From assembly GCF_020054945.1 (NCBI RefSeq), contig NZ_JAIHAU010000006.1, positions 1 through 49,008 of the forward strand: a stretch of DNA of 49,008 nt, in the 5' to 3' direction. Positions 1-49,008 of this stretch are shown here, piece by piece. Every line of letters starts with the position of its first letter. The stretch's first letter is position 1. The DNA comes from Mahella sp. (GTDB taxonomy: Bacteria > Bacillota > Clostridia > Mahellales > Mahellaceae). Under the pieces are notes generated by a model. It saw only the letters and a program-made list of their open reading frames with translations, did no database searches and was not told the DNA's origin. The translations under genes were made by a program, and so were the position numbers.

Positions 1-187
1 TTGAGTACGCCTACGCAATATTTCAAGGCGTTCTCCGGCTTTATATCACTTGCATCGCTTTATATTACTCATTTCAGCTATATATTACGAATTGAAGTTC
101 TGTTGATTCGGAATATGGTCAGGCTTGGTAACTGCTCATCTTATGGCTCATATGTTTCGGGCGCGGTGAAAAATATTGTTTGAAGGA
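1..187. other. Intergenic DNA upstream of rpmH, probably part of the oriC-side spacer
   Basis: This AT-rich stretch lies between the window edge and the rpmH promoter. In most Firmicutes the dnaA gene and origin lie on the other side of rpmH, so this may be origin-flanking DNA. I looked for the DnaA-box consensus TTATCCACA on both strands and did not see a good copy. A 60-codon open frame from position 1 starts with TTG, has no ribosome binding site and looks random, so I do not call it a gene. Confidence 0.4.
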
Positions 188-216
188 TTGCCAAATATCA
201 AGACATAGGTTATAAT
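188..216 (+). promoter_or_regulatory. Sigma-A type promoter of the rpmH operon
   Basis: A -35 element TTGCCA (188-193) is followed after exactly 17 bases by a perfect -10 element TATAAT (211-216). It lies about 45 bases upstream of the rpmH start, which has its own AGGAGGG ribosome binding site at 246-252. It probably drives rpmH, rnpA, yidD and yidC. Confidence 0.7.
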
Positions 217-261
217 AAAACGATGTAATATATTATTAGCTTTACAGGAGGGTTGTTTAAC

Positions 262-396
262 ATGCTTCAAACGTATCAGCCGAAAAAGAGGCATAAACAA
301 AGGGTGCACGGCTTTATGGCCAGAATGAGCACCAAAAATGGTCGGAAGGTTTTGAAACGCCGCAGACAAAAGGGCAGAAAGGTATTATCTGCCTGA
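262..396 (+). CDS. rpmH: 50S ribosomal protein L34
   Basis: The 44-residue, very basic protein is a full-length L34. It begins [18 protein letters not shown] and carries the family's R-M-x-T-x-N-G-R-K-V-L-x-R-R-R-x-K-G-R core. L34 is a small late-assembling protein of the large ribosomal subunit. The ATG follows a strong AGGAGGG ribosome binding site by 9 bases. It is the first gene of the conserved rpmH-rnpA-yidD-yidC-jag-mnmE-mnmG-rsmG block beside the chromosomal origin in Firmicutes. Its stop codon touches the GTG start of rnpA, so the two are surely co-transcribed and probably translationally coupled. The identification is certain. Confidence 0.97.
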
Positions 397-777
397 GTGT
401 ATAGCATGCCAGGATGGAATAAGGATAACAGGCTAAGGCATAATAGGGAGTACAGGGTCGTTTATAGAGTTGGAAAGAGCGTGGCCAATAAGGATATAGT
501 ATTATACTTTGCCAGAAATAGGCAGAGCAATGTAAGAGCCGGCTTTTCTGTCAGCAAAAAGATAGGTAAAAGTGTTGTGCGCAATAGGGTGAGGCGCTTG
601 ATCAAAGAGGTTTTCAGACTGCATATAAATGATATAAAACCGGGCTATGACCTGATATTTATAGCCCGCACCGGAAATAAAAGTCTAAAATATGACGATA
701 TGGAACGCGCTGTGCTGGATGTATTGAAAAGGGCCGGATTGTATATCGATAAAAAGAATAGGGTTGATGAAATATGA
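397..777 (+). CDS. rnpA: Ribonuclease P protein component
   Basis: RnpA is the protein cofactor of RNase P; it binds the 5' leader of pre-tRNA and helps the catalytic RNA cut it. The 126-residue product has the family's N-terminal R-L-R-x-N-R-E-Y/F-R-x-V-Y-R-x-G-K-S segment, the F-S-V-S-K-K-I-G-x-S-V-V-R-N-R-x-R-R-x-I-K-E RNR signature around residues 48-70, and a basic C-terminus. Length matches the family. Two starts are possible: GTG at 397 directly after the rpmH stop, or ATG at 406. Neither has a good ribosome binding site, which fits reinitiation from rpmH. The 3' end overlaps yidD by four bases (ATGA). Confidence 0.95.
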
Positions 778-983
778 AGTATATATTGATGTTTACCATA
801 AGGTTTTATCAGAGGTATATATCGCCGCTGAAACGTCCCAGCTGTAGGTTTTATCCTACGTGCTCCCAATATGCCTATGAAGCCATATCCAAATACGGGG
901 CGTTGAAGGGTGGATTTATGGCTATAAAACGCATATTGTCTTGTAATCCATTTAATCCCGGCGGTTATGACCCTGTGAAATGA
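774..983 (+). CDS. yidD: Membrane protein insertion efficiency factor YidD
   Basis: This 69-residue protein is a typical YidD (haemolysin-alpha-like family). It has the sequence around [10 protein letters not shown], then [11 protein letters not shown] with its paired cysteines, then G-x-x-K-G-x-x-x-A-I-K-R-I-L-x-C-N-P, and ends G-G-Y-D-P-V. YidD sits at the inner face of the membrane through an amphipathic N-terminal helix and helps YidC insert proteins. The start overlaps the rnpA stop, and yidC follows 22 bases downstream, so the functional partner is in the same operon. Confidence 0.95.
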
Positions 984-1005
984 GAAAAATAGAGGAGAAA
1001 ATTAG

Positions 1006-1725
1006 ATGACTGCTGCTTTAGCATCGGTTCTCGAATGGATAAACGGAATGGTGGGGAGTTATGCTTATGCTATCATTATATTCACTATATTGATACGCAC
1101 TGTGCTAGCGCCGCTCGATATAATGCAAAGACGTTCCACGGACAAGATGAATGCCATTCAGCCGAAAATAAAAGAATTGGAAAAGAAATACGGAAAAGAT
1201 AAGCAAAAGCTCCAGCAAAAAACGATGGAGCTGTATCAGAAGGAAAAAATAAACCCATTGGGCGGTTGCCTACCTGCTATAGTACAAATGGTACTTCTTA
1301 TTATGTTATTCGCTGTTATAAGGGAATTAGTAGGTACGCCTGATAATCCGGGCGCTCTGGTGGGGCAGAGTTTCTTATGGATCAAGGATATAAGCCTGCC
1401 CGATGCTTTTTGGGTGACCACCAAGGCGGGTGAGATAAACGGTTATTTCATATTGCCGGCGTTATCGGGTATTACTCAATATCTGTATATGAAGCTTTCC
1501 ATGCTACCGCAGGCGTCGTCATCGGCGCAACAGCAGAATCCCATGGGTTGCAGCCAGGAAACCATGAGCATATTTTTACCGTTGTTTTCAGTATATATAA
1601 CGTCTACCTATGCTTCGGCTTTTGCTTTATACTGGGTTGCAAGCAATATATTCCAGGTGGTGGAGTTTTTGATTATAAGGCCTAAAAACACAAGTGCAGT
1701 ACCGGAGACGGTAAAGGAGGGTTAA
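1006..1725 (+). CDS. yidC: Membrane protein insertase YidC/Oxa1/SpoIIIJ family
   Basis: YidC inserts membrane proteins alone or with SecYEG. The 239-residue protein is the short Gram-positive form without the large extracytoplasmic P1 domain. Hydrophobic segments are visible near residues 18-36, 85-108, 142-160 and 178-212. The cytoplasmic loop after the first carries the Q-x-K-x-x-E-L-x-x-K-Y-G-x-D family signature, and R30 in I-L-I-R-T-V-L-A-P-L is the conserved arginine of the hydrophilic groove. I see no lipobox, unlike Bacillus SpoIIIJ, and translation starts directly before a short amphipathic segment. It has an AGGAG ribosome binding site. It lies between yidD and jag, as in other Firmicutes. 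Confidence 0.93.
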   Translation: MTAALASVLEWINGMVGSYAYAIIIFTILIRTVLAPLDIMQRRSTDKMNAIQPKIKELEKKYGKDKQKLQQKTMELYQKEKINPLGGCLPAIVQMVLLIMLFAVIRELVGTPDNPGALVGQSFLWIKDISLPDAFWVTTKAGEINGYFILPALSGITQYLYMKLSMLPQASSSAQQQNPMGCSQETMSIFLPLFSVYITSTYASAFALYWVASNIFQVVEFLIIRPKNTSAVPETVKEG

Positions 1726-1731
1726 TATAGA

Positions 1732-2352
1732 ATGCGTTTCGTAGAAGCCACTGGCCGTACCGAGGAGGAAGCTATTCAATCGGCTTTGGACGAGCTGAAC
1801 GTATCAAGGGATGATGTGGATATCGAGGTATTGGAACCGGCCAGCAAGGGCATATTAGGGTTATGGGGTTCTAAGCCGGCTAAGGTTAAGGTTACGGTAA
1901 AAGATAAAAAAGCCGATAAAGCAAAGGAATTTTTGGAAGGCGTTATAGAACGCATGAAAGTCGATGCCAGCATTGTGGTGGAACAGCGCGATGACGGCGA
2001 TGTTATAATGAATATTGAAGGCGTAAGGATAGGTCGTTTGATAGGGCATAGGGGAGAAACGCTGGATGCCTTGCAATATTTGGCTAACTTGGCATGTAAC
2101 CGCGATGGCGAGGAGCAGGGCAAGATAATATTGGATGCGGAGAATTATAGAAAAAAGAGAGAGCAAGCGCTTGTCGACCTTGCATTTAAGATGGCGGATA
2201 AGGTAAAGCGCACGCACCGTAGGGTTGTATTGGAACCTATGAGCGCATATGAAAGGCGCATATTGCATACGGCGCTGCAGGACGATCCGGATGTGACGAC
2301 GTATAGCGAGGGTATGGAACCGCGGCGCAAGGTCGTTATAACATTGAAATAG
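1732..2352 (+). CDS. jag: RNA-binding protein Jag/KhpB
   Basis: Jag (SpoIIIJ-associated protein, KhpB) is a cytoplasmic RNA-binding protein, linked in other Firmicutes to cell elongation and to control of division gene expression. The 206 residues show the three expected parts. First is a Jag_N domain (about 1-50, with E-A-T-G-R-T-E-E-E-A-I and S-K-G-I-L-G-L-W-G). A type II KH domain follows (about 75-150, I-G-x-R-G-E-T-L-D-A-L-Q-Y-L). The R3H domain is C-terminal (about 155-206, R-R-V-V-L-E-P-M, then E-R-R-I-x-H). An AGGAGGG ribosome binding site overlaps the yidC stop. A 13-bp hairpin follows the stop and probably ends the rpmH-jag operon. Confidence 0.94.
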   Translation: MRFVEATGRTEEEAIQSALDELNVSRDDVDIEVLEPASKGILGLWGSKPAKVKVTVKDKKADKAKEFLEGVIERMKVDASIVVEQRDDGDVIMNIEGVRIGRLIGHRGETLDALQYLANLACNRDGEEQGKIILDAENYRKKREQALVDLAFKMADKVKRTHRRVVLEPMSAYERRILHTALQDDPDVTTYSEGMEPRRKVVITLK

Positions 2353-2366
2353 AAGCTTTTTTGCTT

Positions 2367-2400
2367 AAATGCTCGGTATGATAGATACTGAGCATTTATT
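2367..2400 (+). terminator. Stem-loop terminator after jag
   Basis: AAATGCTCGGTAT (2367-2379) pairs with ATACTGAGCATTT (2385-2397) over 13 bp with one G-U pair and a 5-base loop, followed by ATTATATAT. It lies in the 62-base gap between jag and mnmE. The U-tract is interrupted, so it may be only a partial terminator. Confidence 0.55.
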
Positions 2401-2417
2401 ATATATGTGTAAATGTG

Positions 2418-3821
2418 ATGGAGGCGATAAATATAATATTTTCGGAGACCACTATAGCGGCCATATCCACGCCAATAGGCGAGGGTGGTATAGGCATAGT
2501 ACGCTTAAGCGGGCCAAAAGCTATCGATATAGCTGATAGTATATTTATAAATATAAAGGGCCGGAAGATAAAAGATGCACCGAATCGGAGCATATTGTAC
2601 GGTCATATAAAAGATCCGGTTAGCGGCCACGATATAGATGAGGTACTGGTCAGCGTTATGCGCGGGCCACATTCGTATACCGGCGAGGACGTGGTAGAGA
2701 TAAGCGGTCACGGCGGCATGCTGCCTTTGCGAAGGGTGCTGGAGGCCGCTGTAAGGGAAGGGGCTGTTTTAGCTCAACCCGGTGAATTTACAAAACGCGC
2801 TTTTTTGAACGGACGAATCGATCTGGCGCAGGCTGAATCGGTCATGGATATAATATCGGCTAAAACCGACGTGGCCCTGACTAGTTCCGTTATGCAGCTC
2901 GAGGGCAAGCTGTCGGAGAGTATAGAAAAGATAAGGGCTGCGCTTTTGGATGTGCTGACGCATATAGAAGCGCTTATAGATTATCCCGAAGAGGATGTCG
3001 ATGAATTGAGCGCGGCGGATATGCGCAATAAGCTCGAAGGCGGGTATGACGACATAGAAAAGCTACTGGCTACGGCCGATACGGGCCGCATAATCCGCGA
3101 AGGTTTGAAGACTGCTATAATAGGCAGGCCTAATGTCGGCAAATCTTCGCTCCTGAATGCGCTGCTCAAGGCGGACAGGGCCATAGTTACCGATATACCT
3201 GGTACTACGCGCGACTTAATAGAGGACTATGTCAATGTGAACGGAATAGCGCTCAATATCATAGATACAGCCGGTATAAGAGAAGCGGCCGATGAGATAG
3301 AACGCATAGGCATTGAGAGAACGCGCGAGGCTGTTTACAGGGCCGACCTTGTTATATTTACGCTGGACGGATCGCAGCCCTTGCATCAAGACGATAGGAC
3401 TATAGCGTCGCTTATATCCTCTAAACAAGCCATAGTCGTATTGAACAAATCAGACCTTGGAATGATGGTAACAGAGGCTGAGGTGAACGCTGTTTTACCC
3501 GATGTACCGGTGATAGAAATGTCGCTTAAAGAAGGACATGGTCTCGAGGATTTGGAAAATGCGATAACAGATATGGTGTATCATGGCAAAGTTATAGCGT
3601 CGGATGAGGCTATGGTGACCAATGTAAGGCATAAAGAGGCTTTGATGTCGGCTGCCGAGGCACTGCAGAGATGCTTGGCTTCCATAGACGACGGTATGCC
3701 TATGGACCTTGTATCCGTCGACTTAAAAGATGCTATAGAGGCTCTGGGCCTCATAAGCGGAAAGACGGTGGAGGATGAAGTGGTAGACAGGATTTTTGAA
3801 CGCTTTTGTGTGGGGAAGTAG
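2418..3821 (+). CDS. mnmE: tRNA uridine-5-carboxymethylaminomethyl GTPase MnmE
   Basis: MnmE works with MnmG to modify U34 of certain tRNAs. The protein has the N-terminal formyl-tetrahydrofolate-binding part (I-A-A-I-S-T-P[13 protein letters not shown]), the central helical part, and a circularly placed Ras-like G domain. G motifs visible are G-R-P-N-V-G-K-S-S (near residue 235), P-G-T-T-R-D, D-T-A-G and N-K-S-D. It ends in the catalytic F-C-V-G-K with the conserved cysteine. I placed the start at ATG 2418 (GTG 2415 is equally open). However, GGAGG at 2420-2424 lies inside these codons, and family members usually begin close to the T-I-A-A-I-S-T segment. The true start could therefore lie a few codons further in, where only ATA codons are available. 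Confidence 0.95.
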
Positions 3822-3829
3822 ATATTTAC

Positions 3830-5704
3830 ATGGAATTTGAATTAAACACATACGATGTGATAGTGGTCGGCGCAGGCCATGCGGGATGTGAGGCGGCCCT
3901 TGCATCGGCGCGAATGGGCTGCAGGACGCTGGTATTAGCCATAAATTTGGATAGTATAGCCATGATGGCATGTAATCCGTCTATAGGCGGCACATCCAAA
4001 GGGCATCTGGTACGCGAGATAGATGCTTTGGGCGGGCAGATGGGTATAACCACGGATAAAACAACCATACAGGTGCGTATGCTTAATACGTCAAAAGGTC
4101 CGGCGGTGTATTCGCTGAGGGCTCAGATCGATAAGAAGGCTTATCAGGCTGTTATGAAGCAAACGCTGGAGCAACAGGATAATCTTGATGTAAAACAGGC
4201 CGAGGTGGTGCGCCTTTTGGTTGAGGAGGGCGCCGTACGTGGTGTCGTGACGCATACAGGTGCGATATATCGCGCCAAAGCTGTAATATTGACCACCGGC
4301 GTATATTTGAACGGTCGTGTGATAATAGGCGAGGTAAGCTATAGCAGCGGCCCCAACGGTATGTTTCCGGCCACGCATCTGTCGCAGGACCTTTTACTTT
4401 TAGGTATAAGGCTGCAGCGCTTTAAGACGGGTACGCCGGCCAGGGTAGCCGGCCGCAGCATAGATTTTTCAAAGATGGCGTTGCAGTTGGGCGATGAACC
4501 GCCCGTACCGTTCTCATTTATGGATGATAAACTGGATGTCAGGCAGGTGCCGTGCCATCTGACATACACCAACGAGCGGACGCATGAAATAATAAGGAGA
4601 AATCTGCATCGATCGCCGCTTTTTTCGGGCGATATAAAAGGTGTGGGGCCGCGATATTGCCCTTCCATTGAGGATAAGGTGGTGCGCTTTGCCGACAAAC
4701 CCAGCCATCAGATATTCATAGAGCCGGAGGGATTGAATACCGATGAGATGTATGTCCAAGGAATGTCCAGCAGCCTGCCCGAGGATGTGCAGATCGAGAT
4801 GTTGCGCTCGATAGCCGGTTTGGAGCATGTTGAGGTAATGCGGCCGGCTTATGCCATAGAGTATGATTGCATAGACCCGACACAGCTCAAACTGTCGCTT
4901 GAGCTGAAGCATATACGCGGCCTGTTTACAGCCGGTCAGATAAACGGCAGCTCGGGCTATGAGGAGGCCGCGGCCCAGGGCATTATGGCCGGCATAAATG
5001 CCGCGCGCATGATACAGGGCAGACCGCCCGTTATATTGGACCGCTCACAGGCCTATATAGGCGTCCTTATAGACGACCTGGTCACCAAGGGTACTGCCGA
5101 GCCGTATCGCATGATGACATCGCGCGCCGAGTACCGCCTTTTGCTCCGCCAGGATAATGCCGATATGAGGTTGACGCCTGTAGGATATGATATAGGATTG
5201 GTCGGCGCTGACCGCTACGGGCGGTATTTGCTTAAGAAGGATCAGGTGCAAAGTGAGTTGGAGCGCTTGAAAAGTACCATTATAGCGCCCGATGCGGAGG
5301 TAAACGAGCTTTTGGATAAGCTGTCCAGCCAACCTGTAAAGACCGGCATAACCCTCTACGATCTGATCAAGCGGCCCGAGATAAGCTATGCTATGCTGGC
5401 ACCTATCGATAAGGGCAGACCGCCGGATCTGTTACCGCAGGCTATAGAACAGGTGGAGATTAATATCAAGTATGAGGGCTATATCGCCAGACAAAGGATG
5501 CAGATAGAGCGGTTTAAGAAGATGGAGGACCATAAACTGCCCGACGATATAGATTACGCCACCATAAAAGGCCTGCGCATAGAAGCGCGCCAGAAGTTGG
5601 ACAGGATAAGGCCGCAGTCGATCGGGCAGGCATCGCGCATATCGGGCGTGTCGCCCGCCGATATATCAGTGCTGCTTATATATTTGAAGCAGCACGGGCT
5701 GTAG
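3830..5704 (+). CDS. mnmG: tRNA uridine-5-carboxymethylaminomethyl modification enzyme MnmG (GidA)
   Basis: MnmG is the FAD- and NADH-dependent partner of MnmE in making cmnm5U34 in tRNA. The 624-residue protein starts with the dinucleotide-binding fold [14 protein letters not shown]. It continues with the family signature G-P-x-Y-C-P-S-I-E-D-K near residue 275 and a second family block [16 protein letters not shown] near residue 365. The C-terminal helical domain that binds MnmE follows. Length matches the family. An open frame extends upstream to 3806 into mnmE, but ATG 3830 gives the normal N-terminus. It starts 8 bases after mnmE and is 10 bases from rsmG, so the three form one transcription unit. 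Confidence 0.96.
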
Positions 5705-5714
5705 AGGGATATCA

Positions 5715-6437
5715 ATGGAAGATGTGAGGGCTTTTTTGAGGGACGAGGCTTTAAGATGCGGTATATCGCTGGATGATGAGGCTGTGGATAGATTCATGGC
5801 GTATAAGGATATGCTGATCGAATGGAATGAGCGCATTAACCTTACTTCCATAACCGATGATATGGGTATAATAATAAAACATTTCATAGACAGCCTGCTG
5901 TGCTGCGGCACCGGGGTTATACGACCGGATGCCCGCCTTATGGATATAGGTACGGGGGCGGGTTTTCCCGGCCTGGCTCTGAAGATAGCCTTTCCGTCGC
6001 TTAAGGTATGCCTTATGGATTCGGTGCAAAAGAAATTGAATTTTCTAGACTATGTCATAAAGGCGCTTTCGCTTGCAGATGTCGAGCTCATATGGGGGAG
6101 GGCAGAGGATTATGCCGGCAAGAAAGGGTATAGGGAGGCTTTTGACGTAGTGACGGCCAGGGCGTTGGCCTCTCTGCCGGTGTTGGCCGAGTATTGCCTG
6201 CCATTTGCCAAATTAGGCGGATACGTGCTGTGCATGAAAGGGCCGGATGTGGATGATGAGCTGGCCAAGGCGGGTAAGGCCGTGAGCCTTATGGGAGGAA
6301 GGCTGGGCGACGTGCTGCGCGCCGAGCTGCCCATGTCTGGCGGTGAAAGGCGTATAGTGGTGCTCAATAAAGTCACTCGTACGCCCACCGCTTATCCGCG
6401 CCGCGCCGGTATACCGTCCAAAAAACCGATAATGTAG
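5715..6437 (+). CDS. rsmG: 16S rRNA (guanine-527-N7)-methyltransferase RsmG (GidB)
   Basis: RsmG methylates G527 of 16S rRNA using S-adenosylmethionine; loss gives low-level streptomycin resistance in other bacteria. The 240-residue protein has the N-terminal W-N-x-R-I-N-L-T-S-I segment and the SAM-binding motif M-D-I-G-T-G-A-G-F-P-G-L (about residues 75-86). The V-x-x-D-S-V-x-K-K-L-N-F-L block and the V-T-A-R-A-L-A family signature (about 150-156) follow. Its C-terminus R-R-A-G-I-P-S-K-K-P-I is also typical. It closes the mnmE-mnmG-rsmG unit. In Bacillus the noc gene follows directly; here the Noc-like gene lies about 8 kb away. Confidence 0.95.
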   Translation: MEDVRAFLRDEALRCGISLDDEAVDRFMAYKDMLIEWNERINLTSITDDMGIIIKHFIDSLLCCGTGVIRPDARLMDIGTGAGFPGLALKIAFPSLKVCLMDSVQKKLNFLDYVIKALSLADVELIWGRAEDYAGKKGYREAFDVVTARALASLPVLAEYCLPFAKLGGYVLCMKGPDVDDELAKAGKAVSLMGGRLGDVLRAELPMSGGERRIVVLNKVTRTPTAYPRRAGIPSKKPIM

Positions 6438-6478
6438 GCCTTGATTTCCTTGGAAATATCCTTTGTGAGGCGAAATAG

Positions 6479-8239
6479 ATGTTTATAAAATTAATAGCGC
6501 TAAATTCCAGTTTTACCCATACTGCGGTGGCCCTATATCAGCTCGAAGCGGCCGCGACTGGCATAGGTAATATAAAAATACAAGAATTTACAATAAATGA
6601 TGGAATAGATTATGTTCTTGGAGAAATATATTCAAGCAGGCCGGATGTAGTTGGATTTTCATGCTATATATGGAATATAGATATGATATGGCGGCTATGC
6701 TCGGCGCTTAAGAAAGTATTACCGGATGTTACGATAATACTGGGCGGTCCTGAGGTATCATATGATGCCAGGGAACTGCTCGAGCGGCATAATGAGGTCG
6801 ATTATATAGTATGCGGCGAAGGAGAAGGGGTCTTTGCAGAACTGCTAAAGCGGTTGAAAGATGGCAGGAGGTTAGCCGATGGGATAGAAGGCGTATACTA
6901 TCGCAATGGCGATGTTATTTGCGGTGCTGGTTTTGCCGTAGTGGCTCATATGGATGATATACCTGGCATGGCCGATGCCGTGGACCATATAGACGCCGCA
7001 AACAGGATAGTGTATTATGAAACCTCGAGGGGTTGCCCTTTCAAGTGCTCATATTGCCTGTCCTCCACCATCGATGGCATAAGGTATGTGCCTATGGCTC
7101 GCGTCAAAGATGATCTTATACGTATAATGCGGTCAGGCGCAAAGCAGGTCAAGTTTCTGGATCGTACCTTTAATGCTCATAAACGCCGCGCCATGGATAT
7201 ATGGCGCTTTATAGCCGATTATGATAAAAGACCGGAAGGCATGAGGTTTCATTTTGAGATATGCGCCGATATAATGGACGACGATATGCTGGCATTTCTT
7301 TCATCCATACCCAATGGATTGTTTCAGTTTGAGATAGGCATACAGTCAGCAAATGATTTATCCCTTGAGGCCGTCGGGCGCCGCGTTGATTTGGATCACC
7401 TGGCGCATGTCGTCGGTATGCTGGCGCGGTGCGGCAACATACACCTGCATTTGGATCTCATAGCCGGACTGCCAAAAGAGGATCTTCAATCATTTGGCCG
7501 TTCCTTTGATTATGCATATGAATTGAGACCGGATGTCTTGCAGCTTGGTTTCCTGAAGCTACTCAAAGGTTCCGGGCTGCGTAATACGGCTGAACGATTC
7601 GGTTATGCATACGACGACTATCCACCATATGAGGTGCTGTCCAATGACAGCATAAGTTTCGATGAGCTTTGCAAGCTGCACTGGGTAGAAGATGTGTTGA
7701 ATAAATACTACAATAGCGGCAGGCTGGTACACACGTTGAACTATATCATAAAAAACTTTCATCGTAGCGCTTTTGATTTTTACTGCCTGCTGGGCTGTTA
7801 TTGGCATGATAGAGGCTATTACGGATACAAGCATAGGGATGAGGCATTGTACAGTATAATGGCGGATTTTGCCCGCTGTTCCGGTTATGAGCCTATTGGG
7901 CTCATACATGAGCTGATTCGCCTTGATTATCTCTTTAAGCATCCGGCTATGTCGCATCCCACGTGGACGACGCCTTCGCGCGATGAACGAGCAAAAGCCG
8001 TGCAGAGGGCCATTCTCGATAATGAATGCATCGTGCGGAAATATATGCCGCATTTTGTGGATGTTGATCCCAAGCTTATAAGAAAGTATGCATATGTGGA
8101 GCATTTTGAATACGATATACCATCCATCATTTCCTCCGGTTATACCGCTCAACCTGTGTCAAAGCCGGTATGGCTGCTCATAGATACCGTTGCCGGCAAA
8201 GTCTTTGATGTTTCACGTGAAACAACCGCTGGGGAATAA
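6479..8239 (+). CDS. B12-binding domain radical SAM protein (DUF4080-type)
   Basis: The 586-residue protein combines an N-terminal cobalamin-binding-type Rossmann domain (about 1-140, with G-G-P-E-V and the C-G-E-G-E segment) with a radical SAM barrel. The barrel's iron-sulfur motif is C186-x3-C190-x2-C193 (R-G-C-P-F-K-C-S-Y-C). The remaining C-terminal part of about 200 residues resembles the DUF4080 extension common in clostridial members. The canonical cobalamin His in D-x-H-x-x-G is not visible, so this domain may not hold B12. The substrate is unknown. It follows rsmG by 41 bases with a weak GAGG ribosome binding site, and the next gene is a polyprenyl synthase. A perfect parS site is embedded in the last codons (8209-8224, encoding V-S-R-E-T). 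Confidence 0.85.
   Translation: MFIKLIALNSSFTHTAVALYQLEAAATGIGNIKIQEFTINDGIDYVLGEIYSSRPDVVGFSCYIWNIDMIWRLCSALKKVLPDVTIILGGPEVSYDARELLERHNEVDYIVCGEGEGVFAELLKRLKDGRRLADGIEGVYYRNGDVICGAGFAVVAHMDDIPGMADAVDHIDAANRIVYYETSRGCPFKCSYCLSSTIDGIRYVPMARVKDDLIRIMRSGAKQVKFLDRTFNAHKRRAMDIWRFIADYDKRPEGMRFHFEICADIMDDDMLAFLSSIPNGLFQFEIGIQSANDLSLEAVGRRVDLDHLAHVVGMLARCGNIHLHLDLIAGLPKEDLQSFGRSFDYAYELRPDVLQLGFLKLLKGSGLRNTAERFGYAYDDYPPYEVLSNDSISFDELCKLHWVEDVLNKYYNSGRLVHTLNYIIKNFHRSAFDFYCLLGCYWHDRGYYGYKHRDEALYSIMADFARCSGYEPIGLIHELIRLDYLFKHPAMSHPTWTTPSRDERAKAVQRAILDNECIVRKYMPHFVDVDPKLIRKYAYVEHFEYDIPSIISSGYTAQPVSKPVWLLIDTVAGKVFDVSRETTAGE
8209..8224. other. parS centromere site inside a coding region
   Basis: The 16-bp palindrome TGTTTCACGTGAAACA is an exact copy of the ParB/Spo0J parS consensus. 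It lies in the final codons of the radical SAM gene. A second exact copy is at 11382-11397, beside parB. ParB-CTP loads at such sites and spreads, then recruits SMC and ParA for chromosome segregation. Confidence 0.93.
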
Positions 8240-8299
8240 AATTATATATTGATGAGCAAAATACCTTGATGTATATAGCATATAAGGAGACGTTTCTTT

Positions 8300-9271
8300 G
8301 TGATACAGGTTAAGGGATATGATATACCGCAGATAAGCCAAGGCTTGGCATGTGTGGAGGATGAACTGTCGCATGCGATAGAGGAAGGCGACGATAAAAT
8401 TCGAGGTATGCTCAGCGGCCTTTTTGATGGTGGTAAAAGAATAAGGCCGAGGCTGGTCCTGTTATCGGGCATGTGCTTCGGCGAGATGAATGAGAAAATG
8501 ATACATGCAGCGGTTGCGGCTGAGCTTATTCATACGGCATCGCTGGTCCACGATGATATCATCGATATGTCGGATTACAGACGGAATAATCCGACTATAA
8601 ACAGTATTTTCGGCAATCATGTCGCCGTATTGGCCGGTGATGTTCTTTTTGCTAAGGCGTTTGAGATTCTGTCAGAGCATGGACTTATAAACAGCATGCT
8701 TTATTTCGTAAATGCCATACAGAATATGTGCTCGGGAGAAATAGTACAATCTTGCAGAAGATTCGATATAAGCGTTACCGAACAGGATTATATGGACTAC
8801 ATAGACAAAAAGACGGCATCTCTAATATGCGCATCTTGTATGGCCGGCGCGCAAAGTGCAGGAGCCGGCAGTCGTGAAATAAATCTGATAGGATCGTTTG
8901 GCTATAAGATAGGTCGGGCATTTCAAATTACGGATGATATTCTCGATGTCACAGGGGATAAAAAGACGCTCGGCAAATCGGTCGGACAGGATGTAAGCGA
9001 GGGCGATATAAGCTTGCCTTTTATTTATATGTTGGCCAAAAGCGATAACAGCGGCAGGTATGCGGATGCGGTGAATAAAAGAGCATTGGATGCCGATCTA
9101 AAGCAGGGCATGATAAACGATGCTATATGCTCGGGTGCGGTGGATATGGCGCAAAGCAAAGCCAGGCAGTACGTAGATGAGGCCGTTGAATTGCTTTATC
9201 AGCTACCGCATAGTATCTATAGGCAGGCGCTCATAGCATTGGCGCTAGATATCATCGGCAGACAGTTCTGA
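8300..9271 (+). CDS. Polyprenyl diphosphate synthase (HepT-like)
   Basis: This 323-residue trans-prenyltransferase condenses isopentenyl diphosphate with allylic diphosphates. Visible are G-G-K-R-I-R-P (substrate binding), the first aspartate-rich motif L-V-H-D-D-I-I-D (about residues 87-94) and the second, I-T-D-D-I-L-D-V (about 210-217). The G-D-V-L-F-A-K-A block and the C-terminal Y-x-D-E-A segment are also present. Length and motifs fit HepT, the catalytic subunit of heptaprenyl diphosphate synthase, but chain length cannot be read from sequence. Translation starts at GTG 8300, 10 bases after AAGGAG. A C35-terpene-cyclase homologue follows on the opposite strand, which supports a C35 product. 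Confidence 0.88.
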   Translation: MIQVKGYDIPQISQGLACVEDELSHAIEEGDDKIRGMLSGLFDGGKRIRPRLVLLSGMCFGEMNEKMIHAAVAAELIHTASLVHDDIIDMSDYRRNNPTINSIFGNHVAVLAGDVLFAKAFEILSEHGLINSMLYFVNAIQNMCSGEIVQSCRRFDISVTEQDYMDYIDKKTASLICASCMAGAQSAGAGSREINLIGSFGYKIGRAFQITDDILDVTGDKKTLGKSVGQDVSEGDISLPFIYMLAKSDNSGRYADAVNKRALDADLKQGMINDAICSGAVDMAQSKARQYVDEAVELLYQLPHSIYRQALIALALDIIGRQF

Positions 9272-9451
9272 CGTGCAATGGGCCTAACCGGATGCAAGAT
9301 AACTTCGTTCGATGAGCAAGGTGCCTCTGGATGCTACTGTAGCCGATGCTGATGGGATCGCGGCTTTGGTGGAACAGCAGGGAAGCGTCAAGTCATGCCA
9401 CAAACGCAGATCTTCGCTTACCGGTCGATAAAGACATGCATACAGCGGTGC

Positions 9452-10618
9452 TCAGAGCCTGCCCATGCGCCTTATCAGCTTGCATATGCGGTATAAGAGC
9501 TGTGCATAATTTTCAGAAGCATTTATGATTCCTTGAGTGTATTTTATGTGCTCATTTGCTATGGCTTTAGGATCGGAAAGGTACATAGCCAGAAGGCCAT
9601 CCACCACCATTCTATGGAATGATGCCTCCTTTAAGCGTGCGATGGCGTTCAGCGATGCCGCATAGAAGCCTTTTATGTGTTTTTCGCAATCCTGATCATC
9701 GTTATAGTAGCTGACGAAATTGAGATCCCCGTTTCCAGCGTCGTCGTATAGGTCGATATAATAGTCGAGCAGTATATGTAAACCGCATATCCATGGGAAA
9801 TATGCGTCGTATATGTCTTGAACGGTTTCGGCGCGGAGGTTTGCATCGAAAGCGCATGCCACCAGCACGAATATGCCTAGCGTTGAACCGCTTGCGGCGG
9901 CGAATTCCCACCAGTTGAGATTGGGATAGCCGGAGTCGATATGCATGGCTGACCAGCGGATCAATTTATCTTCCCTGATATCATGCGCCAGATGCTTATA
10001 GATCTGCAGGTTGGAATAAATTCCGGCCAAATACAATATCTTATCTTTGATTACCTTATATGCCGGTATAAGGTTTACAACATTTTTGCATTCATTTACA
10101 AGATATCGAAGATAGCCTCCATCCTGGCTGTACGGATAACAGCTGTAATAGTCGCCGAACCGCTCATCGGGCAGAAGTGCATCGGTCATTGCCAGATGTA
10201 AATTTCTAAATGCTGTTTCATCGAATACGCCGCTTCTGTCGCATAGATTGTCCAGATAATCGCTTATAGTTTGATAAGCAACTATAAAGTTTACCATTTT
10301 ATCGACGTCGGTATGTGGATAGAGTGCATAAATACTTCCGCCCTGACAATGGAATTTTTTTGTGGCTATGCTGTCCAGAGCTTGTTTGGATAATGTCTTA
10401 TCGGGCATATGCCGGGCTATGCCTGCATATGTTTCCAGTTGTTTATCAACCAGGGGAAATACGTTAAATATAAAATCATATATTTTGCGGGACTTATATA
10501 AAAATTCTGCCGGGGCCAATATTCCATCACTCCTGTCAAAGTTGTCTCTTATCGATTTAGTCTCTGCGGTTTGGCGAAGTTTATACCGGGACACGGCCCC
10601 GTTTCCCGAATTCAGCAT
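9452..10618 (-). CDS. ytpB: YtpB-like tetraprenyl-beta-curcumene synthase (DUF2600)
   Basis: The 388-residue protein resembles Bacillus YtpB, which turns all-E-heptaprenyl diphosphate into the C35 terpene tetraprenyl-beta-curcumene. Family hallmarks are I-A-T-K-K-F-H-C-Q-G-G-S, then A-Y-Q-T-I-S-D-Y-L-D-N-L-C-D-R-S with its aspartate-rich metal-binding site. Further on come G-S-T-L-G-I-F, and Y-F-P-W-I-C-G-L-H-I-L-L-D-Y-Y-I-D followed by D-L-N-F. About 35 residues precede the part that aligns with YtpB, so the start may lie further in; no clear ribosome binding site marks ATG 10618. It converges on the polyprenyl synthase gene, suggesting a sesquarterpene pathway. No squalene-hopene-type second cyclase is in the window. 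Confidence 0.85.
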   Translation of the reverse strand: MLNSGNGAVSRYKLRQTAETKSIRDNFDRSDGILAPAEFLYKSRKIYDFIFNVFPLVDKQLETYAGIARHMPDKTLSKQALDSIATKKFHCQGGSIYALYPHTDVDKMVNFIVAYQTISDYLDNLCDRSGVFDETAFRNLHLAMTDALLPDERFGDYYSCYPYSQDGGYLRYLVNECKNVVNLIPAYKVIKDKILYLAGIYSNLQIYKHLAHDIREDKLIRWSAMHIDSGYPNLNWWEFAAASGSTLGIFVLVACAFDANLRAETVQDIYDAYFPWICGLHILLDYYIDLYDDAGNGDLNFVSYYNDDQDCEKHIKGFYAASLNAIARLKEASFHRMVVDGLLAMYLSDPKAIANEHIKYTQGIINASENYAQLLYRICKLIRRMGRL

Positions 10619-10658
10619 GAAAGTCAGCCTAACAGAAGAAGCGAATGGCGAATAGGCG

Positions 10659-11303
10659 TCATTGTTTGGGCGCGTTGATCGACTTATCGCATAATTCGAT
10701 TACCATATCATCGGTTATCTGTTCAAAATCTTTATAAAATTGTCCTACCGCGTAGAAGGTGTCGGGCTCATGAAGGCATATCACATTATAATGCCTTCTT
10801 AATTCCTTCAGGGTTTCACGCGGGGCCACCGGTACGGCTATTATTATGGATGAAGGTTGCTTGCTTTGTATGCTGTGGAGCGCCGCTTTTAATGTCATGC
10901 CGGTAGCTATACCATCATCGGCTAATATAACGGTTCTATCTTTTAGATCGGGATAAGGGCGGTTGCGACGGTAAAACTGCATTCGCCTTTGGCTTTCTTC
11001 CAATTGGCGTCTGGTTTCCGCATCCAGATAATCCGGATGAACGTGCATGATATGTATTACCGTTTCATCATAAAAAACCGTGCCATCGGGGGCCACAGAT
11101 CCTATGGCTATCTCCGGGTCCATTGGGGAGGGAATCTTGTGAGGGGCTATTATGTCTAATGGGCAATGCAGGGCTGCAGATATTTGATATGCTACGATAA
11201 CCCCTCCTCTGGGTATACCTATTACTATAGGGTTCTTGACAGATAACCTCAATAGTTCTTGGGCCAATAGCTGCCCGGCCTGCTCTCTATTATCAAACAT
11301 CAT
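10659..11303 (-). CDS. Phosphoribosyltransferase family protein
   Basis: The 214-residue protein has a type I phosphoribosyltransferase core. It shows the PRPP-binding loop V-I-L-A-D-D-G-I-A-T-G-M-T (about residues 125-137), an early I-V-I-G-I-P-R-G-G-V-x-V-A segment and a central helical insertion. Proteins of this type are often annotated simply as phosphoribosyltransferase; the nucleobase or other acceptor is not evident. Two ATGs are adjacent (11303 and 11300). The only good Shine-Dalgarno sequence, GAGGAGGT, lies 27 bases upstream, with a 7-bp GC-rich hairpin between it and the start. It lies 40 bases downstream of ytpB's start on the same strand, but no functional link is evident. Confidence 0.8.
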   Translation of the reverse strand: MMFDNREQAGQLLAQELLRLSVKNPIVIGIPRGGVIVAYQISAALHCPLDIIAPHKIPSPMDPEIAIGSVAPDGTVFYDETVIHIMHVHPDYLDAETRRQLEESQRRMQFYRRNRPYPDLKDRTVILADDGIATGMTLKAALHSIQSKQPSSIIIAVPVAPRETLKELRRHYNVICLHEPDTFYAVGQFYKDFEQITDDMVIELCDKSINAPKQ

Positions 11304-11310
11304 AATCGAT

Positions 11311-11338
11311 CCGGCGTAAAACGCCGGCCTACCTCCTC
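11311..11338 (-). promoter_or_regulatory. Hairpin between Shine-Dalgarno and start of the phosphoribosyltransferase gene
   Basis: On the minus strand GAGGAGGT is followed by CCGGCGT-TTT-ACGCCGG (11327-11311), a 7-bp stem with a 3-base loop, and then by ATCGATT and ATG. Linear spacing between the Shine-Dalgarno and ATG is 27 bases, which is too long. Folding out the 17-base hairpin leaves 10, close to optimal. No in-frame alternative start is visible nearer to the site. Confidence 0.6.
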
Positions 11339-11381
11339 TCTTTTGACGATTTTCCCTTTGAAATGAGCATTTTCGCCAAAA

Positions 11382-11397
11382 TGTTTCACGTGAAACA
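11382..11397. other. parS centromere site next to parB
   Basis: An exact TGTTTCACGTGAAACA palindrome lies 3 bases beyond the parB stop codon. The wider sequence AAATGTTTCACGTGAAACATTT is also symmetrical. Together with 8209-8224 it gives two perfect parS sites about 3.2 kb apart, as expected in the origin-proximal centromere region. Confidence 0.95.
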
Positions 11398-11400
11398 TTT

Positions 11401-12246
11401 TTACTTGTTTAACACATCCAATATTCTATAAAGATCTTCCGTATCGTAATATTCGATCTCTATACGGCCCTTTCGCTTTCCCGATATTATATTTACCTTG
11501 GTACCTAACATACGTGATAGTGAGTCTGCATATTCCTGAAATGGCGTGTGGGGGTTTTTATTGCGCTTATCCGATCCATCATGCCCTTTATTTTGATGCT
11601 TTATGAGTTCTTCAAGCTCGCGCACCGTAAGCCCTTTTTCTACCGTTGACTTGGCCAAGCTTTGTTGCAACTCCTCAGACTCGACCGATAGCAGAGCGCG
11701 GGCATGACCTGCCGATAAAAGGCCTTCCATTATCATGCCTTGCACACTTTGCGGTAGATTGAGCAAGCGTATGGTATTCGCTATAGCTGAACGACTTTTG
11801 CCGACACGCGCTGCCAATTCCTCCTGGGTCAGATCGAAGTCATCTATTAATGTCTTCAGGGCCATGGCTTCTTCTAAAGGATTAAGATCCTCCCTTTGAA
11901 GGTTTTCTATAAGCGCTATCTCAAGAATTTCTCTGGTATCGAATTCCTTTACTATAGCAGGAATAGTTTTTAAGCCGGCCATTCGGGCAGCACGCCAGCG
12001 CCGCTCGCCTGTTACGATCATATACCGGTCGTCGACAGGTTTGACGGTTATCGGCTGTATTACGCCGTACTGCTTTATGGATTGAGCCAATTCGTTCAAC
12101 GCATTTTCATCGAAAAACTTGCGCGGCTGTAATCCGTTAGGATCTATATCGGATATACGCAGCTCCTGTATTTCATGCTCGCCCGTTTCATTTACGGATT
12201 CGGGTATCAAAGCTTGAAGACCTTTTCCCAATGCGCGTTTAGGCAT
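11401..12246 (-). CDS. parB: Chromosome partitioning protein ParB (Spo0J)
   Basis: This is the parS-binding CTPase clamp of the chromosome segregation system. The 281-residue protein begins P-K-R-A-L-G-K-G-L-x-A-L-I-P. It has the CTP-binding N-domain with L-Q-P-R-K-F-F-D, I-T-V-K-P and the G-E-R-R-W-R-A-A box. The central helix-turn-helix (L-T-Q-E-E-L-A-A-R-V-G-K-S-R-S-A-I-A-N-T-I-R-L-L) follows, then the C-terminal dimerisation segment. Length is normal. It starts two bases after parA ends, so parA-parB is an operon. Its target parS sites lie immediately downstream and inside the radical SAM gene. Confidence 0.96.
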   Translation of the reverse strand: MPKRALGKGLQALIPESVNETGEHEIQELRISDIDPNGLQPRKFFDENALNELAQSIKQYGVIQPITVKPVDDRYMIVTGERRWRAARMAGLKTIPAIVKEFDTREILEIALIENLQREDLNPLEEAMALKTLIDDFDLTQEELAARVGKSRSAIANTIRLLNLPQSVQGMIMEGLLSAGHARALLSVESEELQQSLAKSTVEKGLTVRELEELIKHQNKGHDGSDKRNKNPHTPFQEYADSLSRMLGTKVNIISGKRKGRIEIEYYDTEDLYRILDVLNK

Positions 12247-12248
12247 AC

Positions 12249-13028
12249 TTATATCGCCTCCTCATCTTCAGTGGCTTCTATGACCTCTTCGGCCAAATCG
12301 GTGTAAGCTTCGGCTCCGACACATTTAGGGTCATACAGGATGATAGGCAGGCCATAGCTCGGCGCTTCACCCAACCGTACATTGCGCGGTATAATGGTTC
12401 TATACACCTTGCTGCGGAAATATTTTTTTACCTCATCCACAACCTGTATGGATAAATTAGTCCTGGCATCGAACATGGTGAGCACCACACCTTCTACCTC
12501 TAGCGAAGGGTTTAGATGCTTTTGGACCAGTTTTACGGTATTCATAAGCTGACTCAAGCCCTCCAGGGCATAGTATTCGCATTGTATGGGAACCAGTACT
12601 TTGTCGGCCGCCGTCAGGGCATTTATGGTGAGCAATCCGAGGGACGGCGGGCAGTCCACCAGAATGAAATCGTATTGCTCCTTGATCGGTTGCATGGCAA
12701 ACTTCAGGCGCTGCTCCCTGGACAACACCGATACCAATTCGATTTCTGCGCCGGCTAATTGTATATTCGACGGTATTATGGACAAGTTTTCAACATTGGT
12801 CGGGACTATGGTTTCTGTTATATCCATATCGTTTATCAAGACATCGTATATTGATTTTTCCACCTTCGCCTTGTCCACGCCAAGCCCGCTGGTAGTATTG
12901 CCTTGTGGATCAATATCTATGGTCAGCACCTTTTTACCTGCCACGGCCAGACAGGCGCTGAGGTTGACGTTAGTGGTAGTCTTCCCTACGCCGCCTTTTT
13001 GGTTAGCGATAGCTATTATTTTAGACAT
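12249..13028 (-). CDS. parA: Chromosome partitioning ATPase ParA (Soj)
   Basis: ParA/Soj is a deviant-Walker ATPase that binds DNA non-specifically and, with ParB, positions origins; in Bacillus it also regulates DnaA. The roughly 259-residue protein opens with [12 protein letters not shown], then [12 protein letters not shown], and [11 protein letters not shown]-x-V-x-L-x-E-A-P-S-Y-G near the C-terminus completes the family pattern. An open frame reaches TTG 13043, but GGAG 9 bases upstream of ATG 13028 makes that the likely start. It is the first gene of the parAB operon. Confidence 0.95.
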
Positions 13029-13109
13029 ATCTTCCATCTCCAATTAAATATCACATTATAATTATACATTATTTAAGCTATTAATGAAAGATATATTATT
13101 GATCAGAGA

Positions 13110-13265
13110 AGCAAAAATACTTCGATACGGTCAACCAAAGCAAACTCACAACTTATTGAAGATATACTTGACTTTAGATGGGGTTTGACGTATTATGGAA
13201 ATATGGATAAGAGCTTTGCTTTTTCTAAAGTAGGGAAGGAAATGATCCCATTGGAAGAAGTATAA
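13110..13265 (+). pseudogene. Possible 3' remnant of an unidentified gene
   Basis: In the gap upstream of the lipoprotein gene an open frame without a proper start reads L-I-E-D-I-L-D-F-R-W-G-L-T-Y-Y-G-N, then S-F-A-F-S-K-V-G-K-E, and stops at 13263-13265. The composition is protein-like and contains no early start with a ribosome binding site. I do not recognise it. It could be a decayed gene or a chance open frame. The rest of 13043-13334 is AT-rich with no other signal. Confidence 0.25.
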
Positions 13266-13334
13266 GCAAATACCTGGCTGTCGGCAATTGGTTATATGAA
13301 AGAACAATCTATTAATAGGGGGATGAGTTTTGAT

Positions 13335-13913
13335 ATGTCTACTAGCCAAAATATTATAAAGAAGTATATGCGCCGCCTTTTTGTTTTCCTTTTCACTGTA
13401 TTTTTGGGTTCAACGTTACTGGCATGCAATACAATTTCTACGCCGCCAAACAGTACGTCAAATTCACAGGAAAACCCAACGCCGAAAATGAATGAACAAG
13501 TAAGCGAATTTTTACGGGAACATAATTTAACTTTAGCGGATAAGCCTGGATGGATTCCCAGCGAAATATTGGATTATAGTGATCGTACGGATGAAAGGTT
13601 CAACAATAAATTGAATGATAATATAAAGGGTTATATTGTCTCCATAGACGATGATAAAATCGGTATAAATGAAGTTACCTGGATTTCTAATACCGATGAA
13701 GATAGTGGTTTTAAAATAGAAGATCCATCGCCGGAGGTAATACAGTATCCGCTGGCACAAGATGTTGAGGTTTGGGTTCTCACTGAAATGGTGCATATTC
13801 AAGTTCCATTTCAGGATTTAAAACCGTATATTGAGAAATATGAGTATACATTGTGGAATATTGGTGTTAAAGAAGGCAAAGTAATAACTTTAATAGAACA
13901 GTACGTACCATAA
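13335..13913 (+). CDS. Putative lipoprotein of unknown function
   Basis: The predicted protein has a basic start, a hydrophobic stretch and a lipobox L-L-A-C, so it should be exported by Sec and lipid-anchored at C30 of the 192-residue chain. A Pro/Ser/Asn-rich linker (S-T-P-P-N-S-T-S-N-S) follows. The remainder holds I-K-G-Y-I-V-S-I-D-D-D-K-I-G-I-N-E-V-T-W-I, a pattern I know from small secreted proteins of Firmicutes without a known role. Start choice: ATG 13335 lies 12 bases after AGGGGG, while ATG 13323 touches it and ATG 13296 has no site. It is rightward between two leftward ParB-family genes, in a region with apparent gene remnants. Confidence 0.65.
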   Translation: MSTSQNIIKKYMRRLFVFLFTVFLGSTLLACNTISTPPNSTSNSQENPTPKMNEQVSEFLREHNLTLADKPGWIPSEILDYSDRTDERFNNKLNDNIKGYIVSIDDDKIGINEVTWISNTDEDSGFKIEDPSPEVIQYPLAQDVEVWVLTEMVHIQVPFQDLKPYIEKYEYTLWNIGVKEGKVITLIEQYVP

Positions 13914-13940
13914 GCCAACTACTCGGCATGTAGAGGCGCC

Positions 13941-13982
13941 GGCTTGGGGCAGCGCGAGGCGGCAGTCTTATGTCCCCAAGCC
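13941..13982. repeat. GC-rich inverted repeat
   Basis: GGCTTGGGG (13941-13949) is complementary to CCCCAAGCC (13974-13982), with a 24-base GC-rich loop. There is no U-tract in either direction, so it is not a simple terminator. It lies 28 bases after the lipoprotein gene and differs in composition from the surrounding AT-richer DNA. Confidence 0.5.
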
Positions 13983-14050
13983 CGGTTGATTAGCCTTAGC
14001 TCCTCGGGACATTTTAGGCGAACGGGCTATGTTATACCGGAATGGTTTCG

Positions 14051-14215
14051 TTAACCGAATAGGTATTTGGAGTATTCCGCTTGTAGAGGGAAATCTTCGT
14101 CCATAGCAGACTCAGTCTGCGGCATCAACAAAACGATGTCATCGGATATCTTCTCTATAGATGCCGCAGGCCAACTCGGATAACCGCCGTTCGAGCCGAA
14201 TAGCTGCAAGGTCAA
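14051..14215 (-). pseudogene. Short open frame or gene remnant downstream of the Noc-like gene
   Basis: On the minus strand a frame of about 54 codons reads F-G-S-N-G-G-Y-P-S-W-P-A-A-S, then S-D-D-I-V-L-L-M-P-Q, and ends Y-S-K-Y-L-F-G before a stop at 14051-14053. It looks like real protein sequence. It has only TTG starts, overlaps the last codons of the Noc-like gene in another frame, and has no ribosome binding site. I cannot assign it. It may be the C-terminal remnant of a lost gene. Confidence 0.3.
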
Positions 14216-15066
14216 TGCTTGGCTATGCAAATGGTTATTTCCACTACATCGTCCTTTTCTTGCTGATCATAAGTCACATTAAGGCCGCTATCGCTTATGT
14301 TGCCTATAAGTTGCTTTAAACTATTTATGAATAGCCGTATATCCTTATAAGCCCTTATCATCCGGCCTTTGTGCAGACTCACATTTTGAGATTGCGGCTG
14401 ACACAGCTTGTCCACAATTCTATCCACAAGCTCCTCGGTTTTTTTAACATTCAGCCCTTTATCGATTACCTGCTTTAATGCATCTATTTGTAAATCCGAT
14501 CCCGGGAGCCGCAATAATGCCCTTGCATGGCGCTCGGTAAGGTTGTTTTCCACAATCATTCGTTTGACCTCGACGGGCAGCTTGAGCAAACGCAGTTTAT
14601 TGGCGATTGTTGATTGATTCTTACCGATACGTGCGGCCAATTCCTCCTGAGTCATATTATGATCTTTGAGCAGGCTGTAATAGCCCTCGGCTTCCTCGAT
14701 GAAATTCAGGTTCTCTCTTTGGAGATTCTCTATCATAGCCAACATGGCAGAGTCTTCTTCCAAAGCATCCAGCACTATAGCCGGTATCTCCGTGAGGTTT
14801 ATCATTTTACAAGCCCTTAGCCTTCTTTCTCCCGCTATAAGCTCATAAGAAGAATTACCCATACGGCGCACCGTTATAGGTTGAAGCAAACCATATTGCT
14901 TTATGGATTGGGCCAACTCATCCAGAGAAGCCATATCGAACTCTTTGCGCGGCTGATACGGATTAGGCCTTATAGCGTCTATAGGTATCTTTAATATAAG
15001 CGAATTGTCGTATGCGTTGTCGCCGTTCTTTGGTTTATCCCTTGTAACCCCTTTTAATGATAACAT
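14212..15066 (-). CDS. ParB/Noc-family nucleoid-associated protein
   Basis: A second ParB-family protein of 284 residues. It has the N-terminal P-N-P-Y-Q-P-R-K-E-F, I-T-V-R-R and G-E-R-R-L-R-A CTP-binding boxes. The central helix-turn-helix M-T-Q-E-E-L-A-A-R-I-G-K-N-Q-S-T-I-A-N-K and a variable C-terminus follow. In Bacillus such a paralogue is Noc, the nucleoid occlusion protein that binds its own palindromic sites rather than parS. I saw no Noc-consensus site (ATTTCCCGGGAAAT) in this window, so Noc is an inference from position and paralogy. ATG 15066 follows GGAGG by 8 bases; the open frame upstream to 15126 lacks a site. Three 10-bp repeats lie about 120 bases upstream. Confidence 0.8.
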   Translation of the reverse strand: MLSLKGVTRDKPKNGDNAYDNSLILKIPIDAIRPNPYQPRKEFDMASLDELAQSIKQYGLLQPITVRRMGNSSYELIAGERRLRACKMINLTEIPAIVLDALEEDSAMLAMIENLQRENLNFIEEAEGYYSLLKDHNMTQEELAARIGKNQSTIANKLRLLKLPVEVKRMIVENNLTERHARALLRLPGSDLQIDALKQVIDKGLNVKKTEELVDRIVDKLCQPQSQNVSLHKGRMIRAYKDIRLFINSLKQLIGNISDSGLNVTYDQQEKDDVVEITICIAKH

Positions 15067-15185
15067 GATAAACACCTCCATATTATATATTCTACATAAG
15101 ATTGAAAAATCCTTCTTTTGGAGCAAATTTTTTTATTTTGAGCTTTTATTGGCGATTAGGCTAATATATGACCATGTATATACAA

Positions 15186-15215
15186 ATATCGCATGATATC
15201 GCACGATATCGCGCA
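15186..15215. repeat. Three tandem 10-bp repeats (iteron-like)
   Basis: ATATCGCATG, ATATCGCACG and ATATCGCGCA follow each other without a gap at 15186-15215, and looser copies (TCGATATAAT, TTCGCATAAA) continue to about 15240. The period of 10 bp places each unit on the same face of the helix. They lie between the AraC gene's stop and the Noc-like gene's start, so they could be operator repeats of the latter. Confidence 0.5.
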
Positions 15216-15245
15216 TTTTCGATATAATTCGCATAAAATCGAGCG

Positions 15246-16106
15246 TTATTCCACCCAAAATCGGCGAAATTTCGATGGGGTTGTTCCCACTAATTTTTTG
15301 AAGTTCCTTATATAATTGTTGACATTAGTGAAGCCTACAGCCAGAGCTATCTCATTTATGCTCATATCCGTATCTCTCAATAATCTTTTGCTTGTGTCAA
15401 TTCTGTATCTGATCAGGTATTCGTGAGGGCTGGCGGAGGTATGGGCCTTAAATATCCTGGAAAAATGGAATGGGCTTAAATGCACGGCCGATGCTATATC
15501 CGGCAGGTCTATCGGCTGATCGTAGCGGTTTCGTATATAATCTATGGCATTGTTTATTATTTCGGTATAATGTTGATATTGTCCCACATAAAACTTCTGT
15601 GAGCGGATAGCAAGGCAGGTCATTATACGCATTATGAGCATGGATAACTTTATATCTGCTTGAAAATCAGTGCCGCTTATTATATTGTGTATATCGTTCA
15701 TAACGTCGGTGATCTCCGAGGTATCATCTAAATGAACTATATTTAATCCGGAACCGTTTATTATATCAAAATAAGGACGGCATCCGGAGCCGGCAAAATG
15801 CATCCATTGGAATTCCCAATAATCTTCTGGGCCGGTACCGTAATATTGGGACTCGCGGCAGTCTATAAAGAAAATATCGTTTTTGTGTAATGTGTGCCTT
15901 TGCCCGCGATATTCCAAAAATCCGCACCCATCTACAGTATTTATCAGAAGAAAATCTTCTTGGCCTTCTCTTCTGGTAAAATAGCCGGCTTTGGCCTTGA
16001 AATAGCCCCATACGTTCAGGTAGAACGGTAACTGGAGAAAGGCCGCGGAAGGCGTATATGGTATTGACTCGGAATCAGCGCTGAAATTCAATTTAAAATC
16101 TATCAT
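15246..16106 (-). CDS. AraC-family transcriptional regulator
   Basis: The 286-residue protein has an N-terminal cupin-like ligand-sensing domain (about 25-160) and a C-terminal AraC DNA-binding domain of two helix-turn-helix units. The DNA-binding part includes I-D-L-P-D-I-A-S-A-V-H-L-S-P-F-H-F-S-R-I-F-K and then I-N-E-I-A-L-A-V-G-F-T-N-V-N-N-Y-I-R-N-F-K-K. Such regulators commonly respond to sugars. ATG 16106 follows GAGGTG by 6 bases; the open frame to 16115 starts inside that site. It is divergent from the URO-D-like gene at 16230, its most likely target, and a palindrome overlaps the promoter between them. Confidence 0.9.
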   Translation of the reverse strand: MIDFKLNFSADSESIPYTPSAAFLQLPFYLNVWGYFKAKAGYFTRREGQEDFLLINTVDGCGFLEYRGQRHTLHKNDIFFIDCRESQYYGTGPEDYWEFQWMHFAGSGCRPYFDIINGSGLNIVHLDDTSEITDVMNDIHNIISGTDFQADIKLSMLIMRIMTCLAIRSQKFYVGQYQHYTEIINNAIDYIRNRYDQPIDLPDIASAVHLSPFHFSRIFKAHTSASPHEYLIRYRIDTSKRLLRDTDMSINEIALAVGFTNVNNYIRNFKKLVGTTPSKFRRFWVE

Positions 16107-16157
16107 GTATTTCACCTCGACAGCAAAAAAAGTATATTTTCCGACAATAATAGATGA

Positions 16158-16186
16158 TGACGCAGAATACTAAAGTATTCTATAAT
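16158..16186 (+). promoter_or_regulatory. Promoter with overlapping palindromic operator before the URO-D-like gene
   Basis: A -10 element TATAAT (16181-16186) has a poor -35 (TGACGC, 16158-16163) at 17 bases. The spacer is filled by the perfect inverted repeat AGAATACT-AA-AGTATTCT (16164-16181). A weak -35 plus an operator placed here fits regulated expression, probably by the divergent AraC protein or another repressor. Confidence 0.5.
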
Positions 16187-16229
16187 ATCATTATATTATA
16201 AATCGGTATGAAAGGATAGGGGATTTTTT

Positions 16230-17309
16230 ATGAATGCCAGGGAAAGATGGTATAATACGTATCATTACAAGAGCGTGGACAGGGTGCCGGATTATGAATT
16301 CGGCTACTGGGATGAAACTTACGATATATGGCATGAGCAAGGACTACCGGAATATATCGACAATGAGGCTAAAGCTAACGAATTCTTTGGGTTTGACTAT
16401 AAGGAAGAAGCACCGATTAATGTGGATCTTTGCCCCCATTTCGAATACACCGTATTGGAGGAAACTGAAACGCATTTGATTATACGCGATGTAGACGGTG
16501 TAAAGTGCGAGGTCAAAAAGGATGGCACATCGTCAATACCGCATTTTTTGGAGTTTCCGATAAAAAGCCGCCAGGACTGGAATGAATTCAAAAAGCGCTT
16601 GGATCCGTCATCTCCGGACAGATATCCGTCAAATTGGGAAGAACTGAAACAAAAATGGGCTGACCGGGATTATCCGCTCGGCATACATTTCGGCAGTTTA
16701 TTCGGACGGCTCAGGGATTGGATGGGCCTCGAGAATATAGCTGTCATGATGTACGATGATCCGGTACTTATCGAGGATATGATGGAACACCTTACCGAAT
16801 TATCATTGAGCGTGATGGAGAAAGCACTAAATGAGGTGCAATTTGATTTTGCTTCCGGATGGGAGGACATGGCATATAATCACGGGCCCATGATATCTCC
16901 GGCTATGATAAAGAAATATATGGTGCCGAGATACAAACGCATAACTGATGTGCTGCACAAGCACGGCATAGATGTGATATATGTGGATTGCGATGGCAAC
17001 ATCAACGAGATGGTACCGCTTTTTCTAGAAGGCGGCATAAATTGCATGTTCCCGATAGAGGTTAATAGCGGAACCGATCCGGTAGAATTAAGGCGCAAAT
17101 ACGGTAAGGATATATTGCTGCTGGGCGGCGTCAATAAAATAGAACTGAGTAAAGGTAAAAAAGAGATAGAAAACGAAATAAAGCGTATAGCTCCGGTAGT
17201 GGAAGAGGGAGGCTATATACCGCATGTGGATCATAGATGCCCTCCAACAGTGTCATATGAAAATTATTTATACTATTTGGAGCTCAAGCGTAAGGCATTT
17301 TGCAGCTAA
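16230..17309 (+). CDS. Uroporphyrinogen decarboxylase-like (URO-D domain) protein
   Basis: The 359-residue protein belongs to the URO-D superfamily, whose TIM-barrel members include haem-pathway decarboxylases and corrinoid methyltransferases. It begins M-N-A-R-E-R-W and has V-D-R-V-P, the glycine-rich H-F-G-S-L-F-G-R-L-R-D-W segment, and I-Y-V-D-C-D-G-N. It also has L-L-G-G-V-N-K-I and ends with H-x-D-H-R-C-P-P. The haem enzyme's N-terminal arginine signature is absent, and no other haem gene is near, so I think it is a methyltransferase-like or catabolic member, perhaps tied to sugar or glycoside use through the divergent AraC gene. The function is not established. Translation starts at ATG 16230 after AGGATAGGGG. 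Confidence 0.75.
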   Translation: MNARERWYNTYHYKSVDRVPDYEFGYWDETYDIWHEQGLPEYIDNEAKANEFFGFDYKEEAPINVDLCPHFEYTVLEETETHLIIRDVDGVKCEVKKDGTSSIPHFLEFPIKSRQDWNEFKKRLDPSSPDRYPSNWEELKQKWADRDYPLGIHFGSLFGRLRDWMGLENIAVMMYDDPVLIEDMMEHLTELSLSVMEKALNEVQFDFASGWEDMAYNHGPMISPAMIKKYMVPRYKRITDVLHKHGIDVIYVDCDGNINEMVPLFLEGGINCMFPIEVNSGTDPVELRRKYGKDILLLGGVNKIELSKGKKEIENEIKRIAPVVEEGGYIPHVDHRCPPTVSYENYLYYLELKRKAFCS

Positions 17310-17316
17310 TATAATT

Positions 17317-17347
17317 AAGTCCGGCGCATTTCACATGTACCGGACTT
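17317..17347. terminator. Stem-loop between convergent genes
   Basis: AAGTCCGG (17317-17324) pairs with CCGGACTT (17340-17347) over 8 bp. It lies between the stops of the URO-D-like gene and the CvpA gene. On the minus strand the stem is followed by AATTATATT, so it may end CvpA transcription weakly. Confidence 0.4.
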
Positions 17348-17350
17348 ATG

Positions 17351-18058
17351 CTATATCAACGCGCCTATCACACCGGTTATGATGTTGTGCTGATAGAAAA
17401 ATCGGGCAAAGGCCGAGGATTCAATAGCGTCCAATAAAAAGCCCACCGGCATGACTATCACAGCAATATCCAATAAGGCGAATATTACCATTATTATTAA
17501 TATGCCGCGGAGAGCGCCCAGACCAAGACCGGCCACACCATCCAACTGTTTCAATACGGGCAGATCGGTTATATGACGTGCTACTGATATAGCTATGCCT
17601 ATAATTATTCGCAGACCTATCAATATTATGATGAAACTTATTATATTCAGTATTATATTTCCGAACATCACATCGAAATATTTACCCAGTTCATTGCTTC
17701 CCAATTGATTGAATACTTCAGTATTGGCATTATCCGCTAATAAATCGCCCACAAAAGATGGTAACCCGTGTTGTTCCATGATATCCTTTATAACATCGGG
17801 GTTGACCGATACGGGGGAGGCATGTTTCAAGGCAGCAGTGGGGATTTTAGATGATCCTTCGGCGTAATATATGATAGTATCCAATAAGTGAAACCTGTTG
17901 TCTAGATATTGAGACAACCTGGGATAGAATATCAATGCGCCGAGCCACGATATAAAAAATCCTGCTATATTAAGTACGGCTACTACAAATCCCTGGTACA
18001 TACCGGCTAAAGCGCTTATGCCTATGACCAGCAATATGGCCAAATCTATGTAATTCAT
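17351..18058 (-). CDS. CvpA-family membrane protein
   Basis: The 235-residue protein has about four hydrophobic segments (near 3-40, 125-150 and 170-215) and the family's N-terminal D-x-x-I-L-x-x-I-x-x-x-x-A-x-x-G-x-x-Q-G-F pattern. CvpA proteins were named for colicin V production in E. coli; in Gram-positive bacteria their role is unclear, with links to envelope homeostasis. Two ATGs follow AGGAGG; the second (18058) has the better 5-base spacing. Its position near the origin with yyaC and DUF4446 is common in clostridia. Confidence 0.8.
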   Translation of the reverse strand: MNYIDLAILLVIGISALAGMYQGFVVAVLNIAGFFISWLGALIFYPRLSQYLDNRFHLLDTIIYYAEGSSKIPTAALKHASPVSVNPDVIKDIMEQHGLPSFVGDLLADNANTEVFNQLGSNELGKYFDVMFGNIILNIISFIIILIGLRIIIGIAISVARHITDLPVLKQLDGVAGLGLGALRGILIIMVIFALLDIAVIVMPVGFLLDAIESSAFARFFYQHNIITGVIGALI

Positions 18059-18105
18059 CATATCCTCCTTTCATATTTATGGGGGCGCTGCTATGCGTCC
18101 CATTT

Positions 18106-18199
18106 GCTGCGTAAAGGGCTTGCGACACCCGGTGTCGCCGAGTCTCTCCTCGCCAATGTCAGCGGCCGGCGCGTCCGCACAGCACCGCCTCTACGCAGC
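18106..18199. other. GC-rich structured intergenic segment, possible structured RNA
   Basis: The 325-base gap between the CvpA gene and yyaC contains an unusually GC-rich block. GCTGCGTA (18106-18113) pairs with TACGCAGC (18192-18199). Inside it are GCGACACC-C-GGTGTCGC (18122-18138), CGAG-N6-CTCG (18139-18152) and GCGG-N9-CCGC (18162-18178). Together they would form a closed multi-branch structure. No reading frame of note crosses it, and I recognise no tRNA or known riboswitch. The rest of the gap is AT-rich; TATAAT at 18240 has no convincing -35. Confidence 0.35.
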
Positions 18200-18383
18200 C
18201 ACAGCGGTTAGACAGGAGAAACAATAGTTTGTTTTGCACTATAATGATATTATTAATTGGCGCTGCGGTCAATAGGTTATTTTTGTATTTGCAGCAATTT
18301 ATAACATAAATGAATTTTTAATCTGTTATCTGGGCAAACTTAAAGCATCTCAAAGGCATATGAAAGAACGAGGAGAAGACCGG

Positions 18384-18944
18384 ATGTTTTTGGACAGCAC
18401 CGAATTATCGATAGATACCAGTAAGCCACACGCTACGGTGGAATTTACTGATTCATTTGGATATATGTTTAACAGCTTATACGATAAAAAAGATAGGGAT
18501 ATAATAATATTGTGTATCGGCACCGATCGTTCTACAGGGGATTGCCTGGGACCGCTTATAGGGTATAAGCTGCAGATGCTCAGGTACAGAAATATACATG
18601 TGCACGGTACGCTGCATAGCCCCGTACACGCCAAAAATCTGAGCGAAACATTGAATATGATCCAAAGCGCATACATAAAACCGTTTATTATAGCCATAGA
18701 TGCGTGTCTGGGCAAAATGGAACGCATAGGATATATAAACTTAGGCGCGGGCCAGCTCAAGCCAGGTGCCGGTGTAAATAAAGAGCTGCCGCCTGTGGGC
18801 GATATGTATATAGCCGGCATAGTCAATATAGCCGGCTATATGGAGTATATGATGCTTCAAAATACGCGCCTGAGCATGGTTATGAAAATGGCTGATATAG
18901 TAACCAATGGCATACAGTATACATTATGGAAACATGGGTATTAG
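18384..18944 (+). CDS. yyaC: Spore protease YyaC
   Basis: The 186-residue protein matches the YyaC family (DUF1256), a sporulation-associated protein structurally related to the germination protease GPR. Recognisable are I-I-L-C-I-G-T-D-R-S-T-G-D-C-L-G-P-L-I-G (about residues 43-62), H-G-T-L-H-S-P-V-H-A-K-N-L, I-A-I-D-A-C-L-G, and P-G-A-G-V-N-K-E-L-P-P-V-G-D. The presence of this gene is evidence that the host forms spores. ATG 18384 follows GAGGAG by about 10 bases; the ATG at 18360 has no site. In Bacillus it also lies near spo0J. Confidence 0.9.
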   Translation: MFLDSTELSIDTSKPHATVEFTDSFGYMFNSLYDKKDRDIIILCIGTDRSTGDCLGPLIGYKLQMLRYRNIHVHGTLHSPVHAKNLSETLNMIQSAYIKPFIIAIDACLGKMERIGYINLGAGQLKPGAGVNKELPPVGDMYIAGIVNIAGYMEYMMLQNTRLSMVMKMADIVTNGIQYTLWKHGY

Positions 18945-18947
18945 CAA

Positions 18948-19448
18948 TCAGCGCTGTTCCATGGCCAGGTTAAGAACCTCCTGCTCCTCATCGGACAGGG
19001 CGTATGGCGATTGGCCGGCCTTTACAGGTTTGGCAAAGGTGGTGGAGGCATTTCTCCCAAAAAGGCCCGTAAGTATATAGCCATCATTCAGCCCATCTAA
19101 TAAGGCTATAGAAAAGCTTTGATCGCTGCCCATCTCATCAAAGGGATTATAGCGTATCACGGCCACTTTTTGGACACATCGCAGTATGCGCCTATCAAGC
19201 TGCTGGCCATGCTGTTTTAATTCTTCTACAGTTTCCATGGCCCCTTCTATCCTGGCAAGATATTCTTCCAGAAGAGCCTCCAAATTTTTGTTATCGCTTC
19301 CGCGCATGAGGCGGCGATATTTCCTGAGCAATTTGCCAGTTCGGCTGATGTTGATTACTAAAATTATAAGGGTTATAAGCATCAATAAAGACAATATAAG
19401 CAATATAACGCTGCTATGTAGTTCGACAAAATCCAAAATATAATTCAC
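18948..19448 (-). CDS. DUF4446 family membrane-anchored protein
   Basis: The 166-residue protein has one N-terminal transmembrane helix (about 12-33). A basic/coiled-coil stretch follows (about 36-90), then a conserved C-terminal domain: V-A-V-I-R-Y-N-P-F-D-E-M-G-S-D-Q-S-F-S-I-A-L-L-D and D-G-Y-I-L-T. This is the DUF4446 pattern, common beside the parAB and yyaC genes of clostridia; its function is unknown. Translation starts with GTG 19448 after GGAGAGG. It converges with yyaC, three bases apart at the stops. Confidence 0.85.
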   Translation of the reverse strand: MNYILDFVELHSSVILLILSLLMLITLIILVINISRTGKLLRKYRRLMRGSDNKNLEALLEEYLARIEGAMETVEELKQHGQQLDRRILRCVQKVAVIRYNPFDEMGSDQSFSIALLDGLNDGYILTGLFGRNASTTFAKPVKAGQSPYALSDEEQEVLNLAMEQR

Positions 19449-19589
19449 TGCTGCAATCCTCTCCTATTAAACTCTACACTTATGAATTATACACCAATGA
19501 TATACCTTTAGAAAAGTGGCAAATGAAACATAATCCGGGAAGGATCAGGACAGCGTGAATATCCGCAAATAGCTCGTTAAAAATTCCTA

Positions 19590-19618
19590 TTGCGCACTTT
19601 GCAAGATTGATGTATAAT
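19590..19618 (+). promoter_or_regulatory. Promoter of the ammonium transporter gene
   Basis: TTGCGC (19590-19595), a 17-base spacer and a perfect TATAAT (19613-19618) form a sigma-A type promoter about 140 bases upstream of the amt start. Transcription would therefore include a leader with the hairpins described next. Confidence 0.6.
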
Positions 19619-19640
19619 TGATTCATAATTGAATATCGAT

Positions 19641-19720
19641 GAGGCAACGATGCCTTGATTTGTGAGCGAAGGCGCTCTTGAAAAGACGGATGTTATCTGT
19701 GCTTATTCAAGGGCGCCTTT
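19641..19720 (+). promoter_or_regulatory. ANTAR-like antitermination leader of the ammonium transporter
   Basis: The leader has a small hairpin AGGC-AACGAT-GCCT (19642-19655) whose six-base loop has A at position 1 and G at position 4, as in ANTAR-protein target RNAs. Eight bases later comes GAGC-GAAGGC-GCTC (19664-19677). This second hairpin shares its 3' side with the 5' arm of a larger stem, AAGGCGCTCTTGAA (19669-19682) with TTCAAGGGCGCCTT (19706-19719), followed by TATTG. The two structures exclude each other, so binding of an ANTAR regulator could prevent termination. The second loop has G, not A, at position 1. The regulator is not in this window. Confidence 0.55.
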
Positions 19721-19754
19721 ATTGCATTTAAATATTTTTAAGAGAGGGTAAGAA

Positions 19755-21161
19755 ATGAAGAGGTTTGCAAAACAGCTATGGCGCTGGATTTATTTAACGG
19801 GTGCATTTATGATGATGCCGGCGATGGCGTTGGCCGCTGAAAGCGATGTAGGAATGAATGCCGGTGATACGGCTTTTGTGCTGATATCGGCGGCGCTGGT
19901 GATGTTTATGACACCAGGTTTGGCCTTATTTTACGGGGGAATGGTACGCCGCAAAAATGTCCTGAATATGATAATGCAGAGCTTTATCATAATTGCTATC
20001 ATATCTATACAATGGATATTTGGCGGTTACAGTCTTGTATTTGGCCCCGATCACGCTCATATAATAGGAGACCTGTCGTGGTTCGGCTTAAATGGCGTAG
20101 GGCTTGAGCCTAATCCGGATTACGCCGCTACCATACCACATCAGGCATTTATGATATATCAGCTTATGTTCGCTATAATAACGCCGGCACTTATAACAGG
20201 CGCTTTTGCCGAGCGCATGCGTTTTCCTGCATTTATCGCATTTACGGTGCTATGGTCGTTTTTGGTATACGATCCTTTAGCCCATTGGGTATGGGGTGTC
20301 GATGGCTGGCTTCGCAACCTGGGGGCATTGGACTTTGCGGGAGGCAATGTGGTCCATATAAGTTCGGGCGTTTCGGGGTTAGTGCTGGCGCTTTTATTAG
20401 GCAAGAGGCAAAAGAATACATCTGCCCCCTTTCTGCCACACAACATGCCTATGATCGTGTTGGGGGCCGGCATATTATGGTTCGGATGGTTCGGCTTTAA
20501 CGCGGGCAGCGCCCTTGGGGCCAACGGCATAGCTGTAAACGCTTTTGTTACCACCAATACGTCGGCGGCGGCCGCGGCACTGTCGTGGGTTGCCATAGAA
20601 TGGATGCGCAATGGCAAGCCGACTGTATTCGGCGTGGTAAGCGGAGCAGTGGCGGGACTGGTATCCATAACGCCGGCAGCCGGGTTCGTCAGTGCAGGTT
20701 CGGCCACAATTATAGGTTTGATAGGCGGAGCCATGTGTTACTTTGCCGTAAGCGTCGTAAAGACCAAACTGGGGTACGATGATGCGTTGGACGCTTTCGG
20801 CATACATGGCATAGGCGGTATGTGGGGTGCCATAGCTACAGGATTATTTGCGTCCAAAACGGTCAATCCGGCGGGCGGCAACGGCTTGCTGTTCGGCAAT
20901 CCGGCTCAATTGGGTATACAGCTTACAAGCGTTGCAGTTACTGTTATGATGGCTGTGGCGATGACATTTATCATTGCCAAACTCGTGGCCGCTTTCACGC
21001 CGCTTAGAACATCCGAAGATGAAGAGGACGTCGGTATGGATATAAGCCAGCATGGTGAAGATGCCTATCCGGAGGCTATGGCGGCGGCGTATATGCGTTA
21101 TGCGTCAAAGAAAGAACCGCTGGAAGTCGTGCCGCAGCGCGAGGTGAATCAGCGGGCCTAA
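19755..21161 (+). CDS. amt: Ammonium transporter (Amt family)
   Basis: AmtB-type proteins are trimeric channels for ammonia uptake. The 468-residue protein has an N-terminal signal-like segment ending A-L-A-A-E, then 11 predicted membrane spans. The family signature D-F-A-G-G-N-V-V-H-I-S-S-G is present near residue 195, and G-I-H-G-I-G-G-M-W-G-A near 340 carries the pore histidine. Another conserved histidine is in D-P-L-A-H-W. The cytosolic C-terminus is about 60 residues. No glnK gene follows, unlike most amt loci; the next gene is on the other strand. The leader suggests control by antitermination under nitrogen limitation. Confidence 0.95.
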   Translation: MKRFAKQLWRWIYLTGAFMMMPAMALAAESDVGMNAGDTAFVLISAALVMFMTPGLALFYGGMVRRKNVLNMIMQSFIIIAIISIQWIFGGYSLVFGPDHAHIIGDLSWFGLNGVGLEPNPDYAATIPHQAFMIYQLMFAIITPALITGAFAERMRFPAFIAFTVLWSFLVYDPLAHWVWGVDGWLRNLGALDFAGGNVVHISSGVSGLVLALLLGKRQKNTSAPFLPHNMPMIVLGAGILWFGWFGFNAGSALGANGIAVNAFVTTNTSAAAAALSWVAIEWMRNGKPTVFGVVSGAVAGLVSITPAAGFVSAGSATIIGLIGGAMCYFAVSVVKTKLGYDDALDAFGIHGIGGMWGAIATGLFASKTVNPAGGNGLLFGNPAQLGIQLTSVAVTVMMAVAMTFIIAKLVAAFTPLRTSEDEEDVGMDISQHGEDAYPEAMAAAYMRYASKKEPLEVVPQREVNQRA

Positions 21162-21175
21162 GATATGCGCGTTTA

Positions 21176-23626
21176 TTATTCTACGCCGCGGTAATAATGT
21201 CCTCTGGTCATGTTGCTGCTGCACAGGCCTTTGAGCCCATCGTCATCGCTGTCTAGCGCCTTTTTATAAAGGGATACGATGCGTTCGATGCCTTCACCGT
21301 CATAGCCGCTGAGATCGAGACGTAGGCTGTAAGGATGAAGCGGCAGCAGATCTTTTATTTTATCGGCCATGCATAATTCATAGGCGTTGAGTATTTCTAT
21401 ATAGCAACCGGATTTGTTGAGATATGTGCGAACGGGTAAAGATTTGCCCTTCCTGTCGCGTAGGCTGTAGCTATGCTTTATGCACTGTTTGGAACAAGTC
21501 CGCCCATGGCTCAAATGCGCGGCTATCGCACCTATCGGGCAGCCCTCGGCTACCATCAAAGGCAGGCGACCGTGAATTATGAGCTCCATCGGTATAGGGC
21601 TGCCCGATGAGAGAACGCGTATCTGATCCAGCGTCAGCTCGAGCGACGGCGTAAAGCGCCTTATGCCCATGCAGGCGTAAGCGGCCGCGGCGCTGCTGTT
21701 GAATATGTTAAGGGGAAAATCGCCGTATATAGACTCTATACCGGCATCTTTGGCGCATCTTATCTGGCCTGTATCCGATACCAGCACGCCATTGTAGAGA
21801 TTCCTTGCCGATGCCAGAGAGTCTTTTATATTGTCCAGATCCCGATCGCGGGCTATGCGGGGCATAGCCCATATTACCGGTATGCCGGCGTCGTGGCATA
21901 GCAATACCCACGGCATAGCGCGTTGGCCTACAGCTTGCATGGCGTTCAGGCGCAAGTATATACCGTCGGCGCCGGCCTTTATAGCCGTTCCGATATGCTC
22001 GGGTTTATCCAGCATTACGTATATAAGCGGTCTTGCCGGAACGTTTACGCCTGCGGTTTCAATATGGCCGGAAGGGATTGCGGCAGTCTTTCTGTGCGTT
22101 TGATCTATTATCTCTTCAGCCAGTTGCTCAAGGGTCTGCCTTCGCATATCATTTACGGCTGATATTGGCAACCAGGCATTGGGCGAAAGCTTGACTTCTA
22201 TGCTGTTAAATCTGAAAGGCATATCGCCCACCCTGTTTATCTGCGCTGTAATGTGCTCTTTTTGCAACGGCGCATGCTCGGCCTGTTGTACGGTTCCGGC
22301 ACCCGTACATTTTACATAATGGCCGTTGCTATCCCATACCTCCATCGTAGGGAACCGGCCCTCCGCTATAGCGATGCGGGCGTTTACATCGATGCGGCGC
22401 TGTGTGGTTTTTAGCCATGCCTTCAGTTTTTTATCCAACTCGGCATCCGATGTCTTGTAAACATTTGCTCCCGGTCTAACCGGTTTATCGGTGCGTATAA
22501 ACACTTCCTGACCGGTATCGGCCTCCCTTATGGCTTGACCATTGCGCGTCATATAAGTCACTATTTGTCCGTGGCTGTAAGCGCCGTCCCTTATCTCTAT
22601 GCCATCGCCCAGCGATAAAGGCGCTTGCAATCCAAGGCCGATCATGTGGCGGTGTGGATTATAGGACTTGGCCATACCCAGCGGCACCCCCCAATTGTCG
22701 GGTTTTTCGGGGGATATCATGTCGATACCGCTTTTGCCGTAAATATATCCTTTGGAAAATCCGCCGCGATTAAAGACCTGCATAAGCTGCATCATATCCT
22801 CCGGGTCTATCAAAGGCCGGGTATCCGCTGCCAGCCTGTCCAGCGCTTTGCGATATTTGCTCGTGACCACCGCCACATACTCCGGGCTTTTCATGCGGCC
22901 TTCTATCTTTAATGCTGTTACGCCGGCATCAGCCAAAGCGGACAGATCCTCTATAAGGCATAGGTCCTTCATGCTCAAAAGATATTGAGGCGGATAGGAC
23001 ATCCCATTTTCATCCTGCAGGCTGTATAACATGCGACAAGGCTGGGCACATCGGCCGCGGTTGCCGCTGCGGCCGCCCATGAAACTGCTCATCAGGCACT
23101 GGCCGGAATAAGCATAGCACATGGCACCGTGTACAAAGGCCTCTATTTCTAAGCCGCTGGTCTGCGCCATATGCGATATTTCCTCCAGCGATAATTCACG
23201 TGCCGGTACCACCCTTTTAAATCCAAAATCCTTAAGCATAGTAGCGCCATATGCATTGTGTATGGTCATCTGTGTGCTGGCGTGCAATGGCATATCAGGC
23301 AAATATTTCTTGACAAGCGACGCTATGCCCATGTCCTGTACTATCAAACCATCGGCTCCAGATTCGTAGAGCATTTCAAGATATGATAGCAGCATATTGA
23401 ATTCATCATCGCGTACCAATGTGTTTACGGTTATATATACTTTAACGCCTCTGAGGTGGGCGTAGTTCAAAGCATATTTCAAGCTTTGGTCGTCGAAATT
23501 GCCGGCGTACTGGCGTGCGCTGAAAGCGCTGCCGCCCATGTAGACAGCGTTGGCACCGGCTTTTACAGCTGCCTCGAAAGCGTCCATGTCGCCGGCCGGA
23601 GCCAGGAGTTCCATCGTATTAGCCAT
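21176..23626 (-). CDS. Peptidase U32 family protein with DUF3656 region
   Basis: The 816-residue protein has an N-terminal U32 domain starting M-E-L-L-A-P-A-G-D-M-D-A-F. It contains the U32 signature E-A-F-V-H-G-A-M-C-Y-A-Y-S-G-Q-C-L-M-S near residue 170, and C-A-Q-P-C-R follows. A DUF3656-like middle and a second U32-like C-terminal half complete it, as in the long clostridial forms. U32 members include YegQ/RlhA, TrhP and collagenase-like proteins; several act in RNA hydroxylation rather than proteolysis, so a tRNA or rRNA modification role is possible. The start at ATG 23626 has no clear ribosome binding site; M5 is an alternative. Confidence 0.88.
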   Translation of the reverse strand: MANTMELLAPAGDMDAFEAAVKAGANAVYMGGSAFSARQYAGNFDDQSLKYALNYAHLRGVKVYITVNTLVRDDEFNMLLSYLEMLYESGADGLIVQDMGIASLVKKYLPDMPLHASTQMTIHNAYGATMLKDFGFKRVVPARELSLEEISHMAQTSGLEIEAFVHGAMCYAYSGQCLMSSFMGGRSGNRGRCAQPCRMLYSLQDENGMSYPPQYLLSMKDLCLIEDLSALADAGVTALKIEGRMKSPEYVAVVTSKYRKALDRLAADTRPLIDPEDMMQLMQVFNRGGFSKGYIYGKSGIDMISPEKPDNWGVPLGMAKSYNPHRHMIGLGLQAPLSLGDGIEIRDGAYSHGQIVTYMTRNGQAIREADTGQEVFIRTDKPVRPGANVYKTSDAELDKKLKAWLKTTQRRIDVNARIAIAEGRFPTMEVWDSNGHYVKCTGAGTVQQAEHAPLQKEHITAQINRVGDMPFRFNSIEVKLSPNAWLPISAVNDMRRQTLEQLAEEIIDQTHRKTAAIPSGHIETAGVNVPARPLIYVMLDKPEHIGTAIKAGADGIYLRLNAMQAVGQRAMPWVLLCHDAGIPVIWAMPRIARDRDLDNIKDSLASARNLYNGVLVSDTGQIRCAKDAGIESIYGDFPLNIFNSSAAAAYACMGIRRFTPSLELTLDQIRVLSSGSPIPMELIIHGRLPLMVAEGCPIGAIAAHLSHGRTCSKQCIKHSYSLRDRKGKSLPVRTYLNKSGCYIEILNAYELCMADKIKDLLPLHPYSLRLDLSGYDGEGIERIVSLYKKALDSDDDGLKGLCSSNMTRGHYYRGVE

Positions 23627-23757
23627 TTTCGTAAATTACAGCATCCTCTTCCATAACGATTTGATAGGCTGATATGCCTACCTATCCTATAATTATATTA
23701 CCTTTGGGTGAAAGAAACAATCTCGCTTATATCCGTTATATGGCATGGAATGAAGCA

Positions 23758-23786
23758 GTGCCAATAGCGTAAAAAGATGCTATAAT
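23758..23786 (+). promoter_or_regulatory. Original rlmD promoter, now facing the restriction-modification operon
   Basis: GTGCCA (23758-23763), 17 bases and TATAAT (23781-23786) form a plausible promoter. The -10 lies inside the left copy of the duplicated 70-bp segment and the -35 just outside it. In the right copy, in front of intact rlmD, the -10 is present at 26928-26933 but the bases at the -35 position (AAACAA) do not match. Confidence 0.5.
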
Positions 23787-23839
23787 ATATACAGCATTGA
23801 CATTAAACTTAAAATAAGCGAGGGCATATGGATATACCG
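23771..23839 (+). repeat. Left copy of about 70-bp direct repeat flanking the R-M operon
   Basis: The sequence from AAAAAGATGC to GATATACCG is repeated at 26918-26987 with a single difference (AAAC here, AAAAC there). It holds the -10 box, leader, ribosome binding site and first codons (M-D-I-P) of rlmD. Here the frame then diverges and stops after 18 codons at 23884, so it is a truncated rlmD start. Confidence 0.9.
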
Positions 23840-23891
23840 ATAATAGAGAATTTCGGACTATCGTGTCCAGATTTTATGCAGTGAGGGCAGA

Positions 23892-23996
23892 ATGTCCAGT
23901 ATAAAGCGGCATGGATGGTCATGGGCAATACCGGCAGATGCTGAGGAACCTAAAGATGCACGTGAATTAAGAAAAAGAAAGTATGAGGGGAGATAA
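23892..23996 (+). CDS. Small ORF at the head of the R-M operon, unknown
   Basis: A 34-codon frame starts at ATG 23892 four to five bases after GAGGG and directly follows the stop of the truncated rlmD copy. It encodes a basic peptide beginning M-S-S-I-K-R-H-G-W-S-W-A-I-P and ending R-K-R-K-Y-E-G-R. Its stop lies just before or overlaps the start region of the methylase gene, so it could couple translation. It may be a fragment of a larger gene carried with the insertion. I recognise no family. Confidence 0.35.
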   Translation: MSSIKRHGWSWAIPADAEEPKDARELRKRKYEGR

Positions 23997-24000
23997 CAAA

Positions 24001-24927
24001 TTGGAACTTGCAATTAATAGTCCTACTATATGTGCAAAACCTTTCGTAAAGTGGGCTGGAGGGAAAGGACAATTGCTCGACACTTTTAAACAGTATTATC
24101 CTTCAACGCTCCTTGAAGGTCGTATAAAACGTTATATAGAACCTTTCGTAGGAGGTGGAGCAGTTTTGTTTGAAATTTTGCAAAAGTATAAAATTGAAGA
24201 AGCTTTTATTTTTGATATAAATCAGGATTTAATTAACGCTTACATAGTGATTAAATATGATGTAGACATTCTAGTGGAATATCTTTTTAGTTTAGAGTGC
24301 AAATATTTAGATTTAAATGAAAAAGCCCGAAAAGAGATGTATTATGAAATAAGAGATACATACAATTCACGAATATTCAAAAGCGATCAGCCAGATATTG
24401 AACGGGCTGCACAATTTATTTTTCTGAATCGTACCTGCTTTAACGGACTTTACCGTGTTAATCGTGCAGGGCTTTTCAATGTACCACATGGAGATTATAA
24501 AAATCCAACTATCTGTGATGGGGAAAATTTGTATGCTGCAAGTTCTTTGCTTCAGAGGGTACATATTTTTACCGGTGACTATAGGGAGAGTATTAAATAT
24601 GCTGACAGGTATAGCTTCGTTTATTTTGATCCGCCGTACCGACCAATTAATGTTACATCTAGCTTTACATCCTATAGCAAGTTTGATTTTACAGATGAGG
24701 ATCAGGTAAAGCTTGCACATTTTTTTGCAGAAATGAATGATACAGGTGCTTTGATTATGTTAAGTAATTCCGATCCTAAGAATGAAAACCATGACGATAA
24801 CTTTTTTGATGAACTATATGGGAATTTTTATATACATAGGATAAAAGCAAAGCGGGCAATCAATTCAAACGGTGGACGAAGGGGATTAGTAAGCGAGATT
24901 CTTGTTACGAACTATAAAGTAAAATAA
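24001..24927 (+). CDS. DpnII/Dam-type N6-adenine DNA methyltransferase (D12 class)
   Basis: The roughly 308-residue protein is a D12-class (Dam-like) adenine methyltransferase. The SAM-binding segment P-F-V-K-W-A-G-G-K-G-Q-L-L at the N-terminus is followed by E-P-F-V-G-G-G-A-V-L-F near residue 48 and F-L-N-R-T-C-F-N-G-L-Y-R. The catalytic F-D-P-P-Y motif lies near residue 208. Together with the DpnII-family endonuclease next to it, it should methylate the A of GATC. Start: TTG 24001 lies about 8 bases after GAGGGGAG; ATG 23983 is in frame but has no site. The base composition is AT-richer than the host and the gene uses ATT more than ATA, which fits recent transfer. Confidence 0.9.
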   Translation: MELAINSPTICAKPFVKWAGGKGQLLDTFKQYYPSTLLEGRIKRYIEPFVGGGAVLFEILQKYKIEEAFIFDINQDLINAYIVIKYDVDILVEYLFSLECKYLDLNEKARKEMYYEIRDTYNSRIFKSDQPDIERAAQFIFLNRTCFNGLYRVNRAGLFNVPHGDYKNPTICDGENLYAASSLLQRVHIFTGDYRESIKYADRYSFVYFDPPYRPINVTSSFTSYSKFDFTDEDQVKLAHFFAEMNDTGALIMLSNSDPKNENHDDNFFDELYGNFYIHRIKAKRAINSNGGRRGLVSEILVTNYKVK

Positions 24928-24939
24928 TAGGAGGATGGC

Positions 24940-25872
24940 ATGAAATACTCAGATATTTTTAAAAATCGACTTGGATGTGCGAATACAGATGAGGTGTTTA
25001 AATACTTGCTTGACCATATGAAAGAGACAATTAAAAGTTGGGATTTTTTTGTTGCATGGGAAAAGGTGATGAATAAGGTGGGGAGTATCGAAGTTATATT
25101 AAATATTCTGAATTACCTTATTGGAAAGAAAAACGTAAAGGAAGAATTTAAAATACTGGTAGATAGGTATCCTGAAATAGTCGAGGTTCTACCTATTTTA
25201 CTTGCTTTAAGAGAGAAAAGCGTTAAAGTCCTCGAGCCATTTGAAGACAATGTTTTCAATTATAAAGAATACACGTTTCATAAAAAGAAGGAATATAGCC
25301 CTGATGAAATAGAATTGCTGGCCGAATTTGCTGAAAAGACTGGCCTTCTTGCAATGTTTGAAAAAAAGAACATAAAAAGTATTGTTGATTATGTAATTGG
25401 CGTTGAAGTAGGCCTTGACACTAATGCAAGGAAAAACCGAAGCGGAACGGCCATGGAGATGATAACCGAGTTGTTTATTAAAAAAATATGTACCGAAAAC
25501 AATTACCGGTATATATCACAAGCTACGTCGCACAAAATTGAGGCAGTTCTAGGATATAAAGTATCTGTAGATAAATCGGAACGTTCATTTGATTTTGCGA
25601 TAGATAATGGGTCCAAGCTATATCTCGTTGAAGCAAATTATTATAGCGGAGGCGGTTCAAAACTAAAGTCTGTAGCTGGAGAGTTCACAACACTGTTTAA
25701 CTTTCTAAAGAAAGAAACGCCGGAACACGGTTTTATTTGGATTACGGATGGTATAGGGTGGAAGACTGCAGAAAAACCTCTCAGAGAGGCATTTGATAAA
25801 GTAGATTATATACTTAATCTTAACATGGTACAAAGTGGTATTCTTGAGAATATTATATCGCAGGGGGTGTGA
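24940..25872 (+). CDS. DpnII/MboI-family type II restriction endonuclease
   Basis: The 310-residue protein resembles R.DpnII and R.MboI, which cut unmethylated GATC. The likely nuclease core is C-terminal: R-S-G-T-A-M-E (about 168-174), R-S-F-D-F-A-I-D near 208-216, then L-Y-L-V-E-A-N-Y-Y-S-G-G-G-S-K, which fits a D...E-x-N/K type active site. The N-terminal 150 residues are helical. It starts 13 bases after the methylase gene with AGGAGG, and its stop overlaps the region before the second methylase, so the three genes form one operon. Family assignment is from recalled similarity plus the gene order, not a database search. Confidence 0.85.
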   Translation: MKYSDIFKNRLGCANTDEVFKYLLDHMKETIKSWDFFVAWEKVMNKVGSIEVILNILNYLIGKKNVKEEFKILVDRYPEIVEVLPILLALREKSVKVLEPFEDNVFNYKEYTFHKKKEYSPDEIELLAEFAEKTGLLAMFEKKNIKSIVDYVIGVEVGLDTNARKNRSGTAMEMITELFIKKICTENNYRYISQATSHKIEAVLGYKVSVDKSERSFDFAIDNGSKLYLVEANYYSGGGSKLKSVAGEFTTLFNFLKKETPEHGFIWITDGIGWKTAEKPLREAFDKVDYILNLNMVQSGILENIISQGV

Positions 25873-25877
25873 GGGTT

Positions 25878-26867
25878 ATGTCAAAAAAAGTTAAGTGCTC
25901 GTATTGTGGCCAAAAATATACCAGGACACAATATCCTGAACATCTTGAAAAGAGTCACAATGATGGGTATATTATGCTTATTGATAGAATAAAGAATGAC
26001 TATCAAGATGGGTACAGTGTAAAAGATATAGCAGCTAATAATTACATTACAGAAGCATTTGTTAAAAGAGTGGCAAAGCAATCAACGCTGCTCGTTAAAG
26101 AGAATACGGAAAGCTATTCTGCCCAAAAATCGAATATCAAATCATGGGAACCAGATAACTTCGATCTTGAGACAACCACTGTATGGAGCTTTCCTAACAG
26201 GGGTGACTGGGCTACGCACAGCGGTAAATACAGAGGCAATTGGTCGCCTTTTATTCCAAGAAATGTTATTTTACGCTATTCTAATGAAAGCGAAACTGTG
26301 CTCGACCAATTCGTGGGAAGCGGGACAACACTTGTTGAAGCAAAGCTTTTGAAGAGAAAAGGAATTGGTGTTGATATAAACCCGAAAGCGGTAAATTTGA
26401 CGCGGGATAACATAAGCTTTGAAAGAGAAGGCTGTGGAGAGGTAGAAGTACATGTTGGAGATGCCAGGCATCTTGAATTTATCAACGATGAAAGCATAGA
26501 TCTTATATGCACTCATCCGCCTTATAGTAATATTATTAAGTATAGCGAAGACATACAGGGAGATCTTTCCCATTGTGATATCAATGACTTTCTTATAGAA
26601 ATGGGGAAGGTAGCAAAAGAGAGCTACAGGGTGCTGAAAAAAGATAAATTCTGTGCGATTCTTATTGGGGATACTCGGAGAAAGGGTCACATGATTCCCA
26701 TTGGTTTCAATGTAATGGAGACGTTTTTACGCGCAGGCTTTAAGTTAAAGGAAATTGTAATAAAGGAACAACATAATTGCAGTTCAACCAGTTACTGGAT
26801 AAACAAGAGTATAAAGTATAATTTTTTATTAATAGCACATGAGTATTTATTCATATTTAATAAATGA
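25878..26867 (+). CDS. DNA methyltransferase with N-terminal C2H2 zinc finger
   Basis: The 329-residue protein opens with a C2H2-type finger (C7-x2-C10-x11-H22-x4-H27). A small helix-turn-helix-like stretch follows (Y-S-V-K-D-I-A-A-N-N-Y-I-T-E), then a methyltransferase domain. That domain has R-G-D-W-A-T-H-S-G-K-Y-R-G-N-W-S-P and SAM motif I D-Q-F-V-G-S-G-T-T-L-V-E-A. The catalytic motif reads T-H-P-P-Y, as in N4-cytosine or some N6-adenine enzymes. Motif I precedes the catalytic motif. As third gene of a DpnII-type operon it stands where a second adenine methylase (DpnA) is expected, but it is not an obvious DpnA. Start ATG 25878 lies 10 bases after AGGGGG. Confidence 0.8.
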   Translation: MSKKVKCSYCGQKYTRTQYPEHLEKSHNDGYIMLIDRIKNDYQDGYSVKDIAANNYITEAFVKRVAKQSTLLVKENTESYSAQKSNIKSWEPDNFDLETTTVWSFPNRGDWATHSGKYRGNWSPFIPRNVILRYSNESETVLDQFVGSGTTLVEAKLLKRKGIGVDINPKAVNLTRDNISFEREGCGEVEVHVGDARHLEFINDESIDLICTHPPYSNIIKYSEDIQGDLSHCDINDFLIEMGKVAKESYRVLKKDKFCAILIGDTRRKGHMIPIGFNVMETFLRAGFKLKEIVIKEQHNCSSTSYWINKSIKYNFLLIAHEYLFIFNK

Positions 26868-26917
26868 GTATAAAAAGAAGGCTTTACAGGTCATTCAATG
26901 CCTGAAACAAATGATGC

Positions 26918-26987
26918 AAAAAGATGCTATAATATATACAGCATTGACATTAAAACTTAAAATAAGCGAGGGCATATGGATATACCG
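26918..26987 (+). repeat. Right copy of about 70-bp direct repeat flanking the R-M operon
   Basis: This copy is joined to the intact rlmD gene and runs from AAAAAGATGC through the first codons to GATATACCG. It differs from the left copy (23771-23839) by one inserted A. The TATAAT at 26928-26933 is kept, but the original -35 region is not. Confidence 0.9.
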
Positions 26988-28358
26988 GTAAAGGTTGATA
27001 GTGTATATGAAATGGTTATAGAGGATATGGGCAGCGATGGCGAAGGCATAGGCCATGTGACGGGCTTTACTGTTTTTGTCCCGGGAGCCATTATAGGCGA
27101 CAGAATATCGGCCAGAATAGATAAAGTGAGCAAGCGATATGCCGTAGGCCATCTGGTATCTATTATCGAGCCATCCGACTACCGCATACAGCCGCCGTGC
27201 CCGGTGGCGAACCGTTGCGGGGGATGCCACATACAGACCATGGCCTACGATGCCCAATTGGCTTATAAAACGCGGCGTGTGAAGGATGCGCTGCAGCGCA
27301 TAGGCGGTTTGGACGATGTGCCGGTATTGGATACCATAGGCATGGAAAGCCCGTGGCGTTATAGAAACAAAGCGCAATTGCCTGTGGGCGTTTCTTCCGG
27401 CAGGCCGGTTATGGGCTTTTTTGCTGCAGATACGCACGATATAGTTGATATAAATGCTTGTCCTATACAGCACCCGGCGGTTGACGGCGTGATAAAAACG
27501 GTCAAAGACTATATTAGCAGGTATAATGTGCCAATATACGACGAAATGACGGGTAAAGGTCTGCTGCGCCACATAATGGTGCGCGTTGGCTTTAACAGCG
27601 GGCAGGTAATGGTAGTGCCGGTTATAAACGGCGATTCGATACCATATGCTGAGCAGTTTGTGGATATGCTACAGCAAAACGTAAACGGCCTCACATCAGT
27701 GGCACTTAACATAAATCGTCAGCGTACCAATGTCATATTGGGCAGCCAATGCAAAGTGATATATGGTAGCGATCATATAACAGATACATTGTGTGGCCTC
27801 GTATTTAAGATATCGCCTCTGTCGTTCTTCCAGGTAAACCCCAGGCAAACCGAGGTATTGTACACAAAAGCCGTCGAATATGCCGCCTTGGATGGCACGC
27901 AGACTGTGCTCGACGCCTATTGCGGCATAGGCACCATATCGCTTTTGGCGGCTAAAAGGACGAGAAAGGTGTACGGTATAGAAGAGGTGCCGCAAGCTAT
28001 AGAGGATGCAAGGGATAATGCGCACGTGAACGGTATAGATAACGCCGAGTTTATATGCGGTAAGGCCGAGGAAGTTATAGCCGGTTTTATAGAAGAAGGC
28101 GTACATATCGACGTTATAATAATGGATCCGCCGCGCAAGGGCTGCGATGAGGCTTTCCTCGAAGCGGCTGTGCGCCTGGCTCCGGACTGCATGGTGTACG
28201 TCTCATGCAACCCGGCTACCCTGGCCCGCGACATGCGCTTTTTATGCGAGCACGGCTATAAAGCCACGGCAGTCCAGCCTGTTGATATGTTCCCGCACAC
28301 AGTACACGTTGAGTGCGTGATTCTGATGCAGCGTAGTGGTTTGGAAGACGAAAAATAG
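26976..28358 (+). CDS. rlmD: 23S rRNA (uracil-5-)-methyltransferase RlmD/RumA-like
   Basis: The 460-residue protein belongs to the TrmA/RlmD family, which makes m5U in 23S rRNA or tRNA. It has an N-terminal TRAM domain (about 1-60) and the iron-sulfur cysteines C-x5-C-G-G-C near residues 74-83. The SAM motif V-L-D-A-Y-C-G-I-G-T follows near 310, then I-M-D-P-P-R-K-G-C. The catalytic S-C-N-P-A-T-L-A-R-D lies near 409-418. The C-terminus H-V-E-C-V-I-L is the segment many clostridial and streptococcal mobile elements use as attachment site. It is intact here. Its promoter region has been duplicated by insertion of the R-M operon, and a conjugative element begins shortly after its stop. Confidence 0.9.
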   Translation: MDIPVKVDSVYEMVIEDMGSDGEGIGHVTGFTVFVPGAIIGDRISARIDKVSKRYAVGHLVSIIEPSDYRIQPPCPVANRCGGCHIQTMAYDAQLAYKTRRVKDALQRIGGLDDVPVLDTIGMESPWRYRNKAQLPVGVSSGRPVMGFFAADTHDIVDINACPIQHPAVDGVIKTVKDYISRYNVPIYDEMTGKGLLRHIMVRVGFNSGQVMVVPVINGDSIPYAEQFVDMLQQNVNGLTSVALNINRQRTNVILGSQCKVIYGSDHITDTLCGLVFKISPLSFFQVNPRQTEVLYTKAVEYAALDGTQTVLDAYCGIGTISLLAAKRTRKVYGIEEVPQAIEDARDNAHVNGIDNAEFICGKAEEVIAGFIEEGVHIDVIIMDPPRKGCDEAFLEAAVRLAPDCMVYVSCNPATLARDMRFLCEHGYKATAVQPVDMFPHTVHVECVILMQRSGLEDEK

Positions 28359-28364
28359 GGTTTG

Positions 28365-28382
28365 ACCACTACATGTAGTGGT
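28365..28382. repeat. 18-bp perfect palindrome after rlmD
   Basis: ACCACTACATGTAGTGGT is perfectly symmetrical and begins 7 bases after the rlmD stop. Its right half GTAGTGGTTT is repeated inside the end of rlmD at 28333-28342. The site lies at the border between host and conjugative-element DNA and could be part of an attachment or recombinase site. Confidence 0.5.
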
Positions 28383-28402
28383 TTAGAGGTAAAAAATGAG
28401 CA

Positions 28403-28445
28403 AAAAAGGGGGTTAAAAATGCATGATTTTAGCCCCCTTTTTCAG
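28403..28445 (+). terminator. Intrinsic terminator after rlmD
   Basis: AAAAAGGGGGTTAAAA and TTTTAGCCCCCTTTTT form a strong stem with a short TGCATGA-type loop and a run of T after it. It ends rlmD transcription and, read the other way, would also stop leftward transcripts. Confidence 0.8.
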
Positions 28446-28558
28446 CGAAAAATACTGATGCAGAAGGTGATTTTTCAGATATAGCTCTCAAAATGATGCA
28501 AAGTCATTTTATGACAAAAGGAATTATAAAATAAAATAACTGTAGAAAAACATTTATT

Positions 28559-28606
28559 GCCGGAGAATTAAAGTGCGTTATTGCACCCAGATTCTCCGGC
28601 TTTTTT
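28559..28606 (+). terminator. Strong intrinsic terminator at the left of the conjugative element
   Basis: GCCGGAGAAT (28559-28568) pairs perfectly with ATTCTCCGGC (28591-28600), with a small inner GTGC/GCAC stem, followed by TTTTTT. It lies only 20 bases before the first element gene, so it may be an attenuator for that operon or shield it from upstream transcripts. The preceding 28446-28558 is AT-rich with no gene. Confidence 0.8.
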
Positions 28607-28626
28607 GTTTTCAGAAAGGACACGAT

Positions 28627-28854
28627 ATGCTTGTAAAATACAAACGAAATAGAAAATTTGCCTGTTACGATTCTAAAAGTCTTACGAGTACCGGCAGACC
28701 TGAGCCACCCCCTCGTCTTGTTGGTCCCTTTAAAAGCTGTGGAGATTGCCCTTATGCATCCCACGGCTTTATATGTTATAACCGTGAAGGAGATTGTCTA
28801 AGAACCGATATGCAAAAAATCAATCAAAGGAGGAAAAAATTATGCGAGCAATGA
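28627..28854 (+). CDS. Small cysteine-rich protein of the conjugative element
   Basis: The 75-residue basic protein has four cysteines in C-G-D-C-P-Y-A-S-H-G-F-I-C-Y and C-L, a likely metal site. I know similar short proteins upstream of ardA in elements of Clostridia, but no function. The start ATG 28627 follows AAAGGA by 8 bases. Its end overlaps the start of ardA by 13 bases, implying coupled translation. Confidence 0.6.
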   Translation: MLVKYKRNRKFACYDSKSLTSTGRPEPPPRLVGPFKSCGDCPYASHGFICYNREGDCLRTDMQKINQRRKKLCEQ

Positions 28855-30494
28855 TTCAATGTATACATGAAAACAAATATCAAAACCTTACCTTTCCCAG
28901 TAAGGAAAAAGAACTCAATATTTTATGCGACAGTCTTGGTGTTGTCAATACCGCAAAAACAGAGGTTGAAATCGGTACTGTCCATAACGATGAAAGATTG
29001 TCAACCCTGCTCTCCCATCAAACAGTAAATCTTGACGAACTGAATTTCCTGATGAAACGGTTAGACAGCTTCAATCAAAATGAGCTTGCGACTTTTTTCG
29101 CAGCTGCCTATGCCGAAAAAGCTGAAACAATGACGGAGCTTATTAACCTCAGCTTTAACACTCATTGTTACAGCCTTGTAGCCGATTTTAGCGATTTAAA
29201 TGCTGTAGGCAAGCAGATGTACCTAACAGAACAAATCGGTGTCAGTACAGAAGATTTTGAGAGCCTTGACGGACAAAAATACTTTGAAAAAATGATTGCA
29301 GAAAACCCTAATCCTATGATAACACCGTATGGAGTGGTATATAGAAACAGCAATGAAATTGTACAGACCTATGACGGCAGAAACTTTCCGTACTACCAAT
29401 ATGAGAATACTCCCATTACATTGCTGTTGAGTGCTCAGAATCGCTGTGAATATCTGTATCTGCCAATCAAGCAGAGCGAACTGAATAAGGCTTTAGAACG
29501 ATTAGGCGCAGAGAGTCTGGTGGAAATCCACTGGCAGGTGGAGGAACACAATATCCCTGATAACCTTGCAGATATGGTAGTTAAGAATCAGTCAGACATG
29601 TATGCTCTCAACCAATTTGCCGAAATTTTTAAGGAGATGGGACAGCGTGAGGTTATATCTTTATCTGAACTTGCAGCCTTTGTAAAAATCACTAAAGCAG
29701 AGGAACTTAAAACGCTGGCAGGCTGTATGTATGAGTTTGAAAGTTTTCCCGATATCCACACTCCGGAGCAATACGGCAGATATATGATTTGCGAAAGCGG
29801 CCGCTTTGAATATGACGAAAATTTGGAGAACTATATCGACTTTAAATCCTATGGGCAGGACAAAATCAGCCGTGAAACCGGGGCATTTACTTCTAAAGGT
29901 TATCTGCTTTACCACGGATATGACCTGGAAATGCAGGGAATTTTGAATAAAAATATCGGGCTTAAAATTAAAGAGCTGCACGAACCGCAGGAGCTTAAAC
30001 TGTATATGCCTCTTAGGGCTGTTACCTATCAGGATGAAAATGACTATGGGGATCTTTATCAGGTAGATTATGAAATAGATGTGTATTCTGAAGAACTAAG
30101 TTCCTATGAAGATGAAATAAGAACTGCTATTATAAATCATCGTTTGGATGATGAAAAGCGTGGCATGATGGATTACTATGATGAGCCCGATACGGTGAAT
30201 GCAAAAGTACAAAAGTATCTGTTTGATGTAGAAGTAATTGATGGAGAACTGATGGGAGTTGCAGTTCTTACTCTTAATGCACCCTTAAATCAAGGAGAGC
30301 TTATAAAAATTAAGGAAGCCATCGAGGGTCAATGCTCTGACGGCTTTGGAGAAGGCCTCGAGCAGCGTGAAATTAAGTGTAACGGCAAGGAGGTATATGT
30401 AAGTCTTTGGAACTCTCATGATTGGAGCCTGAAAACCGCTGAAGAAATGGGAATTACAGAACAAAAATATGAAATGAAGTTTGGAGGTATGTGA
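28842..30494 (+). CDS. ardA: Antirestriction protein ArdA
   Basis: ArdA proteins mimic DNA and block type I restriction enzymes when a plasmid or conjugative element enters a new cell. The 550-residue protein is strongly acidic, with the ArdA-type E-L-N-F-L-M-K-R-L-D-S-F segment and the L-I-N-L-S-F-N pattern. The later antirestriction core includes Y-G-R-Y-M-I-C-E-S-G-R-F and F-T-S-K-G-Y-L-L-Y. It is longer than Tn916 ArdA (about 165 residues), as is usual for the multi-domain forms in clostridial elements. ATG 28842 follows AGGAGG by 8 bases. It is next to DUF4314 and an XRE gene, all element-typical. Confidence 0.85.
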   Translation: MRAMIQCIHENKYQNLTFPSKEKELNILCDSLGVVNTAKTEVEIGTVHNDERLSTLLSHQTVNLDELNFLMKRLDSFNQNELATFFAAAYAEKAETMTELINLSFNTHCYSLVADFSDLNAVGKQMYLTEQIGVSTEDFESLDGQKYFEKMIAENPNPMITPYGVVYRNSNEIVQTYDGRNFPYYQYENTPITLLLSAQNRCEYLYLPIKQSELNKALERLGAESLVEIHWQVEEHNIPDNLADMVVKNQSDMYALNQFAEIFKEMGQREVISLSELAAFVKITKAEELKTLAGCMYEFESFPDIHTPEQYGRYMICESGRFEYDENLENYIDFKSYGQDKISRETGAFTSKGYLLYHGYDLEMQGILNKNIGLKIKELHEPQELKLYMPLRAVTYQDENDYGDLYQVDYEIDVYSEELSSYEDEIRTAIINHRLDDEKRGMMDYYDEPDTVNAKVQKYLFDVEVIDGELMGVAVLTLNAPLNQGELIKIKEAIEGQCSDGFGEGLEQREIKCNGKEVYVSLWNSHDWSLKTAEEMGITEQKYEMKFGGM

Positions 30495-30495
30495 A

Positions 30496-30759
30496 ATGAA
30501 TGGATTTCCTACAAGACAACAGGTTGAAAGAATTAAAGAAAAATTTCCACCAGGTACTAAAATCCGTATGGAATCTATGTCCGATCCCTATGCACCAATT
30601 CCGCCTGGTATTGAAGGGATAGTAGATTTTGTGGATGATATCGGTACACTGCACTGCAGCTTCGAAAATGGGCGCAGCCTTGGTGTTATTGTTGGCGAGG
30701 ATAGCTTTTCAGTTATTGAACCGGAAGAAGAACAAGGCATGGGTTTAACGATGAAATAG
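30496..30759 (+). CDS. DUF4314 family protein
   Basis: The 87-residue protein has the DUF4314 pattern: R-Q-Q-V-E-R-I-K-E-K-F-P-P-G-T-K-I, M-x-D-P-Y-x-P-I-P-P-G, G-x-V-D-F-V-D-D-I-G, and D-S-F. It looks like a small beta-barrel domain. The family is found almost only in conjugative elements of Firmicutes, next to ardA; its role is unknown. The ATG is one base past the ardA stop, with GGAGG upstream. Confidence 0.85.
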   Translation: MNGFPTRQQVERIKEKFPPGTKIRMESMSDPYAPIPPGIEGIVDFVDDIGTLHCSFENGRSLGVIVGEDSFSVIEPEEEQGMGLTMK

Positions 30760-30795
30760 GAAAAACGGCAAGATGCAAAACACCCTGCCGCTTCC

Positions 30796-31128
30796 CTATT
30801 TTTCAAGTCCCTTTATCAAATCATAAACAAAAATTCTTTTATCCTCCGGCTGTTTGCGTAGGATTGTAAGTATTTCCGCCTCCTGCTCACTTAGTTCAGA
30901 AGCCCGAAGCGTGGATTTTATGTCGGTTCTGCCAAGAATATAGTCCACCGAAGTATCAAGGGTATCAGCGAGCTTCACAAGCATTTCCGCAGGCGGTACC
31001 GCTTTTCCGATCTCGTAGCCGCTGATGGTTTCCTGCGACACATTAAGCTCCATTGCAAGGCGAAGCTGTGTCAGGTTTTTAGCTTCCCTTAGCTGTTTTA
31101 AACGTTCTATAAATATCACTCCTTCCAA
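30796..31128 (-). CDS. XRE-family transcriptional regulator
   Basis: The 110-residue protein has an N-terminal helix-turn-helix: R-L-K-Q-L-R-E-A-K-N-L-T-Q-L-R-L-A-M-E, then V-S-Q-E-T-I-S-G-Y-E-I-G. The segment D-T-S-V-D-Y-I-L-G-R-T-D and an acidic C-terminal part follow, like many element repressors. It is divergent from the DUF1273 gene and probably controls it through the palindrome at 31168-31180. The only open starts are TTG 31128 or a GTG within the GGAAGGAGTG ribosome binding site. At ideal spacing from that site there is an ATA codon, directly before E-R-L-K-Q. Confidence 0.85.
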   Translation of the reverse strand: MEGVIFIERLKQLREAKNLTQLRLAMELNVSQETISGYEIGKAVPPAEMLVKLADTLDTSVDYILGRTDIKSTLRASELSEQEAEILTILRKQPEDKRIFVYDLIKGLEK

Positions 31129-31165
31129 ATATGGATATTATCAATATAAAGTATATCCCTATAAG

Positions 31166-31194
31166 TTGACTGTGACAGTCATGTTGCTTATACT
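31166..31194 (+). promoter_or_regulatory. Promoter and palindromic operator between XRE and DUF1273 genes
   Basis: TTGACT (31166-31171), 17 bases and TATACT (31189-31194) form a good promoter for the rightward gene. The palindrome GACTG-TGA-CAGTC (31168-31180) overlaps the -35 element, a usual place for repressor binding by the divergent XRE protein. Confidence 0.55.
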
Positions 31195-31247
31195 GTGTAT
31201 GGAGTATATCAATATGAAAAATGAGCAATATGACTGGAGGATGAAAT

Positions 31248-31760
31248 GTGAACCGGAGACTTATCAGAGAAAAAACAGTATGCTTTACCGGGCATCGAAG
31301 TGAAAAGCTTCCAAAAGGAGATACCTTGAAACATTTGAGAATAAAGCTGTCAGAGGAAATTGAAAAAGCAATACAAGATGGCTACAACACCTTTTTGTTT
31401 GGAGGTGCCTATGGGTGGGACCTTATGGCAGCGGAGGAAGTGATTAAAAAGAAAAAAGTGATTGACCTTAACAATCCACGGTATATTCGGCTGATTGCCG
31501 TAATCCCCTTTGAAGAACAGGCAGTGAGGTACTCGCTTTCAGATCATGAACTATATTATGAAATCATGCCTAAATGCGATGATGTCATTATCTTAAATAC
31601 CAATTACAACAGCCGATGTTATGCTCATCGAAATCAGTATATGGTAGAACGCAGCAATAGGATTATATGTTACTGGAACGGGCAAGCCAGAAGCGGCACA
31701 GCACAGACTGTCCGCATGGCAGAAAGAGAAAACCTTGAAATTATAAACCTATATGAATAA
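31248..31760 (+). CDS. DUF1273/YpsA-like SLOG-domain protein
   Basis: The 170-residue protein begins with C-F-T-G-H-R-S-E-K-L-P and continues with F-L-F-G-G-A-Y-G-W-D-L-M-A-A-E. A-V-I-P-F-E-E-Q-A and R-N-Q-Y-M-V-E-R-S-N-R-I-I-C-Y-W-N-G follow, and it ends G-T-A-Q-T-V. This is the DUF1273 branch of the Rossmann-like SLOG superfamily, proposed to bind nucleotide-derived ligands. Members are frequent in conjugative elements and phages, and SLOG domains also occur in some defence systems. It starts with GTG 31248, 7 bases after GGAGG. Confidence 0.8.
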   Translation: MNRRLIREKTVCFTGHRSEKLPKGDTLKHLRIKLSEEIEKAIQDGYNTFLFGGAYGWDLMAAEEVIKKKKVIDLNNPRYIRLIAVIPFEEQAVRYSLSDHELYYEIMPKCDDVIILNTNYNSRCYAHRNQYMVERSNRIICYWNGQARSGTAQTVRMAERENLEIINLYE

Positions 31761-31854
31761 TGACCAAAAGGCATTACTAAATTTCAACTCAGTAATGTTT
31801 TTTACTTTAAATTAAGAAAGCTCATCTATCAGTAAGTAAATAAAAACGAAACGA

Positions 31855-31879
31855 CACCGGTATAACATCCGGTGTTTTT
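31855..31879 (+). terminator. Intrinsic terminator after the DUF1273 gene
   Basis: CACCGG-TATAACAT-CCGGTG followed by TTTTT. It lies about 95 bases after the stop codon. Confidence 0.75.
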
Positions 31880-31898
31880 CATATATCAATCAAAAAAA

Positions 31899-31938
31899 CA
31901 AGGCCGTTTTCCCCAAAGAAAGCGGTCTTGCTTTTTTT
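31899..31938 (+). terminator. Second intrinsic terminator before the next element operon
   Basis: CAAGGCCG (31899-31906) pairs with CGGTCTTG (31923-31930) with one G-U pair, followed by CTTTTTTT. Together with the hairpin at 31855 it separates the DUF1273 gene from the gene at 31987. Confidence 0.75.
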
Positions 31939-31986
31939 ACTCTATCTTGTTTTTCTTTCGGGCAAGCGGTCGGAAAGGAGGCAAGA

Positions 31987-32325
31987 ATGGACAAAGACCA
32001 GCTTGCAGAATATCTCAAAGCCCATCATCTCGGTAAGGAAAATGCAATCCTAAGCCGAGAGCTGGAGAAGTTATTTTGTGTAAATGGCAAGGAACTCCGA
32101 GACATTATCAATATCCTGCGCCGTGAAGCAACCCCCATTGCCAGCGACCAAAGCGGCTATTACTATGCAAAAACTGAAAGCGAACTGCGAGCCACCATCC
32201 GTCATATGAGGCGCAGGATTGCCGGTATCAGTGCCGCTATTCGTGGATTGAACCGCTCTCTTTCAAATTTTGACAAGGCACAGACCCGCCTGCCCTTTAT
32301 GGAGGGGGGTGAGGACTCTGAATAG
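31987..32325 (+). CDS. Conjugative-element protein of unknown function
   Basis: The 112-residue protein resembles phage and element proteins with a small winged-helix-like start (L-A-E-Y-L-K-A-H-H-L-G, then I-I-N-I-L-R-R-E-A-T-P-I-A-S-D-Q-S-G-Y-Y-Y-A). A coiled-coil-prone end follows. The G-Y-Y-Y-A-K-T-E-S-E-L motif is common in such proteins. GGAGG precedes the ATG by 5 bases. Its 3' end overlaps the start region of the adenine methylase, so the two are linked. Confidence 0.6.
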   Translation: MDKDQLAEYLKAHHLGKENAILSRELEKLFCVNGKELRDIINILRREATPIASDQSGYYYAKTESELRATIRHMRRRIAGISAAIRGLNRSLSNFDKAQTRLPFMEGGEDSE

Positions 32326-33175
32326 CTTCATGTCCTGGATAGGCGGGAAAAAGTCACTTCGTGAATTGATTGTAAGTCTTTTTCCCCTATACTACGAACG
32401 CTATATCGAAGTGTTCGGCGGTGCGGGTTGGATACTATTTCATAAAAATCCCGGTAATGATTTTGAGGTATACAACGACTTTAATAGCCTGCTGGTCAAC
32501 CTTTATCGCTGTGTAAGGGAAAAACCAAATGAGCTGATGGATGCACTGCGGTATTGCCTCAACTCCAGAGAAGATTTTGACTATATAAAAAACTGTCTTG
32601 CCCGTGACAGCCCTGTCTCCGATGTACAAAAAGCGGCATGGTTCTATCAGCAAATTCGCTATAGCTACGCTTCTGGGCTAACCAGTTTCGGCAGCCAGCC
32701 CCACGATATTTGGAGCAATTTTCCGCTGATAGAGCAGGCACATCGCAGGCTTGCGAAGGTGGTGATTGAAAACAAGGACTTTGAAAAGCTCATCAGGCAG
32801 TATGATCGCCCAGTGAGTTTTTTCTACTGTGACCCGCCGTATTTTGAAACTGAAGGCTATTACAAAAATGTCGGGGAGGACGGATTTACAGAAAAAGACC
32901 ACATTCGTTTAAGGGATTCTCTGATGAAAGCCCAAGGTAAATTCCTGCTTTCCTACAATGATTGTGAATTTATCAGAGAACTCTACAATGCACCGGGTAT
33001 TCAAATTGATGCTTATACCCGCATCAATAATATCAAACAGCGTTATGACGGGGGTTCCCAGTTTCCTGAAATTCTCATAGCTAATTACGATATGCAGGAG
33101 CGAGGCTTAAGCATCCCGGCACAGATGAATCTGTTCGATATAAGAGCGCCCCGTTTTACATCGGATGAGGAATAA
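32318..33175 (+). CDS. Orphan D12-class N6-adenine DNA methyltransferase
   Basis: The protein has S-W-I-G-G-K-K-S-L-R at the N-terminus, Y-I-E-V-F-G-G-A-G-W-I-L-F-H-K (SAM binding) and the catalytic F-Y-C-D-P-P-Y near residue 170. I-K-Q-R-Y-D-G-G near the C-terminus completes it. It has no restriction partner in the element, so it probably protects element DNA or marks host DNA. Homologues that I recall begin M-N-S-F; here that position is a CTG codon (32318), 8 bases after GGAGGGG. ATG 32330 is the next ordinary start. It is distinct from the methylase at 24001, so the window holds two D12 enzymes. Confidence 0.85.
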   Translation: MNSFMSWIGGKKSLRELIVSLFPLYYERYIEVFGGAGWILFHKNPGNDFEVYNDFNSLLVNLYRCVREKPNELMDALRYCLNSREDFDYIKNCLARDSPVSDVQKAAWFYQQIRYSYASGLTSFGSQPHDIWSNFPLIEQAHRRLAKVVIENKDFEKLIRQYDRPVSFFYCDPPYFETEGYYKNVGEDGFTEKDHIRLRDSLMKAQGKFLLSYNDCEFIRELYNAPGIQIDAYTRINNIKQRYDGGSQFPEILIANYDMQERGLSIPAQMNLFDIRAPRFTSDEE

Positions 33176-33220
33176 GACAGTTTCAATCTAAGGGCAATAA
33201 TTTAATGGAGGAATATATCT

Positions 33221-33832
33221 ATGAAGAAAAATCAAAGCGAGAAAATAGCAGAAAAAGATATCCTTGACGAAATGCTGAAGGGAACATCCCTTGCTGATGC
33301 TGAGGTACTTGATGTCGTAACTGGTGAAAATGTCTGTGTGATTTTAGACGGCAAAATGACAGTGCTGGAACTTACAAAGGTAATAAATAGCCTAAGCACA
33401 CTTGCTTCCGACCTTACAGTGATACTGGCACAGGCCTGTGGTTTTTGCAATAACTGCGGAGATTTACAACCATGTGAAGATTCAGATAACAAAAGTGATT
33501 GTGAAGCTACGAGCTGTCATAATACCCCGGAAAGCTGGGTAGCTCAGTGCGAGCTTTGCCAGAGCTTACTGGATGGAAGCGGAGATGTTCGTATTCCAGA
33601 CTATATCCTGGAGGAAGCTGGTATCCCGACAGATGCTAAATTAGAAGCTTATGCCGATGAGGATAGCGGCGAAATTACTGTTGCAGAAGCAGATATCCAA
33701 GAAGATATTACTGATGTGCCTTCCGGCATAGTTTCAATTCTTGCCTCATCCGGTATCTGCCTTGCAAAGCTTGATGAACTGATCATGCTCGATGAAATTG
33801 TCTACGGGCAAGGAAAAATTTTCAATAGTTAA
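33221..33832 (+). CDS. Cysteine-rich element protein of unknown function
   Basis: The 203-residue acidic protein has a central cysteine cluster (C-G-F-C-N-N-C-G-D-L-Q-P-C, then C-x-x-C-Q-S-L-L) that could bind metal. The part around D-V-R-I-P-D-Y-I-L-E-E-A-G-I-P-T-D-A-K-L resembles an AbrB-like beta segment. The family occurs in Firmicutes conjugative elements, but I know no function. It has GGAGG 10 bases before the ATG and follows the methylase by 45 bases. Confidence 0.6.
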   Translation: MKKNQSEKIAEKDILDEMLKGTSLADAEVLDVVTGENVCVILDGKMTVLELTKVINSLSTLASDLTVILAQACGFCNNCGDLQPCEDSDNKSDCEATSCHNTPESWVAQCELCQSLLDGSGDVRIPDYILEEAGIPTDAKLEAYADEDSGEITVAEADIQEDITDVPSGIVSILASSGICLAKLDELIMLDEIVYGQGKIFNS

Positions 33833-33902
33833 TGATGCAGAAATCTGAAACTAAGGCTTTAGCTTTCCGGAAGCAAGTTTATATTAAAGGCAGGTGATGA
33901 AA

Positions 33903-34472
33903 ATGCAAGGTATAAAAGAGAAAGGCGGTGTCGTTTTTTATTATGGCAATCCTGCCGGATACGTCAATAAAGAAAATGCCATTATGGACTCTATCTTTCA
34001 AAATGAAGAACTGGAAAGTTGGCTGCAAAAGAAAGGATTAGTTCCACAGTGGACAGATGGTGTCATGGAACGGCTTCTTGTCGGGGAACAGATTGCAGGC
34101 AGTATAGAGGCCGCTGTATCTCTGAAAAATGTTCGTATCTGGCAGCTTAAGCCTGATACGGATGTGTATATGAAATTTATCGGCTTGGATGAAATGATAA
34201 GCCAATTTGGAGACCCTTCTCCGGAGCATTACGGCATCGTGTACGATGGACAGCTTGAAACAAACGACCTTGAAGCTATTTACACCCGCTGCAATATAAA
34301 TCATCCTCCCGGATATAGGGGGCATTCGCTGTCTATGTCCGATGTGGTGGAACTATATGACGAGGAAGGCAGTGAATATCATTACTGCGACCGTTTCGGA
34401 TTTAAGCAGATTGCTTTTGAAGAAGATGGTCAAATCAAGGGCATGGCAGAGTCCATGTCACAATCATTTTAG
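33903..34472 (+). CDS. YodL-domain protein of the conjugative element
   Basis: The roughly 189-residue protein carries the YodL-like domain: V-R-I-W-Q-L-K-P-D-T-D-V-Y-M-K-F-I-G-L-D-E-M, Y-G-I-V-Y-D-G-Q-L-E-T-N-D-L-E-A-I-Y, N-H-P-P-G-Y-R-G-H-S-L-S-M-S-D-V-V-E-L, and Y-Y-C-D-R-F-G-F near the end. Such domains are widespread in element proteins, alone or fused to others; role unknown. AGGTGAT precedes ATG 33903 at a normal distance; ATG 33897 and GTG 33894 overlap it. Confidence 0.75.
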   Translation: MQGIKEKGGVVFYYGNPAGYVNKENAIMDSIFQNEELESWLQKKGLVPQWTDGVMERLLVGEQIAGSIEAAVSLKNVRIWQLKPDTDVYMKFIGLDEMISQFGDPSPEHYGIVYDGQLETNDLEAIYTRCNINHPPGYRGHSLSMSDVVELYDEEGSEYHYCDRFGFKQIAFEEDGQIKGMAESMSQSF

Positions 34473-34484
34473 GAGGAATAAGCT

Positions 34485-34865
34485 ATGCCAAAAACAGCAG
34501 CACAAGCAGCCACTAAGCAGGAGCTGCCGCAAGAAAACCCGATGCAGTTTAATGTGCGCATTTATCCTGTGAAAACAGACGGTACACTGAAAGCCAATGC
34601 ATCGGTCAATATCAACGGATTTTTTGCCGTATCTAAAGTCCGCATTTTAGAGGGTACAAAAGGCCTGTTTGTATCCATGCCCCAATATAAAGGGCAAACC
34701 GGAGAATACAAAGACATCTGCTTTCCCTGCACGAAGGAGGCAAAGCAAGCCTTTGATAAAGCAGTGCTTTCTGCCTATGAGCAGACGATGGCACAAAAGC
34801 AGTCCAAGGAACAGGTGCAAGAAGCTCCAAAACAAGAACAAAGCCAGCAGATGGCCGGAATGTAA
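34485..34865 (+). CDS. SpoVG-family DNA/RNA-binding protein
   Basis: The 126-residue protein has a SpoVG domain: V-R-I-Y-P-V-K-T-D-G-T-L-K-A-N-A-S-V-N-I-N, then F-A-V-S-K-V-R-I-L-E-G-T-K-G-L-F-V-S-M-P. A Gln/Lys-rich tail follows. Chromosomal SpoVG binds nucleic acid and regulates many genes; element-borne copies like this are common and may regulate transfer genes. AGGAGG precedes the start, and the SLH-Ig gene starts 11 bases after its stop. Confidence 0.85.
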   Translation: MPKTAAQAATKQELPQENPMQFNVRIYPVKTDGTLKANASVNINGFFAVSKVRILEGTKGLFVSMPQYKGQTGEYKDICFPCTKEAKQAFDKAVLSAYEQTMAQKQSKEQVQEAPKQEQSQQMAGM

Positions 34866-34876
34866 GGGGGATGTCA

Positions 34877-37800
34877 ATGAGTACAAAGATAAAAAGACCT
34901 ACCAGCTTTTTGCTGATACTCTGTGTAGTGCTTTCGCTATTTGCAGGAAGTGCCTATGCAGCCCATCGGTACTTTGAAGATGCCAAAGGGCATTGGGCAG
35001 AGGAAGCTATAAATATCCTTGCGGAAAAAGGTGTAATTGCAGGCTATCCCGATGGTCTGGTACACCCCGACAATATTATTACAAGGGCAGAATTTGCAAC
35101 TTTGATAGCAAGGACAATGGAACTGCCAAAGTCCACAGACAAGGATATCACAATCCACTTTACTGACATTCCAGGGCATTGGTCCGAATCGGATGTAGAG
35201 GCTCTTGTCATTGCAGGCATTATTCAAAAAGGTGATTTTAGCAATAAGTTTTTGCCTGATGAACCTATCACCCGAATGGAAATGATCCGTATGCTGGTGA
35301 GGGCTATGGGCAAGGAAAATCATGATCCCTCCTGTCCCTGTATGCTTGGATTCTTAGATGAGAGCCAGCTTAACGAGGAACAAAAGGCATACATCTGTAC
35401 CGGCAAGTATTACCACATTATAGATGGATATCCGGACGGCACAGTTCGCCCCGATAAGAACGCAACTCGTGGTGAAGCCTTTGAGATGCTGGTGGATACA
35501 GAAAAGGCTAAGGAACAGATTAAAAATGAAGAACCGGAAAAACCGTCTGTTACAGAACCAGAGGAAAAATCTTCAGGCAGCGGCGGCTCTTCCTATGTAC
35601 CGACACCTCAGTTTTCCTTTCTTTTGCCGGAAACTGCCTACACAACCGATGAAATTGAAGTAAAGCCAAATAGCCGCTATGTCAGTAGCATCTTGTGGAC
35701 AGTTCAAAGAGATGGTGTCCCTATGGAGCTAACAGATGTTATCAAAGGTGAGCTGACGGCAGATGGCGGAAAAGTGCAGTTTTTACAAGCCGGTAATTTC
35801 ACCCTTACTGCAACTGTTAAAAACAGTCGTGGTGTTACGGCAAGTCATGAGCAGGCTATTGAAATTTATCCGGTGGTTTCAGCAGGTTTCAAATTGCCTG
35901 AGACAGCACACACCGATACAGCTGTTGCCGTAGAGCTTTCAACTGAAAACCTTGGAATTAATGAAGTGGTTTGGTCACTGGAAAAAGACGGCACAGCTAT
36001 AGATATCACGGAAGGTATCTTAGGGGAGCTAAACTCCCAAGGCGGCACAGTGATGTTCAAAGAAAAAGGTAATTATGTATTGAACGCTGCTATCACTGAC
36101 GGACTTGGCAAAACAGTTAATGCCTCCGATACCATCAATGTCTACCCTGTTTCAGAAGTAAAGCTTGAATTGCCTGCTGTTTCCCATACAGACAAAACCA
36201 TTGCTATGCAGACAGAAACCAAGGAAGCAGACGGCTTAACCATAGCCTACACTCTGAGTCGAAACGGTGAACCTGCCAATATCAGTACATTTATAGAAGG
36301 GAATCTCACTAAAGGCAGTGTTCGCTTCAAGGAAAAAGGCGTGTATACCCTGACAGCCTCTGTCACCGATATAACGGGCAGGGTGTTTGCCGATACGGCT
36401 ACGATCACGGTATATCCTGTTGGCTCAGCCGGGTTTTATTTGCCCGAAATCTTCCATACGGATAAAAGCGTTACGGTGGAGGCAGTCTTTAATGAAATCG
36501 GCAGTGATATCGCCGCTTGGTCATTAACTCGTGACGGAAAAGAAATTGCTCTATCTGATGCGGCCATAGGTGCACTCAGTAATACGGGAGGTAGTCTGCA
36601 ATTTAAGGAAAAGGGCAGCTACTTTTTAAAGGCAGAGTTTACCGATGAAGGTGGCAGAAGTTATAGCTATGAACAAAGCTTCAATGTATATCCTGTGCCA
36701 ACTGTAAGCTTTAGTCTGCCAAGGTACGCACACACCGATACTGATATTGTAGTCAATACCAATTCCGCTAATCTGGATGGTCTTGCCATTGAATGGCTGG
36801 TGGATAACACCTATGGTTTTCAGGATTGGAACACCTTTATAGACGGCTGTCTTGCTAATAACGGCGGTACTATCAGGTTCAAACGAGCCGGTATCTATGA
36901 GTTAGTGGCAAGGCTCACCGATGAAACAGGCAGGGTATTCTTATTTGAACCGGGCGGCAAGTGTGAAGTCTTACCCGTACTGACAATCGGATTTGAACTT
37001 CCGGGGCTTGCCTATACCGATACGGTCATTGATCTGCGCACCTTCGGAAACAACAATGTGCTTCCGGTGGAATGGACAGTAGAAAAAGACGGTAAGAGCA
37101 TTTCATTAAGTGAAACATTCAGCGGCAATCTTAATGCCCAAGGCGGCAAAATCAACTTTAAGTCTCATGGAGAATATGTCCTTACTGCTACCATGACCGA
37201 TTATCTCGGCCGCAGCTTTTCTAACAGCCAAAGGGTAAATATATTGCCGGTGATGAAGTACACATTTGCAATCCCTAAAACAATCCATTATGGAACAAAT
37301 TTCACTGTAGCCGTTAAAGATGTCCAGCATATTGACGGTTATACCGCAGTCTGGAAGCTGCAAAAGGATAGTGAAGATAGCATATTCCAAGGTACACTCG
37401 ATAACAACGGCGGCAGTATTTCTATCCACGATGTAGGCGATTTTATGCTGACCGCAACTATTACCGACAGTGCCGGACGAACCATCAGTCATTCCGAAAG
37501 TATTACCGTTACAAACACCCCTCCCGATGCGCCAACGGTTACGGCAACTCCTTCCCGAACTGTACAGGACGGAAAATTCTTTGTGGATATCAAAGCTGAT
37601 GCCACTGATCCTGATGGGGATGCGGTGACATTGGAATACGATGGAGTATCAGCCGATGGCTACTATATCCCAGGTACCCACACAATTCGTGTCAGGGCAA
37701 AGGACATTGCAGGAGCGTATTCTCCTTGGGCAGAAAAAAGCTTTACCATCACAAGTTCAGCCCCTACGGTAACACTGACGGCAACCCCTACCAGAACCGC

Positions 37801-38566
37801 TAAAGACGGTAAGTTTTTCGTAGATATCACTGCCAAGGCAAGCGATGCTGACGGCGATTCAACCACCTTGGAATGGGAAAACAAAACCGCAGATGATTAC
37901 TACGCTGTGGGCACCCATACAATCCGTGTCCGTGCCAAAGACAGCACAGAACTATATTCGGAATGGGTATCTAAGACATTCACCATTGCAAACTCTGCAC
38001 CCCTAACCCCGGTTATCACAAGAACACCAAACGGCAACAGTGTAGCACCGGGAACCCCTGTCACCATCACAGCTGCAAGCTCAGACCCGGATGGCGATGC
38101 AGTAACTCTTGTCTGGGAAAACAGAAATGCCAAAACACAAGTTTATCCCCTGGGAAGAAATCTGGTACGAGTAAAAGCGGTTGATACAGCAGGGGCTGAG
38201 TCGCCATGGGCAGCCATTGTGTTCTTTGTAGCCGATTCCAACGGCGGCGGAGGCATGACACTTACCGGTCCTGATTCAGTCATATTAGAAAATGGACTTG
38301 AAGGTGCTACTATAACCGAATACACATTCACAGTTCCGCCGGTTTCCGGTCACAGCGGCTCTGACTTCGGAAGAGTGAGGGGCTTAAATAAGCTTACAGG
38401 ACAGTGGGATCAACTGGACTACGGCACTACTTCAAACGGCATTACATTCAGCCGTACTCTCGGTGCAGGTGTATATACTCAGCTGGAGTTTTATTATTAT
38501 ACGAATCACAACTGCATGTATAACAAGAGTAATATTACCTACTCTGTAACTTACCATTTTGAGTAA
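34877..38566 (+). CDS. Large S-layer-homology protein with tandem Ig-like repeats
   Basis: The 1,229-residue protein has a signal peptide ending A-Y-A-A and three SLH domains (about 30-85, 95-150, 155-210). These should bind the pyruvylated secondary cell-wall polymer. A Gly/Ser linker follows, then seven repeats of about 88 residues each starting F-x-L-P-x-x-x-H-T-D and ending in a Y-P-V-like border. Three further repeats follow with D-P-D-G-D-A-V-T-L and G-T-H-T-I-R-V-R-A-K-D (about 80 residues each), and a unique C-terminus of about 110 residues rich in Tyr and Gly. It looks like a surface stalk with a binding tip. It directly precedes the Tad-type pilus genes, suggesting a cell-cell contact role. 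ATG 34877 has better spacing from AAGGGGG than ATG 34871. Confidence 0.85.
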   Translation: MSTKIKRPTSFLLILCVVLSLFAGSAYAAHRYFEDAKGHWAEEAINILAEKGVIAGYPDGLVHPDNIITRAEFATLIARTMELPKSTDKDITIHFTDIPGHWSESDVEALVIAGIIQKGDFSNKFLPDEPITRMEMIRMLVRAMGKENHDPSCPCMLGFLDESQLNEEQKAYICTGKYYHIIDGYPDGTVRPDKNATRGEAFEMLVDTEKAKEQIKNEEPEKPSVTEPEEKSSGSGGSSYVPTPQFSFLLPETAYTTDEIEVKPNSRYVSSILWTVQRDGVPMELTDVIKGELTADGGKVQFLQAGNFTLTATVKNSRGVTASHEQAIEIYPVVSAGFKLPETAHTDTAVAVELSTENLGINEVVWSLEKDGTAIDITEGILGELNSQGGTVMFKEKGNYVLNAAITDGLGKTVNASDTINVYPVSEVKLELPAVSHTDKTIAMQTETKEADGLTIAYTLSRNGEPANISTFIEGNLTKGSVRFKEKGVYTLTASVTDITGRVFADTATITVYPVGSAGFYLPEIFHTDKSVTVEAVFNEIGSDIAAWSLTRDGKEIALSDAAIGALSNTGGSLQFKEKGSYFLKAEFTDEGGRSYSYEQSFNVYPVPTVSFSLPRYAHTDTDIVVNTNSANLDGLAIEWLVDNTYGFQDWNTFIDGCLANNGGTIRFKRAGIYELVARLTDETGRVFLFEPGGKCEVLPVLTIGFELPGLAYTDTVIDLRTFGNNNVLPVEWTVEKDGKSISLSETFSGNLNAQGGKINFKSHGEYVLTATMTDYLGRSFSNSQRVNILPVMKYTFAIPKTIHYGTNFTVAVKDVQHIDGYTAVWKLQKDSEDSIFQGTLDNNGGSISIHDVGDFMLTATITDSAGRTISHSESITVTNTPPDAPTVTATPSRTVQDGKFFVDIKADATDPDGDAVTLEYDGVSADGYYIPGTHTIRVRAKDIAGAYSPWAEKSFTITSSAPTVTLTATPTRTAKDGKFFVDITAKASDADGDSTTLEWENKTADDYYAVGTHTIRVRAKDSTELYSEWVSKTFTIANSAPLTPVITRTPNGNSVAPGTPVTITAASSDPDGDAVTLVWENRNAKTQVYPLGRNLVRVKAVDTAGAESPWAAIVFFVADSNGGGGMTLTGPDSVILENGLEGATITEYTFTVPPVSGHSGSDFGRVRGLNKLTGQWDQLDYGTTSNGITFSRTLGAGVYTQLEFYYYTNHNCMYNKSNITYSVTYHFE

Positions 38567-38611
38567 GCAAAACTATCAACAAAAAATTGAAATATAAAGG
38601 AGAATATCACT

Positions 38612-38896
38612 ATGAAAAGACTCATTAGTAATATGAAAAAAAGGATCGCCCATACAGCAAATTATGTGAACACCGGCATCCAGTCCCTGCCTGCAAAATT
38701 GCAGATTTTTAAAATGAGAAGCCAAGCAGTGTTTGTCAGTAATCGTGCGGAAGGCTATATTGACACAGCAGTTAAGATTCTGATTGCCGTTGTGCTTGGG
38801 GCTCTGCTCCTTGCAGGACTTTATGCCTTGCTGGAGGGTACTGTGCTTCCGACCTTGGTTCAGCGAATCAAAGAAATGTTTAACTATGCAGGCTAA
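38612..38896 (+). CDS. Pilin-like small membrane protein (probable DUF6133 family)
   Basis: The 94-residue protein has a basic N-terminus of about 45 residues, then R-A-E-G-Y-I-D followed by one long hydrophobic helix (V-K-I-L-I-A-V-V-L-G-A-L-L-L-A-G-L). A short amphipathic tail ends it. This layout is that of an Flp-type prepilin: leader, Gly before the cleavage site, hydrophobic helix. The gene encoding the prepilin peptidase overlaps its end by 11 bases. It is therefore my candidate for the major pilin of the Tad-like apparatus. GGAG precedes the ATG at normal distance. The family name is from memory. Confidence 0.65.
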   Translation: MKRLISNMKKRIAHTANYVNTGIQSLPAKLQIFKMRSQAVFVSNRAEGYIDTAVKILIAVVLGALLLAGLYALLEGTVLPTLVQRIKEMFNYAG

Positions 38897-39335
38897 CGGC
38901 ATCCTTCAGGGGGTGCTTTTTTGTAGCCTCCTTATAGCAGCTGCCGGATGGGATTTACAGAAAAGAATGATTCCCGACAGCATCTGTATCCTAATATTTT
39001 TGACGGGGCTGATTAACTTCAGCCCCGTCAACTTTTTAGGGGCACTGCTTTCCATCCCATTTTTTATTGCTGCATGGATTGATGAAAAGCATATGGGCGG
39101 AGGCGATGTTAAATTCATTGCCGCTGCCTGCTCAGTTTTGGGCATAGATGCTTCCATCTGGGCATTTGCCTTGGCTTTACCGCTACCCATAGGAATATGC
39201 ATATGGAAAATAGCATCGAATCATCTTCACCGTAAAAAGAAACTATGGAATGTCCATATGGAAATGCCCTTGCTGCCTATATTAGTCGTAGGCTTCCTGC
39301 CGGCATACATTTTAAGATTTGGTGGATTTATTTAA
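38886..39335 (+). CDS. Prepilin peptidase, TadV/CpaA type (A24 family)
   Basis: The 149-residue membrane protein has the two aspartates of the A24 aspartic peptidases: D-L-Q-K-R-M-I-P-D near residue 22 and G-G-G-D-V-K-F (GxGD motif) near residue 75. About five hydrophobic spans are present. It lacks the methylase domain of PilD-type enzymes, as usual in Tad systems. It would cleave prepilins at the inner membrane. ATG 38886 lies inside the end of the preceding pilin-like gene, so their translation is coupled. Confidence 0.85.
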   Translation: MQANGILQGVLFCSLLIAAAGWDLQKRMIPDSICILIFLTGLINFSPVNFLGALLSIPFFIAAWIDEKHMGGGDVKFIAAACSVLGIDASIWAFALALPLPIGICIWKIASNHLHRKKKLWNVHMEMPLLPILVVGFLPAYILRFGGFI

Positions 39336-39368
39336 TATCCATAATTAAATATCAAGGAGGAACAGTTC

Positions 39369-40187
39369 ATGAATTTACTGAAAAACCGCACCGTGCTGGG
39401 CGTAATCTGTATTTTACTGTCTTTGATCATCTGTTTCGGTGTGACACCGCTGTTTAATAAAACAGTCAGTCAGAAAACTGAAATTGTTAGGGTGACAAAG
39501 GAGATTAAAGCCGGTGATGAGATAACCAAGGATATGGTGCAGATTGCCGAAGTCGGCGGATTTGGCCTGCCCGAGAATGTTATCAGGCAAAAAGATACCG
39601 TGATAGGGAAATACGCAAAAGCGGATCTTTCTATCGGTGACTATATTCTAAATACCAAGCTGTCCGATATACCGGCTGCTGAAAATGCTTATCTTTATAA
39701 TTTAGATGGGAGTAAGCAGGCCATGTCTGTTACCATTAAAAACTTTGCAAACGGCCTGTCAGGTAAACTGCAAAGCGGAGATATAGTGTCTGTTATTGCT
39801 CCTGATTACAAGAAACAGGGCTTAACCGTTATCCCTGCGGAACTTAAATATGTAGAAATTATCAGCGTAACTGCTCCCAGCGGCTATGATGCCAATACAG
39901 GAGAAATAAAGCCCAATGATGATGAAAGGGAGCTACCTTCTACGGTAACCTTGCTTGTATCTTCTGAACAAAGCAAGGTGCTGGCAGAACTTGAGGCAGA
40001 CGGAAAACTTCACCTCTCTCTTGTGTACCGTGGTACACCAGCAAACACTGCCAAGTTTATTGAAGTACAGGATGAAATTAACGAGGCCTTGTATCCCATA
40101 GAGAAGAACAATGATACAGAGGAACAGGAAAAAGCAGATTTGGAATCAAAGCCTGAACAGCCTGTTGAGAATGAGGTGACTGAATAA
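39369..40187 (+). CDS. CpaB/RcpC-like SAF-domain protein
   Basis: The 272-residue protein has one N-terminal membrane helix (about 8-28). A SAF domain follows (V-T-K-E-I-K-A-G-D-E-I-T-K-D-M-V, then I-G-K-Y-A-K-A-D-L-S-I-G-D-Y-I), and a Flp-pilus-assembly CpaB-type domain (L-S-G-K-L-Q-S-G-D-I-V-S-V-I). An acidic tail ends it. CpaB proteins are extracytoplasmic components of Tad pili. AAGGAGG precedes the ATG by 8 bases. The downstream TadZ-like gene starts directly after its stop. Confidence 0.8.
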   Translation: MNLLKNRTVLGVICILLSLIICFGVTPLFNKTVSQKTEIVRVTKEIKAGDEITKDMVQIAEVGGFGLPENVIRQKDTVIGKYAKADLSIGDYILNTKLSDIPAAENAYLYNLDGSKQAMSVTIKNFANGLSGKLQSGDIVSVIAPDYKKQGLTVIPAELKYVEIISVTAPSGYDANTGEIKPNDDERELPSTVTLLVSSEQSKVLAELEADGKLHLSLVYRGTPANTAKFIEVQDEINEALYPIEKNNDTEEQEKADLESKPEQPVENEVTE

Positions 40188-40994
40188 ATGAACTTTAAAA
40201 AGAAAGGCATCTTTTCCCGCTCTGTACGGAGTGAGGAACCGGCTACTGAAGAAGAATTGCAAGGGGGTATCCTTGCTGTTTGGGGCAGTCCGGGCAGCGG
40301 CAAAACCGTGACTGCCGTAAAAATTGCAAAATATCTTGCAGATAAAAAGAAAAATGTGGTGCTACTGCTATGCGATATGACTGCTCCGATGCTGCCTTGT
40401 ATCTGTCCGCCCTCTGAGATTGAAAGCGAGCATTCTCTTGGCAGTGTTCTTGCCGCTACCCATGTGACAGAGCCTTTAATAAAGCACAATCTTGTGACAT
40501 TAAAAAAGAACAGCTATCTCACAATTTTAGGAATGAAAAAGGGCGAAAATGAATATACCTACCCGCCTTATTCAGAGGTGCAGGCAAAAGAGCTTCTTTG
40601 TGAACTTCGCAAGGTGGCTTCTTTTATTGTTGTGGATTGCAGCAGTTATATTGCAAGCGACATCCTCTCTGCATTGGCACTGATGGAATCCGATAGCGTC
40701 CTGCGCCTTGCCAATGCGGATTTAAAGTCCATCAGCTATCTGTCCAGCCAGCTAACGCTCCTTCGTGACAGCAAATGGGATGCGGATAAGCAATATAAGG
40801 TGTCTGCGAATGTGAAGCCCCAGCAGGCACAGGATCAGACAGTGCATGCACTGGGGTCTGCCGCCTTTATCCTTAATCATTCACAGGAATTGGAACAGCA
40901 ATATCTTGCCGGGAATCTCCTTGTAGACTTATCCCTCAAGGATAGCCGCCAGTTTAGAAAAGAAATTGAAAAAATCGTCAAGGAGGTGTTTTGA
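40188..40994 (+). CDS. TadZ/CpaE-like P-loop ATPase
   Basis: The 268-residue protein has a P-loop G-S-P-G-S-G-K-T-V-T-A near residue 35. It also has V-V-L-L-L-C-D-M-T, and a Walker-B-like F-I-V-V-D-C-S-S-Y in the middle. By position between CpaB and TadA it fills the role of TadZ/CpaE, which localises the Tad machine. Unlike typical MinD/ParA-type TadZ proteins, its P-loop lacks the signature lysine of the K-G-G-x-G-K-T form. Stop and next start overlap (TGATG). The sequence suggests a variant family rather than a classical TadZ. Confidence 0.65.
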   Translation: MNFKKKGIFSRSVRSEEPATEEELQGGILAVWGSPGSGKTVTAVKIAKYLADKKKNVVLLLCDMTAPMLPCICPPSEIESEHSLGSVLAATHVTEPLIKHNLVTLKKNSYLTILGMKKGENEYTYPPYSEVQAKELLCELRKVASFIVVDCSSYIASDILSALALMESDSVLRLANADLKSISYLSSQLTLLRDSKWDADKQYKVSANVKPQQAQDQTVHALGSAAFILNHSQELEQQYLAGNLLVDLSLKDSRQFRKEIEKIVKEVF

Positions 40995-42424
40995 TGTCAG
41001 CTAAAAATAAAAATGTCGTTGCTACCAAAGAAGAACAAAGACAATCTGAAAATGGCCTCATTGATTTAAAAGGCATATCCCGAGCTCATGCACTATTTTT
41101 TGCACCGGAAAGCGAGGGCAAGGATTTTTCTACGGTATTAAGCGATGTACAGGAATATATTTCGGAAAATTATAGCACTCTTATTACAGGTAACCGCTCC
41201 GATGCCAAGGTACAGATGAAACGATATATAACCAAATATCTGCAGAATAACCGTATATCTGTAAACGGCATAAGCGGTGATGCCCTTGCTGATGCACTCT
41301 ATACTGAAATGGCGGAGTTTGGTTTTTTAACTAAATATATCTTCGGCACAGGCATTGAAGAAATCGACATCAATAGCTGGAGGGACATCGAAGTGCAATA
41401 TAGCGACGGCCGCACCGTGAAGCTTACAGAAAGCTTTGACAGCCCCGAACATGCAGTCAATGTTATTCGCCGCATGCTTCATATCAGCGGTATGGTGCTG
41501 GACAACGCAAGTCCTATTGTACTGGGGCATCTATCTAAAAATATTCGTATTGCAGTATTAAAAAGCCCTATCGTAGACGAAGATGTGGGTGTAGCGGCAT
41601 CCATTCGTATTGTAAATCCACAGTCAATGCAAAAAGAAGATTTTGTAAATAGCGGCACCGCTACTGAACCCATGCTGGACTTTTTATCCCTATGTGTCCG
41701 CTATGGTATTTCCGTGTGTGTGGCAGGGGCTACCTCCAGTGGCAAAACCACTGTTGCCGGGTGGATACTTACAACCATTCCGGACAACAAACGTATCTAC
41801 ACCATTGAAAATGGCTCCCGTGAGCTTGCCTTGGTGAGGGAAAAGGATGGTAAAGTGACAAATTCAGTCATTCATACCCTTACCCGTGATTCCGATAATG
41901 AGCGCCAGCGTGTGGATCAAATTGCTCTTTTAGATATGGCTCTTCGTTTTAACCCTGATATTGTGGTAGTCGGTGAGATGCGCGGGGCTGAAGCTAATGC
42001 CGCTCAAGAAGCAGCAAGGACAGGTGTAGCTGTGCTTACCACCATCCACTCCAACTCCTGTGAGGCAACCTATCGCCGTATGGTATCCCTATGTAAGCGT
42101 GCCGTAGATATGAGCGATGCCACTCTTATGGATTATGTGACAGAAGCATATCCAATCGTAGTATTTTGCAAGCAGCTGGAAAATAAGCAGCGCCGAATGA
42201 TGGAAATACAGGAATGTGAAATCCTGCCTGACGGAACAAGGCATTTTCGTTCGCTGTTTCAGTATGTTATAGAGGAAAACCGTATGGAGGAAGGTAATTT
42301 CATCATTGAAGGACACCATAGGCAGGTGAATACTATTTCAGAGAGTCTAGCTAAAAGGCTTCTGGAAAATGGTATGCCCCAGCCAATCATCATTGCTTTA
42401 AGGGAGGGGGTAAAAACTGCATGA
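40994..42424 (+). CDS. TadA/CpaF secretion ATPase
   Basis: This hexameric ATPase powers pilus assembly or secretion. The 476-residue protein has the N-terminal CpaF-type helical region, then G-A-T-S-S-G-K-T-T (Walker A, near residue 246). D-I-V-V-V-G-E-M-R-G (Walker B/Asp box) and T-T-I-H-S-N-S (His box) follow. Length fits TadA/CpaF. AAGGAGGTG lies 6 bases before the ATG. It overlaps the next gene, tadB-like, by four bases (ATGA). Confidence 0.9.
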   Translation: MSAKNKNVVATKEEQRQSENGLIDLKGISRAHALFFAPESEGKDFSTVLSDVQEYISENYSTLITGNRSDAKVQMKRYITKYLQNNRISVNGISGDALADALYTEMAEFGFLTKYIFGTGIEEIDINSWRDIEVQYSDGRTVKLTESFDSPEHAVNVIRRMLHISGMVLDNASPIVLGHLSKNIRIAVLKSPIVDEDVGVAASIRIVNPQSMQKEDFVNSGTATEPMLDFLSLCVRYGISVCVAGATSSGKTTVAGWILTTIPDNKRIYTIENGSRELALVREKDGKVTNSVIHTLTRDSDNERQRVDQIALLDMALRFNPDIVVVGEMRGAEANAAQEAARTGVAVLTTIHSNSCEATYRRMVSLCKRAVDMSDATLMDYVTEAYPIVVFCKQLENKQRRMMEIQECEILPDGTRHFRSLFQYVIEENRMEEGNFIIEGHHRQVNTISESLAKRLLENGMPQPIIIALREGVKTA

Positions 42425-43350
42425 TAACCATTTTGCTTGTTGCCTGTATCGGAATGATTGCAGGTTTTTTTATTTTGCTAAACCTATCACCTATGGAGTT
42501 CACGAACACCATATTTGCAAAACTTACTGATAAGCCCAGATCCCTTCGTGATGAGATCAATGAAAGTACCCGCCGTAAAAAGAAATCCTATCTTCGCCGG
42601 GAGATTGCTGAAGTACAGAGCATTCTCAAAGTAACCGGGAGAACGGCAAAGTTTCCTATGATTTGCGGGGCTGCCTTGCTGTTCTTTTGCATTGGTGCAT
42701 CTATCGCTATCATGATGGGGAATATCTTTTTAGTCCCTGTTATGGCTGTAGGATGTATGTTTTTGCCCCTTTGGTGGGTAAAGCTTACGGCTGGCCATTT
42801 CAAAAAGGATATTGCAGCAGAGCTTGAAACAGCCCTTAGTATTATTACTACTGCCTATCTTAGAAATGAGGATATCCTAACGGCGGTGGAGGAAAATATT
42901 CCTTATCTTAATCAGCCGGTACTAAATGTTTTTCGCGGATTTGTATCAAGTGTTAAGCTAATAAATCCTGATGTGACAGCCGTTCTACTCGATCTAAAGG
43001 AACAAATAGATAACGCCGTGTTTCAGGAATGGTGCGATGCAATCATTGCCTGCCAGCATGATAGGAGTCTGAAAACAACTCTAACACCCATTGTGACTAA
43101 GCTCAGCGATATGCGTGTAGTAAACGGTGAGCTGGAGAATATGGTGTTTGAACCTCGAAAGGAATTTATCATCATGCAGCTTTTGGTAGTGGGAAACATT
43201 CCCCTCTTATATTTCTTGAACAAAGACTGGTATCATACCTTGATGCATACTCCGCTGGGTCAGGTTATTTTAACTATATGTGCCGCAGTGATTTTCATTT
43301 CTACGGCATTTGTTATTAAGCTGACTCAGCCTATTGAATACAGGAGGTAA
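42421..43350 (+). CDS. TadB-like membrane platform protein
   Basis: The 309-residue protein has hydrophobic spans near residues 2-20, 78-120, 245-262 and 280-300. A cytoplasmic T2SF-type domain lies in between (E-L-E-T-A-L-S-I-I-T-T-A-Y and V-F-Q-E-W-C-D-A-I-I-A-C). TadB and TadC form the inner-membrane platform driven by TadA. It is followed after 3 bases by the tadC-like gene, in the usual order tadA-tadB-tadC. Confidence 0.8.
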   Translation: MITILLVACIGMIAGFFILLNLSPMEFTNTIFAKLTDKPRSLRDEINESTRRKKKSYLRREIAEVQSILKVTGRTAKFPMICGAALLFFCIGASIAIMMGNIFLVPVMAVGCMFLPLWWVKLTAGHFKKDIAAELETALSIITTAYLRNEDILTAVEENIPYLNQPVLNVFRGFVSSVKLINPDVTAVLLDLKEQIDNAVFQEWCDAIIACQHDRSLKTTLTPIVTKLSDMRVVNGELENMVFEPRKEFIIMQLLVVGNIPLLYFLNKDWYHTLMHTPLGQVILTICAAVIFISTAFVIKLTQPIEYRR

Positions 43351-43353
43351 CCG

Positions 43354-44226
43354 ATGACAATCTATATACTTTTATTCGGAGTCCTCCTTGGATTAGGACT
43401 CTTTTTTATTGCCGCTGATCTGCTAAAACTTCCTACCCTTGCCACGGAGAAGGCAATGCTATTGGCAGGAAAACAGGCAAAATCCAAGCCCAAAACCATT
43501 GACACTGCATTACATTCAGCAGCAGTAAAGCTGTCAGCATATATCCCAATGGACGAGTATAAAAAAAGCCGCATGGCCAATGTGTTGTCTGCTGCAGGTT
43601 TTTCAGAAACACCGGAACTCTTTACAGCAATGGCCATTGTTAAATCTACTGCCGTTGCCTTGGTGGTTATACCCTGCCTTGTGGTGCTGCCCCTTTTAGC
43701 ACCTATCGTATTGTTTCTTGCCGTTCTTATCTATTTTAAGGAGATTCGCAAGGCAGATGAGGCTCTGTCTGTAAAGAGAAACAGGATTGAGCAGGAGCTT
43801 CCAAGGTTTGTGGCGACCATCACCCAGGAGCTGAAAGCAAGCCGGGATGTACTGTCCATGTTGGAAAGCTTTAAGAGAAATGCAGGAGAGGACTTTGCCG
43901 CTGAGCTGGATATTCTTACTGCCGATATGCGTTCATCTTCTTATGAAGCTGCTCTCACACGCTTTGAAGCAAGGTTTAATTCTCCCATGCTCTCAGACAT
44001 TACCCGTGGTCTTATCGGCGTACTGCGAGGGGATGACAGTGCCATGTATTTTCAAATGCTCTCTCATGATATGAAACAGCTGGAGCTGCAAAGGTTAAAA
44101 GCACAGGCCATGAAGATACCGCCTAAAATCCGTATATTTTCCTTTGCCATGCTCATGTGCTTTCTGATGACATATATGGCAATTATTATCTATGAAATTA
44201 TCCATTCCCTTGGCGGGATGTTTTAG
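43354..44226 (+). CDS. TadC-like membrane platform protein
   Basis: The 290-residue protein has an N-terminal span (1-22), two central spans (about 90-125) and a C-terminal span (about 265-287). The cytoplasmic region contains the T2SF-type E-Q-E-L-P-R-F-V-A-T-I-T-Q-E-L and L-S-D-I-T-R-G-L-I-G. This is the TadC partner of the upstream TadB-like protein. AGGAGG overlaps the preceding stop. Confidence 0.8.
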   Translation: MTIYILLFGVLLGLGLFFIAADLLKLPTLATEKAMLLAGKQAKSKPKTIDTALHSAAVKLSAYIPMDEYKKSRMANVLSAAGFSETPELFTAMAIVKSTAVALVVIPCLVVLPLLAPIVLFLAVLIYFKEIRKADEALSVKRNRIEQELPRFVATITQELKASRDVLSMLESFKRNAGEDFAAELDILTADMRSSSYEAALTRFEARFNSPMLSDITRGLIGVLRGDDSAMYFQMLSHDMKQLELQRLKAQAMKIPPKIRIFSFAMLMCFLMTYMAIIIYEIIHSLGGMF

Positions 44227-44238
44227 GAGGGCGGTGTC

Positions 44239-44646
44239 ATGCTGAAAAGAACTAAACACATTCTAAAAAGCAGGCGAGCCGAGGGTTACATTGATATCTG
44301 CATTCTGGTAATCTCCGCCATGCTGGTTATAGCACTTGCTGTGAAAGTTTTTCCTGTCTATATCCAAAAACAGCAGATAGATACCTTCGCTGTAGAGCTG
44401 ATTCGGGAAGCAGAAATTGCAGGCCGTGTAGGTACTGAAACCACCCGCCGGGAACAGATGCTATCTGAAAAGACAGGGCTTAATCCTACGGTAACATGGT
44501 CAAAGACAGGCAAAATCCAGCTGAATGAGGAATTCACAGTAACAGTCACCTATCAAGCTAATATCGGATTGTTTTCAGGCTTTGGTTCGTTTCCCATTAC
44601 CCTGCGCTCAGATGCTGCAGGAAAATCAGAAGTCTATTGGAAGTAG
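44239..44646 (+). CDS. TadE-like protein (DUF4320 family)
   Basis: The 135-residue protein has a short basic leader, then R-A-E-G-Y-I-D, then a hydrophobic helix (I-C-I-L-V-I-S-A-M-L-V-I-A-L-A). A soluble domain of about 90 residues that includes Q-K-Q-Q-I-D-T-F-A-V-E-L-I-R-E-A-E follows. This is the DUF4320 pattern of conjugative elements and resembles TadE-type minor pilins. The motif before the helix is identical to that in the 38612 pilin-like protein. GGAGGG precedes the start, and its end is 8 bases from the next start. Confidence 0.75.
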   Translation: MLKRTKHILKSRRAEGYIDICILVISAMLVIALAVKVFPVYIQKQQIDTFAVELIREAEIAGRVGTETTRREQMLSEKTGLNPTVTWSKTGKIQLNEEFTVTVTYQANIGLFSGFGSFPITLRSDAAGKSEVYWK

Positions 44647-44654
44647 GTGGTGAC

Positions 44655-45200
44655 ATGGAAAAATTTAAAAGGATTATAAAAGATAAAAGAGCAGCATCCT
44701 TTCCCCTTATCATAGCCATCACCTTATCTCTGGTTTTGATTTTCAGTGGTATTTCGGAATATTTCCGTCTGATGATTGTAGCACAAGGTGTTCGGGATGC
44801 CGTGCAGGCCGCTGTTATTTCGACAGTTAATGATAATTACGATGATGTATATCATGGTGTCCGTGAAGGATATTCGGGAGCTTATCAGCCAATTGCATCT
44901 GACTTTGAAGAAAGTCTTGATTATGGCGATATATATAATAGACTGGATAATATCCTTGGGCTCAGACAAAGTAGCGGATATCATGAAAAGCGTACCTCGG
45001 AAGATAAATTGGAATTTCGTATATGGGGACTCTCTGTAAATATTAAAAATGCACCCTTTGCGACAGGGGATCAAAGCTTGGCACGGTTTCAAGCTGACAG
45101 CACCATTATGCTGGAAGTGCCGGTATCCTTTGGTGGAAAGCTACTGCCGCCTATGCAAATCAAATTGAAAAACAGCGCCGGTTATACCCCAAGGTTTTAA
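44655..45200 (+). CDS. TadE/TadG-like pseudopilin
   Basis: The 181-residue protein has a basic start, K-R-A-A-S-F-P-L before a hydrophobic helix (I-I-A-I-T-L-S-L-V-L-I-F-S-G), and an extracytoplasmic domain of about 140 residues. TadE and TadG minor pseudopilins have this form. Unlike its neighbour it lacks the R-A-E-G-Y-I-D motif. ATG 44655 follows AGGTGGTG; the open frame upstream overlaps the previous gene. A 124-base AT-rich gap with no feature separates it from the next gene. Confidence 0.65.
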   Translation: MEKFKRIIKDKRAASFPLIIAITLSLVLIFSGISEYFRLMIVAQGVRDAVQAAVISTVNDNYDDVYHGVREGYSGAYQPIASDFEESLDYGDIYNRLDNILGLRQSSGYHEKRTSEDKLEFRIWGLSVNIKNAPFATGDQSLARFQADSTIMLEVPVSFGGKLLPPMQIKLKNSAGYTPRF

Positions 45201-45324
45201 GTACAGAATCTATGTTAATGGAGTATTCAAAAGCTTTTTATAATATTGATAGACTTTTGAACTATCATGTGGTAGGGTGTGGCTTAACAAAATAGATTAA
45301 ACTATAGACAAGGAGAATGCCTTT

Positions 45325-45888
45325 ATGAAAAATATAAATAACAAAGTGAAGAAATGGCTGATTATTTCAGGCGGGCTGGTGCTAAGTATGGTACTTTTCG
45401 TAGCAATCATGAGCCAGTTTAAGGTACCGTCTATAAATGACTTGGATCTGCCTGACCAAAATAGCGACACGCAGAAGGTAGCAGTAGAAAGCCCTGATAT
45501 AACAGAAAAAGAAGATGATATTAAAGTGCCGCCTATTGAAATCGAAATGGAAACCAATAATGCCAACGGAGTAGATAAAGGTACTGAGCAGACCATTCAG
45601 CCTGATCCTGTAAAGCCTAAATATACCGATGAACAGCTTAAAAATCCAGACCAAAAGCCCAACGGCGAAAAGGTCACGGAACAGGATAAACCAGTTGAGC
45701 ATAACAAGGTAGAAAAACCAAGCACACCACCTAAGAGTGATAATCAGCCTCAAGGCGGGGATGTTAATAGTAAAGGTGAAACCTACCTTCCGGGGTTCGG
45801 GTGGATTAAAAACAGCGGAGAGAATCAAGGAATCGCAGGTGAAAGCGATGGAGATATTAATAAGCAAGTGGGGATTATGGGTGAGTAA
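45325..45888 (+). CDS. Single-pass membrane protein with Pro/Lys-rich tail (probable DUF6550)
   Basis: The 187-residue protein has one membrane helix (about 11-30) and a long, charged, Pro-, Lys- and Asp-rich extracytoplasmic part without aromatic core residues until Y-L-P-G-F-G-W-I near the C-terminus. That end motif is typical of a family in conjugative elements next to DUF4320 and DUF3852 genes. It may be a spacer or anchor in the envelope. Function unknown. Confidence 0.6.
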   Translation: MKNINNKVKKWLIISGGLVLSMVLFVAIMSQFKVPSINDLDLPDQNSDTQKVAVESPDITEKEDDIKVPPIEIEMETNNANGVDKGTEQTIQPDPVKPKYTDEQLKNPDQKPNGEKVTEQDKPVEHNKVEKPSTPPKSDNQPQGGDVNSKGETYLPGFGWIKNSGENQGIAGESDGDINKQVGIMGE

Positions 45889-45902
45889 ATAAATATAGCA
45901 AT

Positions 45903-45932
45903 AAAATGCACTGCATAGGCGGTGCATTTTTT
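45903..45932 (+). terminator. Intrinsic terminator inside the element operon
   Basis: AAAATGCAC (45903-45911) pairs with GTGCATTTT (45922-45930), followed by TTATTG. It lies 15 bases after the preceding stop and 20 before the next start, so it may adjust expression of the downstream secreted protein. Confidence 0.65.
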
Positions 45933-45951
45933 ATTGCGGAAAGGAGTTTGA

Positions 45952-47637
45952 ATGAAGAAAATATTAATGGCAATTTGCCTGTGTTTTGCTTTGATATGCT
46001 GTTCTTCTCAGCCAGCTTTTGCAGTTGGAGATGGGAATATTGATGGCGGCGGAGGCGGAATGGGTGACGGCACAAGCACCAACTCATGGACACCGGGGAA
46101 TGATGGTGTAAGAGTGACTGTGGTAAGAGCCAGCGATCATGCAGTAGTGACAATTCCAATTGATCTTACTAACAAAATTCCCCCTTCAACTATAGTTCAT
46201 TTTGGCAAGGTTAGTAAGTTAAGTTATAGCAGTGGGCAAAGTCTATCTCCACAACAAGGAACATTTCAATATATAAATCCTTCTCAAGCAATGCCGCGTA
46301 TAGTAAGCACTAGCGGCAGTAACAATATTGATGCTATAAAAAGGTTTTTTTGCTCGGAATATACGGTGAAATTAATTTCAAATCATACAGGTATGGACTA
46401 TGATGTGCTGATTAATGGTGATTACAAGCTACTCCTCGAGCCCTTTGCCTTCTACAAATTTGAGGGTGTGATGATTGCTACCACGGCTACCGAAGCAGCC
46501 CTATATGATGAACAGGTAAGCGGCTTGCTTAGAAAACAGATGACATCATTGTCCCATAAAAACTTGCCTCTCTCTATGTTTCTAGAGGTTTCGGATCTTG
46601 GCTATCCGGCATGGAGTGGCAGCAAAACCACTACCGCCTCAAATGCGGATATTAAATCCAGCCTCGGTCTTGGTATTGTTCGTTTTCAGGAAGAACCAGA
46701 ACCTCCTGTGGTTTCTGCCTATGATTATGAGTATAGGGTAAATACCGAGGTAATTACATCAGTAAGGGTAAGCGGAGGCCAGTCCGATCCCGATAATTCA
46801 ACTCGGGTAGACTTCACCATAAACGGCACAACCTATAATGTAGGCAATGTCTATTATCCAAGTGGAGATAGTCAGCTTGCTTGGGTAAAATGGAGAACCC
46901 CGGCGACTGAGCAGGACATGGTAATTCATGTATCTGTAAGAGGTCCAGGCGGAACAGATAAGAGCATCATAAACTGCAAGATTATAGACATGGATAAGAA
47001 TCCTCCGCCTAACCCTATCGCTGATGATAGAAACGATAGTTTTCAGAAAAACATTGTTCCACTGCGAGCAGAAAAAATAAGAGCTGACTGGACAGTTTGG
47101 AGTCCATGGTGGAGAGCATATTGGGTGTGGCACGGAGATGACGAGGATGGATATTGGTGTGATCATGGATGGTGGGGGTTTGATTTAAACAGATATTATG
47201 CTTCTTTTTCTGCGAGTATGACCATCCTTTGCGACAGCAAAAATCCCACAGCTAATGGTCGCACAATGAAATCAGGCTATGGAATTAACCAAGAGGTATC
47301 AGCATCAGTTAGCAGCAATCAGTCTACTGCTATAACAAATCCGCAGAATGCTGTAAGCTATTTTCCTGAGTTTAACTATGGTTCTTATTGGAGACTGCTG
47401 GAGCGAATGCAAAGTGGCAGCACTGCTCGCTTTGAGTTTCAAAAAAACAATTATTCAACTTACAAGAACCGAACACACTTCAGTCCGATTTGGATGCCGG
47501 ATGGAAGCTATGAAGTTAATACCTGGGCGCTTGATAGCTGGACTCCTGTCGGAATGTTTTCAGCAAATTTGACTGATAGTCTGGTTATCAGGGGATCACT
47601 TTGGGATGATTGGCATGTCGCTCCGCTAAAGCCCTAA
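45952..47637 (+). CDS. Secreted tryptophan-rich element protein of unknown function
   Basis: The 561-residue protein has a signal peptide (about 1-24, ending A-F-A), a Gly-rich mature start (G-G-G-G-G), and no membrane span after it. A middle Ig-like section has V-V-S-A-Y-D-Y-E-Y-R and N-G-T-T-Y-N-V-G-N-V. A striking region around residues 380-412 holds about ten tryptophans (for example W-T-V-W-S-P-W-W-R-A-Y-W-V-W). I do not recognise a family. By position between the Tad genes and the DUF3852 gene it is probably an exported component of the transfer or adhesion apparatus. The start follows AAAGGAG by 5 bases. Confidence 0.6.
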   Translation: MKKILMAICLCFALICCSSQPAFAVGDGNIDGGGGGMGDGTSTNSWTPGNDGVRVTVVRASDHAVVTIPIDLTNKIPPSTIVHFGKVSKLSYSSGQSLSPQQGTFQYINPSQAMPRIVSTSGSNNIDAIKRFFCSEYTVKLISNHTGMDYDVLINGDYKLLLEPFAFYKFEGVMIATTATEAALYDEQVSGLLRKQMTSLSHKNLPLSMFLEVSDLGYPAWSGSKTTTASNADIKSSLGLGIVRFQEEPEPPVVSAYDYEYRVNTEVITSVRVSGGQSDPDNSTRVDFTINGTTYNVGNVYYPSGDSQLAWVKWRTPATEQDMVIHVSVRGPGGTDKSIINCKIIDMDKNPPPNPIADDRNDSFQKNIVPLRAEKIRADWTVWSPWWRAYWVWHGDDEDGYWCDHGWWGFDLNRYYASFSASMTILCDSKNPTANGRTMKSGYGINQEVSASVSSNQSTAITNPQNAVSYFPEFNYGSYWRLLERMQSGSTARFEFQKNNYSTYKNRTHFSPIWMPDGSYEVNTWALDSWTPVGMFSANLTDSLVIRGSLWDDWHVAPLKP

Positions 47638-47658
47638 AAGAAGGAAAGACAACAATAG

Positions 47659-47703
47659 AAATCCCTGTGGGCGGGAAATGATTATTCTCATCCGCAGGGA
47701 TTT
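47659..47703 (+). terminator. Stem-loop in the element operon
   Basis: AAATCCCTGTGG (47659-47670) pairs with CCGCAGGGATTT (47692-47703) with one G-U pair, then TGTGTTG. The stem is long, but the T-tract is poor, so it may be an attenuator or an RNA-stabilising structure. Confidence 0.55.
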
Positions 47704-47740
47704 TGTGTTGAAAATATGTAAAGAAAGAAAGGCGGTCTAT

Positions 47741-48082
47741 ATGACAAAAAATAAAAAAAGAGTCTTGATACTGACTTGTGCCTTTGCGCTCTCAATGCTT
47801 TTCTGTACAACGGCTTTTGCAGCCGGTACCGGGGATGTGGCGGGAGCAATTGAGGGCACATGGCGAGATGCTTCAGGGCAGATAAAAACGGTAGTAAACA
47901 ATGTGGTATTCCCAGCAATCGATCTTATTTTGGCTGTGTTTTTCTTTGCCAAACTTGGGATGGCGTATTTTGATTATCGCAAACATGGTCAATTTGAGTG
48001 GAGTGCCCCGGCAATATTATTTGCCTGTCTGGTGTTTACCTTAACGGCACCGCTCTATATTTGGACGATTTTGGGGATGTAA
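47741..48082 (+). CDS. DUF3852 family protein, VirB2/TrbC-like pilin candidate
   Basis: The 113-residue protein has a signal peptide ending F-A-A-G. The segment V-N-N-V-V-F-P-A-I-D-L-I-L-A-V-F-F-F follows, then a short basic loop (Y-F-D-Y-R-K-H-G-Q-F-E-W) and a second hydrophobic helix. Two helices after a cleaved leader is the layout of VirB2/TrbC conjugative pilins, so a role as T4SS pilin or membrane subunit is likely. The family is known from conjugative elements next to conjugation genes. ATG 47741 follows AAAGGCGG; an open frame from 47678 has no site. Confidence 0.7.
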   Translation: MTKNKKRVLILTCAFALSMLFCTTAFAAGTGDVAGAIEGTWRDASGQIKTVVNNVVFPAIDLILAVFFFAKLGMAYFDYRKHGQFEWSAPAILFACLVFTLTAPLYIWTILGM

Positions 48083-48088
48083 TCGGAA

Positions 48089-48124
48089 AGCAGGACGGCT
48101 CCTGCCTTACAGAGTCGTCCTGCT
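48089..48124. repeat. Inverted repeat after the DUF3852 gene
   Basis: AGCAGGACG (48089-48097) is complementary to CGTCCTGCT (48116-48124) with an 18-base loop. It lacks a U-tract on either side. It marks the point where the rightward element operon meets a leftward gene. Confidence 0.5.
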
Positions 48125-48143
48125 ACTAAGGTCCCCATTATGC

Positions 48144-48608
48144 TCATTTTGCGTAGATCAATGTTATAATTCCATCTGCCCTTGTTACATTGAATTGAGC
48201 ATCTTCTACAAATGTTACATTTTGTTCCTCTTTGGATGTGAAGTCTATGTTATAACCTAAATTACTACCATATCCAAGGATACTTGCCACCACTTTATCA
48301 CCCTTGACGAAAAGCAAATGTACCATTCCTTCATTAATGTTGTTTTCCTTAATATCAGCACTCTTAAATCTAACAATTTTTTCAATTTCTTCTTTGCTTT
48401 GATACGGATCAAAGGTATAGAGGAAGTCCCACTCAAAAGGAACGACATCATTTAACTGAACCGTCTCACTATCAATAGATTGGACTGAGTTTTTTAATTT
48501 CTGATTATTGATAAACATAATAGGATTGCCAATTAGTAAGTACCCTAATACTCCAATTAAAGCAATGCAAGCTATAATAATGATTGATACTTTTGTTTTC
48601 TTCTTCAT
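48144..48608 (-). CDS. Membrane-anchored protein of unknown function
   Basis: The 154-residue protein has a basic start, one hydrophobic helix (about 7-27: I-I-I-I-A-C-I-A-L-I-G-V-L-G-Y-L-L) and an extracytoplasmic domain. The domain contains V-V-P-F-E-W-D-F-L-Y-T-F-D-P-Y-Q-S-K-E-E-I-E and G-D-K-V-V-A-S-I-L-G-Y. The F-x-W-D-x-L-Y-x-F-x-P-Y pattern occurs in small lipoprotein-like proteins of Firmicutes without a known role. It is on the opposite strand to the element genes, so it may be a cargo gene or lie in a different insertion. The ATG lacks a strong ribosome binding site (GGGAG is 6 bases upstream). Confidence 0.6.
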   Translation of the reverse strand: MKKKTKVSIIIIACIALIGVLGYLLIGNPIMFINNQKLKNSVQSIDSETVQLNDVVPFEWDFLYTFDPYQSKEEIEKIVRFKSADIKENNINEGMVHLLFVKGDKVVASILGYGSNLGYNIDFTSKEEQNVTFVEDAQFNVTRADGIITLIYAK

Positions 48609-48744
48609 AGTTACTCCCTATTATATAAATAATCAGTAATTCAATCCTTGTTAAAGTCATAATACCATATGTTGCTGTGAATTTCCATTGCCTTTACGCA
48701 AGGATAATCTGGACTATTCTTGGGTTATGATGGTGAAATAAAAA

Positions 48745-48780
48745 GTGGGCAACCAAGCCATAATCGGCGAGGTTGCCCAC
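48745..48780. terminator. Terminator-like inverted repeat
   Basis: GTGGGCAACC (48745-48754) pairs perfectly with GGTTGCCCAC (48771-48780), a 10-bp stem. On the minus strand it is followed by TTTTTATTT, so it is probably a leftward terminator for the gene entering from the right edge. The rest of 48609-48897 is AT-rich with no gene. Confidence 0.65.
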
Positions 48781-48897
48781 ACTTTCGTAGTAATCAATAT
48801 TGGCTTGAGCAATGCGAAAATCACTTAAATCAAATAAGTTCTCACAATCTCATTAATTTGATTTTATAGATTTCTCTATAAATTACTACAGTAATAA

Positions 48898-49008
48898 TTA
48901 TTTTGTTCCGTGATGAAACCACGTTTTCATAGTTTCAATGACTTTTATCAGCTCAGCTTCCTGTATCACATATGGAACCATTGCATATATATAGTTCAAA
49001 AATGGACG
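48898..49008 (-). CDS. C-terminal end of a possible class III aminotransferase
   Basis: Thirty-six codons are open on the minus strand to the window edge, reading R-P-F-L-N-Y-I-Y-A-M-V-P-Y-V-I and ending W-F-H-H-G-T-K before a stop at 48898. The R-P-x-x-N-x-I-Y-x-M-x-P-Y-x-I pattern is typical of the C-terminus of PLP-dependent class III aminotransferases such as BioA. Only this fragment is visible, so the assignment is tentative. The upstream part lies outside the window. Confidence 0.45.
   Translation of the reverse strand, partial: RPFLNYIYAMVPYVIQEAELIKVIETMKTWFHHGTK

Follow-up and report, generated by a model that had tools for sequence, protein, structure and literature searches.

A DpnII-type restriction-modification operon inserted with a 70-bp target duplication at the 5' end of rlmD in Mahella sp.

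Introduction

How restriction-modification (R-M) genes move without a recombinase has been an open question since the Helicobacter comparisons of 2000. Insertion of R-M genes with long target duplication was described in Helicobacter pylori (Nobusato et al., 2000; Furuta et al., 2010; both as cited in PMC1643837, PMC3031569 and PMC3874152). Movement of PaeR7I in E. coli involved rare illegitimate crossovers at 1-3 bp, while most events used host IS elements (PMC3031569), and a transposon-like R-M form with terminal inverted repeats and a short target duplication has been mentioned (PMC3874152).

A locus of Mahella sp. raises the same question. The stretch of DNA analysed here, referred to as the window, comprises 49,008 nt (positions 1-49,008, forward strand) of contig NZ_JAIHAU010000006.1 (GCF_020054945.1), which belongs to a 2.16-Mb draft MAG of 75 contigs that is 86% complete. 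An earlier note on this DNA had described a DpnII-type operon between two copies of the 5' end of rlmD and had proposed a mobile R-M unit without a transposase. We therefore asked how the operon reached this site.

Results

Two copies of the rlmD 5' end flank the insert

The direct repeat occupies positions 23771-23839 (left copy) and 26918-26987 (right copy), both on the forward strand. The copies align over 70 columns with 69/70 identities, no mismatches and one indel, AAA on the left against AAAA on the right, in agreement with the near-identical repeat of about 70 bp that had been described. Their alignment scored 136, whereas 300 shuffles reached 29 at most, and the 70-mer was found at no other place in the 2.16-Mb draft genome. 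The repeat had been said to hold the -10 box, leader and first codons of rlmD; all of these are present, the -10 being an extended one (TGCTATAAT) and the Shine-Dalgarno sequence being included as well, while the -35 region lies outside the repeat. A match of ATAA to GTAA continues to 23844/26992 and is probably coincidence or microhomology. Upstream of 26918, the sequence match was no better than in shuffles, and no continuation of the duplication was found there.

The right copy leads, as the earlier note had it, into an intact rlmD (rumA; 26976-28358, forward strand) encoding the 23S rRNA m5U1939 methyltransferase (TIGR00479, E=2.3e-144). Also as described there, the frame that starts from the duplicated rlmD start in the left copy (23828-23884, forward strand) is a dead end of 18 codons followed by a stop, with the translation MDIPIIENFGLSCPDFMQ*. 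The duplication has left rlmD with its predicted extended -10, leader and start codon. The GC content of the insert is 36%, as compared to 50-51% in the neighbouring genes.

The insert carries a three-gene R-M operon

The insert encodes an operon of the DpnII/MboI family in the order M-R-M, all on the forward strand, and domain matches confirmed the three-gene assignment made earlier. M1 (23983-24927) is a D12-class adenine methyltransferase of the DpnM/Dam type (PF02086, TIGR00571) whose best structure match is DpnM (PDB 2dpm); its start is likely a TTG codon a little downstream of the listed ATG. R (24940-25872) is a DpnII/MboI-family restriction endonuclease (PF04556, E=8.5e-100; PADLOC REase_II), and its position next to a D12 adenine methylase places the system in the DpnII/MboI type II group. 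M2 (25869-26867) is a second methyltransferase (N6_N4_Mtase; PF01555, PDLC03376) with a Cys2-His2-like N-terminal extension. This motif (window 25869-26150) is not part of the 249-residue PADLOC methylase model; M2 matches that model over residues 90-332.

The nuclease is 83% identical to that of genome G347, which is probably C. thermocellum ATCC 27405. The related MboI-type operon Cthe_1511-1513 of C. thermocellum ATCC 27405 has been assigned to m6A at GATC (PMC6791906), and GATC is therefore also the likely recognition site of the window operon; by the same analogy, the system may be active. DpnII/MboI systems including Cthe_1511-1513 share with the window the D12 methylase, the DpnII-family nuclease and the second methylase in M-R-M order. 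Unlike them, the window operon has a truncated and frameshifted helix-turn-helix (HTH) leader and a zinc-finger-like M2 N-terminus.

Two congeners carry the empty site

To compare the locus with congeners, rlmD was sought in relatives, among them two genomes of the same genus (G001 and G002), one of which is Mahella australiensis 50-1 BON. In both, the gene for a U32-family peptidase, which is the left neighbour in the window (21176-23626, reverse strand), and rlmD adjoin with intergenic sequence alone between them, and no DpnII homologue was found in either genome. The comparison suggested in the earlier note thus returned an empty site with the same neighbours in two congeners without the R-M genes: the repeat is present as a single copy, the rlmD leader is uninterrupted, and neither congener carries both copies.

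Relative to the congeners, both window copies show an identical set of lineage-private differences (substitutions, a 7-bp difference and a G that is inserted as compared to G001), which indicates that the duplication arose in this Mahella lineage, later than the split from the congeners. The loss of one A is confined to the left copy, which identifies this copy as the derived one. The event had been called recent; this is borne out relative to the species split by the shared private differences, and in no other sense.

The left junction truncates the upstream region of the operon

Relatives of the operon that are 78-83% identical to it in DNA were found at unrelated positions in Acetivibrio straminisolvens (L069), in G347 and in MAGs, and horizontal transfer is the best explanation for the arrival of the operon. 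No target duplications were found at the closest operon relatives (G347, L069 and L065). Among further loci, L071 holds a decayed relative (2982-4846) in which the endonuclease gene is mostly deleted while M1 and M2 are largely kept, and in L068, which comes from a Fervidobacterium MAG, the gene for the second methylase (7057-7899) has the opposite orientation to M1 and R. A phage origin was rejected, as a single short unannotated record of a phage collection matched, at 36% identity, and IMG/VR gave nothing.

Several of the operon relatives share an AT-rich upstream segment that contains a promoter-like sequence and an HTH-leader relic. L083 and L086 have an HTH-M1 fusion, a call that rests on sequence similarity and weak matches, the Pfam matches in L083 being below the curated cut-offs and L086 having none. 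In the window, the relic (23840-23982, forward strand) is frameshifted and truncated at the left junction, which falls inside it, and the promoter-like part is absent; the -10, leader and start of rlmD stand in its place. A left element end near 23844, which had seemed to be conserved, was ruled out, since the similarity among the relatives continues for another 90-120 bp upstream, which places the truncation within the HTH relic. The absence of the upstream region common to relatives indicates that the left junction cost the operon its putative promoter region and its HTH leader. At the right end of the insert, some 50 bp (26868-26917, forward strand) had no match in relatives.

A promoter scan identified GTGCCA-17-TATAAT at 23758-23786 with TG before the -10. 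As the scan overall yielded no more sites than shuffled sequences, we infer only a probable promoter capture, in which the left copy of the rlmD promoter would drive transcription of the R-M operon.

Long flanking repeats recur at other DpnII-type loci

The best direct repeat between the 2.5-kb flanks was scored at 47 DpnII-type loci with usable flanks, and 120 random 2.9-kb segments from 20 genomes served as control. A score of at least 100 was reached at four of the 47 loci (the window, L079, L083 and L086) and of at least 45 at seven, while none of the 120 controls reached 45. The corresponding Fisher p-values (0.006 at 100 and 1e-4 at 45; 0.02 at 100 with the window left out) are indicative, as the loci are phylogenetically non-independent, there is overlap among the control segments and the thresholds were set after the scores had been seen. 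At 40 of the 47 loci, no flanking repeat above the control range was present.

The clearest of the other cases is L086 in genome G052, where 612 bp of the 3' end of an RluD-like gene (rluD) occur on both sides of the operon (598/612 identity). The sister genomes G018, which is about 97% identical to G052, and G105 carry one copy of the RluD-like gene and lack the operon at this position. A further insertion lies to the left of the truncated RluD-like copy in G052 and is absent from G018. The operon has the order HTH-M1, TIR, R, M2; the additional gene (L086 7642-8253) encodes a stand-alone TIR-domain protein between M1 and R with a weak match to a retron TIR effector model.

At L079 (3927-8747), a DpnII-type operon has a 627-bp repeat from a pilin-like gene on either side (89%), and one of the copies is truncated; this is only suggestive of a long target duplication, as it lies within a pilin-like paralog family. 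At L083, the repeat of about 195 bp (81%) is present in full length in genome G151 at the two flanks alone, while pieces of 30-40 bp recur, and no empty site was found for this locus. The weaker loci L148, L149, L159 and L082 have repeats of 27-58 bp. That of L082 was rejected as a target duplication because it is a terminator-like hairpin. The duplication length therefore varies from 70 bp in the window to 612 bp in G052, with the candidates at about 195 and 627 bp.

A probably integrase-independent insertion

No recombinase, integrase, transposase or IS was found among the ORFs of the insert. The insert also has no terminal inverted repeats (the two ends scored 13 against each other, a value that 36% of shuffles also reached), and no GATC site is located near either junction, so that cuts at GATC were rejected for the junctions. 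A search of the genome with PF00589, confined to tyrosine integrases, gave only two proteins, assigned by sequence and neighbours as XerD-like (beside a purine-nucleoside phosphorylase gene) and XerC-like (beside lexA). The search for an integrase acting at this site, which had also been proposed, thus yielded none in the insert and only these two elsewhere. Together, the empty sites and the lack of a recombinase in the insert support the earlier view of a mobile R-M unit without a transposase that was inserted with a long target duplication.

We consider it likely that a GATC-type R-M operon was inserted at the 5' end of rlmD in a single illegitimate event that was independent of an integrase and gave rise to a second copy of 70 bp of the target, with a fork switch as the most likely route. 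A replication or repair fork would have copied the chromosome rightward as far as the fourth rlmD codon and then switched to R-M DNA with little or no homology. Copying would subsequently have re-entered the chromosome 70 bp behind, which would yield target-insert-target without conserved ends. The joining step by fork or template switch is a proposal, as copying of this kind has left no diagnostic mark here and a Campbell-type integration would look similar.

In such a Campbell-type event, a circular molecule with the R-M operon and about 70 bp of rlmD leader would have entered the chromosome by a single crossover and produced the direct repeats. DpnII-type operons are found on small plasmids, and the final structure would be the same. 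However, as every lineage-private difference from the congeners is common to both copies, only this lineage itself could have supplied the donor copy, and an rlmD leader sequence lies next to the operon in none of the examined operon relatives; we regard this route as improbable. Still less probable is a tandem duplication of the leader into which the operon entered later, as it would lead to the same end state but neither congener has a tandem copy and the operon is positioned exactly at the duplication junction. The junctions are known from one draft assembly, and with 75 contigs and 86% completeness an R-M contig might have been stitched in at a shared 70-bp word. This is very improbable, as one indel sets the copies apart, the operon is connected to flanking sequence at either end, the insert holds a biologically sensible relic, and the analogous case in G052 is accompanied by sister-genome controls. 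A transposase or integrase acting in trans by a long staggered cut at rlmD would likewise give direct repeats at both ends, but we consider it the least credible explanation, given that the confirmed duplications of 70 and 612 bp are far above known transposase staggers and differ too much for one enzyme of fixed stagger, that terminal inverted repeats are missing, and that the PF00589 search, confined to tyrosine recombinases, gave only XerC- and XerD-like proteins.

Relation to known cases of R-M movement

Insertion with long target duplication is already known, though unexplained; new are the lineage, the apparent promoter replacement and the second polarised case. With the H. pylori cases, as far as these are cited in the three articles, the window shares R-M genes without a linked mobile element, a long and variable duplication in the order of 100 bp and a single-copy empty relative. 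It differs from them in the lineage (Mahella and class-level relatives), in the inclusion of the host -10 and start in the duplication and in the loss of the operon's putative promoter region, promoter capture being likely. Like PaeR7I, the window operon appears to have moved without a recombinase of its own, but host IS elements took part in most PaeR7I events and none is present in the window insert. The inverted repeats at the ends of the transposon-like form are absent from the insert as well.

To the question of R-M movement without a recombinase, the present data contribute a polarised case with empty sites in another lineage, a second one with two sister empty sites, and an enrichment test with control. 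The apparent promoter swap suggests why long duplications survive, as the target gene stays intact and the R-M operon would be expressible. We put forward only as a tentative, rather doubtful generalisation that DpnII-type operons of Clostridia may have spread repeatedly by copying and switching during host replication, duplicating 70-600 bp, with selection keeping those events that preserve the target and lend a promoter.

The region downstream of rlmD

The part of the window 3' of rlmD (28573-49008) is an ICE-like region that extends to the contig end. The rlmD/rumA gene is a known ICE site in streptococci. A second copy of the rlmD 3' end, which would be a candidate att site, was not found in the draft genome. 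The region encodes ArdA, a second D12 methylase, a T2SSE-type ATPase with pilus-like genes, and YodL and DUF3852 proteins.
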